A stretch of DNA of 64,000 nt from Candidatus Paceibacterota bacterium (GTDB lineage: Bacteria; Actinomycetota; Actinomycetes; Nanopelagicales; Nanopelagicaceae). Positions 1 to 64,000 of this stretch are shown here, piece by piece (position 1 is the stretch's first letter; each line of letters starts with the position of its first letter). The notes beneath the pieces were generated by a model, which was not told where the DNA came from, did not search any database, and saw nothing but the letters and a program-made list of their open reading frames with translations. The translations under genes were made by a program, and so were the position numbers. The stretch spans positions 248,001 through 312,000 of the forward strand of contig DATKUL010000003.1 of assembly GCA_035530615.1 (NCBI GenBank), read 5' to 3'.

Positions 1-2
1 TG

Positions 3-620
3 GTCAATGATCTCCTCAGCCTGGGGCGAGCAAAGGTTTGGCGAAAGGCGGCCACCGCCATTATCGACCCAAAGCCCGGGATGAAGATCTTGGATTTAGC
101 GGCGGGGACGGGGTCTTCCAGCGAACCATTGGCCCGAGCCGGAGCCGAGGTTATCCCGGCAGATTTTTCGGAGGGGATGTTGGCGGCCGGGCGAAAAGCC
201 CGTCCCGACCTGCCTTTTACCAAGGCCGATGCCCTCAATCTGCCCTTTGCGGATGGACATTTCGATTGTGTGACCATCTCTTTTGGTCTTCGAAATACCG
301 CGGATATTGATAAAGCCCTGCGTGAGATGCTCAGAGTCACCAAAGGCGGCGGTCAGCTGGTTGTCGTTGAATTTTCTTCCCTGGTCTGGCGACCCTTTAG
401 GTTTGTCTACCGCAATTATTTGATGCGAATACTCCCCTCTATCGCCCGAATTACCTCAAGCAATCCGCAGGCCTATATCTATCTGGCCCAATCCATTAGA
501 GCCTGGCCAGATCAGGCCGCCCTTGCTCACAGAATTGCCGATGCTGGCTGGCAACAGGTTGGATGGACGAATCTCACTGGTGGAGTTGTCGCAGTTCACA
601 GGGCAATGAAGGCAAAGTGA
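3..620 (+). CDS. menG: Demethylmenaquinone methyltransferase, 5'-truncated by window edge
   Basis: This is the C-terminal part of a UbiE/MenG family SAM-dependent C-methyltransferase, which converts demethylmenaquinone to menaquinone in the last step of quinone synthesis. The reading frame is open to the left edge, and about 205 residues are visible. The first visible residues, [15 protein letters not shown], match the family's N-terminal region, so only a short piece is missing; the ATG at position 81 is internal. The SAM-binding motif I ([10 protein letters not shown]) lies at visible residues 30-39, and the family motif [12 protein letters not shown] lies near residues 115-126. Forty nucleotides separate it from nuoA, so quinone synthesis is placed next to the quinone-reducing complex. 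The family assignment is sure. Menaquinone rather than ubiquinone is inferred from the actinobacterial context. Confidence 0.93.
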
Positions 621-660
621 TTAGAGGTATGGGGCTGACGAGCCTAGGATTTCATTCATT

Positions 661-1032
661 ATGACAACTGCATCGAACCCGTATATTCCAATCTTTGTTA
701 TCGGCGCAATCGGTTTTGGCTTTGCAGCAATCTCGGTGATAGTCACATCTGTCACTGGTCCCAAGCGTTACAACCGTGCGAAATCAGCAGCGTATGAATG
801 CGGAATCGAACCAAGTCCGCAAGCAGCTGAAGGCGGGCGCTTTCCCGTCAAATACTTCTTGACCGCAATGCTTTTTATCATTTTCGATATTGAAATTGTT
901 TTTCTCTATCCGTGGGCCGTCACCTTCGACAAGTTAGGGCTCTTTGGATTGGTTGAGATGGGAATCTTCGTTGCAACCGTCTTTGTTGCGTATGCCTATG
1001 TTTGGCGCCGCGGCGGACTGGAGTGGGATTAA
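661..1032 (+). CDS. nuoA: NADH-quinone oxidoreductase subunit A
   Basis: NuoA is a small membrane subunit of respiratory complex I (NDH-1) at the junction of the peripheral and membrane arms. The 123-residue protein has three hydrophobic segments at about residues 10-30, 65-85 and 95-115. It carries the family signature YECGIEP in the first loop, whose Cys lies near the quinone site, and [12 protein letters not shown] in the second segment. It is the first gene of the nuoA-N run and lies 40 nt after menG. Its length is normal for the family. The stop is followed three nucleotides later by the nuoB start. Confidence 0.97.
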
Positions 1033-1034
1033 AA

Positions 1035-1589
1035 ATGGGCCTAGAAGAAAAATTACCAAGCGGAGTTGTCCTAACTAGCGTTGAGAAACTTGCTGGCTAC
1101 ATGCGCAAGAACTCACTTTGGCCGGCTACTTTTGGACTCGCATGCTGTGCAATCGAGATGATGGCCGCTGGCGGAGGTCGATACGACCTCGCACGTTTCG
1201 GGATGGAAGTTTTTCGAGCATCCCCACGCCAAGCTGATCTCATGATTGTTGCCGGCCGGGTTTCAAACAAGATGGCGCCCGTTCTTCGACAGATTTACGA
1301 TCAAATGGCGGCTCCAAAATGGGTTATCGCGATGGGGGCGTGTGCTTCCTCTGGCGGGATGTTCAACAATTACGCCATTGTGCAAGGTGTCGACCACATT
1401 GTGCCCGTAGATATTTACTTACCGGGATGTCCACCGCGTCCAGAAATGTTGATGGATGCGATTTTGAAACTCCACGCTCAAATCTTTGATGAGAAGCTCG
1501 GCTCGAATCGTCAGCAAATCATTCAAGAAGTTGAAGCAGCAGCGATGGCTGCCAAGCCAACTCATCAATTGAAGGGTTTGCTTGCGTGA
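1035..1589 (+). CDS. nuoB: NADH-quinone oxidoreductase subunit B
   Basis: NuoB binds the terminal [4Fe-4S] cluster N2, which passes electrons to menaquinone. The frame is open from 1002, but the ATG at 1035 gives the conserved family N-terminus [12 protein letters not shown] and is preceded by GGAGTGGG, so it was chosen (184 residues). The tandem cysteines of LACCAIEMM (about residues 37-38), the Cys of GACASSGG (about 102) and the Cys of PGCPPRPE (about 132) are the four expected N2 ligands. The stop overlaps the GTG start of nuoC. Confidence 0.97.
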
Positions 1590-2236
1590 AAAAAGAGAAG
1601 AATTTATCTGTGGGACATGGGGCGTTTGGGTCCGGAGACACTGGTGATACCTCAGGCTATGGAGGCTTGGTGCGTGCCGCCACATCACCTGGTTCAGGTG
1701 AGCGACCCTACGGCTCTTATTTTGATGAAGTTGTCGACGATTTAGAGCGTGCATATCCAGATTTTGCAGATGCGATTGAACATATCGTTGTCTATCGCGG
1801 CGAACTTACTTTGCATGTGAAACGTGAGAAATTAGTTGAAGTTGCCCTCATTCTGCGTAACAAACTTCTATTTGAGATGTGTCTTGGTGTCAGTGGGGTT
1901 CACTATCCAACCGATACCAATCGCGAACTTCATGCGGTGTATCCGCTTCTTTCCATGACACACAATCGTCGTATTCGACTCGAAGTGTCCGTATCTGATT
2001 CTGATCCACACATTCCCTCGTTGGTAGAAGTCTGGGGCGGCAATAACTGGAACGAACGTGAAACCTTTGACATGTTCGGAATTATTTTTGATGCTCACCC
2101 AGGTTTAACTCGTATCTTGATGCCAGATGATTGGCGCGGACATCCCCAACGTAAGGATTATCCGTTGGGTGGAATTCCCGTGGAGTACAAAGGCGCGACC
2201 GTGCCACCTCCGAATGAGCGAAGGTCATATAGATGA
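1586..2236 (+). CDS. nuoC: NADH-quinone oxidoreductase subunit C
   Basis: NuoC is the 30-kDa peripheral-arm subunit of complex I and carries no cofactor. The 216-residue protein starts with GTG inside a GTGA overlap with the nuoB stop, a typical coupling arrangement. The first 45 residues are Gly/Ser-rich and poorly conserved, as in other actinobacterial NuoC proteins. The core holds the signature [18 protein letters not shown] and the C-terminal RKDYPLGG. It is not fused to NuoD, unlike the enterobacterial protein. It overlaps nuoD by four bases (ATGA). Confidence 0.96.
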
Positions 2237-3585
2237 GTACTTCTTCAGGTTCAATTGTGGACCCATACGCATCCTCACTCGAGACAACCGAAGGACGCGT
2301 TTTCTCGGTTACTGGCGGTGATTGGGATTCACTCGTCACTGAAATTGGTGCGACGAAGGAAGAGCGCGTTGTCGTCAACATGGGACCGCAGCACCCCTCA
2401 ACGCACGGAGTCCTTCGACTGGTCCTTGAACTCGAAGGTGAAACCATCACGGAGCTCCGTGCTGGAGTCGGATACTTGCACACAGGTATTGAGAAGAATG
2501 CCGAGTATCGCAGTTGGACGCAGGGTGTCACCTTCGTTACTCGGATGGACTATCTAGCACCACTCTTCAATGAGACTGCCTATTGCCTGGGTGTTGAGAA
2601 ACTCCTTGGTATTACCGAGGATGTGCCAGAGCGCGCAAGCGTCATTCGCGTCATGATGATGGAACTCAATAGAATTTCCTCTCACATGGTGGCACTCGGA
2701 ACTGGAGCGCTCGAGCTCGGAGCGCTCTCGCCGATGATCTTCTGTTTTAGAGAGCGCGAGAAAGTGCTTGACGTTTTTGAATTGATAGCGGGCTTACGCA
2801 TGAATATGGCTTATGTGCGTCCAGGTGGGGTAGCACAGGATCTGCCTCCAAATGCACTGACGAAGATCCGCGAGACGGTCAAGGAATTGCGTCGCGATTT
2901 CAAAGACAATGAGAAGCTGCTTATCGGCAACACAATTTGGATGAAACGAACCGAAGGGGTTGGCTATCTAGATCTGGCGGGTGCGACCACTTTGGGTATC
3001 ACCGGACCCGTTCTTCGCTCCACAGGTATGCCATGGGACCTTCGCAAAATGGAGCCTTACTGTGGTTATGAGAATTACGAATTTGAAGTTGTGACTGCAA
3101 ATACTTGTGACGTGTACGGCCGCTTCTTAATCCGGATGAATGAGTTGGAGCAGTCCCTTCGAATTATCGAACAGTGTGTCGATAAGTTGGAGGCGCTTGT
3201 TGGCGCTCCAGTCATGGTTGCGGATAAGAAGATCGCTTGGCCGTCTCAATTGGCTATTGGTGGAGATGGAATGGGCAACTCGCTGGACCATATTCGCGAG
3301 ATCATGGGCACCTCGATGGAGTCCCTCATTCACCACTTCAAATTGGTGACCGAAGGGTTCCGTGTTCCAGCAGGTCAGGTTTACACCGCAGTCGAATCAC
3401 CACGAGGAGAACTTGGCGTGCATCTAGTTTCTGATGGAGGGACTCGCCCTTATCGAGTTCATTTCCGCGAACCATCCTTCAACAATCTGCAGGCAACATC
3501 GGCAATGTGCGAAGGAAGTTTGATCGCAGATGTCGTTGCCGCAGTGGCCTCTATAGATCCGGTGATGGGTGGTGTTGATCGATAA
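2233..3585 (+). CDS. nuoD: NADH-quinone oxidoreductase subunit D
   Basis: NuoD is the 49-kDa subunit and forms the quinone-binding pocket together with NuoB. The 450-residue protein shows [13 protein letters not shown], whose His belongs to the quinone site, then GYLHTGIEK and RMDYLAP. Near the C-terminus it has [21 protein letters not shown], the signature shared with nickel hydrogenase large subunits but without their nickel ligands. The N-terminal 45 residues before the conserved core are longer than in the E. coli domain, as is usual in actinobacteria. It starts in an ATGA overlap with nuoC, and its TAA overlaps the nuoE ATG by one base. Confidence 0.97.
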
Positions 3586-4217
3586 TGGCATTTAGCAGCG
3601 AAAACCTCGTCGTCATGGACTCAATCATCGGTCGCTATCCACGGATCCGCTCGGCAATTATGCCACTGCTTCACTACGTCCAATCAATAGATGGATACGT
3701 AACGAGCGAAGGTATTGAGACAATTGCCGGAAAACTTGATCTAACAACGGCTGAAGTCTCGGCGGTTGCGACCTTTTATACCCAGTACAAACGCAAACCT
3801 GTGGGCGAGTATCACGTTGGCGTCTGCACCAACACCCTCTGCGCAGTCATGGGCGGAGATGCAATATTTGAAGGCCTCAAAGAGCATTTAGGTATTGAAA
3901 ATGACGGCGTGACTGCCGATGGGAAAGTCTCACTCGAACATATCGAATGTAACGCCGCTTGCGATTACGCCCCCGTAGTCATGGCCAACTGGGAGTTCTA
4001 CGACAACCAGAGCGTTCAATCTGCTAAGGATCTAGTCGATGGCGCTCGCGCGGGAAATCCGCCCGCACCGACTCGTGGCCCTAACAAACTTCCCACGTGG
4101 AAAGAGAATTCAGCCGTGCTTGCTGGTCTAAATGATGGGCGAGCACATGAGGGTGTTCAAGCGGGAGCACCTTCTTTGTTGGGACTTGATATTTCCAAAA
4201 AGGGAGCACCGGCATGA
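3585..4217 (+). CDS. nuoE: NADH-quinone oxidoreductase subunit E
   Basis: NuoE is the 24-kDa subunit and holds the [2Fe-2S] cluster N1a in a thioredoxin-like fold next to NuoF. The 210-residue protein has the cluster ligands in GVCTNTLCAVMGG (two Cys) and in HIECNAACDYAPVVM (two Cys). The helical N-terminal domain is followed by the thioredoxin-like part. The last 45 residues, rich in Pro, Gly and Ala, run past the conserved fold and look unstructured, an extension common in actinobacterial NuoE. The ATG overlaps the nuoD stop (TAATG), and the TGA overlaps the nuoF start. Confidence 0.96.
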   Translation: MAFSSENLVVMDSIIGRYPRIRSAIMPLLHYVQSIDGYVTSEGIETIAGKLDLTTAEVSAVATFYTQYKRKPVGEYHVGVCTNTLCAVMGGDAIFEGLKEHLGIENDGVTADGKVSLEHIECNAACDYAPVVMANWEFYDNQSVQSAKDLVDGARAGNPPAPTRGPNKLPTWKENSAVLAGLNDGRAHEGVQAGAPSLLGLDISKKGAPA

Positions 4218-5521
4218 CAACGTTGACGCCAGTTCTCTCGGCACACTGGGATGAAAAAGACTCTTTCACTATGACGGGTTATAAGCGTCACGGTGGGTAC
4301 AAGGCTGCTGAAAAAGCGCTCGCCATGGAACCGGACGCAGTTATTCAGTTGGTTAAGGATTCGGGGCTGCGCGGAAGAGGCGGAGCGGGCTTCCCAACTG
4401 GCATGAAGTGGGGCTTTATTCCGCAAGGCGACAACAAGGATCACTACCTAGTTGTCAACGCAGATGAATCTGAGCCCGGCACTTGCAAGGACATGCCACT
4501 ACTTCTCGCCAACCCACACGTACTTGTCGAAGGCATCATCATCGCTTCATACGCGATCCGCGCGAAGCGGGCTTTTATCTATGTCCGGGGTGAAGTCACA
4601 CATGTGGTTCGTCGCGTTACGCAGGCAATTGAAGATGCTTATGCAGCGGGCTATTTAGGAAAGAATATTTTTGGAACCGAAGTCGAGTTGGAGTTAGTAC
4701 TCCATGTTGGGGCCGGTGCCTATATCTGTGGCGAGGAAACCGCCCTTCTCGATTCCCTCGAAGGATTCCGCGGCCAACCACGACTCCGCCCGCCATTTCC
4801 AGCGATCGCCGGTCTTTATGCGCGTCCAACAGTAGTAAATAACGTTGAATCCATCTCATCAGTTCCAGCGATTATCGCCAATGGCCCCGAGTGGTTCTCT
4901 TTCATGGGAACCGAGAAAAGCAAGGGAATGACTCTTTATTCTCTCTCTGGACATGTCGCCAATCCAGGACAGTTCGAAGCGCCGCTGGGAATCACCCTCC
5001 GCGAACTTCTGGAGATGTCCGGCGGAGTTCGCGCGGGACACCAACTTAAATTCTGGACTCCTGGCGGCTCCTCTACGCCGATCTTCACTGCAGCTCAATT
5101 GGATACGCCGCTGGATTACGAAGGTGTTGCGGCAGCGGGCTCGATGCTTGGCACTAAAGCACTGCAGATTTTCGACGAAACGACCTGCGTAGTCCGTGCT
5201 GTTTTGCGTTGGAGTGAGTTCTACAAGCACGAGTCATGCGGCAAGTGCACGCCATGTCGTGAAGGAACCTGGTGGTTGGTGCAGATACTTCGCGATCTTG
5301 AAAACGGAAAGGGCACCGCCGCAGATCTCGAGAAGTTGTTGGATATTTGCGACAACATTCTGGGTCGCGCGTTCTGCGCTCTAGGTGATGGCGCAACTAG
5401 CCCAATCACTTCTTCAATCAAGCATTTCCGCGATGAATACATTGCGCACCTGACTCACGGAGGATGTCCATTTGACTCTCACGCTTCCACCCTCTTTGCG
5501 AGTGCGAAAGCGGGTGCATAG
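4214..5521 (+). CDS. nuoF: NADH-quinone oxidoreductase subunit F, NADH-binding
   Basis: NuoF oxidises NADH through FMN and passes electrons to cluster N3. The 435-residue protein has the FMN/NADH-binding glycine-rich motif GLRGRGGAGFPTGMKW near residue 50 and the second nucleotide loop GAGAYICGEETALLDS near residue 165. The N3 [4Fe-4S] ligands are in ESCGKCTPCREG (about residues 338-350), with the fourth Cys in FCALGDGA about 40 residues later. Length and motif order are standard for the family. It starts in ATGA overlap with nuoE, and nuoG begins two bases after its stop. Confidence 0.97.
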   Translation: MTTLTPVLSAHWDEKDSFTMTGYKRHGGYKAAEKALAMEPDAVIQLVKDSGLRGRGGAGFPTGMKWGFIPQGDNKDHYLVVNADESEPGTCKDMPLLLANPHVLVEGIIIASYAIRAKRAFIYVRGEVTHVVRRVTQAIEDAYAAGYLGKNIFGTEVELELVLHVGAGAYICGEETALLDSLEGFRGQPRLRPPFPAIAGLYARPTVVNNVESISSVPAIIANGPEWFSFMGTEKSKGMTLYSLSGHVANPGQFEAPLGITLRELLEMSGGVRAGHQLKFWTPGGSSTPIFTAAQLDTPLDYEGVAAAGSMLGTKALQIFDETTCVVRAVLRWSEFYKHESCGKCTPCREGTWWLVQILRDLENGKGTAADLEKLLDICDNILGRAFCALGDGATSPITSSIKHFRDEYIAHLTHGGCPFDSHASTLFASAKAGA

Positions 5522-5523
5522 TT

Positions 5524-7893
5524 ATGACGACGCAAACAACTGAACAAACAACTGAAGTGGTTGACATGATCACTCTCGTCATAGATGGATTTGATGTCAC
5601 CGTGCCGAAGGGAACTTTGGTAATTCGCGCTGCCGAGAAACTCGGAATCATGATTCCTCGGTTCTGCGATCACCCGCTTTTGGATCCAGTCGGAGCGTGC
5701 CGACAGTGTCTGGTTGATATTGAAATCAACGGTCGGGCATTTCCAAAGCCGCAAGCTTCCTGCACCATCCCTGTAGAGCCAGGAATGATCGTAAAAACAC
5801 AATTGACTTCGGCGGTTGCCGAAAAGGCACAGAAGGGCGTGATGGAGTTCTTGCTCATCAACCACCCGCTCGATTGCCCGGTTTGTGACAAGGGGGGTGA
5901 GTGCCCACTCCAGAATCAGGCGATGAGCACAGGTCAGGCAGAGTCCCGCTACTCCGGGAAGAAGCGGACATTTGAGAAGCCGATCAACATTTCATCCCAG
6001 GTGCTTTTGGATCGCGAGCGTTGCATTCTCTGCGCGCGTTGCACTCGATTCTCCGAACAAATAGCGGGGGATCCATTTATCACGATGAATGAGCGTGGCG
6101 CGCTCCAACAAGTGGGCATCTATGAGAAGCAGCCCTTTGAGTCATATTTCTCGGGTAATACCGTGCAGATCTGCCCAGTTGGTGCTCTCACGGGTGCCTC
6201 TTATCGATTCCGCGCCCGTCCATTTGATCTTGTTTCGACACCAAGTGCCTGCGAACACTGCGCATCTGGTTGCTCACTTCGCACCGATGTTCGCCGCGGA
6301 AAAACTCTGCGCCGACTTGCCGGAGAAGATGCCGAAGTAAACGAAGAGTGGAACTGCGACAAGGGTCGTTGGGCCTTTAAGTACGCCACCGCCGCCGATC
6401 GTCTCACCTCTCCAATGGTTCGTGATGCAGCGGGAGATCTCCAAGTTGCGTCATGGCCAGAAGCAATGGCTGCCATCGTCGCAGGTTTAAGTGGAAAGAA
6501 AGCCGGCGTTCTTGTTGGCGGCCGCGCAACTTTGGAAGATGCCTATGGCTACAGCAAATTTGCGCGAGTTGTTCTCGGAACCAATAACATAGATTTCCGC
6601 TCCCGAGTTTCTTCAGAAGAGGAGCGCTCCTTCCTTGCATCGAAGGTTGTTGGAACAGTTGTTACTTATGCGGATATCGACCATGCTGATTCGATTCTTC
6701 TGGTTGGTCTTGAGCCGGAAGAAGAGTCGCCCATTGTTTTCTTGCGATTGAAGAAGCAAGTTCGCAAGCGTGGTTTGAAAGTTACTGCGATCGCGAGCAA
6801 ACTCTCGATTGGCAATGAGAAATTGCAGGCGAATTTTGTCTGCGTCGCACCTGGTGCAGAGGCCTCAGTTATCGCAACCCAAGAACTCACCGATAAATCG
6901 CTGATTCTCGTCGGAGAACGTGCTTGCGAGAGTTCCGGTGCGCTGTCTGCCGTTGTTGCACTCGCAGATAAGACGGGTGCAAAGGTTGCTTGGATTCCGC
7001 GCCGTGCCGGTGAGCGAGGTGCACTTGAAGCCGGTGCTATTGGAAACCTGCTTCCTGGTGGGCGTTCGGTCAATGACGGCGCGGCACGTGTTGATCTGGC
7101 AGCGGCATGGGATGTCGATTCTCTTCCCAGCGAAATCGGATTAAGCAGCGATGAGATCTTTGCTGCAGTCAATGCGGGTGAGATTGAAGTCCTTGTGATT
7201 GGAGGCGTTGACCCACTTGATGCCGCCGCCAATCATGCGGCGCAACTTGCCCTCAAGAATGCATTTGTCGTTAGCCTAGAAATTCGACCAAGTTTCGTAA
7301 CCAAAGTGGCAGATGTCGTGCTTCCGGTCGCAACCGTCGCGGAAAAATCGGGTTCGTTCATCAATTGGGAGGGTCGTGCACGTGCTTTTGAAGCAGCCGC
7401 CACTGACTCTTTGCACCGCTCTGATTTACGGATTCTTTCGATGATTGCCGATGAAATGTCGCGCCCAATCGGACTTGAGAGCGTCAAGGCTGCTGCGAAG
7501 GAGTTCGCAGCAATCGGTTCATGGGACGGGTCGAAAGCCAACTTTGTACCGGTGTCACAATCCACTCTTCCCGCACTCAAAGAGAACGAAGCCCGGTTGA
7601 CTTCATGGCGTCGTCTGCTCGATGCGGGCACCCTTCAAGAGGGCGAAGCGAACTTGGCGGGTACAGCCAGAAAGCCAGTCGCCGTTATTTCGCCAAAACG
7701 TGCCCTTGCTCTGGGAGTTGTCAACGGTGATTCGATCTGTGTTTCCACTACGCACGGCACCGTCGTGCTCCCCGCACTCGTTGAAGAAATTCATGATGAC
7801 GCGATTTGGTTGCCACGAAACTCTCGTGGTTCACATTTGCTTGCCACTCTAGGTATCGCCAGTGGCGCTGTCGTAACGGTGGTGAAGGAGTAA
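5524..7893 (+). CDS. nuoG: NADH-quinone oxidoreductase subunit G
   Basis: NuoG is the largest peripheral subunit and carries the iron-sulfur wire from NuoF towards NuoI. In its 789 residues the [2Fe-2S] ligands are C48, C59, C62 and C80. The His/Cys [4Fe-4S] motif [17 protein letters not shown] lies near 113-129, and the N4 and N5 region [10 protein letters not shown] near 168 with a later CPVGALTG. A further CEHCASGC motif near 240 matches the extra N7-type cluster found in some bacteria. The rest is a molybdopterin-oxidoreductase-like domain without sign of a bound cofactor, and a short C-terminal MoCo-dinucleotide-like barrel. The stop overlaps the nuoH start as TAATG. Confidence 0.96.
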
Positions 7894-9113
7894 TGACAAT
7901 CGCAACGTTGATCGGGCAAGATCCAGGATGGCTAATTCTCGTCAAGGGTCTACTTGTTTTTATTATTTCCGTCCTCCTAGTCCTAGTAGCTATCTGGGGC
8001 GAGCGCAGGATCGTGGCTCGGATGCAGATGCGCCTTGGTCCCAACCGGGTCGGTCCTTTCGGACTCGTCCAGGGTCTGGCAGATGGTGTGAAATTGGCGC
8101 TGAAGGAAGATTTGATTCCTGCTGCGGCCGACAAGGTCGTTTTTATTATCGCTCCGATTATTAGCGCGACAACGTGCTTCATGTCATTTGCGGTGATTCC
8201 AATTACTGGTCCTGTCACGCTCTTCGGGCATAAAACCGCGATGCAGATGACTGATCTACCAGTTGGTGTGCTCTATGTTCTGGCAATCGCATCCGTAGGT
8301 GTTTACGGAATTGTTCTTGCGGGCTGGTCTTCGGGATCCACCTACCCACTACTAGGCGGATTGCGTTCAAGTGCACAGGTCATTTCGTACGAAGTTGCGA
8401 TGGGACTCTCACTTGTTGCGGTCTTCATTTACGCCGGGTCGATGTCTACCTCAGATATCGTCGCTGCTCAACAACAGTGGTGGTACTCGGTTGTTCTCTT
8501 TCCGTCCTTCGTAATTTATGCGATCTCAATGGTGGGCGAAACAAACCGTGCTCCATTCGACTTGGCAGAAGCCGAAGGCGAACTCGTAGGTGGCTTCCAT
8601 ACTGAGTATTCCTCGCTTAAATTCGCGCTCTTCTTCCTCGCTGAGTACGTCAACATTGTGGCGGTTTCCGCGCTCGCAACTACCCTTTTCCTTGGTGGCT
8701 ACCACGCTCTTCCTGGACTTACTTTCACCGAGAATTGGCTAGGTGGCTGGTTCGCGCTGGTCTGGTTCATGGTGAAAGTCATTGGATTCTTCTTCATCTT
8801 TGTCTGGCTGCGCGGAACCCTTCCCCGGCTGCGTTATGACCAATTTATGAAGTTTGGCTGGAAAGTACTAATACCCGCAAGCTTGTTCTGGATTATGGTC
8901 GTTGCCACGATGCGAGTCCTCTCGCTACGTGGAGCATCTCGAGTTTCAGTTTTGATTTTTGCTAGCGTCGTCGTTTTGATCGTGCTGGCTGCCAACATCG
9001 CCTTTGAGGCATCACGAAAGCGTGTAAAACCAGTGTCTGATGTAGAAATACCAGAGCCGAATTTCCCGGTTCCTCAAATACCGGCGCCACGATTGGAGGT
9101 GCCACGTGTCTGA
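7893..9113 (+). CDS. nuoH: NADH-quinone oxidoreductase subunit H
   Basis: NuoH is the membrane subunit that forms the entrance of the quinone channel. The frame is open from 7806, but the ATG at 7893, overlapping the nuoG TAA and preceded by AAGGAG, gives the expected N-terminus, so the protein has 406 residues and about eight to nine membrane segments. The signatures [40 protein letters not shown] and [17 protein letters not shown] are present; the last is the conserved acidic loop facing the quinone site. The final 45 residues are a Pro-rich cytoplasmic tail beyond the last membrane segment, a common actinobacterial extension. Confidence 0.96.
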
Positions 9114-9741
9114 GATGCGTGAGTATCCAGTAGAGCCTGCAATAGAACGAGTCAATTCTGAAATTGGAATCGATGCGGTTCCAACTGCTCCAGTAACTGA
9201 AGAAGGAACAAAGAGTTTCGGTGCGCAACTTCTTGGATTTTGGGTGACCTTCCGGACCATGTTTAAGAAAGTGAACACGGTTGAGTACCCAGAGGTGAAA
9301 GAGCCCACAGCTGCCCGCTTCCACGGACGTCATCAACTCAACCGGCACGCTGACGGACTGGAAAAGTGCATCGGTTGCGAACTCTGCGCCTGGGCGTGTC
9401 CGGCAGATGCAATTTATGTTGAGGGTGCATCAAACACTGAAGAACATCGGATGTCGCCAGGGGAGCGGTATGGAAAGGTTTATCAGATCAATTACCTGCG
9501 TTGCATTTTCTGCGGACTCTGCATCGAAGCCTGTCCAACTCGTGCCCTAACTATGACAAACGAATATGAGTTGGCTGATGACTCTCGGTCAAAATTGATT
9601 TTTGAAAAGGCTGATCTTCTCGCTCCTCTTAGAGATGGAATGTTGATGCCCCCTCACCCGATGTATCCAGATATGGATGACACCAATTACTACAAGGGCG
9701 ATGTCCTGGGATTTCATCCATCGCAGGAGGTGAAACCTTGA
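9106..9741 (+). CDS. nuoI: NADH-quinone oxidoreductase subunit I
   Basis: NuoI is an 8Fe ferredoxin-like subunit holding clusters N6a and N6b just before NuoB. The 211-residue protein has two CxxCxxCxxxCP motifs: [12 protein letters not shown] at about residues 88-99 and [12 protein letters not shown] at about 132-143. The GTG at 9106 was chosen because it follows GGAGG and overlaps the nuoH stop; an ATG three codons later (9115) would lose only three residues. The N-terminal 60 residues are longer than in E. coli and include an acidic stretch. It overlaps nuoJ by four bases. Confidence 0.96.
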
Positions 9742-10517
9742 TAAATCTGGCACTGGAAGTTGGAAGAACCCCCGCACCAGAAGCAACTCTTTTCTGGATT
9801 CTTGGGCCGCTGGCAGTGCTTGCCGCTCTTGGGATGTTGCTTGCAAAAAAAGCAGTCCACTCCGCGATTTTGATGGCCTGGGTCATGATTACTCTGGCGA
9901 TTTTCTACATCGCCCAAGATGCATTATTCCTTGGCATCGTGCAGATAGTTGTTTACACCGGCGCAGTCATGATGCTCTTCCTCTTTATCTTGATGCTGGT
10001 TGGGATTGATTCCAAGGATTCTTTAACTGAGACAATTCGCGGCCTGCGTCCTATCGCAATCCTTGCTGCATTTGGCTTTGGCGGGCTTCTTGTCTCTCTT
10101 GTAGGTCGGGCGACTTTGGGTCACGACGCGGTTGGCTTGGATACGGCAAATGCGCAAGGAAATGTTCCAGCGCTCGCCCAACTCCTCTTCTCCCGATATG
10201 TCTGGGCCTTTGAAGTGGTTTCTGCCCTGCTTATCACCGCTGCCCTAGGTGCCATGGTTCTCGCCCACAGCCACAGAGTCACCTCGCGCCCGACTCAGCG
10301 AGATCTATCGATCATGCGTTTTCGTACCGGTTCCCTTGCCAATGCGGCGGGGCTTCCCAACCCTGGTGTCTACGCACTTCATAATGCAGTCGATGTTCCA
10401 GCACTGCTTCCCGATGGAACTCCTGCCCCCAACTCAATTTCGGCAACACTCGAAGCACGTGGCGATGTTATTGATTCGCGCCAGTTCCAACTAGGTGAAG
10501 CGGAGGAGGAGAAATGA
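9738..10517 (+). CDS. nuoJ: NADH-quinone oxidoreductase subunit J
   Basis: NuoJ is a membrane-arm subunit with five transmembrane segments in the first 180 residues. The motif [19 protein letters not shown] is the conserved third helix. The start is TTG at 9738 inside a TTGA overlap with nuoI, backed by a strong AGGAGGTG six bases upstream. The last 80 residues form a soluble tail, typical of actinobacterial NuoJ and absent from the E. coli protein. The stop overlaps the nuoK ATG (ATGA). Confidence 0.95.
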
Positions 10518-10813
10518 ATCCAGCAAATTACTTATACGTCTCCACCATGCTCTTCACAATCGGCGCCATTGGCGTGGTTGTCAGGCGTAATGCCATTGTG
10601 GTTTTTATGTGCATTGAGTTGATGCTTAACGCCGCTAACTTGGCATTCGTAACATTTGCCAGAATAAATGGAAACCTTGATGGTCAAGTGATGGCTTTCT
10701 TCACAATGGTCGTCGCGGCATGCGAAGTTGTTGTAGGCCTGGCGATTATCGTCACGATTTATCGTTCGCGTCGATCCGCATCAGTTGATGATGCCAGTTT
10801 GTTGAGACGGTGA
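10514..10813 (+). CDS. nuoK: NADH-quinone oxidoreductase subunit K
   Basis: NuoK is the small three-helix proton-channel subunit related to MrpC. Its 99 residues contain the two buried glutamates expected in the family: [16 protein letters not shown] near residue 36 and [13 protein letters not shown] near 72. GGAGGAG lies directly upstream of the ATG, which overlaps the nuoJ stop. The length equals the family norm. Confidence 0.96.
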
Positions 10814-10817
10814 TTTG

Positions 10818-12707
10818 ATGACCAGTAATTCGCTTGTTTATTTAATCGCACTGCCACTCTTTGGGGCGGCTCTTCTATTGCTGACCGGAAGAAGATCTGA
10901 TCGTTGGGGCCATATCCTTGCGACGCTTCTCTCGGGTGGCTCTTTTGCAGTGGGGCTCTATGAGTTCTCACAGATGCTCTCTCGCTCAACTGAGAACCGG
11001 GCCGTTACCCAGAAGTTATTTAGCTGGATTTCCGTAGGTAGTTTCAATGTTGATGCTGGCTTGATGCTGGATCAACTGTCGATCTGTTTCGTTCTGCTCA
11101 TCACAGGCGTTGGCACCCTGATTCATATTTATTCCATCGCCTATATGTCGCATGATCTTGACCGGCGTCGATTCTTCGCCTACCTCAACTTCTTTATCGC
11201 GGCGATGCTCCTGCTCGTCCTCGGCGATTCATATCTCAACCTTTACGTTGGTTGGGAAGGCGTGGGTCTAGCCTCCTACTTACTTATTGGATTCTGGAAT
11301 CAGAAACCCGCTTATGCGACTGCGGCGAAGAAAGCCTTCGTCGCCAACCGCGTTGGTGACCTGGGACTTTCGCTGGCCATCATGATCGCCTTCGCCACTC
11401 TGGGAACCGTCTCGTTTTCTGGAGTAAAAGAGCATGCCAGCCAAGCCTCAACTGGAGCCCTCACCGCAATTGGAATCATGCTTCTGGTTGCCGCAACCGG
11501 CAAGTCGGCGCAATTCCCATTGCAGGCCTGGCTCGGAGATGCCATGGCAGGTCCTACTCCGGTCTCGGCTCTCATCCATGCTGCGACGATGGTGACTGCC
11601 GGCGTTTACTTAATTACGCGCTCTAACTTTATTTTTGATGCTGCACCAACCGCCCAACTCGCGGTAGCAATTGTCGGCGCGATCACGCTTCTTTTTGGCG
11701 CTGTAATCGGTATGGCTAAAGACGACATTAAGAAAGCACTTGCGGCTTCGACGATGTCGCAGATTGGCTACATGGTCTTGGGTGCGGGCCTTGGACCAGC
11801 TGGTTATGCCTTCGCGATCATGCACTTGCTGACGCATGGTTTCTTCAAAGCTGGAATGTTCCTCGGTGCCGGATCGGTCATGCATGGCATGAATGATGAA
11901 GTGAATATGCGCAGATACGGCGGGCTCCGAAAGTTTATGCCAATCACTTTTGCAACATTTGGTTTGGGCTATCTGGCGATTATCGGTGTCCCACCTTTTG
12001 CAGGCTTCTACTCCAAAGACAAGATTATTGAAGTTGCTTTTAATGCGGGCGGAATCAAGGGCGTTACTTTGGGAATTGCGGCTCTTCTTGGTGCAGCAAT
12101 TACCGCGTTCTATATGACCCGCGTTGTCGTTATGACTTTTGCTGGAAAAGCACGCTGGGAAGACGAGGCTCATCCACACGAGTCGCCAATTCTTATGTGG
12201 GCTCCGATGGCCTTGCTTGCGGTTGGCTCAGTGGTCTCCGGATTCCTCTTTACTCAAGGAGATGCCCTACGTAATTGGCTTTCCCCCGTCGTCGAACCCG
12301 TTGAAGTGCACGAGAGCGAACTTTTAAGTCCTGCACTTGTGTCAGTACTGGCGCTGGTACTTGTTCTCCTGGGCGTTGGATTAGCAGTATTGAAGTATTT
12401 GCGAAACGATGTTCCGGCCGTGGCGCCGGAGAAAGTTTCGATCTTCACCAAACTCGCACGTCGCGATCTCTGGCAAGATGATTTCAACGAAGCGGTCTTT
12501 ATGCGCCCTGGTCAGAAACTGACTCATGCTCTGGTTGAGACAGACCGAGTTCTTATTGACGGCGCAGTCCGTGGTGTTGCGCGATTGGCAATCGGTTCTG
12601 GAGGCGCCCTTCGCGCAACCCAGACGGGTTTTGTTCGTAGTTATGCAATGTGGATTCTGCTCGGCGCGATTGGCTTAATAGCCGCGATTTGGATGGTCAC
12701 CCTGTGA
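10818..12707 (+). CDS. nuoL: NADH-quinone oxidoreductase subunit L
   Basis: NuoL is the distal antiporter-like proton-pumping subunit of the membrane arm. A TTG at 10815 and an ATG at 10818 are both possible starts; ATG was taken, giving 629 residues. About 14 to 16 membrane helices are visible. The family motifs [15 protein letters not shown] (channel Glu), [31 protein letters not shown] (channel Lys and discontinuous helix 7) and the later [11 protein letters not shown] are intact. The C-terminal region carries the amphipathic lateral helix and an anchor helix. It begins four bases after the nuoK stop and overlaps nuoM. Confidence 0.96.
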
Positions 12708-14233
12708 TGAACAGTTCTAATTGGTTGACAATACTGGGCATCCTGCCACTTGTGGGAGCTCTCCTTATTAGCGCTCTGCCTAAGAAGAGTGAACTCAATG
12801 CGAAGCGAATTGCGTTCATTACGACATTGGTTGTTGCCGCAGTCACGGTGGCGATGGCTACTCAGTTCCAACGCGATAACGTCGAAATGCAATTCGTGTT
12901 AAATCGATCTTGGATTCCTTCTTTAGGAATTAATTTTGCTTTAGGCGTGGATGCAATTGCACTAGTTTTGATCCTGCTCTCGACACTCCTTGCGCCAATT
13001 GTTGTGCTGGCCGGCTGGAATGAATCAGCAGGTGGTCGATGGAGCACAAAGACCTTCTACATCCTGCTTCTCGTACTTGAGACGATGATGATTGGTGTCT
13101 TTGCCGCAACTGATGTCTTCCTCTTCTACGTATTCTTCGAAGCCATGTTGATCCCTGTTTACTTCCTTATCGGGGGATATGGCACGGGAGCTCGAGCCGC
13201 AGCGGCCGTAAAGTTCCTTATTTACAGTCTTTTTGGTGGATTGCTCATGCTTGCCTCCATAATCGCGCTCTACGTTATTTCTGGCGAGCAAGGTGGACAC
13301 ACCTTCGATATTGGTGCGCTCTCACGGCTTCATATGAGTTCGACGACTCAGAACTTCCTCTTTCTAGGATTCTTTATTGCCTTCGCGATCAAGGCGCCGC
13401 TCTGGCCATTCCATACTTGGCTGCCGGATGCGGCCGATGCTGCGACTCCGGGCACTTCCGTTCTACTTCTAGGTGTACTCGATAAAGTCGGCACCTTTGG
13501 AATGATCCGTTATTGCCTCACCCTCTTTCCCGAGGCATCCAAGACATTTACACCCGTAATCATTGTTCTCGCCGTGATCTCGATTATTTACGGAGCTTTC
13601 TTGGCGATCGGCCAGACTGATTTCAAGAGACTGATTGCCTTTACATCTATTTCCCACTTCGGATTTATCACTATGGGTATCTTCGCGATGACTTCCCAAG
13701 GGCAATCTGGGGCAACTCTTTACATGTTCAACCACGGCTTCTCGACTGCGGCACTCTTCCTCGTCGCGGGTTGGATGGCTTCGCGGCGTGGTTCGTCGAA
13801 GATTGCTGATTTCGGCGGATTACAACGAGTCACACCAGTTATGGCTTGGGTCTTCTTCTTTGCGGGAATGTCGAGTTTGGCACTTCCTGGCCTGTCGAGT
13901 TTTGTAAGCGAATTCTTGGTTCTCGTCGGCACGTACACTCGATATCCAGTCGCTGCGGTAATTGGAGCATTCGGAATTGTGCTGGCATCGCTCTATATCT
14001 TGATACCTATCCAACGTTCGCTGCACGGACCAACGACGCCCGGCAATGAGTCGCTCACAGATCTCAACCTGCGAGAGAAAATAGCGATCGCACCGGTAGT
14101 AGCCGTCATTCTCGTCCTGGGCTTCTATCCTTCTCCATTGCTCAACGTTATTAACCCGGCCTCTGAACACATTATTGCTAAGGCTGGTTTTAGTGATCCA
14201 CTTCCTACAATCGATGCAAAGGTAGGCAAGTAA
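12707..14233 (+). CDS. nuoM: NADH-quinone oxidoreductase subunit M
   Basis: NuoM is the middle antiporter-like proton-pumping subunit. The frame is open from 12650, but the ATG at 12707 overlaps the nuoL TGA by one base and gives a proper hydrophobic N-terminus, so the protein has 508 residues and about 14 helices. Conserved motifs are FFEAMLIPVYFLIGGYG (channel Glu), KAPLWPFHTWLPDAADAATPGTSVLLLGVLDKVG (channel Lys and broken helix) and SISHFGFITMGI. The TAA overlaps the nuoN ATG by one base. Confidence 0.96.
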   Translation: MNSSNWLTILGILPLVGALLISALPKKSELNAKRIAFITTLVVAAVTVAMATQFQRDNVEMQFVLNRSWIPSLGINFALGVDAIALVLILLSTLLAPIVVLAGWNESAGGRWSTKTFYILLLVLETMMIGVFAATDVFLFYVFFEAMLIPVYFLIGGYGTGARAAAAVKFLIYSLFGGLLMLASIIALYVISGEQGGHTFDIGALSRLHMSSTTQNFLFLGFFIAFAIKAPLWPFHTWLPDAADAATPGTSVLLLGVLDKVGTFGMIRYCLTLFPEASKTFTPVIIVLAVISIIYGAFLAIGQTDFKRLIAFTSISHFGFITMGIFAMTSQGQSGATLYMFNHGFSTAALFLVAGWMASRRGSSKIADFGGLQRVTPVMAWVFFFAGMSSLALPGLSSFVSEFLVLVGTYTRYPVAAVIGAFGIVLASLYILIPIQRSLHGPTTPGNESLTDLNLREKIAIAPVVAVILVLGFYPSPLLNVINPASEHIIAKAGFSDPLPTIDAKVGK

Positions 14234-15753
14234 TGCTCACTTTTACCTCGCCAGCTCTTTCTTATCTCCTTCTATCGCCGATGCTTATCGTCCTGGGCGG
14301 CGGAGTTATTGGGGTATTAATTGAGGCATTTCTCTCTCGCAAAGTGCGCCCTGCCGCGCAATTGACGCTCGCTCTGGGAACTCTCGGTCTTGCCCTGGTG
14401 CAAGTCTGGAGGATTCGCCACGAATCATCAATCTCCGCAGCGATGGGCTCTGTGGCCATTGATGGACCCGCGGTCCTCTTGCAAGCATCCGTTCTTATCA
14501 TCGCAATTTTGGGAGTTTTTCTGATTGCCGATCAAGGGCATTTCACTGCTCAAGCGGCAGCCATTCCAGGTTCCCCAGAGGAGAAGGAATCAATTCAACT
14601 GGGTGAGAAATTGACCGAGGTCTACCCGCTCACTCTCTTCGCAGTCGCCGGCATGATGCTCTTTCCCGTTGCCACAGACTTGCTGACTCTTTTCGTAGCA
14701 CTTGAAGTTCTTTCATTGCCGCTTTACTTAATGGCAGGACTCTCTCGCCGCAGAAGGCTCCTCTCACAGGAGGCGGCATTGAAGTACTTCTTACTAGGAG
14801 CATTCTCTTCGGCATTCTTCCTTTTTGGGGCAGCTTTTCTTTACGGATACTCTGGAACACTCTCGTTCGCGGGAATCTACGAAGCGGTCATTGGTGGCAC
14901 TGCCAACTCGGTTTTCTTGTTGATTGGAATCTCCTTCCTCTCCGTGGGATTGCTCTTTAAAGTTAGTGCGGTCCCATTCCATGCATGGACACCCGATGTC
15001 TATCAAGGTGCACCCACCCCCGTTACGGCATTTATGGCCGCTGCAACCAAGGTCGCCGCGTTCGGTGCAATGTTGCGAATTTTCTATACTGCATTCCCAA
15101 ATGCATACTGGGATTGGCGTCCATTCCTCACGGTCATCGCAATTATCACTATGGCTTTTGGTTCACTTGTTGCAATTGCACAGCGCGACATCAAGCGGAT
15201 GCTGGCTTACTCCTCGATTGCGCATGCCGGCTTCTTGCTTACCGGTGTTTTGGCTCTCAATAAATCTGGTCTAGACGCGACGATCTTCTATCTCTTCGCC
15301 TATGGCATTGCGACAGTTGGAGCATTCGGAATTGTCACTCTGGTACGCGATTCCTCCGGTGAGGTTACGGATCTCAATCGTTGGGCTGGGTTGGGCAAGC
15401 GTTCGCCCTTCATCGCAACTGTTTTCGCAACCCTCCTCCTTGCCTTCGCCGGCATTCCACTTACCAGCGGCTTCATTGGAAAATTCTCCATATTCTCCGC
15501 AGCATATGAGAGTGGTAACAAGAGCGTCGTTATCGTGGGCGTGCTCTCCAGCGCTATTGCCGCTTATTTCTATATCCGGGTCATCGTACTGATGTTCTTC
15601 ACAGACCCTGCGGAAGATGGAACGGTTGTGGTGATTCCGGCGCTCCTTACGCGAATTACGATCCTTCTCTCTTTTGTTATCACGATCTTCCTTGGCGTAT
15701 TTCCAACACCGCTCCTTAATTTCATTACCTCCACGGCAACCTTTATCCGCTGA
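14233..15753 (+). CDS. nuoN: NADH-quinone oxidoreductase subunit N
   Basis: NuoN is the antiporter-like subunit closest to the peripheral arm. The 506-residue protein has about 14 membrane helices, the channel glutamate in FVALEVLSLPLYLM, the discontinuous helix KVSAVPFHAWTPDVYQGAPTPVTAFMAA with its channel Lys, and YSSIAHAGFLLTG. It closes the nuo block in canonical order. Its TGA overlaps the ATG of the polyprenyl diphosphate synthase, so that gene very likely shares the transcript. Confidence 0.96.
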   Translation: MLTFTSPALSYLLLSPMLIVLGGGVIGVLIEAFLSRKVRPAAQLTLALGTLGLALVQVWRIRHESSISAAMGSVAIDGPAVLLQASVLIIAILGVFLIADQGHFTAQAAAIPGSPEEKESIQLGEKLTEVYPLTLFAVAGMMLFPVATDLLTLFVALEVLSLPLYLMAGLSRRRRLLSQEAALKYFLLGAFSSAFFLFGAAFLYGYSGTLSFAGIYEAVIGGTANSVFLLIGISFLSVGLLFKVSAVPFHAWTPDVYQGAPTPVTAFMAAATKVAAFGAMLRIFYTAFPNAYWDWRPFLTVIAIITMAFGSLVAIAQRDIKRMLAYSSIAHAGFLLTGVLALNKSGLDATIFYLFAYGIATVGAFGIVTLVRDSSGEVTDLNRWAGLGKRSPFIATVFATLLLAFAGIPLTSGFIGKFSIFSAAYESGNKSVVIVGVLSSAIAAYFYIRVIVLMFFTDPAEDGTVVVIPALLTRITILLSFVITIFLGVFPTPLLNFITSTATFIR

Positions 15754-16742
15754 TGACGGCGTTTGGTATTCCAAATCTTTCTCCGACACTTGAGCAAGAT
15801 CTAGTCGTTGGCTTGTCTCAAGTTGAAGACTTATTGCGTAGTCATATCAAAGGTAAATACCCACTCGTAGAGGAGACCGCTGGGCATTTAGCAGCAGCTG
15901 GAGGTAAGCGACTGCGACCTTTGCTCACGTTGATTGCGGCGCAATACGGAGATCCAACGCGGTATGAAGTTATCCAAGCTGCGGTGGTCGCAGAACTCAC
16001 GCACCTGGCGACGCTTTATCACGACGATGTAATGGATGATGCATCCCTTCGTCGGGGTGTGGAGAGTGCCAACAACCGCTGGGGAAATACGGTTGCCATT
16101 TTGACGGGGGACTATCTTTTTGCGAAGTGCTCAGCACTTTTGGCAGACCTGGGTCCTGAGGCAGTGCGGTTGCAGGCGCAGACTTTTGAAAGGCTTGTCA
16201 TTGGTCAGATCATGGAAACTCAGGGTCCAGATGCTGGAGAAGATCCACTTGCACATTATTTGCAGGTAGTTGCAAACAAGACTGGTTCCCTCATTGCCAC
16301 CAGTGCCAGATATGGCGCGCTTGTCTCTGGTGCAAATAATGAGATCATGGAGAACGTGACCATTTTCGGGGAGAAGATAGGTATCGCATTCCAATTGGCA
16401 GATGACATCATCGATATTTCGAGTGAGTCAAAAGATTCTGGAAAGACTCCTGGAACAGATTTACGCGAAGGTGTACCCACTTTGGTCACGCTTCGAGTCC
16501 TTGCTTCAACCAAGGAGAGCGACCGCGAATTGCAGAAGTTGTTATCGGCACCAATCGAGTCTGAGACCATGGTTGCCGAAGTTCTAGTTGCATTGCGATC
16601 GCACTCGGCCCTTGTTGAGTCTCGTGCACAACTGTTCGCGATAGCGGAACAAGCCAGAAATGCCCTGAAACCACTGCCAATGTGCGACGCGACCTCCGCC
16701 TTTTTCTCACTATGTGACGCGGTGATAGAGCGCTCGCATTAA
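15753..16742 (+). CDS. Long-chain polyprenyl diphosphate synthase
   Basis: This is an all-trans prenyl transferase of the GrcC/HepT/IspB family. It condenses isopentenyl diphosphate units into the chain used for the menaquinone tail. In the 329 residues the first aspartate-rich motif DDVMDD is near residue 91 and the second, DDIID, near 217; the GKRLRP allylic-substrate motif is near 51. Helical residues just before the first motif are mid-sized (THLATLYHDD), in line with a long-chain product, but chain length cannot be read from sequence. It overlaps nuoN by one base, tying quinone side-chain supply to complex I. Confidence 0.93.
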   Translation: MTAFGIPNLSPTLEQDLVVGLSQVEDLLRSHIKGKYPLVEETAGHLAAAGGKRLRPLLTLIAAQYGDPTRYEVIQAAVVAELTHLATLYHDDVMDDASLRRGVESANNRWGNTVAILTGDYLFAKCSALLADLGPEAVRLQAQTFERLVIGQIMETQGPDAGEDPLAHYLQVVANKTGSLIATSARYGALVSGANNEIMENVTIFGEKIGIAFQLADDIIDISSESKDSGKTPGTDLREGVPTLVTLRVLASTKESDRELQKLLSAPIESETMVAEVLVALRSHSALVESRAQLFAIAEQARNALKPLPMCDATSAFFSLCDAVIERSH

Positions 16743-16809
16743 TTGGAAGTAGGAGTGACTTTTCCTCCGATAGGATAATTGCAGTATCTGCCTAAAGGAA
16801 TGGATCGCT

Positions 16810-19515
16810 ATGACAGCGCAACTAATTCACCCATTCACCTTTGGTGACCGAACTCAATCTGATTTATTGGGCGGTAAAGGCGCAAATCTTGCAGAGATGG
16901 TGCGCATTGGGTTGCCAGTTCCTCCAGGATTTACGATTACGACCCAGGCATGTCGTGAGTTTCTTACATCTGGTCAAATGCCTGCTGGACTTCCGGGAGA
17001 GATTTCCACTTCGCTCGAACTACTTGAGAAAAGTTTGGGTAAAGAATTTGGAAATCCTGACAAACCACTTTTAGTCTCTGTTCGTTCGGGTGCGAAGTTC
17101 TCTATGCCGGGCATGATGGAGACAGTGCTCAATGTGGGCATGACTACGGATGTTGCCCAGAGCATGGCCGACCAGACTGGTAATCCAAGATTTGCATGGG
17201 ATTCATACCGACGATTTATTGACATGTACGGCCGTACTGTTTGCGGAGTTGCTCTATCTGAGTTCCATAGAGTGGAAGCGCGCGTACTTGCAGCATCGAA
17301 TGCACATAGTATTCAAGAACTTGATGTTGCCGGATTGCAAATGCTTGCCGACTCATACATTAAGGAAATTGAGGCAGTCACGGGGGAGTCTTTCCCGATT
17401 GATCCACATGTTCATCTCATCCGATCCGTTGAGGCCGTGTTCCGATCTTGGAATTCAGACCGCGCGCAGGTTTATCGTCAAAGAGAGCGAATTCCATCGG
17501 ATTTAGGAACCGCGGTAAACATTCAAAGTATGGTCTTTGGAAACCTGAGCGATGATTCCGGAACGGGTGTTGCCTTCACTCGCGATCCCGCAACCGGCGC
17601 AACTGGAAGTTATGGCGATTACCTGGAGCGAGCTCAAGGTGAAGATGTCGTAGCTGGTATTAGAAATACTATGTCACTTGCAGAATTTGCTGAGAGCTCA
17701 CCTGTCGTCGCGACCGAATTAGAGCGCGTCATGAAACTCCTCGAGGATCACTATCGGGATCTCTGTGATATTGAATTCACCGTCGAAAAAGGAAAACTCT
17801 GGATTCTCCAAACCCGCGTGGGTAAGCGAACCGCAGAAGCCGCCTTCCGAATCGCCACGCAATTGGTGGACGAAGGGAAGATTTCAATGGATGAGGCGTT
17901 GGTTCGCACATCAGGGGATCAACTCGCACAATTGATGTTCCCGCAATTTGATCTTTCAGCCTCCGTCAGGGAAATCGCGCGTGGAATTCCCGCATCTCCG
18001 GGTGCCGCAGTGGGAGAAGTGGTCTTCGACTCACGACGGGCTTTTGACTTAGCCCGGAGCGGAAAGAAAGTAATTCTGGTTCGCCGCGAAACCAGTCCTG
18101 ATGACCTGGTAGGAATGGTTGCATCGGAAGGCATTTTGACTAGCCGGGGCGGCAAAACCTCGCACGCGGCAGTTGTTGCCCGTGGAATGGGAAAGACTGC
18201 AGTGTGCGGTACGGAGAGCATTTCTGTTGACGAGCGCGCCTCCTTATTCACGGTGGGAAGTTTGACCGTTTACGAAGGGGAGACAATCTCCATCGATGGC
18301 ACTACAGGCAAGGTGTATCAGGGAATTGTTCCAGTCATCGCATCACCTGTGACTTCGTATTTGGAAGGCCGTCTCGCTGCCTCTAGTGACGAAGCATCTG
18401 CTGTCGTGAAAGCGGTCGACAGGATTCTTTCTTATGCCGATGAAATTCGAATATTGCACGTGCGCACAAATGCGGACACGCCGGAGGATGCTATCCGTGC
18501 GCGAATTCTGGGCGCCGAAGGAGTGGGTCTTTGCCGCACCGAGCACATGTTCCTTGGAACGCGCCGAATGTATGTCGAGCGGTTGGTTCTTGCCGAGAAC
18601 GAAGATGTCCAACGTGGAGTAATTGCAGAGATGGAGCCGCTACAGAGAGCTGACTTCGTGGGCATCATGATGGCGATGTCAGGGTTGCCGGTGACGATCC
18701 GTCTGCTGGATCCGCCGCTGCATGAATTTCTTCCGCCCCTGGCGGAATTATCTGCGCATATGGCTCGCGCCGAGGCGTTGGGAGAGGATATTCCAGCCCG
18801 TGATCAGGCTATTTTTGCCGCAGTAAAGCGCCTACACGAGTCCAATCCAATGCTGGGCTTGCGCGGCGTGCGTCTGGGTATTTTGATTCCAGATCTCTAC
18901 AAGATGCAGGTTCGAGCCCTGGTTCACGCCTACCTTGAGGTTCGCCGACTCGGTCACAATCCGCAGCCAGAGGTGATGATTCCGTTGGTATCCACGCAGC
19001 GCGAGTTGCTCTACTTACGGGAAACTTTAGAAGCAGAAATTAAGAAGACATTTATAGGTACCGGTCAAAATCTCGACATTCCAATCGGGACGATGATTGA
19101 AACTCCGAGAGCGGCTATTACAGCTGATCGCCTAGCCAACTATGCAGACTTTTTCTCCTTCGGCACAAATGATCTCACGCAGTTAACGTGGGGATTTAGT
19201 CGCGATGATGTGGAGTCTACGTTCTTGCCGAGATATTTGGATCTCGAACTCCTTCCCTTTAGCCCATTTGAGTCTCTGGATCAGGCCGGAGTTGGCATCT
19301 TGGTACGAAAGGCGACAGAACTTGCACGCACTGTCCGTTCTGATTTCAAACTCGGCATTTGCGGCGAGCATGGTGGCGATCCACGCAGTATCCATTTTTT
19401 CCACGAACTGGGTCTGGATTATGTTTCCTGTTCACCCTTCCGTGTTCCTGTTGCTCGGCTTGAGTCGGGACGTGCAACCGTGCTGAATAGTGCAGCTGGA
19501 TCGAGTAGTTCTTAA
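16810..19515 (+). CDS. ppdK: Pyruvate, phosphate dikinase
   Basis: PPDK interconverts pyruvate, ATP and phosphate with PEP, AMP and diphosphate, serving gluconeogenesis or PPi-dependent glycolysis. The 901-residue protein has the N-terminal ATP-grasp domain (GGKGANLAEM near the start, SVRSGAKFSMPGMMETVLN near residue 97), the swivelling phosphohistidine domain with the catalytic His452 in GGKTSHAAVVARG, and the C-terminal TIM barrel with catalytic Cys851 in GICGEHGGDP. Length and domain order match bacterial PPDK and not PEP synthase. It lies 67 nt after the prenyl synthase on the same strand. A GATAAT box about 30 nt upstream may be a -10 element, but no clear -35 was found. Confidence 0.96.
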   Translation: MTAQLIHPFTFGDRTQSDLLGGKGANLAEMVRIGLPVPPGFTITTQACREFLTSGQMPAGLPGEISTSLELLEKSLGKEFGNPDKPLLVSVRSGAKFSMPGMMETVLNVGMTTDVAQSMADQTGNPRFAWDSYRRFIDMYGRTVCGVALSEFHRVEARVLAASNAHSIQELDVAGLQMLADSYIKEIEAVTGESFPIDPHVHLIRSVEAVFRSWNSDRAQVYRQRERIPSDLGTAVNIQSMVFGNLSDDSGTGVAFTRDPATGATGSYGDYLERAQGEDVVAGIRNTMSLAEFAESSPVVATELERVMKLLEDHYRDLCDIEFTVEKGKLWILQTRVGKRTAEAAFRIATQLVDEGKISMDEALVRTSGDQLAQLMFPQFDLSASVREIARGIPASPGAAVGEVVFDSRRAFDLARSGKKVILVRRETSPDDLVGMVASEGILTSRGGKTSHAAVVARGMGKTAVCGTESISVDERASLFTVGSLTVYEGETISIDGTTGKVYQGIVPVIASPVTSYLEGRLAASSDEASAVVKAVDRILSYADEIRILHVRTNADTPEDAIRARILGAEGVGLCRTEHMFLGTRRMYVERLVLAENEDVQRGVIAEMEPLQRADFVGIMMAMSGLPVTIRLLDPPLHEFLPPLAELSAHMARAEALGEDIPARDQAIFAAVKRLHESNPMLGLRGVRLGILIPDLYKMQVRALVHAYLEVRRLGHNPQPEVMIPLVSTQRELLYLRETLEAEIKKTFIGTGQNLDIPIGTMIETPRAAITADRLANYADFFSFGTNDLTQLTWGFSRDDVESTFLPRYLDLELLPFSPFESLDQAGVGILVRKATELARTVRSDFKLGICGEHGGDPRSIHFFHELGLDYVSCSPFRVPVARLESGRATVLNSAAGSSSS

Positions 19516-20408
19516 TCTGATTCAGTGGTGTTTCGAGTGGATCTCACTAGGTCCGTGCCAAGAAATGCCAGAGCCAGCCAGATAAGTCCGAATCCGAACG
19601 CGCGCGCAAGGGGCATTGATTCATGATTGACGAATATACCTATGAGGAACATGATGCCGGGCGTGAGGTACTGCAGTAGCCCGGTCGTGGAGAGTGGCAA
19701 ACGCGTAGTGGCGCCGTTAAATAGTAGAAGTGGTACGACGGTGATGATTCCTGCTCCTGCGAGCAGCAACGAAATGCCAATACTGGTTCCGAAGTGACCG
19801 CGTGAGTGTTCGCCTAACCAAATCAAGTAGAAGAGATTGGGAATAAGGGCCACCGTTGTCTCTATGGAAAGCCCCTCTAAAGCCCCTACTTTCAATGATT
19901 TTTTGAAGAGACTGTAGGAACTCCAGGAGATGGCCAAGGCAAGGGCGATGAAAGGAATGGCTCCGTATTGAACTGTCAGAGTCACAACTCCGACGCCAGC
20001 CAATCCCACTGCTACCCACTGCAATGGGCGGAGGCGTTCGCGAAATCCCAGGATGCCAAATGCCACACTGACTAATGGGGTAATGAAATATCCCAATGAC
20101 GCTTCGACGATTCGGTTGACGGTGACGGACCAAATGTAAACGCCCCAGTTGATGGTGAGGAATAGAGAAGTCAGTGACAAAAGTGCAAAGGTGCGGCGAT
20201 CACGAAATATCGCCAGAGTGGCTTTGAGTTGTTTCCTGAGTGCGAGCAAGATGATGCAGAACAGAAGGGACCACACGCTGCGGCTTGCCAGAATTTCAAA
20301 GGCGCTCGCCTCTTCTAAGTACTTCCAATAGAGCGGTAGTAGTCCCCAGAGTGTGTATGCGCTGATTCCGTAAATCAGTCCTGTTCGGTGGTTGTCAGAA
20401 TTCTTAAT
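19512..20408 (-). CDS. rarD: EamA/RarD-type drug/metabolite transporter (probable AUU start)
   Basis: This protein belongs to the RarD branch of the ten-helix DMT (EamA) superfamily, inner-membrane permeases whose substrates are mostly unknown. The segment from the GTG at 20276 lacks the first helix. Reading upstream in frame adds GLIYGISAYTLWGLLPLYW, a textbook RarD N-terminus, up to a TGA at 20411-20409. No ATG, GTG or TTG lies in that part. The first codon after the stop is ATT at 20408-20406, preceded by GGTGAG at five bases, so an AUU start is the best reading (298 residues, the family norm). It lies seven bases after the yajQ stop in the same frame. It converges with ppdK, overlapping it by four bases. 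Confidence 0.85.
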   Translation of the reverse strand: MKNSDNHRTGLIYGISAYTLWGLLPLYWKYLEEASAFEILASRSVWSLLFCIILLALRKQLKATLAIFRDRRTFALLSLTSLFLTINWGVYIWSVTVNRIVEASLGYFITPLVSVAFGILGFRERLRPLQWVAVGLAGVGVVTLTVQYGAIPFIALALAISWSSYSLFKKSLKVGALEGLSIETTVALIPNLFYLIWLGEHSRGHFGTSIGISLLLAGAGIITVVPLLLFNGATTRLPLSTTGLLQYLTPGIMFLIGIFVNHESMPLARAFGFGLIWLALAFLGTDLVRSTRNTTESD

Positions 20409-20414
20409 TCAGAC

Positions 20415-20906
20415 TCACCGGTAATTCGTAAATTGGACGGCGAACTCCCACTTGGCTTCTTTGATCATCGTGATTGCGGTCTGCAAGTCATCCCTACTTT
20501 TACTTGTGACACGTAACTCATCGCCTTGAATCTGAGTCTTAATGCTCTTTGGACCCTCGTCCCGAAGGAACTTGGCAACTTTCTTGGCATTCTCGGTTGT
20601 AATGCCCTCTTTGAGAGGGCAGGCCAATTTGTAAATCTTGCCACTCAATGCCGGTTTGCCTGGGTCAATGTGCTTGAGAGAGACCCCGCGCTTGACCAGC
20701 TTGTCCTTTAAGACATCCAGAGTGGCGTTTGCTCGCTCCTCAGTGCCTGCCTCAATAGATATCTTCTCACCTTCTAGCTCGATCTTGGCTCCGGTATTTT
20801 TGAAGTCGAACCGGGTGTCAATCTCGCGAATTGCCTGATTAACGGCGTTGTCGAGTTCCATCCGATCGATCTTGGAAACAACGTCAAAACTGCTATCTGC
20901 TGCCAT
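20415..20906 (-). CDS. yajQ: YajQ family nucleotide-binding protein
   Basis: This is a UPF0234/YajQ protein. Family members bind RNA, and some bind cyclic di-GMP. The 163 residues show the conserved N-terminus SSFDVVSKIDRMELDNAVNQ, the strongly conserved IDTRFDFKNT and the C-terminal DDLQTAITMIKE. Two ferredoxin-like domains are expected. The start ATG at 20906 has AAGGATC nearby. It is followed by rarD seven bases later and sits divergent to tRNA-Tyr. Its exact role in this organism cannot be told from sequence. Confidence 0.93.
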   Translation of the reverse strand: MAADSSFDVVSKIDRMELDNAVNQAIREIDTRFDFKNTGAKIELEGEKISIEAGTEERANATLDVLKDKLVKRGVSLKHIDPGKPALSGKIYKLACPLKEGITTENAKKVAKFLRDEGPKSIKTQIQGDELRVTSKSRDDLQTAITMIKEAKWEFAVQFTNYR

Positions 20907-21012
20907 GTGAGATCCTTCCCTGCGCGACCCAAAAAAGCGGTATTCGCGCCTACTTGCCTACGGTATCCTTTCACCTCACAAGTTCCATAATTGCCGCACT
21001 TTGTACAACCTT

Positions 21013-21097
21013 GGCGGGTTGCCCGAGCGGCCAATGGGAGCGGACTGTAAATCCGCCGGCTACGCCTTCCAAGGTTCGAATCCTTGACCCGCCACCA
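21013..21097 (+). tRNA. tRNA-Tyr (GTA), with encoded CCA
   Basis: The acceptor arms GGCGGGT (21013) and ACCCGCC (21087) pair fully, followed by A and an encoded CCA ending at 21097. The anticodon stem is GCGGA/TCCGC with loop CTGTAAA, giving the anticodon GTA. A long variable arm follows, as expected for bacterial tRNA-Tyr, and the T arm CAAGG-TTCGAAT-CCTTG is regular. It stands alone between yajQ (divergent) and the thiolase gene. Confidence 0.97.
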
Positions 21098-21214
21098 AAG
21101 ATTGAGCGTGATTTTAGCTTAAGAATCGGATCCGCTCTTAAATCGTTTGCCACTGGTTGCAACCAATTGCCAGCGCCAGTGGTGCGAGATTAATTTTTCA
21201 CTAGGGTAAGCCGT

Positions 21215-22393
21215 ATGAGGACTTCAGTGATTGTGGCGGGTGCACGTACTCCTATTGGGCGATTGAATGGAAGTTTAAGTGGTTTGAGTTCGACTGACTT
21301 GGGCGGGATCGCAATCAAGTCGGCAGTTGAACGTGCAGGTATCTCCCCAGATCAAGTTCAATATGTCGTCATGGGCCAGGTCCTTCAAGCTGGTGTCGGA
21401 CAAGGGCCGGCAAGACAAGCCGCCATTAAAGGTGGTTTGCCAATGGATGTTCCCTCTGTCGTCGTGAATAAGGTTTGCCTCTCAGGGCTGAATGCGATCG
21501 CTTTAGCAGATCAACTTATTCGAGCGGGCGAGTACGAAGTGATTGTTGCGGGTGGCATGGAGTCAATGACAAATGCGCCACACATACTGATGAATTCTCG
21601 AGTTGGTTTCAAACTTGGCGACGCCACCTTAAAGGATTCAATGATCTTTGATGGTCTTTTTTGCAGTGTGGAGCAAATTGGAATGGGCGAAAGTACGGAG
21701 AAATACAACCCGAAGTTTTCGATGACTCGGGAAGTTCAGGATGAGTTTGCATTTCAGTCTCAACAGCGTGCGGCAAAGGCGCAATCTAGTGGCGTATTCG
21801 AAGCGGAAATCGTTCCGGTAGAACTCAAGGATCGCAAAGGAAATGTAACGCGCTTCGCCATGGATGAGGGCATCCGCGGGGAGACTTCATTAGAAGAATT
21901 GTCAAAACTCAAGCCGGTTTTCTCGCCAACTGGCACCATCACTGCCGGATCCTCATCCCAGATTTCAGATGGTGCTGCGGCGGTGGTCGTGATGTTGAAA
22001 GAAAGAGCCATCGAACTGGGCCTTAGTTGGCTCTGTGAAATCGGGGCGCAAGGCATGGTTGCCGGACCAGATGCGTCCCTGCATGAGCAACCTGCAAATG
22101 CGATCAAGTTGGCTGCGAAAAAAGAGGGAATCGGCCTAGATCAATTTGATTTTGTCGAGATAAATGAAGCCTTCGCGGCAGTCGGGATTGTTTCATCGAA
22201 TGCCTTGGGATTCACATCGGATTCGGTAAATGTCCATGGCGGAGCCATTGCAGTCGGACACCCCCTTGGGATGTCCGGGGCACGGCTAGTCTTGCATCTG
22301 GCTTATCAGCTCCGTAACAAGGGCAGCGGTTACGCAGTTGCGGCACTTTGCGGCGGCGGGGGTCAGGGAGACGCCTTAATCCTCAAGCGTTAA
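21215..22393 (+). CDS. Acetyl-CoA C-acetyltransferase (thiolase)
   Basis: This is a type II thiolase that condenses two acetyl-CoA to acetoacetyl-CoA or cleaves 3-ketoacyl-CoA. In 392 residues the nucleophilic Cys is in [12 protein letters not shown] (about residue 88), the catalytic His is in [16 protein letters not shown] (about 348), and the second Cys is in [11 protein letters not shown] near the end. The length and the [11 protein letters not shown] region are typical of PhaA/AtoB-like enzymes. It stands alone downstream of tRNA-Tyr. Whether it works in synthesis or degradation is not shown by its neighbours. Confidence 0.93.
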
Positions 22394-22412
22394 ACCTTTA
22401 GTTTTAGAGTTG

Positions 22413-22447
22413 CTCGACAGTAAAGTCCGACTCTGTTCTCTGTCGAG
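22413..22447 (+). terminator. Possible terminator hairpin after the thiolase gene
   Basis: CTCGACAG at 22413-22420 is the exact reverse complement of CTGTCGAG at 22440-22447, 20 bases after the thiolase stop. The loop is 19 nt and only TTCTTC follows, so it is a weak intrinsic terminator at best; a role as an operator is also possible. Confidence 0.4.
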
Positions 22448-22545
22448 TTCTTCAAGGGTCACTCCGGGTGCTCGGCGAGGTCCATGTCGACGAGTCCAGT
22501 CACATTAGTGATAGGAGCCAGGGGTTGCCAGAGTTAGGATGAGGT

Positions 22546-23421
22546 ATGAGTAAGTCATTGGCTGTCGTTTGCACGCTGGAAAATCCCTATCAGTTAGTTG
22601 CAGCGGAGGGTGGGCGTTATTTCGCAATACCAGGACTGAACACCCTTACTGATGCGTTACACCTTCGTTTATCTGAACTACGTGGTTTTGTGAACGGCAC
22701 GCTTGGAGTAGAAGTAAACGGGATATTGCAAGCGCCAATGGCAACGGAGACTGAAATTTGGGGTGCGGGGGTTACATACCTGCGCTCGCGTGATGCGCGC
22801 AAAGAAGAAAGTGGTGTTCCTGATGTTTATCAACGCGTCTATGAAGCCGATCGCCCAGAATTATTTTATAAAGGTAATGCGCGGAGAACTGTTGGCGACG
22901 GAGCAGATATTGGAATCCGTGCTGATTCGGGTTCATCTGTACCCGAACCTGAAGTGGCGATCGTTATTAATCGTTTCCAGGAAGTTATTGGATTGACCAT
23001 TTGTAATGATATGACTGCCAGAACTATTGAGGGTGAGAACCCACTCTATTTATCACAAGCAAAGATTTACGTGGGGTCAACTTCACTAGGGCCCACCATT
23101 AAACCTTTCTGGGATATTAGCGAACCAAAAGGAATTGGGATCTCTGCCAATATTCAACGAGGAGCGGATGTAGTTTGGCTGGCACAGACTTCTTTAGCCG
23201 CTCTGCACCGCAGTTTTGACGATCTCGTTTCCTATCTGTTCAGGTGCCAGGTATTTCCTGATGGGGTAATTCTTTCTACAGGTACCGGAATTGTTCCGCC
23301 ACTGGATGTTTCTCTTGAAGTGGGGGATATCGTATCTATTTCCGTTGACGAAGTTGGAACTTTGACCAATGAGGTTGCGCTTATTCCATTAGATATACAT
23401 AAGGTTACTTTAGATATTTAA
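22546..23421 (+). CDS. Fumarylacetoacetate hydrolase-family enzyme, 2-keto-3-deoxy-sugar-acid dehydratase-like
   Basis: This 291-residue protein has the FAH fold. The metal site is seen in VPEPEVAIVIN (two Glu) and in ICNDMTARTIEGENP (Asp). The blocks GVTYLRSRDAR, YEADRPELFYKGN and NPLYLSQAKIYVGSTSLGP resemble, from memory, the 2-dehydro-3-deoxy-D-arabinonate dehydratase branch more than fumarylacetoacetases. FAH relatives also hydrolyse 2,4-diketo-3-deoxy acids in the fucose and rhamnose pathways. GAGGT lies four bases before the ATG. It heads the sugar-acid island and is followed 70 nt later by an amidohydrolase. The substrate is not settled. Confidence 0.82.
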   Translation: MSKSLAVVCTLENPYQLVAAEGGRYFAIPGLNTLTDALHLRLSELRGFVNGTLGVEVNGILQAPMATETEIWGAGVTYLRSRDARKEESGVPDVYQRVYEADRPELFYKGNARRTVGDGADIGIRADSGSSVPEPEVAIVINRFQEVIGLTICNDMTARTIEGENPLYLSQAKIYVGSTSLGPTIKPFWDISEPKGIGISANIQRGADVVWLAQTSLAALHRSFDDLVSYLFRCQVFPDGVILSTGTGIVPPLDVSLEVGDIVSISVDEVGTLTNEVALIPLDIHKVTLDI

Positions 23422-23491
23422 GTCAGATGTTTGACCTGCCACCTCAAGTCGTAACCCGATTTCTGGGTGTGATTATGTTAAAGTTTCATGC

Positions 23492-25090
23492 ATGATTGAT
23501 CTTGCCATTCGCAATGGTTGGATCATCGATGGGACAACAAGAGAGCGGTTTCGAGCAGATCTTGGGGTAGTTGACGGGAAGATCATCGAGATTGGCAGGG
23601 TGTCGGCCGCAGATCGAGAGATTGATGCGGAAGGATTAATTGTTTCACCTGGTTTTGTTGACCCGCATAGCCATTCAGATTTCACACTCCATACAAATCG
23701 CGATTCCCATAGCACAATTCGTCAAGGTGTCACGACCGAAGTTGTTGGCAATTGTGGATTTTCGAATGCTCCGGTGACGGATCAATCCGTGTCCTCCACG
23801 GTCGCCAGGATGCGAGCCTATGCTTATACCGGTGATGTTGATTGGCGTACATTTGGAGAATATTTAGTAAGCCTCGAGACTGGTGGTATTACTGCGAACG
23901 TCGCCTGTTTTGTCGGACATAATTCTGTCCGAGCTGCAGCAGGATTGATAGGAGACGAGCCGGTCACCGATACTCACCTAAAGAGAATGGCGGGATTTAT
24001 TGCAGAAGCTATGGAGTCGGGTGCACTGGGTCTCTCAACCGGATTGGAGTTTACCCCCGGACTTTTTTGCAAGACGAACGAACTCGAGTATTTGGTAAAG
24101 GAAGTTGGACGTCATAATGGGATCTACACCAGCCATGTGCGGAATCGTGATTCAGCAATATTCGAATCTATACAAGAATTTCTCGACCTTGCCAAAATAG
24201 GCAATGTTGCAGCGCAAATATCGCATTTTAATGTACGACATGATACGAATGCGCCTAAGGATGCTTGGAATCGTGCAGTTGGAATGATGATGAAAGCAAG
24301 AGCCGAAGGAATGGATGTTGAAGCAGACACGACCCCGTTCCGAACCGGCATCGGTGTAATGACCGCGATTTTGCCGGAGTGGCTAGTTAATGATGGTTAT
24401 GAGGAGGTCGCTCGAGCATTAAAAAATAATTTGGTTCGGGATCGACTCCGTGGTGAGTGTGATCGTTACTGGCGTTTTATTCATAAGGGTCAGTGGGATC
24501 GCGTGCGATTGTCCAGTAGCCCCAGTTTTCCGGAGTTAGGTGGTTTGGCGTTCCCTGACATAGCAAAAATCATGAAGAAAGATGAATGGGAATGTTACTT
24601 CGATATCTTGATGGCGGCAGGACCCGCCATGGATGAGTTAATTCTGGTAGGTGAACTCTTTACGGAGGAACATTTAGCGGAGATGACCTCTCACCCGGAA
24701 TTCAGTCTGGGGGTCGATGGGTACACGAGTGTTGACCATGGCCCACTGAGCGAGGTAACAGTAAGTCAGCATCCATACTGTGGTCATATTGAGTATCTTG
24801 CACATCATGTCCGTGATATGAAAACACTAACGCTTGAAAATGCGATCCATAAGATGACGGCTAAACCTGCTGCCAGATTCGGACTGGCTAATCGCGGGGA
24901 AATACGAAAAGGGAATTTTGCAGATCTAGTTATTTTTGATGCTGCAAATGTGAGGAGTAGATCAACTATTGAAGAGCCGCGTGTCTATCCCGAGGGAATC
25001 CGCCTTGTGGTCGTGAATGGCGTGGTTGTCGTTGATAATGGCATTCATACGGGCAAACGACCAGGGCAAGTCTTAAGACGCGTCTCTTAA
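23492..25090 (+). CDS. D-aminoacylase-like (N-acyl-D-amino-acid deacylase family) amidohydrolase
   Basis: This is a 532-residue amidohydrolase of the N-acyl-D-amino-acid deacylase family, zinc enzymes that cut an acyl group or related amide from a D-configured amine. The metal motif GFVDPHSHSDF lies near residue 58, the family's VVGNCGFSNAPV near residue 84, and further His ligands are likely in YTSHVRN and ISHFN. The C-terminal region returns to the composite beta-sandwich (NFADLVIFD). No Shine-Dalgarno is seen; TAAAGT seven bases before the ATG may be a -10 box for leaderless transcription. Its place among sugar-acid genes hints at an N-acyl amino sugar acid or similar substrate, which is inference. 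Confidence 0.85.
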   Translation: MIDLAIRNGWIIDGTTRERFRADLGVVDGKIIEIGRVSAADREIDAEGLIVSPGFVDPHSHSDFTLHTNRDSHSTIRQGVTTEVVGNCGFSNAPVTDQSVSSTVARMRAYAYTGDVDWRTFGEYLVSLETGGITANVACFVGHNSVRAAAGLIGDEPVTDTHLKRMAGFIAEAMESGALGLSTGLEFTPGLFCKTNELEYLVKEVGRHNGIYTSHVRNRDSAIFESIQEFLDLAKIGNVAAQISHFNVRHDTNAPKDAWNRAVGMMMKARAEGMDVEADTTPFRTGIGVMTAILPEWLVNDGYEEVARALKNNLVRDRLRGECDRYWRFIHKGQWDRVRLSSSPSFPELGGLAFPDIAKIMKKDEWECYFDILMAAGPAMDELILVGELFTEEHLAEMTSHPEFSLGVDGYTSVDHGPLSEVTVSQHPYCGHIEYLAHHVRDMKTLTLENAIHKMTAKPAARFGLANRGEIRKGNFADLVIFDAANVRSRSTIEEPRVYPEGIRLVVVNGVVVVDNGIHTGKRPGQVLRRVS

Positions 25091-25152
25091 CATCTATCAT
25101 TTCCATTGTGAGTCGAAGTTTTCTAAAATTACCAAGAAACTAATTTTGCCAC

Positions 25153-25923
25153 TCATTCTGTATGAGAGAGGATTGAGGAAAGGAAATCCCGAGTTCTTTG
25201 CTGCTTAGGTGCATCAAAAAGTGCATTAGGTTCGCCTTGTTCGATAATTTTCCCATAATCCATAAAAATTACTCGATCGGCAGCTTGTCTCACGAAACCC
25301 ATTTCATGGGTGACGACGAGCATTGTCATGCCTGCAATAGCGAGGTTTCGCATAACGGCGAGTACCTCTCCGACAATCTCTGGGTCAAGCGCGCTAGTTG
25401 CTTCATCAAAGAGCATCACCTTTGGATTCATTGCTAGGGCTCTAGCAATTGCCACACGCTGTTGCTGCCCACCAGACAGTTCTTCAGGGTATTGGTCAGC
25501 TTTCTCTGATAGTCCTACTTGTTGGAGGAGCCGGATAGCCTTTTCTTCGTAGATCTCCGGTTTCTCTTTTAGCACGAATTTTGGGCCAGCCACAATATTT
25601 TGTCGTGCAGTCATATGGGGGAACAAATTGAATTGTTGGAAGACCATTCCGACTTGCGTTCGCAGATGTGCGATCTTTGTGGTGGAAATCTTTGACGAAT
25701 CTCTGTCATCAACAGAAACTTGCTCTCCATTAATCGTTATTGATCCATGGTCAGGTATTTCTAAGTAATTTATACAACGCAGAAGAGTTGATTTGCCACT
25801 TCCAGATGGGCCAATAATTCCAATGACTTCTCCCTGCTTAACAGTCATTGAAAAGGAATCCAAAACTAAATTGTCTCCAAAACTTTTGGAGAGATTCTGG
25901 ACCTCAATCATTGGAGTTGTCAC
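25153..25923 (-). CDS. Polar amino-acid-type ABC transporter ATP-binding protein
   Basis: This is the ATPase of a GlnQ/HisP-type importer, 256 residues. Walker A is GPSGSGKS, the Q-loop lies in [13 protein letters not shown], the signature is [14 protein letters not shown], Walker B is [14 protein letters not shown], and the switch His is in VTHEMGF. It is the last gene of a minus-strand set with the permease (four-base overlap) and the binding protein. It converges with the amidohydrolase gene. The subfamily usually carries polar amino acids, but members for other small acids exist, and the surrounding catabolic genes suggest this one may do so. Confidence 0.95.
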
Positions 25924-26624
25924 GATGCCACCTTCTGAGAGGTAATTTTATTAGTTGGCTTCTTCCGTGTGTACCCGTTCTTCATTCGTTTCTCCAAGTA
26001 GGTCACAAGCAGGATTGCCGGATATCCAACAAGAAAGTACAGTATAAAAACCATGGTGTAGATAGTCATATAGTCATAGGTGCCAGCTGCAATTATCTGT
26101 CCTTTAAACATCAACTCTTGAATGGTCAGAACTGAAGCGAGGGAGGTGTCCTTGAACAGGGAAACTACATAGTTACCTAGGCTGGGTATAAGGGTTCTAA
26201 AAGCTTGCGGAAATATCACACGCGCCATTGCAACCGACGGCTTCATGCCTATGGCCGCAGCCGCATCGCGCTGGCCCTTTGGCACGGCTTCAATTCCTCC
26301 TCGGTAAACCTCAGAGAGATATGCACTCACATTTAACGAGAGCCCAATATAGGCCGCGGCTAACGGAGAAAGTCGAATACCTACAAACGGCAGAGCGTAG
26401 TAGATAAAAATCAATTGAACCAAGAGGGGGGTGGATCGGATCACAGTCACATACGCTCCTACAAAGAAACGTAAGACTCGACGCTTCGACATTCTCGAGA
26501 GGGCGACGATCACTCCAAATACTAAACTTGTCGCGCCACAGATGATAGTTAAAAAGATCGTCATTAAAAGCCCGATGGATAAACCACCTAAGGCGGCTCG
26601 CGCATTTTCAATATTAAAGAGCAC
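25920..26624 (-). CDS. Polar amino-acid-type ABC transporter permease
   Basis: This is a HisM/GlnP-type integral membrane component with about five helices. The EAA-loop signature is in [16 protein letters not shown], which contacts the ATPase. The frame is open to 26684, but the upstream part overlaps a 10-bp hairpin. The GTG at 26624, preceded by GGAAGGA, gives a 234-residue protein of normal size and was chosen. Only one permease is present, so a homodimer is expected. It overlaps the ATPase gene by four bases. Confidence 0.92.
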
Positions 26625-26652
26625 CAAATTCCTTCCCGAACACAAATAATGC

Positions 26653-26684
26653 GTGTGGCAAGCCTGTGAAAAGACTTGCCACAC
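26653..26684 (-). promoter_or_regulatory. Intercistronic mRNA hairpin between binding protein and permease genes
   Basis: GTGTGGCAAG (26653-26662) and CTTGCCACAC (26675-26684) form a perfect 10-bp stem with a 12-nt loop, 15 bases after the stop of the solute-binding protein. No T run follows on the minus strand. Hairpins in this position commonly raise the amount of binding-protein mRNA relative to the permease; that role here is inferred. Confidence 0.65.
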
Positions 26685-26699
26685 TCATTATTTCTCGAT

Positions 26700-27650
26700 T
26701 TACGGTTTGTAAGCAGGCATAAATAGGTTGTCGCCGTCGCCCAGCCCATATTTTGAAAGGATCGCGGTGACGATGCCATGGTCACGCAGTTCCGCTAGCG
26801 CACGCGAATACGCACCAATCAAGGTGCAATCTGCAGGGCGCATCGCAAACTTTGCATCTCCATCTTGGAACTCCGCTGGAGGATTTGTCCCCTTGCTGAG
26901 AACCTTTATCGCATTCTTGGGATTAGCAACGTTGTAGGCGCCAATTTTTGGACCATCCTCTACTAGAACATCGACTTTTTCTGACACCAATCCTTGGAAC
27001 TCTGTTTCAGAGCTTTCGAAAACAGTTAAAGCAACTTTTGGAGTCAGTTTGGCTAAGAATTCAGCCGTATAGGATCCATTAATAGCTCCGACCCTTACGC
27101 CACTCTTTTGCAGATCAGCCCAGGTCTTAATATTCTTAGGGTTATCTTTGGTCACTCCGAGAGTTGTGCCATACCACCAGGCTGGTGTCGTGAACGCGAT
27201 GCTTTTTAGCCTGCCAGGATTTTCATGGATATCGCCCGCGATTACGTCAATTCTTTTAGAGAGGAGCGCAGGAATCATTGCAGGCCATTGCAACATCACA
27301 TTCGTAATTTTTTTGATGCCAATATATTTAAGAACGGCAATGTTGATGTCATAGTCGATACCAGTTAATTTGCCATTTTCTGTGTACATATAAGGTGCCG
27401 CGTTATAGACACCCAGTTTGATACCAGAATCGACAGCTCTCTGATACGAGCCATCTCGGCACGCTAGATTGGGAAGTGAGCCGGCTAAGGGCGTCCATCC
27501 CATAGCGGTAAAGAAGTCATAATCAATGTCGGCTCTGGTGGCAGAAGTAGCAGGACCAACGCCATTAAAAATCATTGAAGCACCGATCAAGATTGTTGAG
27601 CCGATTAACGCAAACTTTGATTTCTTTGAACTTAATCTTTTGGAGAACAT
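26700..27650 (-). CDS. Polar amino-acid-type ABC transporter substrate-binding protein
   Basis: This is a periplasmic-type family 3 solute-binding protein, 316 residues from the ATG at 27650, which follows GAGAGG. The open frame reaches 27731, but the added residues are not signal-like. The N-terminus has a positive stretch (MFSKRLSSKKSK), a hydrophobic core to about residue 33 and an Ala/Thr-rich cleavage region; no lipobox Cys is visible. The mature part shows the fold's TGIDYDINIAVLKYIGI and VGAINGSYTAEFLAKL. The protein should deliver the substrate of the island to the importer. Confidence 0.93.
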   Translation of the reverse strand: MFSKRLSSKKSKFALIGSTILIGASMIFNGVGPATSATRADIDYDFFTAMGWTPLAGSLPNLACRDGSYQRAVDSGIKLGVYNAAPYMYTENGKLTGIDYDINIAVLKYIGIKKITNVMLQWPAMIPALLSKRIDVIAGDIHENPGRLKSIAFTTPAWWYGTTLGVTKDNPKNIKTWADLQKSGVRVGAINGSYTAEFLAKLTPKVALTVFESSETEFQGLVSEKVDVLVEDGPKIGAYNVANPKNAIKVLSKGTNPPAEFQDGDAKFAMRPADCTLIGAYSRALAELRDHGIVTAILSKYGLGDGDNLFMPAYKP

Positions 27651-27745
27651 CTGATCCTCTCTCTGTTGATGAAGAAGTGACCCAAAGCACGATGACGGGA
27701 AGTTTCGCCTTTCTTCCCTGAGGGGTGTCATCGAAACCGCGGGAG

Positions 27746-27774
27746 TTGCTAAACGCTGACAGATTATCTATAAT
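27746..27774 (+). promoter_or_regulatory. Sigma70-type promoter of the dehydratase operon
   Basis: TTGCTA at 27746-27751 and a perfect TATAAT at 27769-27774 are separated by 17 bases, the ideal spacing. Transcription would start near 27781 and read into the enolase-superfamily gene at 27832. The -10 box lies inside the 24-bp palindrome, so a bound repressor would block RNA polymerase. Confidence 0.75.
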
Positions 27775-27780
27775 CTGTCA
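27757..27780. promoter_or_regulatory. 24-bp perfect palindromic operator
   Basis: TGACAGATTAT at 27757-27767 is followed by CT and by the exact reverse complement ATAATCTGTCA to 27780. The site lies between the divergent transporter operon and dehydratase operon and covers the -10 box. The likely binder is the GntR/FadR-type regulator encoded at 29024, which is inferred from linkage. No second copy was noticed in the window. Confidence 0.8.
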
Positions 27781-27831
27781 AGGGATTCTCGAAGGATTCA
27801 AATACCGTCTTCTTAGGTTGGAGTACGACTT

Positions 27832-28965
27832 GTGAAAATCGTCCAAGTTGAGATTGCTGGGCTACGTGGAGCCACGCCTAAGGGTGGATGGAGCGCCGAA
27901 CTTGAACCGGAGAACGTTGTTCACACTTTGCTTGCCATTAAAACTGAGGGAGGAGTCGTTGGCGTTGGCAGTATCTTTACGAGCGATTCACTCGTTCGAA
28001 GTTCGCTAGAAGTTCTCCAGCCGCTCCTCATCGGCGAAACTGCCCTCGAACCGGAGAGAGTGAGCGAGAAACTTCATCAAAATACTTTCTGGCTAGGGCG
28101 CGGTGGCGCGATAACTCATACCATTAGCGGAATAGATACAGCATTATGGGATCTATTTGGAAAAATAACAGGTCAGCCTATTGGTCGTTTATTAGGCGGA
28201 CGTGTGCGCGAAAAAGTCATGCCTTATGCATCACTCTTAATGGAAGAACCTAAGAGCATGACCGAAAAGTTGCTCGGTTTGCGGAGTCAAGGGTTTCGAG
28301 CCTTCAAGATCGGCTGGGGAACATTTGGGCGAATTGATTCCTCTAATGATGAGTTACTTGTGAAGACAGCCAGGGAGGCAATTGGCGACGAATGCTTCCT
28401 AGCAGTCGATGCCGGAGGCAGTGACGCATATTGGCGCGGGAACCTAAATTGGGCGATTAATACCTCAAAAATGTTAAATGAGTACGCCGTTGACTGGTTT
28501 GAAGAAGCTCTGCGTCCGGACGACCTCCAGGACTTTAGGCAATTGCGAATTCAATCATCAGTTCCAATCTCAGGGGGCGAAGTATTGACTCGTCGACAGA
28601 GTTTTACTCCATTTCTAGTTTCCGGTGCTTTCGATATTATTCAACCAGATGTGACTAAAGTGGGTGGGATCAGCGAATTCCGGAGAATTGCACATACGGC
28701 GGATGAATTTGGTGTGCGAGTTATTCCTCATGGCTGGAACACAGCCATTGGTTTGGCCGTTGATCTACAACTTGCGTCAGCAATTCTGAGTGCAGATAAA
28801 GTGGAATATTGCACGGGCTCGGCTTATGTGGACGATCTGTCTGAGATGCCATGGAGGTTGGATGAGGACGGATTATTGGAAATCCCAACGCATCCAGGCA
28901 TTGGATTTAGTCTAGATCCTGAGAAAGTAGAGAGATACAGTGGCGTCCGCGGTTTTCTTGACTAA
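27832..28965 (+). CDS. Enolase-superfamily (mandelate racemase group) sugar-acid dehydratase or cycloisomerase
   Basis: This 377-residue protein has the capping domain and TIM barrel of the enolase superfamily. The metal ligands are Asp193 (LAVDAGG), Glu224 (WFEEAL) and Glu250 (ISGGE), spaced as in mandelate racemase from the second to the third. The general base His300 (IPHGW) and its partner Asp273 (QPDVTKVGG) are 27 residues apart, the mandelate racemase dyad. On the other face the usual KxK is KIG, keeping only Lys159. Such enzymes dehydrate aldonic or uronic acids to 2-keto-3-deoxy acids or open sugar-acid lactones. The substrate cannot be read from sequence. The start is GTG in the sequence GTGAAAATC, without a clear Shine-Dalgarno. 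Confidence 0.88.
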   Translation: MKIVQVEIAGLRGATPKGGWSAELEPENVVHTLLAIKTEGGVVGVGSIFTSDSLVRSSLEVLQPLLIGETALEPERVSEKLHQNTFWLGRGGAITHTISGIDTALWDLFGKITGQPIGRLLGGRVREKVMPYASLLMEEPKSMTEKLLGLRSQGFRAFKIGWGTFGRIDSSNDELLVKTAREAIGDECFLAVDAGGSDAYWRGNLNWAINTSKMLNEYAVDWFEEALRPDDLQDFRQLRIQSSVPISGGEVLTRRQSFTPFLVSGAFDIIQPDVTKVGGISEFRRIAHTADEFGVRVIPHGWNTAIGLAVDLQLASAILSADKVEYCTGSAYVDDLSEMPWRLDEDGLLEIPTHPGIGFSLDPEKVERYSGVRGFLD

Positions 28966-29023
28966 GACATTACAATAATTAAGTTAGTTGACTTATCACC
29001 TGAGTAGATGTTTCGAAAGGTAG

Positions 29024-29722
29024 TTGATTCTGGAAGTGACGACAAATTTTTTTGACGATGACACCAACTTAGATTTGTCCAGGAGTAGCCCACAAATACC
29101 TTCGCAAAGAAACCATGTGGCTCAAGTGTTGCGCGAAACGATAATTTCGGGCGTTTTGAAATCTGGAACGCAGCTCAAGCAAGATGAGGTCAGTAGAAAA
29201 TTCCGCTGTAGTCCAGGACCGGTGAGGGAGGCATTGCGCGATTTAGAAAGTGAAGGATTGGTGGCGCATTTCCAAAATCGCGGAGTCTTTGTGACGGAAA
29301 TTTCTAATCGGGAATTTTTAGAAATGCTTTTGCCAATCCGCTTAGTCCTAGAAAAATTTGCATTGAGAGATGCGACGGAAAAGTTTACACCTCAGGTGGT
29401 GGAGGCTCTTAAAACTCAAATCGAAATAATGAGACAAGGCGCAAAACTCAAGAATAAACAGATGGTGAATGAAGCTGATATTAAGTTTCATTACATAACA
29501 ATGGAAGTTGCGGCCAGCGATCAAACGTTGCAACTATGGGAGAGTGTGCTTTCGAGAGTTCGTCTACAGTTCTATCGCTTAGGTCCAACTCCTGGTATTT
29601 CAAAACAAGCAGCCCATCATCAAGGTCTCCTTGATATATTGCTTGCCGGTGACGCTGAAGCGATTGATTCTGCGTTGGAGACACATATAATTGGAACGGT
29701 TAGTAAAAGATTGAAAAACTAA
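29024..29722 (+). CDS. GntR family (FadR/FCD subfamily) transcriptional regulator
   Basis: The 232-residue protein has an N-terminal winged helix (LRETIISGVLKSGTQLKQDEVSRKF then GPVREALRDLESEGLV at about residues 37-85) and a C-terminal all-helical FCD ligand domain. The FCD metal residues appear as the Asp and His of ADIKFHYITMEVA and the later AHHQGLLDIL. FCD regulators typically sense sugar acids or other carboxylic acids and repress linked catabolic genes. The TTG at 29024 follows GAAAGG; a GTG four codons later is an alternative. It lies within the dehydratase operon and is the probable reader of the 24-bp operator. Confidence 0.92.
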   Translation: MILEVTTNFFDDDTNLDLSRSSPQIPSQRNHVAQVLRETIISGVLKSGTQLKQDEVSRKFRCSPGPVREALRDLESEGLVAHFQNRGVFVTEISNREFLEMLLPIRLVLEKFALRDATEKFTPQVVEALKTQIEIMRQGAKLKNKQMVNEADIKFHYITMEVAASDQTLQLWESVLSRVRLQFYRLGPTPGISKQAAHHQGLLDILLAGDAEAIDSALETHIIGTVSKRLKN

Positions 29723-29777
29723 GACCCTTTTATTCGGACCGTAGTCCCGAACTAACTTCTAGGAAGAGGAGCCAGCC

Positions 29778-30416
29778 TTGGGAAGTCTTGTTATAGCGGA
29801 TATAGTGTGCAATCGAATCATTCCAGTTATCACCTTGAATCGCGTGGAAGATGCTCAACCTCTGGCCGGCGCCCTTAAGGATGCTGGCATGAATGTTCTC
29901 GAAATTACTTTACGAACGAAGTCGGCTATGGACGCTCTTGAGATCTTGGCACAAGATCCCGAGCTTCTTGTGGGGGTCGGATCTGTCACTAACGTCAACC
30001 AATTAGAGAAGGCTCATTCACTAGGCGCAAAATTTGCAGTTTCACCCGGTATCCGAAGCAATTTAGTGATGGCAGCGCAGGAGTTGGGTCTTATTTATAT
30101 TCCAGGTGTGGCGACTGCAAGTGAGATTATGTTGGGCATAGATTGTGGTTTGAGCACATTGAAGTTTTTCCCCAGTGAAACTCTAGGAGGGGTGCCGGCC
30201 TTGAAGGCGATGTCGGCCCCGTTTCCAGAGATGTCCTTTATTCCAACGGGCGGAATAAATTCGGATAACGCTGGAAGCTATCTTGACCAGAAGAATGTTT
30301 TAGCCATTGGTGGTAGTTGGATGGTCTCCCCGAGCCTTATCGAGGCTAACAACTTCGATGAAATATCGAGGCTCGCAACGATTGCGATCAAACAGTTCGC
30401 AGTCGAACCCAAGTAG
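29778..30416 (+). CDS. eda: 2-keto-3-deoxy-6-phosphogluconate (KDPG/KDPGal) aldolase
   Basis: This class I aldolase splits a 2-keto-3-deoxy-6-phospho acid into pyruvate and glyceraldehyde 3-phosphate. The 212 residues show LEITLRTKSAM (catalytic Glu and phosphate-binding Arg) near residue 41 and the Schiff-base Lys in STLKFFPSE near 132, followed by FIPTGGI. The start is TTG at 29778 with AAGAGGAG six bases upstream. It is followed ten bases later by a KDG-type kinase, so the pair forms the lower end of an Entner-Doudoroff-like route. Confidence 0.94.
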   Translation: MGSLVIADIVCNRIIPVITLNRVEDAQPLAGALKDAGMNVLEITLRTKSAMDALEILAQDPELLVGVGSVTNVNQLEKAHSLGAKFAVSPGIRSNLVMAAQELGLIYIPGVATASEIMLGIDCGLSTLKFFPSETLGGVPALKAMSAPFPEMSFIPTGGINSDNAGSYLDQKNVLAIGGSWMVSPSLIEANNFDEISRLATIAIKQFAVEPK

Positions 30417-30425
30417 AGAGAGAAA

Positions 30426-31523
30426 ATGATGCAATTACGAACCAGATCTAGTTGCCTCTTTGATGAAGTTTCCTTGGGCGAAGTCATGCTCCGTCTGGAT
30501 CCAGGCGAAATGCGGATTCGAACTGCGCGAGAGTTCAAAGTCTGGGAAGGCGGTGGTGAATACAATGTCGCACGCGGCCTGCGCAAATGCTTCGGACTAA
30601 AAACCGCAATAGTGAGCGCCTTCGTGGATAACGAAGTGGGCAGGTTACTTGAGGATCTCATTTTGCAAGGTGGCGTCGATACCTCTCTATTACGATGGGA
30701 ATCCTTTGATGGGATAGGTCGAAGCTCGAGGAACGGGCTCAATTTCACCGAGCGCGGATTTGGTGTTCGCGGCGCTCTAGGAGTTTCCGATCGTGGCTTG
30801 ACCGCTGTTTCCCAACTCAAGGCTGGCGACGTTGACTGGGAGCATATTTTCGGAGAACTCGGCGCCCGTTGGTTTCACACTGGCGGTATTTTTGCCGCAC
30901 TTTCTGAAACTACCCCCGATGTGATCGAGGAGGCCATGATCGCTGCGAGGAGGCACGGGACGATTATTTCCTATGACTTGAACTACCGCGCCAGCCTCTG
31001 GAAAGGTATTGGAGGAAAAGAGAAGGCCCAATTGACGAATAGACGTCTGGCCAAATACGTCGATGTCATGATTGGCAACGAAGAAGACTTCATAGAGGCC
31101 TTGGGTTTCCAAGTCTCAGGCGTTGATTCGAATTATCAAGATCTAGATAATTCGGACTTTGCTCGAATGGTGCAAGAGGTGACTGAGGCGTATCCAAACT
31201 TTGAAGTGGTTGCCACAACTTTACGTGGTGTGAACTCTGCGTCTAATAATGATTGGTCCGCTATTGCGTGGTCCAAGCCGACGGGGTTGCTCTCGTCGAT
31301 AGAAAGGTATGGTCTCGAGATCCTTGATCGCGTTGGTGGTGGAGATAGTTTTGCTTCAGGGTTGATCTTTGGTCTGCTTGAGGGGCGGTCATTGCAGGAG
31401 GCCCTAGAATTAGGTGCGGCACACGGAGCTCTTGCAATGACAACTCCAGGAGACACTTCCATGGTCACACAGGATGAAGTTGAGCGTCTTGCCCGTGGCG
31501 GTAATGCCAGAGTCCAGCGATAG
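30426..31523 (+). CDS. kdgK: PfkB-family sugar kinase, probable 2-keto-3-deoxygluconate kinase
   Basis: This ribokinase-fold enzyme has 365 residues. The catalytic Asp lies in RVGGGDSFASGLIFGLLEG near residue 305, and the N-terminal substrate motif is EGGGEYNVARGL. Together with the aldolase just upstream, phosphorylation of KDG or a similar 2-keto-3-deoxy acid is the likely reaction. Two ATGs stand at 30426 and 30429 after AGAGAGAA. The protein is 30 to 50 residues longer than typical KdgK, mostly in the middle insertion around residues 220-265. The stop lies seven bases before the dehydrogenase start. Confidence 0.88.
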   Translation: MMQLRTRSSCLFDEVSLGEVMLRLDPGEMRIRTAREFKVWEGGGEYNVARGLRKCFGLKTAIVSAFVDNEVGRLLEDLILQGGVDTSLLRWESFDGIGRSSRNGLNFTERGFGVRGALGVSDRGLTAVSQLKAGDVDWEHIFGELGARWFHTGGIFAALSETTPDVIEEAMIAARRHGTIISYDLNYRASLWKGIGGKEKAQLTNRRLAKYVDVMIGNEEDFIEALGFQVSGVDSNYQDLDNSDFARMVQEVTEAYPNFEVVATTLRGVNSASNNDWSAIAWSKPTGLLSSIERYGLEILDRVGGGDSFASGLIFGLLEGRSLQEALELGAAHGALAMTTPGDTSMVTQDEVERLARGGNARVQR

Positions 31524-31530
31524 GAAGGGT

Positions 31531-32292
31531 ATGTCTGTGAATGATTTCGAGGGCCTAAGGGCGATTGTCACTGGTGGCGCCAGCGGTATTGGTGCTGCAA
31601 CGGCGAAAATGTTGCAAAGTCGAGGTGCAAAAGTCACGGTCCTTGATCGCCAAGAGCCAGAGCATCCGATTGAGGGCATCGCCTATCTCGCGTGCGATAT
31701 TCAAAGCCGCGCAGATGTCAACCGCTCCGTGGAGGAGAGTGCGGCGATCATGGGCGGTATCGATATTGTCGTGAACAACGCGGGTATCGGAGCGACCGGA
31801 GATGTAGCCGCCGGAGATGATGAAGAGTGGCGCCGAGTTCTTGATATCAATGTGGTTGGTACCGCTCGTGTATCTGCTGCGGCTCTGCCATTCTTGAGAA
31901 AATCACAACACGCCGCACTGGTTAATGTTAGTTCAGTAGTTGCCGTTGCCGGGTTTCCACAACGTGCCATCTACGCCGCGAGTAAAGGCGCCGTGTATGC
32001 GCTCACGCTGGCAATGGCTGCTGATCATGTGAAGGATGGGATAAGAATCAATTGTGTCGTTCCCGGAACGGCTGATACCCCATGGGTTGCTCGTCTCCTA
32101 AAGAATGCGGACGATCCGATTGCTTCGGAGAAATCTCTCAGAGCCCGCCAGCCCATGGGTCGGCTTGTGAAGCCAGAGGAAATCGCTTTTGCCATTTGTT
32201 ACCTGGCAAGTCCATTGGCTGGTTCAACGACAGGCATAGCGCTAAACGTCGACGGTGGAATATCAGGGCTCCGGCTACCTCCACCGGGTTAG
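31531..32292 (+). CDS. Short-chain dehydrogenase/reductase
   Basis: This is a classical SDR oxidoreductase of 253 residues. It has the Rossmann motif TGGASGIG near residue 13, NNAG near 87, and the Ser-Tyr-Lys triad in [22 protein letters not shown]. The C-terminal blocks PGTADTPWV and [16 protein letters not shown] resemble the dehydrogenases of the fucose/rhamnose diketo pathways (2-keto-3-deoxy-L-fuconate dehydrogenase-like). The ATG at 31531 follows AGGAAGGG, so it was chosen over the open frame from 31474 that overlaps kdgK. It ends four bases into the convergent hemL. The substrate is inferred only from context. Confidence 0.88.
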
Positions 32293-33581
32293 TTTCGAAC
32301 GGACTTCCTTGCGGCAGCGATAATTCGCTCTACGTCACTATCGCTAAGAGCTCCGTTGACGAACCAGGCTTCAAAGGCCGATGGTGGAAGTGAAACGCCA
32401 TTCTCCAGCATTGAGTGGAAGAACTTGGCAAAAATTTCCACATCCTGCTTCTTGGCATCATCAAATGAATGTACTTTCTCGCCTGTGAAAAAGAATGAGA
32501 AAAGATTCCCGGCACTCTGCCACTGATGGGCGATCCCTGCTTCGGCGAATGCACTGGAAATTCCCGATCCCACTTCTAGTGCTCTCTTATCTAACTTCGC
32601 ATAAAGGGCTTCGTCACATAATTCAAGAGTGGCTAAACCAGCTGTCGTGGCGACTGGATTTCCACTCAACGTGCCCGCTTGATAAACCGAACCAAGAGGT
32701 GCGAGTTGATCCATCACTTCAGCCTTTCCAGCCACTGCAGCGAGCGGATATCCGCCACCGATTACTTTTCCGAAGGTGAAAAGATCTGGTACCCATCCTT
32801 CTTCTTTGACTGATTTCCACCATCCTCCTGATGAAATTCGAAAACCCGTCATCACTTCGTCCAGAATTAATTGCGCTCCATACTTTTTACAAAGATCTGC
32901 GATTAGTTTATTAAAGCCAGGAAGGGGTGGAACTACACCCATATTTGCGGGGACGGCTTCAGTCAGAACAGCAGCGATTAACTCGCCACGTTGCGCAAAT
33001 AGTGCTTCAAGCGCTGCGACATCGTTATATGGAAGTACCACGGTGTCCTGGGCCTGCCCAGGTGTCACTCCCGGAGAATTAGGGAGACCAAGAGTTGCAA
33101 CGCCTGAGCCAGCCTGTACCAAGAGCGCATCTGAGTGCCCGTGATAGCAGCCCGCGAATTTAACGATGATATTTCGGTTGGTCGCAGCTCGCGCCAATCT
33201 GACGGCAGTCATCACCGCCTCGGTTCCCGAGGAGACGAACCGAACTCTTTTGACCGCATCCACTCGACGCACGATCTCTTCTGCAAGTTCAACTTCGTGC
33301 GGACTTGGTGCGCCAAAGGAGGAGGATTCCTTGGCCACCGAAAGTACTTTCTTTGTAACCTCTGGGTGCGCGTGACCCAGGATCATCGGCCCCCAAGAGC
33401 CTATGAGATCGATGTACTCGTTGCCGTCAGCGTCAAAAACATGACTACCGACGCCACGGACCATGTATCTGGGCGTTCCACCGACTGCGGAGAATGCACG
33501 CACTGGAGAACTAACGCCTCCAGGGATTACCTTTTTTGCCCGCTCATGCCAAGCAACTGATTTCTCAATATTTTGAGACAT
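32289..33581 (-). CDS. hemL: Glutamate-1-semialdehyde 2,1-aminomutase
   Basis: HemL is a PLP enzyme that converts glutamate-1-semialdehyde to 5-aminolevulinate, the second step of the C5 heme route. The 430-residue protein shows [25 protein letters not shown] and the PLP Lys in [16 protein letters not shown]. The ATG at 33581 gives the family N-terminus; the open frame to 33638 would overlap hemB. It is last in the minus-strand heme operon, six bases after hemB. Confidence 0.96.
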
Positions 33582-33586
33582 GCTAA

Positions 33587-34567
33587 TCACGACTTCCGTT
33601 CTAATAGTTCGGCAACTTCCAGAGCCCAGTACGTGCAAATGATTTGCGCTCCAGCCCGTCGGACCGATGTGAGCGCTTCGATAATTGCTCGCTCCCTATC
33701 GATGGCACCGGCTGCTGCTGCGGCCTCGATCATGGCCATCTCACCTGAGACGATATATGAGGCCAAGGGCAGGTTCACGAACTGCGAGGCTGCGTGCAAC
33801 ACATCCAAATACATCAGACCAGGCTTGATCATAATAACATCGGCACCCTCTTCAATATCCAGCTCAATCTCACGGATTGATTCTTTTATATTTGCTGGAT
33901 CTTGTTGATAGGTCTTTCTATCGCCAGTTAGTTGCGAGTCGACTGCTTCGCGAAACGGTCCATAAAAAGCAGAGGCATATTTTGCGGCGTAAGCCAGGAT
34001 AGAAATATCTTGGAATCCCGCCTCATCTAGGGCAGAACGTGCAACACCGACTTGTCCGTCCATCATGCCACTTGCACCGAGCATGTGCGCTCCACTCTGA
34101 GCAAGAAGGACAGCCATTTTTCCGTAAATCTCCAACGTTTGGTCGTTGTCAACTCTTCCTGCGCTGTCGAGCACCCCGCAGTGTCCATGATTTGTGAATT
34201 CATCCAGACATAAATCTGCAATGATCACTAATTCATCTCCAGCAATTTCGCGAATAAATCGGATTGAAGAATTCAATATTCCATTGGGATTGATCGCTTC
34301 AGATCCGACTTCATCGCGTTTCTCTGGAATCGCGAAAACCATCACTCCGCCAATTCCCAATTGCATGGCCCGACGGATTTCCTTTTCGAGTGATGCTTGA
34401 GAATGTTGCACGACGCCAGGCATATTCCTTATCGGAGTAGGTTGAGATGCTCCTTCGCGGACGAAGAGTGGAAGGATCAGTGACTCCTTGTTGAGACGAT
34501 TCTCGGTCACTAGATTTCGCATTGTGGAATTGACGCGTAATCGCCGTGGACGGTGTGTGATCTTCAT
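33587..34567 (-). CDS. hemB: Delta-aminolevulinic acid dehydratase (porphobilinogen synthase)
   Basis: HemB joins two 5-aminolevulinate molecules into porphobilinogen. The 326-residue protein has an N-terminal RPRRLR segment, LPLFVREG, the metal region [16 protein letters not shown], and the two active-site lysines in [16 protein letters not shown] and in [13 protein letters not shown]. Length and motif order are standard. It overlaps hemD by four bases upstream and is followed by hemL. Confidence 0.96.
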
Positions 34568-35322
34568 TTACTCCCACCTCTGACTATTTCTTGTACCAAC
34601 TGGGCCAATACATGTGGATCGGGATTTTCTGAGACACCTGCAGGTCGTAATCCTACTTTTAGTAGTTCGTTGGCGGCGCTTTGCCCGCCGCACACTAAAG
34701 GCACCGTGGGGTGGGGGAGGAAGCGAAGTAAAGCTCGAACGGCACTGGGGGAGCGAAGGATGAGCGCCCCAAACTCATTATTCTTCAGTCGACTTATGAC
34801 CTCTGGTTCAGTAGTGACAATTTCGTTTGTATAAACCTCCCTGGAGACGACGTTCCAGCCTGCCTCGGTGAGTCCGTCCTGGAGTTCGTGCAGAGTGAGG
34901 CTTCCAATCGGCATGATTGCCTGTGCGGGCGGATTAAGTAGCAACTCTTTTAAGAGTTCCCGCCCACTGGATAGAGGGGGTAGCAGTATTTCTCTGGCGC
35001 CATATTCGCGAAATAACTTGGCAGTGCTCGATCCAACAGCAGCAAAACGAAGGTTATGGTTCTCGTCCAGTGCATTTCTTAGGGAGTTGATCCCAACGAT
35101 TTCTGCCCAGTACTGGATTGAGTTTGCAGAAGTCGCGATAACCCACGTTGAAGGCCCCGCTCTCTTTAATTCCTCAAGAAGGTGATTCGCGCCTGCAGGA
35201 TCTCTATTTGCTTCTATTTTCAAGAAAGGTTCAATTACAGTTGTGAGTCCGACTTGCGCCAGTGCTTCCGCGTCACTTTCGTTTCCCGAGGCACGGATTA
35301 AGAGGATGGGCTTAGTTGGCAC
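34564..35322 (-). CDS. hemD: Uroporphyrinogen-III synthase
   Basis: HemD closes and flips ring D of hydroxymethylbilane to give uroporphyrinogen III. The family is poorly conserved; the fold is seen in LIRASGNESDAEALAQVG at the N-terminus, WVIATSANSIQYW in the middle and ALILRSPSAVRALLRFL near the C-terminus. The GTG at 35322 gives a protein of 252 residues, normal for HemD, and overlaps the hemC stop by 11 bases. The frame remains open to 35382, inside hemC, where the extra residues do not match the family. Confidence 0.88.
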   Translation of the reverse strand: MPTKPILLIRASGNESDAEALAQVGLTTVIEPFLKIEANRDPAGANHLLEELKRAGPSTWVIATSANSIQYWAEIVGINSLRNALDENHNLRFAAVGSSTAKLFREYGAREILLPPLSSGRELLKELLLNPPAQAIMPIGSLTLHELQDGLTEAGWNVVSREVYTNEIVTTEPEVISRLKNNEFGALILRSPSAVRALLRFLPHPTVPLVCGGQSAANELLKVGLRPAGVSENPDPHVLAQLVQEIVRGGSK

Positions 35323-36241
35323 TCGACAAAATCCTAATTCCCAGATTGGTTTGCCGAAAGTGCGCAGCGGCCCTTTCGCCAAGTTGTTCTGCCGTCACAA
35401 AATCCGAGGAGTCAGAGATTTCTGCGCGCACCGAGTGACGCTCGGTCTCGCCAGTGGAGTCATCGCCAATTTCCGCAATCAAAGTGAGTGTGCCATTGTC
35501 AATTTGCGCAAAGGCGCCGATAGCAAGATCGCATCCGGCATTGAGCGCACGCAGGATCGATCTTTCGGCGGTGGCGATTAAACGAGTCGGTTGGTGATCT
35601 AACTTGGCAAGGAGTTCTAGCATGGCTGAGTCATTCTTCCTACACTCAACCGCCAAGGCACCCTGCGCGGGGGCTGGAAGAATATCTGCGATTGAGAAGT
35701 ACTCAGCAATTTCTTTTTCTAGGCCAAGGCGGATGATTCCGGCTGCGGCCAAAATTGTGCCATCGAATTCTCCTTCGCGGACTTTGCTAATTCGAGTCTC
35801 GATATTGCCGCGAATTGGTTTAATCAATAGATCAGGGTTCAGGTGTCGTATCGCCGCAGCGCGTCTAGGAGATGAGGTCCCAATCAGGGAATTCGCTTTT
35901 AATTCGCTAAATGCAACAGAGCCCTTGCTCACGAATACATCGCGATTGTCTTCTCTCAGAGGAATGGCAACGAGCTCCAAATCTGCGTGATCCGCGGAGG
36001 GGAGGTCCTTAAGGGAGTGGACAATGAAATCCACGTCATCGTTGAGTAGTGCATCCCGGAGTGCGTTTACGAATGCACCGGGCTGACTGGGTTTTGTGAG
36101 GGATAGGTCGAGATTATCGCCCTCAGTCTTGATAGTAGTAAGTGAGACTGAAAATGGAGTGTCAATCAAATTGGCCACCCAAGCGGACTGTGTGCGAGCA
36201 AGGAGGCTCCCACGCGTGCCGAGCTTGAGCGTGCTATTCAT
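35312..36241 (-). CDS. hemC: Hydroxymethylbilane synthase (porphobilinogen deaminase)
   Basis: HemC polymerises four porphobilinogens on a dipyrromethane cofactor. In 309 residues the N-terminal GTRGSLLARTQS, the LKDLPS loop, GTSSPRRAAAI and the cofactor-attaching Cys in RALNAGCDLAIGAFA are all present. It overlaps hemA by eight bases upstream and hemD downstream, so the genes are translationally coupled. Confidence 0.96.
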   Translation of the reverse strand: MNSTLKLGTRGSLLARTQSAWVANLIDTPFSVSLTTIKTEGDNLDLSLTKPSQPGAFVNALRDALLNDDVDFIVHSLKDLPSADHADLELVAIPLREDNRDVFVSKGSVAFSELKANSLIGTSSPRRAAAIRHLNPDLLIKPIRGNIETRISKVREGEFDGTILAAAGIIRLGLEKEIAEYFSIADILPAPAQGALAVECRKNDSAMLELLAKLDHQPTRLIATAERSILRALNAGCDLAIGAFAQIDNGTLTLIAEIGDDSTGETERHSVRAEISDSSDFVTAEQLGERAAAHFRQTNLGIRILSSAN

Positions 36242-37490
36242 TCTCTTGATTCTCTTCTACTTCCAACCCGAAAAGAAGTTGAATCGCCCTCTGGTATTCA
36301 TCATTATCGCCTTGCAAAGCTGAGGATCTAGCGTGAATCGTTGGTTTATGAAAAATAGTCTTTGTGACGAGTTGGAGGGAGCGACTTACCTCGTCCGCGA
36401 CTTCATTTCCCCTTTTCATCCGTACGCGATCCACTTCGGCTGCCACGATTGCACTTACATGGGCTCGGAGGGCCTTTACCAGGGGATCATTTGCTCGTGC
36501 GACGAGGTCGTTCTGAAACTCGAGTGCAGCGGCGTTTATGAGTTTCTGTGCTTTTGAAATTGTCTCCAAGTGTTCTTCGGGAGCATTTTTGTAAATGAGA
36601 TCGAGATCAATAACGTGGACATTTGAAAGGTCTTTAACGCTCTCTTCGATATCTGGGGAGAGGGATAAATCAATGATCGGAAGTACTTTGCCTCCAAGAC
36701 TTTTCAAGTACTCTGCCTTGACGATGTGGCCGTGCGTGCCACTACAAGCCACAATCAGATCGACTTCAGTGAGTTTTTCGAGGAAATCAGATTCGTGAAT
36801 GGGCTTGGTCGGATGATTCTCGCTAAATTTCTCAGCTCTCCCACTCGGGGAGTAGACATAGATTTCTCCAACACTCTCGCGGTCAAGGGCCGCAATGACC
36901 ACGCGAGCGTAAGCGCCCGTTCCTATAACGAGGACTTTCTTGCCCGCCAAAACGAACTGCTCATTCTTGGCAATGTCGAGAGCGGAGGTGATGAGGGATC
37001 TACCGGCTGCTCCGAGCCCCGTCTCGTTGGTGATCCGCTTGGAGACGTTGGAGGACCTTTGGAAGAGGGCTTCGATAATTCGAGAGGTGTAGCCCAGGCT
37101 CTGTGATTCGGCCAACGCTCTTCGGACTTGGCCTGCGATTTCTGTCTCTCCAACCACCATGGAATCCAAACCAACGGTTACCTGGAATAAATGCTTGATC
37201 GCTTCTACGCCTGAGAGGATCTTCAAGTTCCTCTCGCAGTACGGAAGATCCAATTCACAGGCTGAAGTGATCGCAGCAAAGACCCGATCTTTCGCCAAAT
37301 CAATATCACTTGCATCAAGATAGATTTCAAATCTGTTGCATGTGCTGATGATGACTCCACCATCTACCTCGAAATCATCTACCCCATTTTCAAAGAGAGA
37401 GTTGCGGATCGATTCAGCACTTCGTTCGAGTATCTCTAATTCCGAAAGTGGAATGCTGCGGTAGCTGGTTCCAATGAGAATTAGCGTCAC
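36234..37490 (-). CDS. hemA: Glutamyl-tRNA reductase
   Basis: HemA reduces glutamyl-tRNA(Glu) to glutamate-1-semialdehyde and is the usual control point of the C5 heme pathway. In 418 residues the nucleophilic Cys is in VIISTCNRFEIYL near residue 50, the signature GLDSMVVGETEIAGQVRRAL near 105, and the NADPH-binding VLVIGTGAYARVV near 184. A C-terminal dimerisation helix follows. The start is GTG at 37490; TAAGAT lies six bases upstream and no Shine-Dalgarno is seen, which suits a leaderless message. It heads the minus-strand operon hemA-C-D-B-L. Confidence 0.95.
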   Translation of the reverse strand: MTLILIGTSYRSIPLSELEILERSAESIRNSLFENGVDDFEVDGGVIISTCNRFEIYLDASDIDLAKDRVFAAITSACELDLPYCERNLKILSGVEAIKHLFQVTVGLDSMVVGETEIAGQVRRALAESQSLGYTSRIIEALFQRSSNVSKRITNETGLGAAGRSLITSALDIAKNEQFVLAGKKVLVIGTGAYARVVIAALDRESVGEIYVYSPSGRAEKFSENHPTKPIHESDFLEKLTEVDLIVACSGTHGHIVKAEYLKSLGGKVLPIIDLSLSPDIEESVKDLSNVHVIDLDLIYKNAPEEHLETISKAQKLINAAALEFQNDLVARANDPLVKALRAHVSAIVAAEVDRVRMKRGNEVADEVSRSLQLVTKTIFHKPTIHARSSALQGDNDEYQRAIQLLFGLEVEENQENE

Positions 37491-37527
37491 CGACCGATCT
37501 TAGTCCTTGTGGTGGCATACTTAATTC

Positions 37528-38589
37528 ATGCTTTTGCCTACACATCATCCGCTTTTGTCGGGTAAAACTTCTGATTCAAAAGTCGTTTTAGCGCTCATGG
37601 GTTTTCCTCAAGAGAGGCCACCTGTTTGGCTAATGAGACAGGCCGGTCGCTCTCTTCCAGAGTATCGAAAGATACGCGAAGGGATCTCCATGTTGGACTC
37701 CTGTCTGAATCCAGAAATAGCATCCGAGATAACGCTTCAGCCAGTCCGGAGACATAACGTTGATGCGGCAATTTTCTTTAGCGACATTGTGATTCCACTA
37801 AGACTTGCTGGGGTGGATGTTGAAATCATTCCTAACGTGGGACCCGTACTCGAAAAGCCAATTCAATCGAGAAGTGACTTCGCTAGATTGCAGGCGCTTA
37901 GTTCTGAGGCGCTTGCGCCTATAACCGATGCGGTGACAATGGCGGTCGGCGCTCTTGATAGGACTCCTTTATTGGGATTCTGTGGTGCACCATTTACGTT
38001 GGCCTCTTATCTCATCGAAGGTAAACCATCGCAATCAATTCCTGTTTCTCGTTTGATGATGAATAACGATCCAGAATTGTGGTCGGATATTTTGACTTGG
38101 TGCGCCCAAGTCAGTGCGCAATTCCTACGCGCACAGATCCTCGCGGGAGCGAGTGCGATTCAAGTATTCGACTCATGGGCAGGGCGATTGAGTCGAGATG
38201 AGTACATTAAATACGCTGCGCCCTACACCCAGATTCTGATGGGCCTCATTTCAGATTTGCCCGTCGCACGCATTCATTTTGGAGTTGGAACCCGCGGGAT
38301 CCTTAAGGAGATGTTTGAGACGGGTGCAACGGTGATGGGGATTGATAAAGACACATCCTTAAAGGAGGCCAGCCAAATTCTTGGGCATGGAATTCCGCTA
38401 CAAGGCAATATTGACCCTGAACTACTTTTGGGAGACTGGCCTGAACTAAAAAGGGCGGTTGATATCGCCATCGCAGAAGGGAGATCGGCGATTTCCCACA
38501 TACTCAATTTGGGTCATGGGGTACTTCCCCAGACCGATCCGAGCGTTATAACAAGAATGGTCTCTTACGTCCATGCTGAGGTGCCATGA
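37528..38589 (+). CDS. hemE: Uroporphyrinogen decarboxylase
   Basis: HemE removes four carboxyl groups from uroporphyrinogen III, giving coproporphyrinogen III. The 353-residue protein has the signature RPPVWLMRQAGRSLPEYRKIR near residue 28, ending in the substrate-binding Arg residues, and GFCGAPFTLASYLIEG near 150. The ATG lies only 37 bases from the divergent hemA GTG. CATACT sits six bases before it and no Shine-Dalgarno is seen, again suggesting a leaderless start. HemQ follows 102 nt downstream. Confidence 0.96.
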   Translation: MLLPTHHPLLSGKTSDSKVVLALMGFPQERPPVWLMRQAGRSLPEYRKIREGISMLDSCLNPEIASEITLQPVRRHNVDAAIFFSDIVIPLRLAGVDVEIIPNVGPVLEKPIQSRSDFARLQALSSEALAPITDAVTMAVGALDRTPLLGFCGAPFTLASYLIEGKPSQSIPVSRLMMNNDPELWSDILTWCAQVSAQFLRAQILAGASAIQVFDSWAGRLSRDEYIKYAAPYTQILMGLISDLPVARIHFGVGTRGILKEMFETGATVMGIDKDTSLKEASQILGHGIPLQGNIDPELLLGDWPELKRAVDIAIAEGRSAISHILNLGHGVLPQTDPSVITRMVSYVHAEVP

Positions 38590-38691
38590 AAGCGGGCGTG
38601 GAGCATAGGGAGAAATTGAATAGAATAAGGTCCTTATTAATTAAGCAGTCTCGCGAAGAAGTGGCCCGATTAGAAATGGATAGTACCGGAC

Positions 38692-39390
38692 ATGAGTGAA
38701 CCGACTAGTCGTACAAATGCTCGCGAAATTAACGAAACTATCCGATACACAAATTGGACCGCCTTTCATATTAATCATAAAGTCGTGGATTCGACGAAGG
38801 CTCTTGCTGAATTTGGGAAGTTGATTGACGAACTCAAGGAAAGAGATATTGAACTTCGCGGAACTTACGATGTAACCGCCTTCAGGGCTGATGCGCATTT
38901 TGTACTATGGTTTCACGCGCCAACGGCGGAGCAAATTCAGTTCGCTATGAGAAAGTTTGGAAATACTGCGTTGGGTGGCGCTTCGACTCCAGTATGGGCT
39001 GCCATGGGGATGCATCGCCCCGCTGAATTTAACAAGGGTCATGTGCCGGCATTCATGGCAGGTGTCCCTGCCAAGAAGTGGTTAAGCGTCTATCCATTCG
39101 TGCGCTCATATGAATGGTACTTGCTCCCTGAAGAAGAACGTAGAGCAATGCTTATTGAACACGGGATGATGGGTCGTGATTACACTGGAATTATTAGCAA
39201 TACAGTTTCAGCTTTTGCGCTGGGCGACTATGAGTGGGTTCTGGCATTGGAATCAAATGACCTCCATGAAATCGTTGACATGATGCGCACACTTCGTTCG
39301 GCAGAGGCGAGAAGGCACGTACGCGAGGAAATTCCTTTCTACACGGGTCGATCCGTCGAAAAGGACGAATTGGTTGAAATGTTTTTATGA
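38692..39390 (+). CDS. hemQ: Coproheme decarboxylase (HemQ, chlorite-dismutase family)
   Basis: HemQ (ChdC) decarboxylates iron-coproporphyrin III to heme b, the last step of the coproporphyrin-dependent pathway of actinobacteria and Firmicutes. The 232-residue protein has ELRGTYDVTAFRADAHFVLWFHAP, the catalytic Tyr region VRSYEWYLLPEEERRAMLIEHGMMGRDY, and the iron-binding His, likely within that or the next helix. ATG at 38692 has no strong Shine-Dalgarno; TACCGG precedes it. It overlaps cpfC by four bases. Confidence 0.95.
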   Translation: MSEPTSRTNAREINETIRYTNWTAFHINHKVVDSTKALAEFGKLIDELKERDIELRGTYDVTAFRADAHFVLWFHAPTAEQIQFAMRKFGNTALGGASTPVWAAMGMHRPAEFNKGHVPAFMAGVPAKKWLSVYPFVRSYEWYLLPEEERRAMLIEHGMMGRDYTGIISNTVSAFALGDYEWVLALESNDLHEIVDMMRTLRSAEARRHVREEIPFYTGRSVEKDELVEMFL

Positions 39391-40481
39391 AGTATGACGC
39401 GGTGCTACTAGCTTCCTTCGGCGGACCAGAGTCGCCTGAGGATGTCATGCCATTTCTAGAGCGGGTCACCGCTGGCAGGGGTGTTCCACGGGAGCGTTTG
39501 GAGGAGGTCTCGCAGCACTACTTAGCTATGGGTGGGGTGAGTCCAGTTAATGAGCAAAATCGCCAGTTATTGGGTGCGATGAGAAATGAACTTAAGGCTA
39601 GATCGATCGAGATCCCGATCTACTGGGGAAATCGAAATTCTGAACCGTTTTACGCACGAACACTTCTTGACATGCATGCCGCCGGACACAAGAACATTTT
39701 GACACTCGTAACAAGTGCATATTCATCGTATTCCGGTTGTCGCCAGTATCGTGAGAATCTTGCTGCTGCTTTGGTGGAGGCTGATCTAGTGGGAGAGATG
39801 AGAATAGATAAGGTTCGCCACTATTTTGATCATCCTGGATTCATCCGTCCTTTTGCTAAGGGACTTTCAGAGGCTTTGTCTAGATTTGCCGCAGAAGGCT
39901 TATCGCATGGAAAAGTAAAGATTCTTTTCACCACACATTCAATTCCACATTCAATGGCAGATTCTTCTGGATCCGCTGGGAGTCGCGAGAAGTATGAGGG
40001 CGGAATGTACATAGCTCAGCATGTGGCTGTTGCAAACTTGGTTATCCAAGAAGCAGCCAGTCACTTTGATGGGGATATGCCTGCATGGCAATTGGTTTAC
40101 CAATCAAGGAGCGGGTCGCCGCAGACGCCATGGTTGGAGCCCGACATTGGGGATGCGATAAGAGATGTTGCAGGTGCGGGAATCAAGGGCATTATTGTGG
40201 TACCTATTGGTTTCGTAAGTGATCATGTTGAAGTTGTGTGGGATCTCGATAAGGAAGCCAGAACTATTGCAGAAAGCGAAGGCTTGCACTTCACACGTGT
40301 CGCCACGCCGGGCGTATCTCGAGAATTCGTATCTGGGCTTGTGGATCTAATAAGCGAGAGGACAGATGCGTCCGAACGGAAAGCATTATCTGAGTTGGGT
40401 CCGTGGTCGGATTTTTGTTCCAGTGACTGTTGTCCGAATCCGCGAATGGTCCTGCCCGTAATCGCAGAGATTCAGGTTTAG
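39387..40481 (+). CDS. cpfC: Coproporphyrin III ferrochelatase
   Basis: This ferrochelatase inserts Fe2+ into coproporphyrin III before HemQ acts. The 364-residue protein has the N-terminal LLASFGGPESPEDVMPFLERV, the catalytic His of LFTTHSIPHSMAD near residue 185, YQSRSGSPQTPWLEPD and the second-half FVSDHVEVVWDLDKEA with its conserved Glu. The pair of cysteines in CSSDCCPNP near the C-terminus fits the [2Fe-2S] site of actinobacterial ferrochelatases. It starts in an ATGA overlap with hemQ. No oxidase for coproporphyrinogen lies beside it. Confidence 0.95.
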   Translation: MKYDAVLLASFGGPESPEDVMPFLERVTAGRGVPRERLEEVSQHYLAMGGVSPVNEQNRQLLGAMRNELKARSIEIPIYWGNRNSEPFYARTLLDMHAAGHKNILTLVTSAYSSYSGCRQYRENLAAALVEADLVGEMRIDKVRHYFDHPGFIRPFAKGLSEALSRFAAEGLSHGKVKILFTTHSIPHSMADSSGSAGSREKYEGGMYIAQHVAVANLVIQEAASHFDGDMPAWQLVYQSRSGSPQTPWLEPDIGDAIRDVAGAGIKGIIVVPIGFVSDHVEVVWDLDKEARTIAESEGLHFTRVATPGVSREFVSGLVDLISERTDASERKALSELGPWSDFCSSDCCPNPRMVLPVIAEIQV

Positions 40482-40499
40482 TTTGCCGAAAGACTTCGC

Positions 40500-41960
40500 A
40501 TGAGAAGAAAAGTTTCCTCACAACCAGGCACTCTTCGCATTCTCTCTTCGTTAGGCCTGGGGATGTTTCTTGCCGCCCTTGATCAAACAGTGATGTCCAC
40601 GGCGGCGCTGACAATCTCAAGAGATTATGGCCATATTTCTTGGCAGGGGTGGCTCCTGACCTCATACCTTTTGGCTGCATTGATAACGACTCCGATCTAC
40701 GGGCGACTTTCAGATCGATGGGGCAGGCGGCCTCTCTTTCTCATGGCACTCCTTCTCTTCGGTCTGGGATCGCTTTTGGCGGCGTGCGCTCCGGCGTTTT
40801 CGATTCTGGTGATTGGTCGCTCGATTCAAGGGTTAGGCGCAGGGGGCCTTTATTCATTGGCATTTGCGGTTATAGCTGACCTTCTGCCTCCGCGCGAGCG
40901 TGGTCGTTACATTCTGTTATTTGTTGCCATTTTCGGATCATCCAGCATCCTAGGTCCGCTTATCGGCGGAGTAATTGCAGCGCAGCAGACAATTTTGGGA
41001 ATCTCTGGCTGGCGATGGATTTTTATCATAAACATCCCATTAGTCCTCATTGCACTGGTCAGAGCATTCTTAGATTTACACGTCAAACAGGAGTTGGCAG
41101 ACCACCGTTTCGATTATTTGGGAGTAACGCTCCTGGGCACTTCCATTTTGACTCTACTTTTGGAAGTGCAAGCCGCAACGATTCATATTCTTGGTCTTGA
41201 ACAGGTAGGACTTTTAGTTATTTTTGTAGTTACGACCGTTGCATTTGGAATTGTGGAACGAAGGCGGAAGGACGATGCGCTAATCCCCGTGCATTTCTTT
41301 GAGAATCACCTCTTCCGGGTGACGGTCATATCAAGCGCCGTATCTGGGGCGGCCATGCTTGTCGCTATCGCATTAGTTCCACTTGCAATCCAAATTGTTC
41401 ATTTTAAAAGTGCAGCGATAGCAGGAGTAATTCTACTGGCTTCAGGATTTGGCAATCTTTTTGGTTCAAGTCTTGGGAGTCGCTCCCTGTCGAAATCAAG
41501 TGAGTATCGCTGGATGTTGACCGGTGGTTTGGGATTTATGTCGGCGGGATTTATTGGTCTGGCGCTTAGGGAGCAACTCATTAATTCAGCAGTCGCTCTA
41601 GTTCTGATAGGCGTTGGTTCTGGCTTAGTAACGCAATTTACTTCAGTGGTGGCTCCATCGGCTCTCGGAAATAAGTACCGTGGCGCTGGCTCATCTTTAA
41701 ACACATTTTTTCGCCAGTTGGGAGGCCTACTCGGGGTAGGCCTAGCCATGACGATGATCTTCCACTTATGGAAAGTTCCCGAAAATATTCTCTCTGCTGA
41801 CACGGTAAGCCAACTGTCAGCGATTGGTAAGTTGACGGAATATGAACGAGCGAGTTTTGCAAGTTCATTGAGACCTATTTACTTGGTAATGAGCCTTATT
41901 TTGTTGATGATGGTCTTTGTATCATTCTCACTTCCAAAGAGTGCGGTAGAGCATTCCTAG
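40500..41960 (+). CDS. MFS transporter, EmrB/QacA (DHA2) family exporter
   Basis: This 486-residue inner-membrane protein has about 14 hydrophobic segments. Motif D1 appears as LDQTVMSTAALTI in the first helix, motif A as GRLSDRWGRRPLF in loop 2-3, and motif C-like Gly/Pro residues in GSSSILGPLIGG. These mark a proton-driven drug exporter of the DHA2 group. The ATG at 40500 lies 18 bases after cpfC, so it may be co-transcribed with the heme genes, and an export role for a porphyrin intermediate is possible but unproven. Confidence 0.9.
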   Translation: MRRKVSSQPGTLRILSSLGLGMFLAALDQTVMSTAALTISRDYGHISWQGWLLTSYLLAALITTPIYGRLSDRWGRRPLFLMALLLFGLGSLLAACAPAFSILVIGRSIQGLGAGGLYSLAFAVIADLLPPRERGRYILLFVAIFGSSSILGPLIGGVIAAQQTILGISGWRWIFIINIPLVLIALVRAFLDLHVKQELADHRFDYLGVTLLGTSILTLLLEVQAATIHILGLEQVGLLVIFVVTTVAFGIVERRRKDDALIPVHFFENHLFRVTVISSAVSGAAMLVAIALVPLAIQIVHFKSAAIAGVILLASGFGNLFGSSLGSRSLSKSSEYRWMLTGGLGFMSAGFIGLALREQLINSAVALVLIGVGSGLVTQFTSVVAPSALGNKYRGAGSSLNTFFRQLGGLLGVGLAMTMIFHLWKVPENILSADTVSQLSAIGKLTEYERASFASSLRPIYLVMSLILLMMVFVSFSLPKSAVEHS

Positions 41961-42047
41961 AGACAGTTCTTTCTACATCTACGAACTATTTCAACTGTCC
42001 AGTTGTGCATGAAAGTGAATGGACTAGCAAGATTCTTGGGGAGTTAA

Positions 42048-43049
42048 TTACGCGACGACCCAGGTATCGCCGCTGGTGAGCAGTTTGTTGAGATCTCCTG
42101 CTCCTTGATCGGCGATAATTTCTGAAATCTGATTGTTGACCAGAGATGAATATCCAGGGCGAGCGACATCGCGGAAAACTCCCACAGGAACGTGGTTGTG
42201 GTCCATTGTTGTCAGGCGCGAGAGTGCGAAAGCATAGGCAGGATCGGGATTATGAGCGTCATGTACTACTAGATCGCTCTCCGAGACCGCGCCAAGTTCG
42301 ACCACTTCCAGGGATGAGCCCTTGCGAATGACGCCATGAGTAGATGACTTTATTGGCTGACCATGAACCATTTGCAAGAGCGCCGCTTCCTTTGTCTCGT
42401 TGTCTTTCACGAGATCAAAGGCACCGTCGTTGAAGATAGGGCAATTTTGGTAGATCTCAATCAGAGCCGAACCTTTGTGGGCGGTCGCTGCTCGCAATGT
42501 TTCGGTCAGGTGCTTGCGGTCGCTGTCTACCGTGCGAGCTACGAATGACGCTTCCGCACCTAGAGCAAGTGAGATCGGATTAAACGGAGTATCCAGTGAG
42601 CCCAACGGAGTGGATTTAGTGATCTTTCCCTGTTCGCTCGTTGGGGAGTACTGCCCCTTTGTTAATCCGTAGATCTGGTTATTGAATAGCAAAATCTTGA
42701 GTTCTACGTTTCTACGGAGTGTGTGAATAAGGTGGTTGCCGCCGATAGAAAGCGAATCTCCATCACCTGTGATCACGAAGACTGTGAGGTCTGGACGTGA
42801 AATCGCGAGTCCTGACGCAATTGCGGGAGCGCGACCGTGAATTGAGTGCATGCCGAAGGTGTTTAGGTAATAAGGAAAACGAGAGGAGCAGCCAATACCT
42901 GAGATGAAAACTACATTTTCACGAGGGATTCCCAACTCAGGTAGGTAAGACTGCACGGTGGAGAGAATCGAGTAATCTCCACAACCTGGGCACCAGCGCA
43001 CCTCTTGGTCAGAAGTGAAATCCTTCTTAGTCAATGCCACATCAGTCAT
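42048..43049 (-). CDS. korB: 2-oxoacid:ferredoxin oxidoreductase beta subunit
   Basis: KorB is the TPP-binding subunit of a 2-oxoglutarate (or related 2-oxoacid):ferredoxin oxidoreductase. The 333 residues contain the [4Fe-4S] cysteines of RWCPGCGDYS and of GIGCSSRFPYY, and the TPP motif GDGDSLSIGGNHLIHTLRRN. A later Cys, in YQNCPIF, is a likely fourth cluster ligand. It overlaps korA by eight bases. 2-oxoglutarate is inferred from similarity to actinobacterial KorAB, which replaces or complements 2-oxoglutarate dehydrogenase. Confidence 0.93.
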   Translation of the reverse strand: MTDVALTKKDFTSDQEVRWCPGCGDYSILSTVQSYLPELGIPRENVVFISGIGCSSRFPYYLNTFGMHSIHGRAPAIASGLAISRPDLTVFVITGDGDSLSIGGNHLIHTLRRNVELKILLFNNQIYGLTKGQYSPTSEQGKITKSTPLGSLDTPFNPISLALGAEASFVARTVDSDRKHLTETLRAATAHKGSALIEIYQNCPIFNDGAFDLVKDNETKEAALLQMVHGQPIKSSTHGVIRKGSSLEVVELGAVSESDLVVHDAHNPDPAYAFALSRLTTMDHNHVPVGVFRDVARPGYSSLVNNQISEIIADQGAGDLNKLLTSGDTWVVA

Positions 43050-44871
43050 GGAGCACCTCCATTGCAGCTTCGACGATCTCCATGGTTGTAAACGGAAGAC
43101 CTCTCACCATGTTGTATCCAATGACGTCCTTGAGATATTGGGACCGGAGCAACATGGCTAACTGGCCCAGATTCATCTCAGGAACGATTACCTTTGAATA
43201 CTTTTCAAGAATACTTCCCAGATTCTTGGGGAAGGGATTGATATAACGGATATGCGCTTGCGCAATCTTCTCTCCATTGTTTCGGAGCGTTTCGACGGCC
43301 GCAGATATTGGGCCAAAGGTCGATCCCCAGCCAAGCAGAAGCACTTCGGCATTACCTGTCGGATCATCAACGATGATGTCTGGAACAGTAATCCCCGCAA
43401 CCTTTGCGGCGCGCGTGCGGACCATGAAATCGTGATTAGCGGGGTCGTAGGAGATCGCTCCTGTGACGTCAGCCTTCTCTACACCGCCGATGCGGTGCTC
43501 AATGCCTTTTGTGCCGGGAATTGCCCAGGGGCGCGCAAGAGTTTTTGGATCGCGTGAATACGGCTTGAAATCTTCTTCTGTGTGCGCGAATTCAACGTGC
43601 AAATCTGGAAGATTGGTGACTTCGGGGATCTTCCATGGCTCAGAGCCATTAGCAATGTACCCATCAGACATCAGGAAGACAGGGACTCGGTACGTTGTTG
43701 CGATTCGGACTGCTTCCATGGCCATGTCAAAACAATCACTCGGAGTGGCAGCTGCAATAACAGCAACTGGAGATTCACCGTTGCGACCGAACATTGCTTG
43801 AAGAAGATCGGCTTGCTCGGTCTTTGTCGGAAGTCCGGTTGACGGTCCGCCACGTTGAACATCGATGATGATAAGAGGAAGTTCGAGCATCACGCCCAGG
43901 CCAATCATTTCGCCTTTGAGCGCAACGCCAGGTCCAGATGTGGATGTAACTCCCAGGGCGCCCCCATATGAAGCACCCAGGGCGGATCCGATGGCAGCAA
44001 TCTCATCTTCTGCTTGGAAGGTGATCACTCCAAATTTCTTCTGCTTGGAAAGTTCGTGCAAAATATCAGAAGCAGGCGTAATTGGGTAGGACCCCAAGAA
44101 GAGTTTGAGATCGCTCTGTTGAGAAGCGGCGACCAATCCATAGGCAAGTGCGACGTTTCCGCTGATATTTCTGTATTTGCCGGGAGGCATTTTTGCCGGA
44201 GCAATTTCGTACGAAACTGCAAAGTCCTCAGTTGTTTCGCCGTAATTCCACCCAGTCTTGTAGGCGACCAAATTTGCTTCGAGAATATCTGGCTTTTTTG
44301 CAAATTTTGCTTTTAAGAAATTCTCAGTTGCCTCAACGGGGCGATGGTACATCCATGCAAGAAGTCCAAGGGCGAACATGTTCTTGGAACGCTCGGCCTC
44401 TTTACGCGAAAGTGAAAGGTGGGAGAGCGCTGCGACGGTAAGAGAAGTCAGTGCTACTGCATGGACTTTGTAGCTTGCAAGTGAGTCATCCTCAAGCGGA
44501 TTTGTCTGGTATCCAACTTTTGAGAGATTGCGAGTCGTGAATTCATCACTATCTACAATGATTGTTGCGCCCCTTTGCAAATCACGAATATTTGCCTTGA
44601 GTGCCGCAGGGTTCATCGCTACCAAAATATCTGGAGCATCTCCTGGTGTCTGTATAAGGTGGTCTGCAAAGTGAAGTTGGAATGACGAGACCCCAAGTAA
44701 TGTGCCTTGAGGGGCACGAATCTCAGCTGGGTAATTTGGAAGCGTGGAGAGGTCATTTCCTAGGCTTGCAGTATCCATAGTGAATCGGTCACCGGTGAGT
44801 TGCATGCCATCGCCACTGTCTCCAGCGAAACGAATAACTACTTGGTCAAGGGAGACAATCGGTTTCGCCAC
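43042..44871 (-). CDS. korA: 2-oxoacid:ferredoxin oxidoreductase alpha subunit, gamma-alpha fusion
   Basis: The 609-residue protein fuses the gamma domain (VIRFAGDSGDGMQLTGDRF, about residues 1-190) to the alpha domain (YPITPASDILHELSKQKKFGV from about 265), the arrangement of Mycobacterium KorA. The RGGPSTGLPTKTEQADLLQ block and a C-terminal VPEMNLGQLAMLLR are present. Together with KorB it makes the alpha2beta2 enzyme; no ferredoxin domain or delta subunit is encoded beside it, so an external ferredoxin must accept the electrons. The ATG at 44871 is followed upstream by decayed peptidase sequence. Confidence 0.94.
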   Translation of the reverse strand: MAKPIVSLDQVVIRFAGDSGDGMQLTGDRFTMDTASLGNDLSTLPNYPAEIRAPQGTLLGVSSFQLHFADHLIQTPGDAPDILVAMNPAALKANIRDLQRGATIIVDSDEFTTRNLSKVGYQTNPLEDDSLASYKVHAVALTSLTVAALSHLSLSRKEAERSKNMFALGLLAWMYHRPVEATENFLKAKFAKKPDILEANLVAYKTGWNYGETTEDFAVSYEIAPAKMPPGKYRNISGNVALAYGLVAASQQSDLKLFLGSYPITPASDILHELSKQKKFGVITFQAEDEIAAIGSALGASYGGALGVTSTSGPGVALKGEMIGLGVMLELPLIIIDVQRGGPSTGLPTKTEQADLLQAMFGRNGESPVAVIAAATPSDCFDMAMEAVRIATTYRVPVFLMSDGYIANGSEPWKIPEVTNLPDLHVEFAHTEEDFKPYSRDPKTLARPWAIPGTKGIEHRIGGVEKADVTGAISYDPANHDFMVRTRAAKVAGITVPDIIVDDPTGNAEVLLLGWGSTFGPISAAVETLRNNGEKIAQAHIRYINPFPKNLGSILEKYSKVIVPEMNLGQLAMLLRSQYLKDVIGYNMVRGLPFTTMEIVEAAMEVLHD

Positions 44872-44964
44872 GCGTCTATCTTGCCACTTTGCTTAGTAAT
44901 TGCCAGTGGAAAGCGGAAAGTTTTAAGCGATCTTGGTCTCACTCCCAGGTAACCTGGATCACGG

Positions 44965-45247
44965 TTAGCGAGTCGAGACTGGAATTCCCCCGGGAGCCAG
45001 GCGAGTTTCAATAACTTTTCCATCAACTTTCTCGATGAGATAGGCCGCTGACACCACCAAGTATCGATCCATTTTCGTACGCCTCACGAAGTGCTATATC
45101 AACTTCATGTAATTTCCAAAGTGCAAGCAGATTGGAGAGATACCCACTGTTGTCGCCCGAGGCGGTGAGAATGAAACAGACTCGTGGCCTCTCCTTGCCA
45201 GTGAGAGTGCGCTCGATCAACGAATTCGCCAAGAAGTACTGGAGGCA
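44965..45247 (-). pseudogene. Remnant of a peptidase E (family S51) gene
   Basis: Three pieces of one S51 peptidase can be read on the minus strand. The first, LTGKERPRVCFILTASGD, matches the N-terminal core. It runs without stop into NLLALWKLHEVDIALREAYENG, which in intact proteins lies many residues later, and then ILGGVSG, which normally contains the catalytic Ser of GxSAG. After a frame change, YLIEKVDGKVIETRLAPGG matches the C-terminus and stops at 44965. The N-terminus, most of the middle and the catalytic region are missing, and a TAA precedes the first piece. Recognition is from memory of the family. Confidence 0.72.
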
Positions 45248-45255
45248 TTAGATGT

Positions 45256-45280
45256 CTCGGAAATTCACTTCATTTCCGAG
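45256..45280. repeat. Perfect inverted repeat upstream of the NfeD gene
   Basis: CTCGGAAAT (45256-45264) and ATTTCCGAG (45272-45280) form a nine-base stem with a seven-base loop. It lies 41 bases before the start of the NfeD-like gene and eight bases beyond the peptidase remnant. No T run flanks it on either strand, so an operator or mRNA leader hairpin is as likely as a terminator. Confidence 0.5.
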
Positions 45281-45321
45281 GTAATGGTGGTACTTTGAGG
45301 GTAACTCGTTGGGAGAGATAG

Positions 45322-45762
45322 ATGCACTATTGGGTCTGGCTCGCAGTGGCAGGTGGGTTTCTGGTCATCGAAATCCTGACTATGAGCCTTATTTTCCTCT
45401 CTTTTTCTTTAGCGGCCCTTATAGGTGCGATAGCGGCTGCGGTATGGAGCGATTCGCCCCTGCAGTGGGTTGGCTTCGCGATTGCCGCAGTGCTCTCTCT
45501 AGCAGTACTTCGCCCGTTTGTACGCAAGTATCTATTTAGGAAATCAAGCGGCAGCAAAACTGGGATGGATGTGCTCATCCACGCTGAAGCAAAGACCATT
45601 TCGTCCGTAACTCCAGAAGGTGGATCGATCCGCCTCCGTAACGAAACCTGGACGGCGCGTTCTTCGGCTGGGTCAATTCCAGCAGATTCACCTGTCACCG
45701 TAATCCGAATCGACGGAGCCGTAGCGGTCGTAACTCCAAAACTTTCTAGCCATAACGCTTAG
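45322..45762 (+). CDS. NfeD-like membrane protein
   Basis: This 146-residue protein has two or three hydrophobic segments in the first 65 residues and a C-terminal OB-fold domain (about 80-140), including the GGSIRLRNETWTARS block typical of NfeD. NfeD proteins are nearly always encoded beside an SPFH/stomatin protein and assemble with it in membrane microdomains. That is the case here: the next gene starts ten bases later. The start ATG follows GGGAGAG. Confidence 0.9.
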   Translation: MHYWVWLAVAGGFLVIEILTMSLIFLSFSLAALIGAIAAAVWSDSPLQWVGFAIAAVLSLAVLRPFVRKYLFRKSSGSKTGMDVLIHAEAKTISSVTPEGGSIRLRNETWTARSSAGSIPADSPVTVIRIDGAVAVVTPKLSSHNA

Positions 45763-45772
45763 GAGAGATGAA

Positions 45773-46636
45773 ATGACGTTAAATCTTGCGCTTGTCGTAC
45801 TACTTGCCATTGCAGTAGTCATCGTAATAAGTGCGATAAAGATTATTCCGCAGGCGAGTGCAGGAATTATTGAAAGGCTTGGAAAATACCATCGAACTCT
45901 AGAACCAGGACTTAATTTGATTTTTCCAGGAATTGATCGCCTTCGCCCGCTTGTTGATTTACGTGAAAAGGTCGTCTCTTTCCCGCCTCAACCGGTGATT
46001 ACCGAAGATAACTTGGTTGTAAGCATTGACACCGTAATATATTTTCAAGTTACAAATGCAAAGTCCGCAATGTATGAGATAGAAAACTACATTCAGGGTA
46101 TTGAGCAGTTGGTAGTTACGACTCTCCGTAACTCAGTTGGAAGCCTTGACTTGGAAGAGGCGCTTACTTCTCGAGATCACATCAACGCGATTCTGCGTGG
46201 AGTCCTCGATGAAGCAACGAGCAAATGGGGAGTAAGAGTCAATCGGGTTGAAATCAAGGCGATTGAGCCGCCCCCAAGTGTTCAAGAATCTATGGAAAAG
46301 CAGATGCGCGCAGATCGGGATAAGCGCGCGGCCATTCTCACTGCAGAAGGCGAGAAGCAGAGCCAGATTTTGAGTGCAGAGGGCGCAAGACAGGCCGATA
46401 TTTTACGCGCAGAGGGTGAAGCACAGGCGACTGTCATCCGTGCAGAGGGTGAAGCCACTGCAATTGCAAAAGTATTTAAGGCTATCCATGACGGAGATGC
46501 TGACGAAAAGGTACTTGCGTATAAGTATCTTGAGCAGTTATCAGTCATTGCAAATGGGACAGCCAGCAAAGTGTGGGTGATCCCGGCAGAACTTTCCGCC
46601 ACGGCAAGCACTATTGCTCAAGCCTTCAAGCCCTGA
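45773..46636 (+). CDS. SPFH/Band 7 (stomatin-like, QmcA-type) membrane protein
   Basis: The 287-residue protein has one N-terminal membrane anchor (residues 5-24), the SPFH domain beginning IIPQASAGIIERLGKYHRTLEPGLN, and a long charged helix with repeated AEGE/AEGA units at about residues 190-235. It ends in VIPAELSAT. Such proteins form oligomeric membrane scaffolds and are thought to help place or protect membrane proteins. GGAGAG precedes the ATG. A small hairpin (CTGATT/AATCAG, 46633-46650) overlaps the stop and may end transcription. Confidence 0.93.
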   Translation: MTLNLALVVLLAIAVVIVISAIKIIPQASAGIIERLGKYHRTLEPGLNLIFPGIDRLRPLVDLREKVVSFPPQPVITEDNLVVSIDTVIYFQVTNAKSAMYEIENYIQGIEQLVVTTLRNSVGSLDLEEALTSRDHINAILRGVLDEATSKWGVRVNRVEIKAIEPPPSVQESMEKQMRADRDKRAAILTAEGEKQSQILSAEGARQADILRAEGEAQATVIRAEGEATAIAKVFKAIHDGDADEKVLAYKYLEQLSVIANGTASKVWVIPAELSATASTIAQAFKP

Positions 46637-46657
46637 TTCGTTTTAATCAGAAGAGCC

Positions 46658-47386
46658 CTATTTCGTCTTTCTCTTAAGAGTCAACGAACCTGCCGTGAGC
46701 AGTGCAATGAGAAAGAGGGCAATGTAGAGCAGATCAGGGCCAATGGAACCCGTTCCGCTTATGACGATTTTCGTCGCATTCACCGCGTAGGTGAGGGGCA
46801 ATACGTCGGAGATCCACTGGAAGAGTACGGGCATACTTTCGCGTGGAGCGAGAAGCCCACTGAGAAGAAGTTGAGGGAACAAGACCGCCGGAAGGAATTG
46901 AACTGCTTGGAACTCTGTTTTTGCGAAGGAACTGACAAAGAGGCCGATTGCCATGCCGAGTAGGGCATCAAGAATTGCAACTACAATAAGCATTCCTTGC
47001 GAGCCGGCGATCTTAAGACCCAGTGGTCCGAGTGCAACTGTCGAAACCACAACTGCCTGAACTAACGCCGCGATTCCGAAAGCCTTTGCGTATCCCAGAA
47101 TGAATTCAAGACGAGAGATTGGCAGAATAAGAAGTCTCTCGAGAGTTCCGGAAGTACGTTCGCGTAGCGTTGCGACACTTGTAATGAGGAACATAACCAG
47201 CATTGGAAAGATACCGAGGAGCGAACCGGCCACCCGTTGAAATACTTCTGGTTGATCTTGGTAGACGTATTTCAAAATAGTCATCAGTAGGCAGGGAGCC
47301 AGAATCATAAGTGCAATGGTGCGTGGGTCGTGACTCAGTTGTGAAAGGATTCGTCGGGCGGTAGCCCAAGTCCGCTTGATGCTCAT
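46658..47386 (-). CDS. ABC-2 type transporter permease
   Basis: This 242-residue protein has six hydrophobic segments and the ABC-2 pattern: an N-terminal amphipathic KRTWATARRILSQLSHDPRT, then a first helix near 28, and TLRERTSGTLERLLILPISRLEFILGY, the conserved loop after helix 2. It overlaps the ATPase gene by four bases. The pair forms an exporter with unknown cargo, close to the DrrB/NodJ type by architecture. Confidence 0.9.
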   Translation of the reverse strand: MSIKRTWATARRILSQLSHDPRTIALMILAPCLLMTILKYVYQDQPEVFQRVAGSLLGIFPMLVMFLITSVATLRERTSGTLERLLILPISRLEFILGYAKAFGIAALVQAVVVSTVALGPLGLKIAGSQGMLIVVAILDALLGMAIGLFVSSFAKTEFQAVQFLPAVLFPQLLLSGLLAPRESMPVLFQWISDVLPLTYAVNATKIVISGTGSIGPDLLYIALFLIALLTAGSLTLKRKTK

Positions 47387-48090
47387 ATTTTCTCCACCAA
47401 GGAGATAAAGACATCTTCCATTTCATCCTTGCCCGTCTCTTCTTTCAATCCTTGCGGTGTACCCGATGCGAGCACCTCCCCATCGCGCAAGAGAAAGAGG
47501 AGGTCGCAACGATCGGCTTCATCCATCACGTGACTGCTGATCAATAGAGTTTTTCCTTGGTCAGCTAATCGATGAAATAGGTCCCACAGATCCCTCCTTA
47601 GAACTGGATCCAATCCCACAGTTGGCTCATCAAGAATTAGTAATTCAGGTTTCCCAAGTAGTGCAGTGGCAAGAGCAAGGCGTGCTCGCTCGCCTCCAGA
47701 GAGGGATGAAGCGATTTGTTTACGATTCATTCGCAGATCTACAAGATTGATGATCTCCTCGACGGAGATCTCAGAGTCACCTAATAGGCGCGCGAAGTAG
47801 TGAAGATTCTCAAGACAGGTGAGATCTGAATAGATGCTGGCACTCTGTGTGAAATATCCAATTCGAGTGCGTAAGTCTTTTGCACCAGCGGGTTGACCAA
47901 GCACAGTTATCGTCCCAGCTTGAGTGTGTTGGACTCCTACAATGCTGCGAAAGATCGTGGTTTTCCCGCTACCGCTTGGACCGAGGATGCCGGCAATGAT
48001 CCCCCGTCCGACGCTCATGCTGAGATTGGGGATGATCATCTTGTTGTCACGCACGACTTTAAGGTTAGAAATGCTCACGCTTGCGGACAC
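47383..48090 (-). CDS. ABC-2 type transporter ATP-binding protein
   Basis: The 235-residue ATPase has Walker A GPSGSGKTT near residue 37, the Q loop in GYFTQSASIYSDLT, signature LSGGERARLALATAL, Walker B LLILDEPTVGLDP and the switch His in ISSHVMDEADRCD. The ATG at 48090 is the only start near the conserved N-terminus. It forms an exporter operon with the permease that follows. Drug or lipid export is the usual role, but the cargo is not evident. Confidence 0.93.
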   Translation of the reverse strand: MSASVSISNLKVVRDNKMIIPNLSMSVGRGIIAGILGPSGSGKTTIFRSIVGVQHTQAGTITVLGQPAGAKDLRTRIGYFTQSASIYSDLTCLENLHYFARLLGDSEISVEEIINLVDLRMNRKQIASSLSGGERARLALATALLGKPELLILDEPTVGLDPVLRRDLWDLFHRLADQGKTLLISSHVMDEADRCDLLFLLRDGEVLASGTPQGLKEETGKDEMEDVFISLVEKI

Positions 48091-48177
48091 CCGTTTAGGT
48101 TACTCCCGTATTGATCACCAAGACGGGGCGAACCTCCGACCGTTGGGTCGAGGCATTCACGATGAAAGAAAGAGGAT

Positions 48178-49251
48178 TCAACGGTAAAATTTGGAAGCGC
48201 GCCGATATTGATCGGGCCAACCCACATGGACTCCTAATTGTTCAGCAGCATTGAGCGGCCACCTAGGGTTACGGAGCATCTCCCGCGCCAACATCACCGC
48301 ATCGGCTTTTCCAGAGTCAATGATCTCCTGGGCCTGTTCGGCTTCGGTTATCAATCCAACCGCCGAGGTGAGAATTTCGGCTTTTTCCTTGATTGCCGCA
48401 GCAAATGGAACTTGATAGTTGGGCCCGAACGGAATTTTTGCATCGTGGACTAAGCCTCCGGATGAAACATCAATGAGATCCACGCCCAATTTCCTTAATT
48501 CTTTAGAAAGTGAAATCGACTGTTCAATATCCCACCCACCTTCTACCCAATCAGATGCGGATATCCGCACAAAGAGGGGAACGCCTGTGGGGATGGATGC
48601 TCGTACCTTCTCTGTCACTTCTCGGAGGAAACGCGTTCTGTCGTCAAAATCTCCGCCATACTCATCGACTCTCAGATTGGTGAGAGGAGAGAGGAATTGG
48701 TGAAAAAGGTAACCATGAGCGGCGTGCAATTCAATAACATCGAACCCAACTTCAATTGCTCGTTTTGCTCCTTGCACGAATGCATCCGTTAGTTCAGAAA
48801 TCTCATACGAGGAGAGTTCGCGCGGAGCAGACATCCCATGGAATGCGAGCGGACTTGCAGAGACAGTTTGCCAACCGCCTTCACTTTTATCAGCGATGAG
48901 ATGATCGTCCCAGGGACGCATCGTCGATCCTTTTCGACCGGCATGCGCCAATTGGATTCCAATTGTGCGATTCATTGAATGGGCGAATTCGACAGCAGGT
49001 CTAAAGGCCTCCGCATGTTTGTCCGACCAGATTCCGGGGCACCCGATAGAAATTCTTCCCTCAGGAACTACACCTGTCGCTTCAACAAAGATTAGCCCGG
49101 CACCTCCAGTTGCCAATGCGCCTAAATGAATCTCGTGCCATTGCCCCACGATTCCGTTTGTCGCGGAGTACTGACACATTGGACTGACCCACACCCTGTT
49201 TTCGATTGTAAGGTCTCTGATCTTTATTTTCTGGAAAAGTGAGGAAGGCAT
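48178..49251 (-). CDS. Old Yellow Enzyme family NADH:flavin oxidoreductase (NamA/YqjM-like)
   Basis: This FMN-dependent ene-reductase reduces activated C=C bonds of enones with NADPH. In 357 residues the YqjM-type N-terminus is seen in RVWVSPMCQYSA, with the redox-tuning Cys, then FVEATGVVPEGRIS, HAGRKGS (substrate-binding His region) and ELHAAHGYLFHQFLSP. It is translated from the ATG at 49251. The Shine-Dalgarno AGGAG nine bases upstream is one arm of an inverted repeat. The physiological substrate is unknown, as for most of the family. Confidence 0.93.
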   Translation of the reverse strand: MPSSLFQKIKIRDLTIENRVWVSPMCQYSATNGIVGQWHEIHLGALATGGAGLIFVEATGVVPEGRISIGCPGIWSDKHAEAFRPAVEFAHSMNRTIGIQLAHAGRKGSTMRPWDDHLIADKSEGGWQTVSASPLAFHGMSAPRELSSYEISELTDAFVQGAKRAIEVGFDVIELHAAHGYLFHQFLSPLTNLRVDEYGGDFDDRTRFLREVTEKVRASIPTGVPLFVRISASDWVEGGWDIEQSISLSKELRKLGVDLIDVSSGGLVHDAKIPFGPNYQVPFAAAIKEKAEILTSAVGLITEAEQAQEIIDSGKADAVMLAREMLRNPRWPLNAAEQLGVHVGWPDQYRRASKFYR

Positions 49252-49260
49252 TGAGATTGG

Positions 49261-49294
49261 CTCCTAATAAAAGTGGACTCAGAACAATTAGGAG
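49261..49294 (-). promoter_or_regulatory. Shine-Dalgarno-sequestering hairpin upstream of the OYE gene
   Basis: On the minus strand CTCCTAAT (49294-49287) can pair perfectly with ATTAGGAG (49268-49261). The second arm contains the AGGAG that serves the ATG at 49251. The loop is 18 nt. When the stem forms the ribosome site is hidden, so translation could depend on temperature, a ligand or another RNA. This is inferred from sequence alone. Confidence 0.5.
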
Positions 49295-49396
49295 TTTACA
49301 GGTCCGATTCATCGATGGAGCATGTGGCAGAACTCATGCCAAGGTAGGCGGATGGGAATCCCTGCTGAAGCGTCGGTAAGAGAGTAACTTTTGGTC

Positions 49397-49975
49397 ATGA
49401 TTCGAAGTCGAAATGCGTTATTGGTGATCCTTATTTTCTGGATTGGCTTCCCGCTGCCCTCCGCCTTTGCACATGCGGGACTTGTCTCTTCCACTCCCAG
49501 CAACGGCGCCCACCTCACCGCACTGCCCTCTCATGTGAAACTTGAATTTGGAGAAAATCTTTTAACACTAGGTGATGCGCAGACCAATGTTCTAGTGGTC
49601 AAAGATCCTGATGGAGTTCAGGTTGATAAGTCGGATTCTTCAATCTCTGGGCGGTTTTTATCTGTGAGCCTTAATCCAAGTAGCAAGGACGGAACCTTTA
49701 GCGCAGACTGGCGAATTGTTTCTGAGGATGGCCATCCGGTGGAAGGCTCGTTTCAATTTTCAGTGACATCTTCGCCAACCGCGGCACCCGTGGTTAGCCC
49801 GACTCCTTCGCTATCTGCGACACCAGCCACAGCACCAGTAGTGACTTACGAGAAAGCTGGTTTTTGGAAGCAGTACCAACCACGAATTCTTCTTGGAACG
49901 CTCTTCATAATTGCGGTCATTATTTGGGTGAGATTCAAAATGAGGGGGAAAGCAGGACAGTCCGACGGATTGTGA
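49397..49975 (+). CDS. CopC-domain protein with C-terminal membrane anchor
   Basis: The 192-residue protein has a signal peptide ending in SAFA, after which the mature chain begins HAGLVSSTPSNGAHL. The N-terminal His is the classic CopC copper(II) ligand. The beta-sandwich ends with EDGHPVEGSFQFSV, which supplies a further His. A Pro/Thr/Ser-rich linker (about 115-145) and one membrane helix near 158-175 follow. The ATG at 49397 was chosen over a TTG two codons upstream. It should bind copper outside the cell; CopD is not fused or adjacent. Confidence 0.88.
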   Translation: MIRSRNALLVILIFWIGFPLPSAFAHAGLVSSTPSNGAHLTALPSHVKLEFGENLLTLGDAQTNVLVVKDPDGVQVDKSDSSISGRFLSVSLNPSSKDGTFSADWRIVSEDGHPVEGSFQFSVTSSPTAAPVVSPTPSLSATPATAPVVTYEKAGFWKQYQPRILLGTLFIIAVIIWVRFKMRGKAGQSDGL

Positions 49976-49988
49976 GAATGGAGTTCGA

Positions 49989-50414
49989 CTAAGAATTGAC
50001 GTAATCGCGTAAAGCTTTGCGCTCTGTATCCAATTCGGAGATATGCGCTTTAACAACGTCGCCGATCGAAATGATTGAAATAATATTGTCGTCTTCATCG
50101 ACAACTGGGATATGTCGGATGCGCCTCTCGGTCATGATTTTCATCAAATCTGCGACAGCTGCATCGCTTTTGCACGTGACGACTTCTACGGTCATCAAAT
50201 CACGCACGTGCATTCCGATAAGTTGATCGAGCTTCCCAGGCATTGCGCGCACCACATCGCGTTCGGAGACTATTCCCTCAATCTTTCGGCCATCTGGCGA
50301 GACCACCAAAGCACCCACGTGGTGGATATTTAGGGCGCTCACCAAATCATGTACAGATGCACTGGGAGAAATTGTCTCCACTCGTTTGCCAGCAATTAAT
50401 GCACTGATCTTCAT
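49989..50414 (-). CDS. CBS-domain pair protein
   Basis: The 141-residue protein consists of two CBS domains in tandem, about residues 8-65 and 78-135. VVSPDGRKIEGIVSERDVVRAM and PVVDEDDNIISIISIGDVVKAHI are the two ends of the repeats. Such stand-alone modules bind adenine nucleotides and regulate partner proteins. The ATG at 50414 follows GGGAGG, so the four extra codons from 50426 were left out. The partner cannot be identified from its neighbours. Confidence 0.9.
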   Translation of the reverse strand: MKISALIAGKRVETISPSASVHDLVSALNIHHVGALVVSPDGRKIEGIVSERDVVRAMPGKLDQLIGMHVRDLMTVEVVTCKSDAAVADLMKIMTERRIRHIPVVDEDDNIISIISIGDVVKAHISELDTERKALRDYVNS

Positions 50415-50451
50415 CGCGCCTCCCAAGTGAGCCTGTAGGCATACTGCCCTT

Positions 50452-51882
50452 TTAAGCGCCCGCTTTCAAGAGGTAATCGACTGCCTGGGCGGCGTTCCAT
50501 CCACCGGGGAACGCCTGTAAGAGTTCGTGAGCCCCAGTTAGATCCGATCCCATCGTGATAAGGGGGGGTTCGACGTATCCATCTGCCCGAGTCTGGCCCA
50601 GACCGATATTGGCCATGAGCGCATTGCAGAGGCATTTTCGATCAACCAGGTCTTTGGGCTCTCCACCTTTGCGAATGAAGACATGCTCTGGCTCTGAAGC
50701 ACAGCGATATCCAACTACCCCAGGGGATCTTTCGTATGGAACGCGGAGATATCCAAGATCGCAGAGCCGAGGACGAGATTCGTATACTTCGCGGTCGGAA
50801 AGAGTCTCGGGAAGGGTTGCGACCTTGAACGGGAACCCGGTTGGTGATCCAAGCGGATCCGTTCGAACTTTGAGATCGTTAGCTGCAAGACTTTCCAAAA
50901 GTTCAGTGCGGAGTTCACTTTGGAGTCCAGATTCTTCTGCTAGAGAGAAAATAGTTCCAACTTGAACCCCCGCAGCACCTGCTTCGAGTGCGGCCCTTAC
51001 CTGTTCTGGTGTTGAGTGACCTCCTGCCAGCCAATAAGGAAGTCCGACTTTTGCGACCTTAGAAATATCAGCCTCATCGCGGGGGCCGAAAACTGGTTGG
51101 CCATCATCATCTAGAACCATTGCTCCCCGCGGTGGCGCATTATGGCCTCCTGCGGTAAATCCTTCGATCACAAAACCATCAGGTGTGGTTACCTCGTCCT
51201 TGGCCAAATAAGTTGCTAGAACGTGAGCCGAGATGATGGCCAGAAATTTTGGTCTATGAAGTGGCGGAAGTTTTACATCAGTAAATTTTCTGGGTTCAAA
51301 AGTTTCTTTATATGTGGTTGTTGCTCCATCCACGTGGACATTTATCGCACCGATGTTGTGATCGGCAAGTTGATTGAGCAGATGTGGTATTTCGGAAGGA
51401 ATCCCTGCGCCCATGAGTACGTAATCGACTCCCGCCAGCATGGCGCCGTAGGCAGCACTCGGCGTCGCCATCTGAATTTTCTCAAGATAGTTAATTCCGA
51501 CTAGACCGTCATGACCCTCTTTCGCGAGCCACACTTCCACAAAGTTTGAGACAACCCAGAGTTCTAATGCATCAGAGGAGGGACGAAGGCTTAATTTTGG
51601 AACAGGGATGAAGGGCGCATCGCCTCTGCCTTCGGGACGAAAATATTTGTCGTGCACGCGCTTGGAAATTTCGAGTACTGGAAAAGCTGCGAGGGCACGG
51701 CTTATGTGACCACCTGGATCCCCTTCTTGCAGACGACGAGCGACGACGGCATCAATGGCGGTTCCTGAAACCACACCCAATTGGCCCCGCTGCGAGACGG
51801 CGCGCGCTAACTGCCATGAAGAGACGGCGATGCCCATGCCGCCCTGGATGATGACGGGTAGGGTACGGGGCACTTTATTCAC
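50452..51882 (-). CDS. Nitronate monooxygenase-like (2-nitropropane dioxygenase/PfaD-type) flavoprotein
   Basis: This 476-residue TIM-barrel flavoprotein begins PVIIQGGMGIAVSSWQLARAVS, the FMN-binding N-terminus of nitronate monooxygenases and FabK-like enoyl reductases. Later FVIEGFTAGGHNAPPRG carries the catalytic His, followed by LPYWLAGGHSTPEQVRAALEAGAAGVQVGT. The protein is about 120 residues longer than typical nitronate monooxygenases. The C-terminal part has five cysteines, among them CDLGYLRVPY and KCLCNALMANIG, which resemble the extended PfaD-like subgroup. The actual substrate is unknown. It stands divergent to the sulfur operon. Confidence 0.85.
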   Translation of the reverse strand: MNKVPRTLPVIIQGGMGIAVSSWQLARAVSQRGQLGVVSGTAIDAVVARRLQEGDPGGHISRALAAFPVLEISKRVHDKYFRPEGRGDAPFIPVPKLSLRPSSDALELWVVSNFVEVWLAKEGHDGLVGINYLEKIQMATPSAAYGAMLAGVDYVLMGAGIPSEIPHLLNQLADHNIGAINVHVDGATTTYKETFEPRKFTDVKLPPLHRPKFLAIISAHVLATYLAKDEVTTPDGFVIEGFTAGGHNAPPRGAMVLDDDGQPVFGPRDEADISKVAKVGLPYWLAGGHSTPEQVRAALEAGAAGVQVGTIFSLAEESGLQSELRTELLESLAANDLKVRTDPLGSPTGFPFKVATLPETLSDREVYESRPRLCDLGYLRVPYERSPGVVGYRCASEPEHVFIRKGGEPKDLVDRKCLCNALMANIGLGQTRADGYVEPPLITMGSDLTGAHELLQAFPGGWNAAQAVDYLLKAGA

Positions 51883-52173
51883 TCGGTCAGCGTATAGGAC
51901 GGATTGGGCGTGCTCTTCGACTTATGGTGTGAGAGAAGTAATGAACTGGCACTTTAGGCGCGAAAAGACGCGAGAGCCACACCAATTGGTCGTGGCTCTC
52001 GCGCTTGGATCTGGTGGCCGTGAATGCTCTGTTCCTTCGGAGAGTAAGTAACTAGGAGCGACCACCCCACCACCTGGGTGGGTTACTAATCATTCTTCTC
52101 GTAGGGGCGCCCTGCTAGATCTGTAGGGAGTGATAACACTTAATTGTGATGAAATTTGCTGATTAGATTCGTC
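51883..52173. other. Intergenic region with two inverted repeats
   Basis: No gene is seen here. CGCGAGAGCCAC (51969-51980) and its exact complement (51992-52003) form a 12-bp stem whose loop holds ACCAATTGGT. CCACCC (52062-52067) and GGGTGG (52076-52081) form a smaller one. Neither is followed by a T run. The region must contain the promoters of the divergent flavoprotein and repressor genes, but no good -35/-10 pair was found. Confidence 0.5.
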
Positions 52174-52189
52174 ATACCCCTGTGGGTAT
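52174..52189. promoter_or_regulatory. CsoR/CstR-type operator 1
   Basis: ATACCC-CTGT-GGGTAT is a perfect 6+6 palindrome with a four-base centre, 33 bases before the first repressor gene. The form matches the known operators of CsoR-superfamily repressors (runs of C and G flanked by AT). It is probably an autoregulatory site. Confidence 0.8.
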
Positions 52190-52222
52190 CATCTCCAACA
52201 CGCGAAAAGGAAGGGAGAGAGG

Positions 52223-52519
52223 ATGGTCAAGAAATCAGAGGAGGTTCTTTCCCGCACCCTCGAAAGTGAGGAGCAGTTAGCCGCCATCGCCAAGCGCTTG
52301 AAGCGAGCATACGGTCAAATGGGTGCGATTATTCGGATGCTCGAAGAAGGCCGCAGTTGTGAAGATGTTGTGACGCAAATGTCAGCTGTAGGCAAGGCGA
52401 TTAACACTGCTGCCATCACGCTCATTTCAGCAAGTTTGAAGGAATGTATTGAAAGTGAAGAAGCAGACACTGAGGTGATCATTGCAAGACTGCAGAAACT
52501 CTTTTTAAGTTTTGCCTAG
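52223..52519 (+). CDS. CsoR-superfamily repressor, CstR-like (Cys-Cys)
   Basis: The 98-residue all-helical DUF156 protein has the fold's KRLKRAYGQMGAIIRMLEEG. Copper-sensing CsoR proteins carry Cys, His 25 residues later and Cys four more on. Here the positions are Cys46, Ser71 and Cys75, so the His is lost but the cysteine spacing (29) equals that of the persulfide sensor CstR. It therefore more likely senses sulfane sulfur than copper. GGGAGAG precedes the ATG. It lies behind operator 1 and 82 nt before a paralogue. Confidence 0.88.
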   Translation: MVKKSEEVLSRTLESEEQLAAIAKRLKRAYGQMGAIIRMLEEGRSCEDVVTQMSAVGKAINTAAITLISASLKECIESEEADTEVIIARLQKLFLSFA

Positions 52520-52564
52520 TCATGAGTGGAACTGCTTAGTCGAACTTTTTGGGAACGGTCTTTA

Positions 52565-52587
52565 TTGACAGATACCCCTGGGGGTAT
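52565..52587 (+). promoter_or_regulatory. TTGACA box and CsoR/CstR-type operator 2
   Basis: A perfect TTGACA stands at 52565-52570, and ATACCCC-TG-GGGGTAT follows at 52572-52587, a perfect 16-bp palindrome. It begins one base after the -35 box and so would lie in the spacer under RNA polymerase. A -10 box is not obvious; TATGTT at 52585 is too near the -35. The site controls the second repressor, the rhodanese and the reductase. Confidence 0.8.
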
Positions 52588-52601
52588 GTTACGGTTCAGC
52601 C

Positions 52602-52913
52602 ATGAAGACGGTGAATCAGCAGAGAACGGCCGATGAGGTCCTTTCTGCACTCGTTCTCGATCCAGAACAGATTGCAGCAATCAGTAAACGTTTAAAGCGG
52701 GCCCACGGCCAACTCGGAGCGGTTGTTCGGATGCTCGATGAGGGTCGGACTTGCGAGGAGATCGTCACTCAAATGGCGGCGGTGGGCAAGGCGATCAACA
52801 CGGCGGCATTTACTCTCATCTCCGCAAACCTCACGGGGTGCTTGGTAGGCGAGAAGCCTAATTCTGCGGAGGTAACCGAAAAACTCCAAAAACTCTTCTT
52901 GAGTCTGGCCTAA
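52602..52913 (+). CDS. Second CsoR-superfamily repressor, CstR-like (Cys-Cys)
   Basis: This 103-residue paralogue of the preceding protein shares KRLKRAHGQLGAVVRMLDEG and VTQMAAVGKAINTAA. Cys51 and Cys80 are kept, and Asn76 takes the place of the copper-binding His, as remembered for CstR. It starts 14 bases after operator 2, without a good Shine-Dalgarno, and is nine bases before the rhodanese lipoprotein gene. Two repressors for one operon may form mixed tetramers or read different sulfur species; that is inference. Confidence 0.88.
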   Translation: MKTVNQQRTADEVLSALVLDPEQIAAISKRLKRAHGQLGAVVRMLDEGRTCEEIVTQMAAVGKAINTAAFTLISANLTGCLVGEKPNSAEVTEKLQKLFLSLA

Positions 52914-52946
52914 AACAAGGGAATGAACATGAGACAAGGAAACGAA

Positions 52947-53366
52947 ATGAAATTGAGACTGGGAATGAGAAAAAAGACACTTCGAAGCATCGCGGGATTG
53001 GCAACCGGTGTTTTAGTGTTGTCAGGATGCTCTTCAAGTTCAGGCAGTGTCACTTCCATGGATGTACAGAATTTCTCAAAGAAGACCCAAGAGACTGGAG
53101 TTATCACTTTGGACGTCCGTACTCGCGGTGAATTCAATCAAGGACACATTGCTGGTGCAATCAATATTGACGTTGAGTCGGACACTTTCCAAAATGAAGT
53201 GTCAAAGTTGGACAAGACAAAGACTTATGCGGTTTATTGCCAGAGCGGTCGTCGATCTGGAATCGCGACCGATGAAATGAAGAAGCTCGGCTTTGCACAT
53301 CTTTTCAATTTATCAAACGGTATGAATGACTGGATGTCACAAGGTATGCAACTGATGGTTTCTTAA
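52947..53366 (+). CDS. Rhodanese-domain lipoprotein
   Basis: A lipoprotein signal peptide (basic MKLRLGMRKK, hydrophobic core, lipobox LSGC) is followed by a Ser-rich spacer and one rhodanese domain. The active-site Cys is in VYCQSGRRSG, a six-residue loop typical of sulfurtransferases of the PspE type. ATGs at 52923, 52929 and 52947 are in frame; the last, behind AAGGA at six bases, gives the best signal peptide (139 residues). Sulfur transfer outside the membrane is expected. It overlaps the reductase ATG by one base. Confidence 0.9.
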   Translation: MKLRLGMRKKTLRSIAGLATGVLVLSGCSSSSGSVTSMDVQNFSKKTQETGVITLDVRTRGEFNQGHIAGAINIDVESDTFQNEVSKLDKTKTYAVYCQSGRRSGIATDEMKKLGFAHLFNLSNGMNDWMSQGMQLMVS

Positions 53367-55009
53367 TGAAAATTGTCATTGTCGGGGGAGTCGCTGGCGG
53401 AATGTCTGCCGCGACGCGTTTGCGGCGTCTGGATGTAGACGCAGAAATAATCGTGCTCGAAAAGAGTGGACACGTTTCGTACGCAAATTGCGGTCTGCCA
53501 TATTTTGTAGGCGGCGTGATTGAGGACGAATCCGCATTGTTCTTGCAGACTCCAGCATCCCTCCACGCACGTTTTAGATTGGATGTTCGCGTTCTCTCAG
53601 AAGCAATAAGCATTGATGCAGCCAGTAAAGCGGTTGAAGTGAGGGATCTCGTAACAAACGAGAAGTACTCACTTTCATATGACAAGTTGATTTTGAGTCC
53701 CGGAGCAACTCCGTTTGTTCCCAACATTCCTGGCGCCGAACTTGCCTACACATTGCGAACGGTCGAAGATGTTGAGCGAATCGTCGCTCTAGTAGCGAAA
53801 CGCCCACGTCATGCGGTCATTATCGGCGGCGGATTCATCGGAATCGAAGTTGCTGAAAACTTAATCCACCAAGGAATTTCGACATCTGTCGTGGAGGCCA
53901 TGCCCCAGGTTTTGGCTCCGCTTGACCCAGAAATGGCTACTTTCGTGGCTGATGAATTGATCCGGCACGGCGCGCAACTCTTTCTCGGCGACGGGGTCGC
54001 GGCCATCACCCCGGAATCGGTCACGCTTTCTAGTGGCGAGATATTGCCGAGCGATCTGACGATCATGGCGATCGGAGTTCGCCCCGATACAGCCCTTGCC
54101 AAGAGTGCTGGTCTAAAAATCGGCACTCGTGGCGGAGTAGATGTAAATGATTTTAATCAGACAAGTAATGAAGATATATATGCAGTCGGCGATGCCGCAG
54201 AGAAGAAGGATTCTCTTGATGGCAGCTCGACGTTGGTTCCACTTGCCAATATTGCCAATCGTCACGGACGCGTAGTGGCCGACCACATCAATGGTCGCGA
54301 TGTGCGAATGGTGCCAACCATCGGAACTGCGATTGTTAAAGTCTTTGACTTGATGATTGCGACGACTGGTTGGAACGAGAAGAGGCTGATTGCACAGAAG
54401 CGTGCATACCAGGCGATTCATACGCACCCTGCCTCGCATGCAGGTTATTACCCAGGTGCAAAACCTATGTCTCTCAAATTGCTGCTTGACCCAAAGACGG
54501 GGGAGATACTTGGTGCGCAGGGAGTTGGAACCGAGGGCGTTGACAAGCGAATCGACATTATTGCCACCGCCATACGTGGTGGCCTAACAGGACCACAATT
54601 GGCAGATCTTGAATTGGCATACGCTCCTCCATTTGGTTCGGCCAAGGACCCCGTGAATATGTTGGGATATGTCGCCGAAAATCTTCTCTCGGGTCTTGCG
54701 AAGAATGTTCAGTGGCACGAGGTGGAGAGTTACACCGAACGTGGATACGTATTGCTTGATGTGCGAACTCCTTCAGAGTTCAATCGAGGCACGATTGCCG
54801 GAGCCATCAATATTCCGGTGGATTCAATCCGCGAACGCTTGGGCGAGATCTCCCATAAGGATCTTGTCGTCCTTTGTCAGGTCGGCGTACGTGGTCATAC
54901 AGCCTCGCTACTTCTCAACGAGTTGGGATTCAACGCGGTCAATCTTGACGGGGGATACCAAACTTGGAGCCATTCTCCGGCGATGTACGCCGGCGAGTTA
55001 GTTAGGTAA
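53366..55009 (+). CDS. CoA-disulfide reductase-like flavoprotein with C-terminal rhodanese domain
   Basis: This 547-residue enzyme belongs to the CoADR-RHD (Npsr-like) family, which reduces CoA persulfides or polysulfides with NAD(P)H. The FAD motif GGVAGGMSAATRL is at the N-terminus and the single redox Cys42 is in YANCGLPYF. The NAD site is HAVIIGGGFIGIEVAENL near 152-169, and the second FAD motif is DIYAVGDAAE. The rhodanese domain (about 455-540) has its Cys504 in VLCQVGVRGHT. Following two CstR-like repressors and a rhodanese, it fits persulfide use or disposal. Confidence 0.94.
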   Translation: MKIVIVGGVAGGMSAATRLRRLDVDAEIIVLEKSGHVSYANCGLPYFVGGVIEDESALFLQTPASLHARFRLDVRVLSEAISIDAASKAVEVRDLVTNEKYSLSYDKLILSPGATPFVPNIPGAELAYTLRTVEDVERIVALVAKRPRHAVIIGGGFIGIEVAENLIHQGISTSVVEAMPQVLAPLDPEMATFVADELIRHGAQLFLGDGVAAITPESVTLSSGEILPSDLTIMAIGVRPDTALAKSAGLKIGTRGGVDVNDFNQTSNEDIYAVGDAAEKKDSLDGSSTLVPLANIANRHGRVVADHINGRDVRMVPTIGTAIVKVFDLMIATTGWNEKRLIAQKRAYQAIHTHPASHAGYYPGAKPMSLKLLLDPKTGEILGAQGVGTEGVDKRIDIIATAIRGGLTGPQLADLELAYAPPFGSAKDPVNMLGYVAENLLSGLAKNVQWHEVESYTERGYVLLDVRTPSEFNRGTIAGAINIPVDSIRERLGEISHKDLVVLCQVGVRGHTASLLLNELGFNAVNLDGGYQTWSHSPAMYAGELVR

Positions 55010-55014
55010 AGTAA

Positions 55015-55821
55015 TTGCCTCCTCAGGAGCGGGACCTCGAGAAGCGTTCAGAGCAAGAGAAGTGGGCGCAAGCGCTATCAGCGTGGGCAATTCCTCAAGA
55101 GATTATCGAGACTGCCAGCGAGAACCCTTGGATTCACCCACCTGCTCTCTTTCAGGTACCTGAGCGAATTGAAACTACCTTTTCACATGCATGTGCAGCA
55201 GAGGCGTTGCCTATTGGCGGTTCAGTTTTGGATGTTGGGTGTGGCGGAGGTATAGCCGCATTTGCGCTGTCCCCGGCCCATGTCATTGGCGTCGATCATC
55301 AGGGCGAAATGTTGGAGATGTTTGCTTCCAACGCGGCTTCCCGAGGAATCTCATCGGAAGTATTTGCAGGGTTCTGGCCCGCGATTGCGCAGCAGGTGCC
55401 GAAGGCCGATGTCGTAGTTTCACATCACGTGGCATACAACGTGCCAGATATTGCTCCTTTCTTGCAGGAATTGAATAACCACGCGAAAAACAGGGTGGTT
55501 ATTGAAATTCCGACTCATCACCCACTTACCAATATGTCTGCAGCATGGAAATACTTCTGGAATCTCGATCGGCCTAGTAGCCCGTCAGCGATGGACCTGG
55601 TCAATGTCCTCGCGGAGATCGGCATTAGAGCGCACGGGCAAATCTGGTCTGGACCGATGCGCGAGCCTGCTGACGTTGATCAGGAGAGTGAATTCCTAAG
55701 GATCCGACTCTGTTTGCCGCCAGAGCGCATAGAAGAAGTGAAGGACTTTCTTCGCGAGTATCCACTGCCGCGCCAACGCGAGTTAGCGACTATTTGGTGG
55801 GATGTGGCCGACGAGATTTGA
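55015..55821 (+). CDS. Class I SAM-dependent methyltransferase
   Basis: The 268-residue protein has motif I as GSVLDVGCGGGIAAFAL near residue 70 and the acidic end of strand 2 in VIGVDHQGEML. Strand 4 reads KADVVVSHHVAYNV. The start is TTG at 55015, five bases after the reductase stop; upstream AGGTAAAG is a weak ribosome site. The substrate is unknown. Its place right after the sulfur operon may mean co-transcription, but it need not act on sulfur compounds. Confidence 0.85.
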   Translation: MPPQERDLEKRSEQEKWAQALSAWAIPQEIIETASENPWIHPPALFQVPERIETTFSHACAAEALPIGGSVLDVGCGGGIAAFALSPAHVIGVDHQGEMLEMFASNAASRGISSEVFAGFWPAIAQQVPKADVVVSHHVAYNVPDIAPFLQELNNHAKNRVVIEIPTHHPLTNMSAAWKYFWNLDRPSSPSAMDLVNVLAEIGIRAHGQIWSGPMREPADVDQESEFLRIRLCLPPERIEEVKDFLREYPLPRQRELATIWWDVADEI

Positions 55822-56197
55822 AGTAGTTGATCCAGCCATAAGTCGCTGAGATAAGTAGATACGGCGCCACGCTCGCGAGTGCGGCGATAAAATCGACTCC
55901 AATGCGAGACGGATGAGGGCCGTCTTGCACAATAATGGTCGCCATCGCCACAAAAGCAAAGGCAAGTGGTGCGGTTGCAGCCGCAACGTAAGCAGTCCCT
56001 TTGCGAGCAAATCTAATCGTGGCAAATACCGCAACGCATATTGCAATCCCGGTGAAAACTCCCACTCCATGGCGAAGAATTAATTCGAGCACGGTGAGTA
56101 ACCCAATAAAAAAACTCTGGATTACAACCACCCCTGGCTTTGTAAGACCCTGATGTGAAATTGGGACGGGTGGTCGCTTCTCGGTTGGGGAAGCCAT
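55790..56197 (-). CDS. Small four-helix membrane protein (DUF6542-like)
   Basis: This 135-residue protein has a short basic/Pro-rich N-terminus and four hydrophobic segments at about residues 24-42, 45-62, 70-90 and 98-120. The pattern resembles the small membrane proteins beside rmuC/ychF in actinobacteria (DUF6542), from memory. No function can be given. Its 3' end overlaps the methyltransferase gene by 32 bases, and its ATG overlaps the rmuC stop by one base, so it is likely co-translated with rmuC. Confidence 0.75.
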   Translation of the reverse strand: MASPTEKRPPVPISHQGLTKPGVVVIQSFFIGLLTVLELILRHGVGVFTGIAICVAVFATIRFARKGTAYVAAATAPLAFAFVAMATIIVQDGPHPSRIGVDFIAALASVAPYLLISATYGWINYFKSRRPHPTK

Positions 56198-57369
56198 TAG
56201 TTCTCCTCTTCTATCTCTTCGCTATCAATAAAGTCATCTGGAGCATCTAGGGCCAAGTTGCTCTTCAATGTCCGAACATTATCTGAGACTTCAGGGAATG
56301 CCTTGAGTTTACTTGTGTCAGCCGAAACTCCAAGACTCACAATCTTCTTGGCAGGACTGAGCACGGTACTTTCCGCAGTCGGAATCATGTCGTTGTAAGC
56401 CTTGATGGTGCTCTTTAATCTCTCACCGACCGTGATGATTTTGGCGTGCAGGGATGCAACGTTTTTAAGGAAAGTCCCCGCCAATTCTTGGATCTCTGTC
56501 GCACTTTGAGCCAATCGGTTGCGACTAAAGATGTATCCGACAGTGCGTAAAAGAGCCATCATCGTCGTTGGTGTAGCGATCGTGACACCTTTTGCGAAGG
56601 CTTTCTCCAGGAGGCGACTGTCCACTCGCAATGCTTCAGTGAGGATGGATTCAAATGGCGCAAAGAGAACAACGAAATTGGGTGAGGAGTCTTTTTCTGC
56701 ATATCCACGTTTAGCTAATGCATCCACGTGTTTCAGCAAATCCTTAGCATGCGCCACGATGAGTTCTTCACGTAGCACTTCGTCATCGGTATCGAAGGCC
56801 TCGAGAATTCTTTCAAATGGAAACTTGGAGTCGATAAAGAGGAGACTCGAGCCTGGTAAAGCGATCGTGACATCCGGAATCCCAATCTTCTCTGAATCAG
56901 TGCCCGTTGATTTCTGACGGGTGAAGTGCTCGTTCTCAATGAGTCCTGCGTTTTCGAGAAGTTGTTCGAGTTGAGCTTCACCGAATTTTCCACGTGTCTG
57001 TGAACTCGAAAGCGCTCCGGCAATTTTTGTTGTTTCATCAAGGAGAGATTTGTTGGTACTCGCCATGTTTGTCAGGTCTTTGCGAATATCTTGCTCGGCG
57101 GCGATCCGACTTCTATCGGCTTCGCGTGCCTGGGCCGAGAGGGTCTCAACAGATTTCTTCATCGCCTCGAGTTCGGTAGCCAGACGGGTGGTCTCAGTCT
57201 GGGCTCCTTGCATTGTTGCGATCTGTCTCTCGAGTACCAGGATTGATCCTTTGGCGGCCACGAGTTCGGCCTGGGCACCCGCGCTGCGGGTCTTTGCCAG
57301 TAGAAATCCAATGCCCAGCCCGAGAAGCAGGCCCAGAATGCCCAAGGTCACGCCTAAAGAAATGCTCAT
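56197..57369 (-). CDS. rmuC: DNA recombination protein RmuC homologue
   Basis: RmuC limits DNA inversions at short repeats in E. coli and has a PD-(D/E)XK-like nuclease core. The 390-residue protein has an N-terminal membrane helix (residues 5-24), a coiled coil to about residue 110, then the core GKFGEAQLEQLLENAGL, PDVTIALPGSSLLFIDSKFPFE and VVLFAPFESILTEALR. The acidic C-terminus is Glu/Asp-rich. It is upstream of the small membrane protein and divergent from ychF, with 51 bases between starts. Confidence 0.93.
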   Translation of the reverse strand: MSISLGVTLGILGLLLGLGIGFLLAKTRSAGAQAELVAAKGSILVLERQIATMQGAQTETTRLATELEAMKKSVETLSAQAREADRSRIAAEQDIRKDLTNMASTNKSLLDETTKIAGALSSSQTRGKFGEAQLEQLLENAGLIENEHFTRQKSTGTDSEKIGIPDVTIALPGSSLLFIDSKFPFERILEAFDTDDEVLREELIVAHAKDLLKHVDALAKRGYAEKDSSPNFVVLFAPFESILTEALRVDSRLLEKAFAKGVTIATPTTMMALLRTVGYIFSRNRLAQSATEIQELAGTFLKNVASLHAKIITVGERLKSTIKAYNDMIPTAESTVLSPAKKIVSLGVSADTSKLKAFPEVSDNVRTLKSNLALDAPDDFIDSEEIEEEN

Positions 57370-57420
57370 GGGCCTATCGTGGCAGGAACCACTGACGAAG
57401 CCCCGTAGGCTCTACTCCTT

Positions 57421-58494
57421 GTGAGCCTCTCTATCGGAATTGTCGGAATGCCCAACGTGGGCAAGTCCACCCTTTTTAATGCCCTGACCAAGAACAATGT
57501 CCTGGCGGCGAACTACCCATTTGCCACGATCGAGCCCAACGTGGGGGTCGTAGGCGTCCCAGATCCTCGTTTGGCGAAGTTGGCCGCGATCTTCGGCTCC
57601 CAGAAACTCCTGCCTGCCGTGGTCTCTTTCGTGGATATCGCGGGGATCGTCAAGGGTGCCTCCGAAGGCGCCGGTCTTGGAAATCAATTCCTGGCAAATA
57701 TCCGCGAGACCGATGCCATCTGCCAGGTCATCCGCGTTTTTGATGATGGCGATGTCATCCACGTCGAAGGTCGGGTCGATCCGGCCAGCGACATGGAGAT
57801 CATCAATACAGAATTAGCGCTCGCCGATCTTCAAACCATCGAAAAGGCCCTTCCGCGTATCGAGAAGGAAGCGCGCACAAATAAGGAACGCCAGTCTGTA
57901 GTCGATGCAGTCAAGGAAGCCGAGAAAGTTCTCAACTCTGGCAAGCCACTTTCCAGTAGTGGCGTGGATCTTGAGGCGCTCGCCGAACTGCACTTGATGA
58001 CTGCCAAACCATTTCTTTATGTTTTCAATGTTGATGCAGCGGAGTTGGCAGATCCCGCACTTCGCGAGAAGTTGGCAGCACTGGTTGCTCCAGCCGAAGC
58101 GATCTTCTTAGATGCAAAGACTGAAGCAGAACTCGCCGAACTCAGTGATGAGGACGCACTCGAACTTCTCAATTCAATTGGGTTGAGTGAGCCAGGACTT
58201 GCAACTCTGGCACACGTTGGATTTCGAACACTTGGGCTACAGACCTACTTAACTGCCGGTCCAAAAGAAGCACGCGCATGGACGATCCACGTGGGAGATA
58301 CTGCACCGGTTGCTGCCGGAGTCATTCATACTGATTTCCAAAAGGGGTTTATTAAAGCCGAGGTTGTTTCCTTCGATGATCTTGTTGCGGCCGGTTCTAT
58401 GACAGAAGCGAAAGCGCGCGGAAAAGTGCGCATGGAAGGCAAGGAATACGTCATGCACGATGGCGACGTCGTGGAGTTTAGATTCAACGTTTAA
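57421..58494 (+). CDS. ychF: YchF/Obg-like ATPase
   Basis: YchF (OLA1) is a ribosome-associated P-loop ATPase of the TRAFAC class linked to stress control. The 357-residue protein starts at GTG (57421) with [22 protein letters not shown], then [30 protein letters not shown] and the adenine-favouring NVDAAE in place of NKxD. The C-terminal TGS domain reads [19 protein letters not shown] and ends RFNV. Third positions look richer in G and C than those of the surrounding genes, as for a well expressed gene. Confidence 0.96.
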
Positions 58495-58528
58495 TACATT
58501 TTCGACAAACCAGCGGAAGTTGGAATAA

Positions 58529-58560
58529 GAAGAGCCTTGGGATTTCTCCCAAGGCTCTTC
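58529..58560. terminator. Bidirectional terminator hairpin of ychF and RNA element A
   Basis: GAAGAGCCTTGGG (58529-58541) and its exact complement (58548-58560) give a 13-bp stem with a six-base loop, 34 bases after the ychF stop. On the minus strand it is followed by TTATTCC and ends RNA element A; on the plus strand it can end ychF, though CCTGTC follows. Confidence 0.75.
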
Positions 58561-58572
58561 CCTGTCGCGACC

Positions 58573-58687
58573 CCAAGGCAGAGCGCTTGTTTAAGGAGTT
58601 ACGCCTTTCTCCGCGCTTCACCGTTTCCTTGTAAACATCAAGGCGAGGGAACTATGGCATAAATACGCGTTACTCGGAGTAACAATT
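58573..58687 (-). ncRNA. Candidate structured RNA element, copy A
   Basis: This 115-nt block is about three-quarters identical to copy B at 59068-59181. No protein frame is shared. In plus-strand terms the conserved stems are GGAG/CTCC (58595-58598 with 58609-58612), GTTT-CCTTG/CAAGG-GAAC (58623-58631 with 58639-58652) and GTTACT-CGG-AGTAAC (58669-58683). The invariant core ACTATGGCATA lies between the last two. On the minus strand a terminator hairpin follows at once, so that strand is favoured for the transcript. Family and role are unknown. Confidence 0.5.
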
Positions 58688-58774
58688 GATTGAACCCGAG
58701 CAGGCGCAGTCATGGTCGCATTGTGGAGGGGCTCACATAAGCCGCCTTGCCGAAGGCTTTCTGCGCACAGAATA

Positions 58775-58804
58775 AAGGACCCCGAGGGGCACCTCGAGGT
58801 CCTT
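58775..58804 (-). terminator. Terminator downstream of the tRNA-like gene
   Basis: On the minus strand AAGGACCTCGAGG and CCTCGGGGTCCTT form a 13-position stem with one C-A mismatch and a four-base loop, followed by TATTCTG. It lies 64 bases beyond the 3' end of the tRNA-like gene and resembles the hairpin after RNA element B in stem sequence. Confidence 0.7.
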
Positions 58805-58868
58805 GCTCAACTTCCCTAACTTCTAGATCGATACCAATAGATCAGTCTTGAGAATTTGAGGCTGCGGA

Positions 58869-58940
58869 GTTGCCGACGGGAATCGAACCCGCCCCGGCAA
58901 CTTGGTGAAAGTTGCAATGCGATCACTACACCACGGCAAC
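58869..58940 (-). tRNA. tRNA-like gene with abnormal anticodon arm (probable tRNA pseudogene; Glu or Val)
   Basis: The acceptor arms GTTGCCG and CGGCAAC pair perfectly and the T arm GCGGG-TTCGATT-CCCGT is regular, so this is of tRNA origin. The anticodon arm is odd. With a CAACT/AGTTG stem the loop TTCACCA reads CAC (Val), but then base 37 is C and the D stem fails. With GCAAC/GTTGC the D stem (GTGT/GCAT) forms, but the loop TTTCACCAA has nine bases and would hold TTC (Glu). The D loop lacks the usual GG. The discriminator is T and no CCA is encoded. Confidence 0.7.
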
Positions 58941-59025
58941 ACCGCGCGCTAAGAATCGAGCAAATTGTCAGCGCGGCCGTAAGACATGACCACTCCTGTG
59001 CGTGCATCGTTAGTGTGTAGAAAGA

Positions 59026-59056
59026 CGAAAGACCTCGATAATCTCGAGGCCTTTCG
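59026..59056 (-). terminator. Terminator of RNA element B
   Basis: CGAAAGaCCTCGA (59026-59038) and TCGAGGcCTTTCG (59044-59056) form a 13-position stem with one mismatch. On the minus strand TCTTTCT follows, making it a good intrinsic terminator for element B 11 bases upstream. Confidence 0.75.
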
Positions 59057-59067
59057 TTTCGGCAACT

Positions 59068-59181
59068 CCAAGGCTGAAAGCGTTTTAAGTGGAGTAACCA
59101 ACTCCGGCACTCAACCATTTCCTCGACAAAATCGAGGCGGGGAAACTATGGCATATATTCACGCTACTCGGAGTAACAATT
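59068..59181 (-). ncRNA. Candidate structured RNA element, copy B
   Basis: This 114-nt block is the paralogue of copy A. The GGAG/CTCC stem is at 59091-59094 and 59102-59105. The central hairpin is CCTCG/CGAGG (59121-59125 with 59133-59137), where one T-A pair of copy A is replaced by C-G, a compensating change. The outer TTT/AAA turns a T-G pair of copy A into T-A. The hairpin near 59163-59177 has one mismatch. ACTATGGCATA is unchanged. The homology runs from CCAAGGC to AACAATT. A terminator follows on the minus strand. Confidence 0.5.
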
Positions 59182-59291
59182 TTCCGAACGGTTAGATAGG
59201 TGCATTTACGACTAGCGGGATTCCCTAGCCATTGCCATAGGCAACGCTTTCGATCAAGCCAAACGCTGAAGAAAGATGTGAAAGTGTGACC

Positions 59292-59978
59292 TTACTTGAT
59301 TATCTTCTTCAAAATATGCGGGAGTTCAGACATGTGGTCAATAACATGCATGCCAGCGAACTCAAGTTGCTCTCGTGGAGTAACTCCGCCCGCATAGGCA
59401 ATTACTTTCATGTTTGCAGCAAGCGCTGCTTGAACACCAGCCACACTATCCTCAACAACAACACATTCAGACGGCTCATACCCCAGAGTCGACGCTGCGT
59501 GGATGAATAGATTTGGTGCAGGTTTCCCAAGTGCAACCTCTGAGGCGCTAAATATGCGACCTTCAAATCGTGTCAAGAGTCCAGTTAGTCCTAGCGTAAA
59601 GCGCATCTTCTCGTGACTCCCATTGGAAGCCACACATGAGGGAATCTTGATCAAGTCGAGGGCATCAACAATTCCAGCAACAGGACGAAGATCTCGAAGC
59701 ATCGCCTCCCGATAAAGGTGTTGGTACGAATCTTCCCAATCGTCGGGCAATTTATAGCCGATATGTTTCTCGACAACAGTAAGAAAGTGACCGTGAGAAC
59801 GACCAACGAATCTCTCGATAATCTCGTCTTGTTCGATCTGCCACCCTAGATCGGCCAGAACAATCTCATCGACTGCTATTGAGATTACCTCGCTATCAAC
59901 AAGTACGCCATCGCAATCGAAAATGACAAGGCCTGGCATACCTGCGGGGAACTTCGAAGGATCGCGATCTTGGGTCAC
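59292..59978 (-). CDS. HAD-family phosphatase (beta-phosphoglucomutase/phosphatase-like)
   Basis: The 228-residue protein has HAD motif I as VIFDCDGVLVDSEV (nucleophile Asp and acid/base Asp), motif II as the Ser of CVASNGSHEK, motif III Lys in GKPAPNLFIHAA and motif IV as CVVVEDSVAGVQAA. The small helical cap between I and II marks subfamily IA, which covers sugar-phosphate phosphatases and phosphomutases. The GTG at 59978 is the first start; an ATG at 59939 just before PGLVIFDCDG is equally possible. The substrate is unknown. Confidence 0.9.
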   Translation of the reverse strand: MTQDRDPSKFPAGMPGLVIFDCDGVLVDSEVISIAVDEIVLADLGWQIEQDEIIERFVGRSHGHFLTVVEKHIGYKLPDDWEDSYQHLYREAMLRDLRPVAGIVDALDLIKIPSCVASNGSHEKMRFTLGLTGLLTRFEGRIFSASEVALGKPAPNLFIHAASTLGYEPSECVVVEDSVAGVQAALAANMKVIAYAGGVTPREQLEFAGMHVIDHMSELPHILKKIIK

Positions 59979-60027
59979 GAGGTGAATCTACTGCACGAGA
60001 TAAGAGATTGATTCGAACGAACTCCTG

Positions 60028-60390
60028 CTACTCCCACCAGAGGACTTCGCCTAGCAGTAGGAAGAGAAGCATGGTGGGAAATGCTAGTAGTGGAAGCCAG
60101 AGCCATGCTGACTGCTCGCGCTTGATCTTTGCGGTGATCGCGAGCACGAATGCCGCGAACGAAGCAATCAAGCCGCCGATCAATGCAATCGCGCCGAGGA
60201 GTCCGATCCAGTTGTCGGAGATTGCGTCGGATCCTCCGCTGGAAAATGCCACAATAAATATGGCGCCAGTCACCGCAAGCACCACTGCGACTACTGTCGT
60301 AACGCCAACTGCACACCGACTTAGGCGACTAGTTGTATTCGTGCCGCTCGCCGAATTTCGGGAACGAATCGAAACGGGATCACCTGTCAT
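60028..60390 (-). CDS. Small membrane protein of unknown function
   Basis: The 120-residue protein begins at the ATG 60390, behind GAGGTGAG; the frame remains open to 60552, but the extra part is hydrophilic and lacks a ribosome site. Three hydrophobic segments are visible at about residues 26-50, 60-85 and 95-115, with a basic AKIKREQ loop between the second and third. It resembles small DUF4190-like membrane proteins in layout only; no family is claimed. It lies 50 nt upstream of the HAD gene. Confidence 0.7.
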   Translation of the reverse strand: MTGDPVSIRSRNSASGTNTTSRLSRCAVGVTTVVAVVLAVTGAIFIVAFSSGGSDAISDNWIGLLGAIALIGGLIASFAAFVLAITAKIKREQSAWLWLPLLAFPTMLLFLLLGEVLWWE

Positions 60391-60520
60391 TGAACTCACC
60401 TCTTTCGCGAACCCTCCGCGAGGCGCTGACGGCCTCTGTGAGAGCCTGTTTTCAGTCTCCTCTCGAACATAAGAGAACGCAATGGTTGGGCCGATGGAAA
60501 TAGAGCCAGACCCTGCGCGT

Positions 60521-60928
60521 TTACCGTATTCCCGTGTCGCAATTAATGACAACGCTCTGTGTCTTATTTGTCGTTACTACTATCTTCAAATCAGTGCAGT
60601 AGGGAAAGGGGGTAGTGCTCTTGGCTCGCAGCACGTATTTTCCTGGATCGATTGAAAAAGTTATTTTTCCGGATGAATCTGTCTCATAATTTTTGTAAGG
60701 ACTATTTGTTTGCGCATCCAAGATCGTAATCTTGGTTTCATATGGCTTGGGAGCACAGGCAGGATCAGGCGGATTTCGCTCAACCGGACAAGTTGGCGAG
60801 AGAAGTACTTGGACATGAACAATCCCCATCTCGACCTTGGACCTTGAATCTTGAGGTTCGTAAAAGAGAATGGCAGATATAACCGACGTGAGAACAATTA
60901 CCGCTACCAATATGAATCTTCTTCTCAC
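60521..60928 (-). CDS. Secreted/anchored beta-sandwich protein (carboxypeptidase-regulatory-like)
   Basis: The 135-residue protein starts with GTG (60928) directly after the TGA of a frameshifted upstream frame. It has one N-terminal membrane segment (about residues 5-22). Next come CPVERNPPDPACAPKPY, with two Cys, and a small Ig/prealbumin-like sandwich marked by DSSGKITFSIDPGKYVLRA. A second Cys pair lies in PYCTDL and VINCDTG. Proteins with this CPV...DPAC segment are extracytoplasmic in other bacteria (recalled). No enzymatic role is apparent. Confidence 0.72.
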   Translation of the reverse strand: MRRRFILVAVIVLTSVISAILFYEPQDSRSKVEMGIVHVQVLLSPTCPVERNPPDPACAPKPYETKITILDAQTNSPYKNYETDSSGKITFSIDPGKYVLRAKSTTPFPYCTDLKIVVTTNKTQSVVINCDTGIR

Positions 60929-61239
60929 TCAATGATTATCCATCTTGCTAGCCCACGCAGCCAATGTTGCCGCCTCTTTATCCGCACTAATTCCTGGTGC
61001 TGTCATTCGTTCGTTCAACTCCGGTGCACTTCCTTCTTGCATTGCCCCCCACGTATCAGCAACAGTCTCAATTAGCGGTCGACAAGCATCCAGTAAATCC
61101 GACATCGTCGCGTGGTTAACCCTGCTCTGGCTAATAACGAAGCGTCAGATCCGAAGGCTTCGAGAATAGCCAACTCTGCGCCACGTTCGATCTTCTCCCA
61201 GTCGAGGGACGAATCAAGACTGATTGAAACTCTTAGTGC
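60929..61239 (-). pseudogene. Frameshifted small gene of unknown function
   Basis: Two overlapping minus-strand frames read as one protein. The first gives SLDWEKIERGAELAILEAFG and then SDASLLARAG. After the GGG run in GCAGGGTTAAC (61097 region) the sense continues in the next frame as VNHATMSDLLDACRPLIE, TVADTWGAMQEG and SADKEAATLAAWASKMDNH to a TGA at 60929. One extra base in the GGG run would restore a protein of about 103 residues. The first frame has no ATG, GTG or TTG start. The stop touches the GTG of the next gene, which suggests coupling when it was intact. A sequencing error is an alternative. Confidence 0.5.
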
Positions 61240-62363
61240 TTAAGAGTTACTCGATCTGCTGGATTCTCTGGTCCTTGAAAGAAACCGAGGCTGCCAGTGA
61301 AGAGGCAAGGATTTGTGGTTCGATATTGAGCAGACCAGATGGAGTTCTCAGGAGTCAGTCCCACATTTACAAAAATACTAGCAACCGTGGGCGATAAGTA
61401 ATTCATCATAGAAAGGCGTCTAGTGGCCTTGGCGAGCATTGCTGCCATATCAAATTTACTCATTGCAATATCGTAAGAAGAGCGCCCTGCGTTTACACCT
61501 TGAATCTCATGGTAGGCAATCTTCTGCCCTGAAGTCACAGCATCTCCTGCTTTCACTGAAAGTCCGTAAACGTGAAAGTAAGTAAAGGAGATTGCTGGAT
61601 TGGCATAGGAAATCAATTGAATTTGACTACCCGGATTGGCGTAAGTTTTGCCGGTTGTTTGTCCCGCCGACTCGTCGGCCACTCTCGACACAAATCCATC
61701 AAAGGGCGCAAAAGCGTCGGTTCTATCGTTAGCGTTCTGCTTTAGAGGAGTGATGTAATGCTTCATTGAGGAAAATTTTTCATATTGCGGATCTTTTGAG
61801 GTCACTTGACCGTCGCCAGACCCTTCCGCAAAATCATGTCCTGCACATGATCGGAACTTAGTAATTGATCCAATATCGACTGGGTTGAATGGTGATGAAG
61901 TAATGACTTCTGTCACGCCCGTATCTTTCATGCAGGTATTCAATTTATCCATCTCAGATGCCACGTTGACAGTCGAATCTTGTGAGCCGAGAGATGCTCC
62001 AAACTTGAGAATCAGAGCCACGCAGTCGGCGCTTATCAAACCGGCAACCTTAATCGCAGTGGCTGTTGGCGTAGGAGTTGGAGATGGGCTTTCGGTAGCC
62101 GTTGCGCTTGGAGTTGCGCTTGGAGTTACTTTCGGTGGCGAAGGCAGTTTGGCTTTTACTGGTGCAACTTTCCAAAGTAACTTTTTACCGTACTTGACGC
62201 AGACAAGTTTTTGGCCTGTCTTGGTTACACCGGTTCGACCAACTTTGCTACATATTTGACTAGCCTTGGCAATTGTCGCAGCAGAGGTGGTTGTCATCTG
62301 AACAGCAAGGACGGTACCGATAAGGGCGACTGTAAATATTTGGATTCGTGGTCCACGGTTCAT
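61233..62363 (-). CDS. Secreted M23-like protein with actinobacterial Cys repeat and PT-rich linker
   Basis: From the ATG at 62363 (behind GGAGAG) the protein has 376 residues; the frame is open to 62702, but that part belongs to a decayed gene. It has a signal peptide ending near TSAATIA, a short Cys repeat (ICSKVGRTG to KLVCVKYG) common in planktonic actinobacterial surface proteins (recalled), a Pro/Thr/Ser linker at about 70-95 and a C-terminal region. DAFAPFDGFVSRV, YFHVYGLSVKAGDAVTSGQK and IAYHE resemble a LytM/M23 peptidase fold, but the catalytic HxH is not clear, so it may only bind cell wall. Confidence 0.75.
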   Translation of the reverse strand: MNRGPRIQIFTVALIGTVLAVQMTTTSAATIAKASQICSKVGRTGVTKTGQKLVCVKYGKKLLWKVAPVKAKLPSPPKVTPSATPSATATESPSPTPTPTATAIKVAGLISADCVALILKFGASLGSQDSTVNVASEMDKLNTCMKDTGVTEVITSSPFNPVDIGSITKFRSCAGHDFAEGSGDGQVTSKDPQYEKFSSMKHYITPLKQNANDRTDAFAPFDGFVSRVADESAGQTTGKTYANPGSQIQLISYANPAISFTYFHVYGLSVKAGDAVTSGQKIAYHEIQGVNAGRSSYDIAMSKFDMAAMLAKATRRLSMMNYLSPTVASIFVNVGLTPENSIWSAQYRTTNPCLFTGSLGFFQGPENPADRVTLKH

Positions 62364-62470
62364 GAACTCTCCAATGTTCTGTTTTATACCATTCTCCACT
62401 GGATTCGAATCTACCATGCCTGTTGCAAAAAGCGTGGGTTTCAAGATTATGAATTGCCTCCGTTGTATGT

Positions 62471-62784
62471 AGATAGCGATAAATTTTTCGGATGAAATCG
62501 CTCTTTCGTTAGTCGAATTGCTTGCCGACGTGATACTCGATGGTGGGTCAATAGGTTCTCTCGCCAATGCGACAGATATTGAGTTAATCGATTTCGATAT
62601 AAGAGAGCGGTGCCCCGTCCCAGAACACGCCAAGTTTTGAACCTGTGGCGATTGCTTTTGCAACCTGCTGCCTGCCTGACTCTCCCCACTTGAGGAGGCC
62701 ATCCAAATTGAAAATGAATCCGTACACCTGTCGAACTTCTAGATCACTTGGCACATCGGATTCGATCCACTCATGTGTAGTCAC
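62471..62784 (-). pseudogene. Degenerate Nudix hydrolase gene
   Basis: The GTG at 62784, behind AAGGA, begins a frame reading THEWIESDVPSDLEVRQVYG then FIFNLDGLLKWGESGRQ, the usual first half of small Nudix enzymes, and stops at 62584. In the next frame NLACSGTGHRSLI, SKSINSISVALARE and PIDPPSSITSASN follow the spacing of a Nudix box, but the box's second Gly, first Glu and final EE are replaced. A frameshift plus loss of catalytic residues points to decay. The match is by eye only. Confidence 0.45.
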
Positions 62785-63091
62785 ATCCGATCATCCTTCC
62801 AAGTTGATGAACCAAAGGAGGACATCAGACATTTATTCAATCCCCAAGTCGATTGGAGCCTCGGGCAATCCGTTGAGAATCAAATCTCCATATAACGATG
62901 CAAGTTGGCGGGGCGTCATAATTTCTGACGTGGTATCCAGCGCGCGCTGTGTGACGGACTTGAGGTTCGATGTTCACTTTTCGTATTGTGCCGTCATGGT
63001 GCGCCTGTGGCAATAAACGTCATTTTGACCAAATAGTTAGGGACTCGACTTAGGCACGCTAGGGTGGCCGGAGAACGTTGGGCAGATCACT
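62785..63091. other. Gene-poor stretch with one short protein-like remnant
   Basis: On the minus strand a frame of 47 codons (62973 to 62833) between two stops reads KSVTQRALDTTSEI, then MTPRQLASLYGDLILNG and LPEAPIDLGIE. It has protein-like composition, but its only ATG (28 codons) lacks a ribosome site. It could be the end of a lost gene. Nothing else was recognised here. Confidence 0.3.
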
Positions 63092-63502
63092 TTAGAAATC
63101 TAGACGCTCCACTGCCTGCTTGGTGATGTTGCTTATCAACTCAAAATCCTTATCAACATGCAGAACTATGAGTTCACATTTTTCTGCTGTTGCGGCAACT
63201 AAGAGGTCTGGAATTGAGGGAGCTCTATGTTGTCCAAGGTCCGCTAATTGTTGGAGAACATCCCAGGCTCTCTCCTCAATAGTTGGCGAAAGTTTTTCAA
63301 TCCGCATTTTTGAAAGTGGAAGGCTTGCAAAAGATGTGAGAAGTTCATTTGCCGATCTTGCTGAATAACCAATTTCGAGGCGGGTAATTGAAGAGAGATG
63401 GACTTGGCCAGCATCAATTCGCGATGCCCAGAGTTGGGCATCGGGCGTAGTTGCCAGACGAACGAGGGCTGATTTATCTATCAACCAACCGGTTATCGCC
63501 AC
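63092..63502 (-). CDS. vapC: VapC-type PIN-domain toxin
   Basis: The 136-residue PIN-domain ribonuclease has the acidic quartet at Asp9 (WLIDKSA), Glu43 (TRLEIGYS), Asp99 (SIPDLLVAA) and Asp117 or Asp119 (VDKDFE). Length and motif spacing are those of VapC toxins, which cut tRNA or rRNA. It overlaps the antitoxin gene by ten bases, the usual coupling. No truncation is seen, so it should be active if expressed alone. Confidence 0.93.
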   Translation of the reverse strand: MAITGWLIDKSALVRLATTPDAQLWASRIDAGQVHLSSITRLEIGYSARSANELLTSFASLPLSKMRIEKLSPTIEERAWDVLQQLADLGQHRAPSIPDLLVAATAEKCELIVLHVDKDFELISNITKQAVERLDF

Positions 63503-63714
63503 GCATTCTCCATCACCTGTTCATTCGAAAGGTCTGGGAGCAACACAAGAAGAGAGGCTAGATGCTTCTCCGTAACTGACTCCGTGCCCATACGAACTTC
63601 CTGCGTCAGTGTGCGACGTACGTATTCAACGCGCGAAAGACCAAGTAATGCGGCCTTATTTTCTAATGCTGCCATTACCTCTGGAGTTAAATCTCTAATA
63701 AGTAAATCTGCCAT
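63493..63714 (-). CDS. vapB: VapB-type (FitA/ribbon-helix-helix) antitoxin
   Basis: The 73-residue protein begins MADLLIRDLTPEVMAALENKA, a ribbon-helix-helix of the FitA/Arc type in which the first strand binds operator DNA. SRVEYVRRTLTQEV completes the motif, and the C-terminal part, ending NEQVMENAWR, should wrap the toxin's active site. GGAGG precedes the ATG. It is first in the two-gene unit. Confidence 0.92.
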   Translation of the reverse strand: MADLLIRDLTPEVMAALENKAALLGLSRVEYVRRTLTQEVRMGTESVTEKHLASLLVLLPDLSNEQVMENAWR

Positions 63715-63724
63715 TTCAACCTCC

Positions 63725-63742
63725 TGATATCAGATGATATCA
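63725..63742. promoter_or_regulatory. Double palindrome operator of vapBC
   Basis: Two copies of the palindrome TGATATCA stand at 63725-63732 and 63735-63742, two bases apart and ten bases before the vapB ATG. Paired half-sites close to the start are typical of autoregulation by a VapBC complex. Confidence 0.75.
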
Positions 63743-63907
63743 TAGGCACGTACAACCAGCGAGGGTCATGGCAGGGCAAGAACTCCAGGGTGTGTACTAA
63801 CTACCGTGTGCGCCCGAAGGGAAGATACTGGGCGCCGAGAATCCACCTTCTCGTTGATCGGATAGCGGAGCATGAGTTCTCGAAAGATCTTACGTCTGAC
63901 ATAGGAA
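63743..63907. other. Intergenic region upstream of vapBC
   Basis: No gene, tRNA or clear repeat is seen here. It must hold the vapBC promoter on the minus strand; no convincing -35/-10 pair was identified. Confidence 0.4.
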
Positions 63908-64000
63908 TCAGTGGTCGCTAGGAATCCTTGAGTAAATAATCAAGTCAATCCGGCCATGGTTCGTAAATCCAGCGTTTCTCGCGATACCTTCACGGACGAA
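63908..64000 (-). CDS. GNAT (RimJ/RimL-type) acetyltransferase, C-terminal fragment cut by window edge
   Basis: Only 30 codons and a stop are in the window. They read FVREGIARNAGFTNHGRID then LIIYSRIPSDH, the usual end of RimJ-type N-acetyltransferases, where the GFVREG-like turn follows the last acetyl-CoA-binding helix and the YSR strand closes the fold. The gene comes in from the right edge. Its substrate and length cannot be seen. Confidence 0.7.
   Translation of the reverse strand, partial: FVREGIARNAGFTNHGRIDLIIYSRIPSDH

Follow-up and report, generated by a model that had tools for sequence, protein, structure and literature searches.

The locus at 52174-55009 very probably forms the first part of a CstR-type regulon that responds to reactive sulfur (persulfide/polysulfide) and whose sensor is duplicated, a reading that includes the full mechanism proposed below. 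It comprises two predicted operators, two CsoR-family repressors, a rhodanese lipoprotein and a CoA-disulfide/persulfide-reductase-rhodanese fusion, as identified from ORFs and Pfam domains. The sequence analysed (the window) is a 64,000-nucleotide stretch of the forward strand (248,001-312,000) of contig DATKUL010000003.1 in assembly GCA_035530615.1, listed as Candidatus Paceibacterota bacterium. The GTDB lineage is Actinomycetota; Actinomycetes; Nanopelagicales; Nanopelagicaceae; the source is a freshwater actinobacterium.

Organization of the locus

The gene set proposed in an initial annotation of this DNA was confirmed by ORF calls, Pfam domains and operator matches (Table 1). Its operon boundary was only partly retained: the genes up to 55009 stand, but a methyltransferase ORF begins 5 nt after the CoADR stop codon, and the operon therefore probably extends beyond 55009, with the methyltransferase as its last gene. 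No Rfam family was matched in the window.

Table 1. Predicted features of the tandem CstR locus, numbered from the first nucleotide of the window
Feature	Position	Strand	Basis
Predicted operator 1, ATACCCCTGTGGGTAT	52174-52189		Exact ATACCN6GGTAT match
CstR1, CsoR/DUF156-family repressor, C46/S71/C75, 98 aa	52223-52519	+	PF02583, residues, G145 ortholog
TTGACA hexamer followed by predicted operator 2, ATACCCCTGGGGGTAT	52565-52587	+	Exact hexamer 52565-52570; operator 52572-52587
CstR2, CsoR/DUF156-family repressor, C51/N76/C80, 103 aa	52602-52913	+	PF02583, residues, G145 ortholog
Rhodanese-domain lipoprotein	52923-53366	+	PF00581, lipobox
CoADR-RHD/CoAPR-like fusion, C-terminal rhodanese	53366-55009	+	Pfam domains, PDB matches
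Class I SAM-dependent methyltransferase	55015-55821	+	5 nt past CoADR stop; fold match

The two repressors

CstR1 and CstR2 score 71.7 and 71.1 bits against PF02583 (Pfam cut-off 22.8), which places both in the DUF156/CsoR fold, and 57 of 96 residues are identical between them. In each, the two cysteines are 29 residues apart, and the residue four positions before the second cysteine is serine in CstR1 and asparagine in CstR2. The CstR1 serine is aligned opposite the histidine of CsoR 4m1p in the PDB alignment; this alignment and a residue check bear out the earlier description of the cysteine spacing and of Ser or Asn replacing His. Among the 107 distinct relatives in our tree, this position is occupied by Ser in 86, Asn in 19, Gly in two and His in none.

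The top PDB match of both proteins is 7mq1, which appears there alongside 7mq2, a CstR according to extracts of PMC9774590. Entries 7mq1 and 7mq3 differ by an Asn to Ala change at the residue in the CsoR histidine position. Fakhoury et al. are said to have described this asparagine in 2021 as an 'Asn wedge' between the thiols. Neither protein matched an NCBIfam model for CstR, and the NCBIfam RicR, FrmR and RcnR models match both weakly. No other CsoR-family protein is encoded in the genome. No Shine-Dalgarno sequence was seen before cstR2, and its transcript is possibly leaderless. As judged from their sequences, the assignment of CstR1 and CstR2 as CstR-type sulfane-sulfur repressors and not copper sensors is supported.

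Operators and putative promoters

Each repressor gene is preceded by a perfect ATACCN6GGTAT palindrome, in agreement with the earlier suggestion that each has its own operator. Two copies of the stricter core ATACCCN4GGGTAT lie in the window, whereas 200 first-order resamples of the window sequence contained 0.0 on average; the whole 2.16-Mb genome has three, and its scan with a reversed control gave no sites. These three sites lie before CstR1, before CstR2 and, at a distance, before CstB-like and TauE genes; the palindrome thus stands before rhodanese, CoAPR, PDO and TauE genes, the site placement expected of a CstR. A fourth ATACCN6GGTAT site in the genome scan, which does not have the C/G core, precedes an unrelated gene. 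The ATACC/GGTAT half-sites are identical, and the operator centres vary (CCTGTG, CCTGGG and CCAGGG). The published operator core of Streptomyces ScCsoR is also ATACCN6GGTAT (extracts of PMC7533328), and because CsoR operators are similar, the effector is not set by the operator alone.

A -10-like hexamer, TATCAT (52187-52192), overlaps the right edge of operator 1. It and the TTGACA at operator 2 may be promoter elements; a consensus promoter scan called neither site. The two operators are better read as marking two promoter regions, P1 for cstR1 and P2 for cstR2 and the enzymes, than as two sites on one promoter. Of the earlier proposal that two repressors serve one operon, the two repressors stand, but the single operon gives way to the units P1 and P2.

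Downstream enzymes and the probable wider regulon

The rhodanese lipoprotein (PF00581, 69.1 bits) has a lipobox, LSGC, and an active-site loop, CQSGRR; a lipobox is found in 73 of 75 related rhodaneses. The CoADR-rhodanese fusion contains Pyr_redox_2, Pyr_redox_dim and Rhodanese domains (Pfam), and its PDB matches include 3icr (573 bits) and the CoA-persulfide reductase of Enterococcus faecalis, 8a56 (532 bits, near full-length). Its 459 bits against TIGR03385, the NCBIfam equivalog for CoA-disulfide reductase, fall below the cut-off of 578.8. The Pfam domains, lipobox and PDB matches uphold the two enzyme assignments of the initial annotation. In 30 of 77 distinct loci, a methyltransferase homologue is found no more than 1.2 kb downstream of CoADR; a fold search for the protein matched generic class I methyltransferases alone.

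The genes behind the distant core operator encode a persulfide dioxygenase-rhodanese resembling CstB, and TauE. The CstB-like protein scores 141.8 bits against PDB 3r2u, which we take to be Staphylococcus aureus CstB. Across the genus (21 genomes), CsoR-family genes and the operator go together: 18 genomes have both, and the remaining three have neither. Operator sites in the genus number 34, compared to four for the reversed control. In each of the 18 CsoR-bearing genomes, a CstR gene has one operator in the 0.5 kb before it; other operators in the genus stand before thioredoxin, an SQR-like flavoprotein and cysteine-rich mini-proteins.

Rarity and age of the tandem pair

Same-strand tandem CsoR-family pairs were found in two of the 21 genus genomes, in the same two among the 74 CsoR-bearing genomes of a 201-genome order sample, and at one of 80 GTDB loci, counts from which contig breaks in draft genomes may hide some pairs. 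With one CstR the norm (16 of 18 CsoR-bearing genus genomes), the layout is uncommon, as had been suspected. A phylum sample held 296 genomes, at least 236 of them with PF02583. No description of tandem CstRs was found in the literature, as judged by titles and the first lines of abstracts; the type of switch is already known, and paired versions are rare.

Between the source and the other genome with a tandem pair (G145), the CstR1 orthologs share 70 of 98 residues, with saturated synonymous sites and a dN of 0.21, and the CstR2 orthologs share 64 of 99 (dN 0.25). Both orthologous pairs keep the Ser/Asn difference, both cysteines and the operators. The tandem pair is older than the split of its two genomes, and purifying selection acts on both copies.

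In the tree of 107 relatives, CstR1 from both genomes groups with sequences labelled Acidimicrobiaceae, and CstR2 groups with the genus. A single genus clade was not rejected in a 103-row clade test (p-AU 0.634), and a claim of horizontal gain of CstR1 was therefore abandoned. Left out of the tree were a duplicate (L079), L046 (no Cys pair by pattern), the distant L047, the truncated L077 and L098, an ORF of L115 that lacks the Cys pair, and sequences already represented; the clade test additionally excluded four long branches (L043, L050, L051 and L061).

Proposed mechanism and alternatives

In their reduced state, CstR1 and CstR2, both presumably tetrameric, would bind ATACCN6GGTAT sites overlapping P1 (cstR1), P2 (cstR2, the rhodanese lipoprotein, CoAPR and the methyltransferase) and the distant CstB-like/TauE promoter. 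Sulfane sulfur would attack the N-terminal cysteine, leading to a cross-link to the C-terminal cysteine of the adjacent subunit, and the cross-linked repressor would come off the DNA. Derepression would then supply enzymes that move, reduce and oxidise surplus sulfane sulfur, and its clearance would bring repression back. For these two proteins, the tetramer, the cysteine chemistry and the DNA release are put forward by analogy with characterised CstRs, and the Ser/Asn difference may make their reactivities unequal.

A refinement compatible with this explanation is that the Ser and Asn repressors share operators and differ in the rate of reaction with sulfane sulfur or in cross-link products, acting alone or as a mixed tetramer so that the regulon opens stepwise. 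Such a two-set-point switch, proposed from sequence features, is possible, if on the unlikely side. Both copies and their Ser/Asn difference are retained in two genomes whose synonymous changes are saturated while dN is just 0.21 and 0.25, the operator half-sites are the same, and the 7mq1/7mq3 substitution affects the same residue; however, Ser or Asn alone is usual in single-CstR genomes (the 86 and 19 rows above), and therefore neither residue is required for function.

That the second CstR is a redundant duplicate, affecting dosage only and heading for loss, is unlikely: one CstR suffices in most CsoR-bearing genomes of the genus, but both copies, their cysteines and their operators have been kept across the divergence from G145. 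A division of promoters, in which CstR1 would act mainly on P1 and on the remote cstB-tauE unit, and CstR2 on the enzyme operon through slightly different DNA preferences, would fit the separate operators and their differing centres; the identical flanking half-sites, and single-CstR genus genomes that have several operators, make it decidedly doubtful. Another thiol-reactive cue (nitroxyl, HOCl or electrophiles) is highly improbable as the main physiological signal. S. aureus CstR responds to nitroxyl, but nitroxyl is reported to work also via cellular reactive sulfur (both from extracts of PMC5480029), and the regulon is made of sulfane-sulfur enzymes.

The copper-sensing CsoRs of Mycobacterium and Geobacillus have in common with these proteins the DUF156 fold, two cysteines and a similar GC-rich palindrome, and a gene with a CopC domain (49391-49975) is found some 2.2 kb upstream, but a copper-sensing pair is extremely improbable and was rejected: the Cys-His-Cys Cu(I) site is absent, with Ser or Asn at the His position, the operon carries no Cu transporter that would suggest copA/copZ control, the operator targets are sulfur enzymes, and neither of the two genes that score above the Cu-ATPase cut-off has an operator within 3 kb. 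The original preference for reactive sulfur over copper is thus supported by the missing histidine, operator placement, the Cu-ATPase scan, co-occurrence in the genus and the lack of any other CsoR.

Comparison with known systems

The E. faecalis cst-like operon (CstR, RhdA, RhdB, CoAPR; extracts of PMC9405070) likewise combines CstR, a sulfurtransferase and a CoA-persulfide reductase-rhodanese fusion. The fusion found here corresponds to the E. faecalis reductase with its C-terminal rhodanese (8a56, with TIGR03385 below cut-off), but in place of RhdA and RhdB there is one separate rhodanese, with a lipobox, and this locus has two CstRs, an extra methyltransferase and a second unit with CstB-like and TauE genes. 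In the S. aureus cst operon (tauE, cstA, cstB, sqr), CstR controls TauE and a persulfide dioxygenase-sulfurtransferase (extracts of PMC5480029); the CstB-like and TauE genes here stand behind the same operator as the cstR genes, but are unlinked from cstR. S. aureus has CstR and a separate Cu-sensing CsoR, whereas here there are two CstRs and no CsoR. The ScCsoR-PDO-rhodanese-TauE circuit of Streptomyces coelicolor is also governed by an actinobacterial CsoR-like repressor with ATACCn6GGTAT sites and sulfane-sulfur targets, but, in the extracted text of PMC7533328, this four-gene circuit has one repressor and no CoAPR, and persulfidation is reported at one cysteine only.

Cysteine-rich mini-proteins

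Of 77 distinct loci, 60 have a tiny Cys-rich protein encoded after CoADR, and such proteins flank the distant operator in the source genome. They are 37-62 residues long, with the pattern MC[S/H]xxxCxxCGKxTWxGCGxH...C, and gave no match in Pfam, NCBIfam or the PDB; titles and opening lines of abstracts yielded no description of small Cys-rich proteins in persulfide operons. In a family sample of 101 genomes, a homologue is present in 88 and a CsoR-family gene in 36, and none of 20 mini-protein loci in CstR-less genomes has the operator, on which grounds strict dependence on CstR was rejected. It is a speculative and unlikely proposal that the CstR regulon includes an undescribed mini-protein family carrying, buffering or sensing sulfane sulfur and that Ser and Asn CstRs set two release thresholds.

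Implications

The locus offers a natural persulfide-sensor pair within one genome, with common operator half-sites and an unlike residue beside the sensing thiols, and this pair makes it possible to test whether the threshold at which a sulfur switch responds is fixed by that residue. For a freshwater actinobacterial lineage, the analysis further defines a sulfur-detoxification regulon by bioinformatic means, and it links tiny Cys-rich proteins of an uncharacterised family to sulfane-sulfur genes.

Gene content of the locus

The sequence at 51.0-57.0 kb of the window and its ORF list were read together, and with Pfam they confirm the gene content proposed in the initial annotation: two tandem CsoR-family repressors (CstR1 and CstR2, 59% identical), a rhodanese lipoprotein and a CoADR-rhodanese fusion (CoAPR). 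The methyltransferase ORF is likely the last gene of the operon, and its substrate possibly lies within sulfur metabolism. Of 77 distinct loci, 30 have a methyltransferase homologue linked to CoADR; in G031 and G150, two other genomes, it belongs to a separate unit with mini-proteins, under its own operator. Labels on related loci are those of freshwater actinobacteria, part of them Candidatus Nanopelagicaceae.

Features of the locus and of related sites in the same genome (G000; C, contig; L101, the locus around the third operator; bare coordinates refer to the window)
Feature	Coordinates	Remarks
CopC-domain protein	49391-49975	~2.2 kb upstream of operator 1
Operator 1	52174-52189	exact ATACCN6GGTAT
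CstR1	52223-52519	PF02583 (Pfam)
Operator 2	52572-52587	exact ATACCN6GGTAT
CstR2	52602-52913	PF02583 (Pfam)
Rhodanese lipoprotein	52923-53366	PF00581 (Pfam)
CoADR-rhodanese fusion	53366-55009	Pyr_redox_2/Pyr_redox_dim/Rhodanese (Pfam)
Class I methyltransferase	55015-55821	starts 5 nt past CoADR stop
Third operator	C1:431815-431830	exact ATACCN6GGTAT
Fourth match	C2:864401-864416	exact ATACCN6GGTAT
Mini-protein ORF	G000:C1:431416-431583 (L101:3417-3584)	(-) strand
Mini-protein ORF	about 431639-431767	(-) strand
Metallo-beta-lactamase-rhodanese protein	L101:3860-5266	
Phd/YefM-like antitoxin and PIN-domain pair	L101:2588-3372	adjoins CstB-like operon

Sensor residues and operators

The initial reading of this locus as a reactive-sulfur, CstR-type regulon and not a copper-responsive one is upheld by the residues, the operators and the targets. 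CstR1 has C46, S71 and C75, and CstR2 has C51, N76 and C80; the Ser aligns with the His of the copper CsoR 4m1p in the PDB alignment. The top solved relative of both repressors is 7mq1, which shares its sequence entry with 7MQ2, a CstR according to PMC9774590. Within the aligned stretch, 7mq3 differs from 7mq1 by an Asn to Ala change at the Ser/Asn position. Fakhoury et al. 2021 reportedly termed Asn at this position a wedge between both thiols. Among 107 distinct relatives in the tree, the residue is Ser in 86, Asn in 19, Gly in two and His in none. L115:261-560 (minus strand) encodes a CstR homologue that points away from an intact CstR and appears to have neither sensing cysteine; it could be a sensor-dead paralogue or else an assembly fault; its translation includes one undetermined residue.

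The palindrome ATACCN6GGTAT, given as the ScCsoR site in PMC7533328, has four exact matches in the genome. The stricter core ATACCCN4GGGTAT leaves three, with no matches to its reversed pattern; the excluded fourth site has no C/G core and precedes an unrelated helix-turn-helix/nucleotidyltransferase-like gene. The third site precedes a metallo-beta-lactamase-rhodanese protein (3tp9, 175 bits; 3r2u, 142 bits; PDB) and a TauE exporter gene (141 bits), with two mini-protein ORFs facing the opposite way, so all three core sites of this genome stand before sulfur-related genes. An antitoxin and PIN-domain pair adjoins this CstB-like operon. Control of copper genes by CstR1 and CstR2 is unlikely, since no exact operator lies near either of the two genes above the Cu-ATPase cut-off, the closest one-mismatch site being 3.6 kb off. 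CstR1 and CstR2 are the only PF02583 proteins in the 2.16-Mb genome, which is rated 100% complete. The genome has no copper-type CsoR; a CopC-domain protein is encoded upstream of operator 1.

Across 21 genomes of the genus, a PF02583 gene and the operator core are each found in 18, and in the identical 18; G019, G043 and G185 have neither. If independent, such agreement would have a chance of 1 in 1330 (calculated by hand). The core has 34 sites in these 21 genomes versus four for the reversed control, and in all 18 genomes one core site precedes a CstR gene by no more than 0.5 kb. Operator sites also precede thioredoxin (G145, G031, G150, G503 and G070), Cys-rich mini-proteins and an SQR-like flavoprotein, the last a weak family match (48 bits versus a cut-off of 525). 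A site on G031:C22 falls within a longer ORF and is probably a chance match.

The tandem repressors

The family norm is a single CstR before rhodanese and/or CoADR, and the two-repressor layout is indeed as uncommon as first suggested: same-strand tandem pairs occur in two of the 21 genus genomes (this one and G145), in the same two among the 74 CsoR-bearing genomes of an order sample of 201, and in one of 80 GTDB loci (L158, from G145). Other pairs among those 80 are divergent (L115) or 4 kb apart (L123). The G145 order is operator, CstR1 (Ser), operator, thioredoxin, CstR2 (Asn), rhodanese, CoADR and methyltransferase. In that genome an operator overlaps the start codon of the thioredoxin gene between both CstRs (L081, G145:C98, 6282-6650); operator-linked thioredoxin genes are also found at L196, L198, L201 and L067, from other genus members.

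Because the CstR1 copies of the two genomes are sisters in the tree (99/96), as are, less firmly, the CstR2 copies (100/70), the pair is most likely older than the divergence of these genomes. Both repressors look to be under purifying selection, given a dN of 0.21 (CstR1) and 0.25 (CstR2) against saturated synonymous sites. The pair may have arisen through duplication within the genus or through acquisition from elsewhere; a clade test did not reject a single genus clade (p-AU 0.634).

Cysteine-rich mini-proteins

The mini-proteins are Cys-rich ORFs of 37-62 residues (MCSRTTCRKCGKPTWSGCGNH...), with M1, C2, C7, C10, W15, G17, C18, G19, H21 and C35 invariant among 33 aligned members. Of the 97 loci that extend far enough past CoADR to show one, 73 have a mini-protein ORF directly behind it, or 60 of 77 once duplicate CoADR DNA is removed; some stand under their own operator instead. 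Five members had no Pfam or NCBIfam matches above any cut-off (E-values 0.07 and worse), and one member tested against the PDB had none. A homologue is present in 63 plasmid records, of which ten were examined, five from the top 20 chosen for different genera and five from an evenly spaced list of 12; a metal-sensitive transcriptional regulator lies within 5 kb in eight, and all ten have at least one MBL-fold, rhodanese or TauE gene. Homologues on actinobacterial plasmids lie within clusters of sulfur genes, and often no gene is listed for them. Counting against a strict link to CstR, 88 of 101 genomes in a family sample have a mini-protein homologue versus 36 with a CsoR-family gene, and none of 20 mini-protein loci from CstR-less genomes, whose neighbours vary, has an operator.

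Proposed mechanism

By analogy with characterised CstRs, as described in PMC5480029, PMC9405070 and PMC9774590, reduced CstR tetramers would be the repressing form, sulfane sulfur would lead to the joining of the two cysteines between subunits and free the DNA, and CoAPR, the rhodaneses, the CstB-like enzyme and TauE would then remove sulfane sulfur and its products. A TATCAT hexamer shares bases with operator 1, and an exact TTGACA precedes operator 2 with one base between them, so the operator positions would fit repression via promoter blocking; a consensus promoter scanner called no promoter at either operator. The stretch from cstR1 to operator 2 gave no terminator call, so transcription may read through from the cstR1 promoter. 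The regulon is thus of the known CstR type with a rare second sensor added, and what is new and most useful about it is the operator evidence across the genome, together with the Ser/Asn pair and the mini-proteins.

Follow-up and report, generated by a model that had tools for sequence, protein, structure and literature searches.

A small RNA complementary to an adjacent orphan tRNA-like RNA suggests a two-RNA system in freshwater Actinobacteria

The 64,000-nt stretch of DNA analysed here (the window) carries a small RNA (sRNA) gene, E2, whose predicted product is complementary to the mature form of an orphan tRNA-like RNA encoded beside it. By comparison we established the genes, the fold of the sRNA, the fold of the tRNA-like and a locus-specific complementarity between them that is kept by double changes; the genomes surveyed were mostly fragmented assemblies. 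The pairing of the two RNAs is very well supported by their sequences. We consider it probable that E2 is dedicated to its neighbor, most likely as its antidote. Transcription of the sRNA, binding in the cell, inhibition, toxicity of the free tRNA-like, and a toxin-antitoxin or conditional-release role are what we infer from these comparisons.

A preliminary description of this DNA had reported two paralogous blocks (58573-58687 and 59068-59181) at about three-quarters identity. Global alignment bore this out, with 89 of 118 columns identical (75%) and a score of 56 against a shuffled maximum of 6.5; identity rose to 80% in the conserved 75-nt part. The central hairpin also proved sound, since P1 keeps its pairing through U-A to C-G changes. 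By contrast, the blocks had been taken whole as RNA, and about one third of each is promoter; the RNA is the remainder plus a hairpin terminator. Minus-strand terminators had been proposed after each block. Strong hairpins do stand there, but their U-tracts are weak and a simple scan calls neither on the minus strand. Nor is it right for the second block that no gene lies downstream, because a tRNA-like gene begins ∼85 nt past the E2 terminator on the same strand. The complementarity of the E2 tail to this odd tRNA is the decisive feature, and was absent from the earlier account. The minus-strand order is a HAD-family hydrolase gene (59292-59978), E2, the tRNA-like gene and the paralogous sRNA gene E1, beyond which lies the 3′ end of the opposite-strand gene ychF.

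Table 1. Features of the E2/tRNA-like/E1 locus, in window coordinates
Feature	Position	Strand	Remarks
E2 -35-region element	59163..59177	-	GTTACTCCGAGTAGC; family consensus ACTCYGNGTAAC
E2 extended -10	59145..59153	-	TGCCATAGT
E2 class I sRNA core	59060..59139	-	P1 hairpin, AAAU, P2 stem around P3 hairpin, 3′ tail; R1 93.5 bits
E2 P3 apical loop UUGGUUA	59095..59101	-	Opposite tRNA-like loop UCACCAA; 6/7 pair, mismatch at position 34
E2 tail UGGAGUUGCCG	59060..59070	-	Complementary at every position to CGGCAAC-U-CCA, i.e. the acceptor 3′ strand, discriminator and CCA of the 58866-58940 tRNA-like
E2 hairpin terminator	59025..59057	-	By inspection
Orphan tRNA-like gene	58866..58940	-	ARAGORN: tRNA-Val cac; nearest ordinary tRNA is tRNA-Gly(CCC), 76% identical
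tRNA-like 9-nt anticodon loop UUUCACCAA	58902..58910	-	
tRNA-like acceptor 3′ strand CGGCAAC, discriminator U, CC	58866..58875	-	Predicted target of the E2 tail
Terminator-like hairpin 3′ of tRNA-like gene	58775..58804	-	
E1 -35-region element	58669..58683	-	GTTACTCCGAGTAAC
E1 extended -10	58651..58659	-	TGCCATAGT
E1 class I sRNA core	58566..58645	-	R1 73.4 bits; tail UGGGGUCGCGA, loop GGCGUAA
E1 hairpin terminator	58529..58560	-	14-bp perfect inverted repeat

Two parts of the blocks previously assigned to the RNA, an invariant ACTATGGCATA and a hairpin ending AGTAACAATT, were reinterpreted as the minus-strand extended -10 (TGCCATAGT) and -35-region element (ACTCCGAGTAAC), respectively. The arrangement of ACTCCGAGTAAC, about 10 nt and TGnCATAnT recurs on the minus strand at all further loci from the E1 search in the genome, and the RNAs that come after it differ between loci. 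Of 66 related loci, 48 carry a loose pattern for it upstream, always at constant spacing; a scrambled control gave 0. Because of this constant spacing and the different RNAs behind it, we treat the palindrome and the 11-mer as promoter DNA. The palindrome was rejected as an RNA part: its outer positions vary without pairing, and it too is found before different RNAs. The -35-region element may serve as an operator or, alternatively, as a sigma-specific -35. Some 20-40 nt upstream of it, E2 and six other loci (L003, L004, L007, L035, L036 and L046) share a further conserved box, CCCRCTARTCGTTAATRCRCC.

The sRNA fold was derived from an alignment of 16 copies from the genus over 83 columns. It consists of P1 (CCUYG/CRAGG), AAAU, a 10-bp P2 around P3, a tail of the form UUGG-A/G-7 nt, and the hairpin terminator. 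Paired states occupy 91.6% of cells, with 45 double-change cells (17.6 when shuffled) and a covariation of 0.436 (0.238 when shuffled); structures slid along the alignment pair only 36-48%. Covariation is strong in three helices, and RNAalifold, unaided, returned essentially the same structure. At E1 and E2 (window 58529-58650 and 59025-59139) as well as at other class I loci, arms of the terminators often repeat the CCTYG/CRAGG of P1, a sharing that would let P1 and terminator arms pair with each other instead.

A covariance model of this sRNA (R1) found four copies in its own genome: E2, E3 (C2:204282), E1 and a divergent copy (C2:537218). The actinobacterial search proposed in the preliminary description yielded further copies with covarying pairs, confined to the host's family. 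Copies were present in 23 of 201 genomes of the order, some of the weakest (near E=0.03) being spurious. When 297 genomes of the class were scanned, hits outside the family were only weak, resembled high-GC coding sequence and had no tRNA nearby. The sRNA was found only in the host's family, of freshwater Actinobacteria. Within it the distribution of sRNA/tRNA-like pairs is patchy, with paralogues and remnants. None of the 4227 Rfam families matched at gathering score in the window, and a relaxed search at E≤10 within 58480-59300 gave nothing relevant, so the Rfam match that had been named as grounds for abandoning the idea did not appear. The earlier reading of the two blocks as independent, terminated, paralogous small RNAs outside described families is supported. 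The msiK RNA (RF01747, 60.8 bits) at C1:86590-86649 of the same genome (L072 2591-2650) is ordinary.

Most sRNA copies are followed, ∼100-190 nt downstream, by a tRNA-like gene. The tRNA-likes form a cloverleaf with four covarying stems (94.8% of cells paired, 56 double-change cells) and a CCA-type end whose discriminator is mostly U. Their anticodon loop, UUUNRCCAA, has 9 nt in 64 of 66 cases and 8 nt in the other two. As drawn, they lack the 7-nt loop with purine 37 of a canonical elongator tRNA; an extra closing U-A pair would alternatively give a 6-bp stem and a 7-nt loop, in which form the tRNA-like might decode normally. The nearest ordinary tRNA, tRNA-Gly(CCC), has the loop UUCCCAA, and the tRNA-like is, by this resemblance, an orphan tRNA-Gly derivative. 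Because the host genome possesses a normal set of tRNA genes, ordinary ones for tRNA-Val and tRNA-Gly among them, the tRNA-likes are extra.

A tRNA-like model (R2) found about 60 copies in ∼45 of 296 genomes of the order, above an ordinary tRNA-Gly background at ∼72 bits. Over 84,980 species, the exact tRNA-like pattern occurred in 12 contigs, all from freshwater or groundwater Actinobacteria; viral contigs gave no match. One strain with a complete genome, IMCC19121 (CP015605), carries a pair (L165 5681-5934). At about -60 from the tRNA-likes, just past the sRNA terminators, we noted a conserved YCCACA, which in several is the DnaA-box-like TTATCCACA. HAD hydrolase paralogues lie upstream of both the E2 pair (window 59292-59978) and the E3 pair (L009 999-1685), probably reflecting duplication of a whole segment. 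Elsewhere in the window, two small minus-strand ORFs (63092-63714) were judged by eye to be a VapC (PIN)-like toxin and its antitoxin; tRNAs are a frequent cleavage target of VapC toxins.

Complements of the acceptor 3′ strand, discriminator and CCA were sought in the 330 nt upstream of each of 66 tRNA-likes, without use of the sRNA model. Thirty-six loci had a site starting with UGG and making 11 of 11 pairs (once 10 of 11), at -107 to -185; these sites are the tails of class I sRNAs. Altogether 65 of the 66 tRNA-like genes have an sRNA gene about 100-190 nt upstream, 36 of class I (the E2 locus among them) and 29 of a second class. Among ordinary tRNAs of the host genome none had an 11/11 upstream site, the sole such entry being the partner of E3 itself. 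In 21 distinct acceptor variants, all 168 variable positions of the class I tails pair with the cognate, whereas 20,000 permuted pairings averaged 122.6 and reached at most 143. Such permutation tests leave shared ancestry in; the count of distinct double changes does not depend on ancestry alone. Over 24 distinct rows, the tail/acceptor helix is 99.5% paired, with 52 double-change cells (14 when shuffled) and a covariation of 0.827, against 0.267 for shuffled and at most 0.117 for slid controls, where pairing fell to 21-45%. This makes it as strong as the acceptor stem of the tRNA-like itself (97.0% paired).

The match extends to the single-stranded end. UGGN is complementary to NCCA at 36 of 36 class I loci, and the discriminator covaries with the tail, as A-U and, at L187 and L219, as G-C. 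In most tRNA-like genes UCC is succeeded by G, whereas the sRNA carries UGG; the tail therefore matches the enzyme-added CCA, that is, the mature tRNA. Watson-Crick pairs with the acceptor 3′ strand number 155 of 168 for the sRNA tail and 145 of 168 for the tRNA-like's own 5′ strand, and at L109 the tail makes 7 of 7 pairs where the 5′ strand makes 4 of 7, which argues for a tail fitted to the 3′ strand and against a mere 5′-strand copy. The duplex of the tail with acceptor and NCCA has a mean computed energy of -18.9 kcal/mol, as against -9.1 for the tRNA-like's own stem. The class I P3 loop matches the anticodon loop at loci with U34, G34 or A34 but places U or C opposite C34, and this mismatch leaves the acceptor contact firmer than anticodon masking.

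The 30 loci lacking class I have the same promoter element before a much shorter RNA. In 29 of them this class II sRNA is antisense, over 13-16 nt, to the anticodon loop together with the 3′ strand of its stem, pairing with its cognate at 201 of 208 variable positions (permutation maximum 161) and making no acceptor contact. The remaining locus, L073, is the one tRNA-like of the 66 without an sRNA; its acceptor stem is mispaired and it lies near a truncated sRNA copy (L004). Class I sRNAs without a nearby tRNA-like are more numerous, comprising E1 and at least six others. A targeted pattern for a tRNA-like fitting the E1 tail UGGGGUCGCGA and loop GGCGUAA found none in its own genome; E1 is a paralogue of E2 whose partner was lost or not found. 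L111 (G004:C143) parallels E1 beside E2: an orphan class I sRNA, whose tail does not match, adjoins a class II sRNA that fits the tRNA-like. At L071 6660-7360 (C2:536660-537360), the gene order is reversed relative to other pairs: a tRNA-like (C2:536684) with an insertion, loop TTAACCA and an encoded ACCA lies upstream of two sRNA genes with the same promoter element (sRNA at 537218). The second of these has the loop UGGUUAA, a 7-nt complement, and the tail UGGUGGCCCU, a bulged match.

Inhibition is the simplest mechanism that fits these data. We propose that the sRNA would be transcribed from its own promoter and end at its own terminator, and that its tail, composed of UGG, the discriminator complement and 7 nt, would bind the cognate tRNA-like at its mature 3′ end. 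The tail would nucleate on the single-stranded NCCA toehold and then displace the 5′ strand of the acceptor stem, and the P3 loop would pair with the enlarged anticodon loop, masking the anticodon. A tRNA-like so bound would be neither charged nor usable in decoding; class II sRNAs would act by anticodon masking alone. When free, a tRNA-like with an enlarged loop would have the potential for frameshifting or miscoding, which makes an antidote role for the sRNA plausible. From sequence we take the sRNA to be the likely controller and the tRNA the conserved unit, since the tRNA keeps its fold while the architectures of its partners differ.

T-box riboswitches are defined by a UGGN that pairs with tRNA NCCA and a second site that pairs with the anticodon region (RF00230; TBDB, PMC7778990). 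Both contacts have counterparts in class I, the anticodon one less certainly, raising the alternative of a tRNA-binding leader that senses the uncharged tRNA-like and controls read-through into its gene. The terminator between the two genes would fit such autoregulation, as would the CCUYG often shared by P1 and terminator arms, which could permit switching. We nevertheless regard this sensor as unlikely. Within 58480-59300 no T-box came up in Rfam even at E=10, tail and terminator do not overlap, and pairing continues for 7 nt inside the acceptor stem; in class II the acceptor is not contacted at all. The reversed pair of the host genome, and partners on the opposite strand in groups B and C (below), are awkward for read-through, and partly conserved sequence upstream of the tRNA-likes looks as if they have a promoter of their own. 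The class I sRNA is not a T-box member: it is an independent, terminated RNA that no regulated gene of amino-acid or aaRS type follows (only a tRNA-like or nothing), with no antiterminator, no RF00230 match, pairing across the whole acceptor 3′ strand, and a dedicated adjacent orphan tRNA as partner.

The roles could instead be exchanged, the tRNA-like being a decoy or sponge for an sRNA that actively regulates other targets. Orphan sRNAs such as E1 do exist and might have targets of their own, but we hold this reading to be quite improbable, because the tRNA-like keeps a full cloverleaf with four covarying stems while its partners vary (class I, class II and opposite-strand units), which suggests the tRNA as the conserved functional unit. 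Still less credible is an origin of both RNAs as pseudogene debris, duplicated tRNA pieces with complementarity as a by-product. Some copies are degenerate (L004, L073, L109), but covariation contradicts this origin, with 52 double-change cells in the intermolecular helix, and the tail departs from the 5′ strand in ways that better its pairing with the 3′ strand; the promoter motif and conserved fold of the sRNA also speak against it. Least probable of all is a primer-template pair in which a polymerase extends the annealed tRNA-like 3′ end: a UGG-starting tail complementary to a tRNA 3′ end and a loop contact with the anticodon loop do recall retroviral initiation complexes, where the primer tRNA contacts the template by its 3′ end and anticodon loop, but the host genome has no reverse transcriptase (PF00078) and class II has no such site.

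Returning to the sRNA as antidote, its loop-loop and single-strand complementarity with locus-specific divergence resembles that of RNAI/RNAII-type cis-encoded antisense RNAs, which form kissing loops. Here, unlike in those systems, the predicted target is a mature tRNA, non-encoded CCA included, and the genes lie side by side without overlap. We know of no other sRNA dedicated to one adjacent tRNA gene through complementarity to the mature CCA end and anticodon arm, and of no other conserved bacterial tRNA family with enlarged anticodon loops. The toxin RNA of CreTA ties up a normal tRNA, and the CreTA antitoxin works by repressing transcription via CRISPR Cascade (PMC8501985). Shared with CreTA and other RNA-RNA toxin-antitoxin modules are two co-encoded small RNAs, one proposed to neutralise the other, with a tRNA as the attack point; the difference is that the proposed toxin here is the tRNA itself and the proposed antidote pairs with it directly. 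Extra anticodon-loop nucleotides are also found in frameshift-suppressor tRNAs such as SufB2 (PMC7803779), and mutant tRNAs with 9-10-nt anticodon loops have been studied for frameshifting (reviewed in PMC5009743). These are mostly mutants or isolated cases, natural loop-size exceptions being few (yeast and sponge mitochondria and one phage group; PMC5009743), whereas the tRNA-likes are a conserved natural family of a bacterial lineage with a dedicated sRNA.

Two further groups of orphan tRNA-likes were noted in the host genome, both multicopy and called tRNA-Val aac/cac and gac: group B (C2:533677, C2:534123, C2:780552, C3:446174 and C3:313489) and group C (C3:455986, C2:925048 and C3:444971). 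A unit on the opposite strand, beside a hairpin and 108-173 nt upstream, is antisense to the anticodon arm; on the same strand 13-16 of 19 positions are identical, and ordinary tRNAs reach at most 12. This hints that the principle exists here in independent versions. At L144 and L151, tRNA 3′-end fragments (TTCGAATCCCTGCGGGCGCAC and similar) occur upstream of the group C units, right after protein stop codons, resembling integration sites.

At 65 of 66 loci, then, an antidote-type RNA is complementary to, and encoded with, the proposed toxin RNA. Nearly no tRNA-like lacks an sRNA and many sRNAs lack a tRNA-like, which may be the trace expected of a toxin-antitoxin module. Tentatively, these pairs could form a class of toxin-antitoxin modules with a natural non-triplet tRNA as toxin and, as antitoxin, an sRNA acting by acceptor toehold displacement, anticodon masking or both, possibly with more than one origin in one family (the Gly-derived group A, and probably B and C). 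Searches of the open literature brought up no account of sRNA/tRNA-like pairs of this kind, though one may exist. We read the evidence as suggesting a two-RNA system, not described before, whose sRNA would switch off a potentially harmful tRNA. If confirmed, it would present a tRNA in a regulated or toxic role and a natural case of RNA strand displacement from an NCCA overhang, and questions of natural non-triplet decoding would become directly testable.
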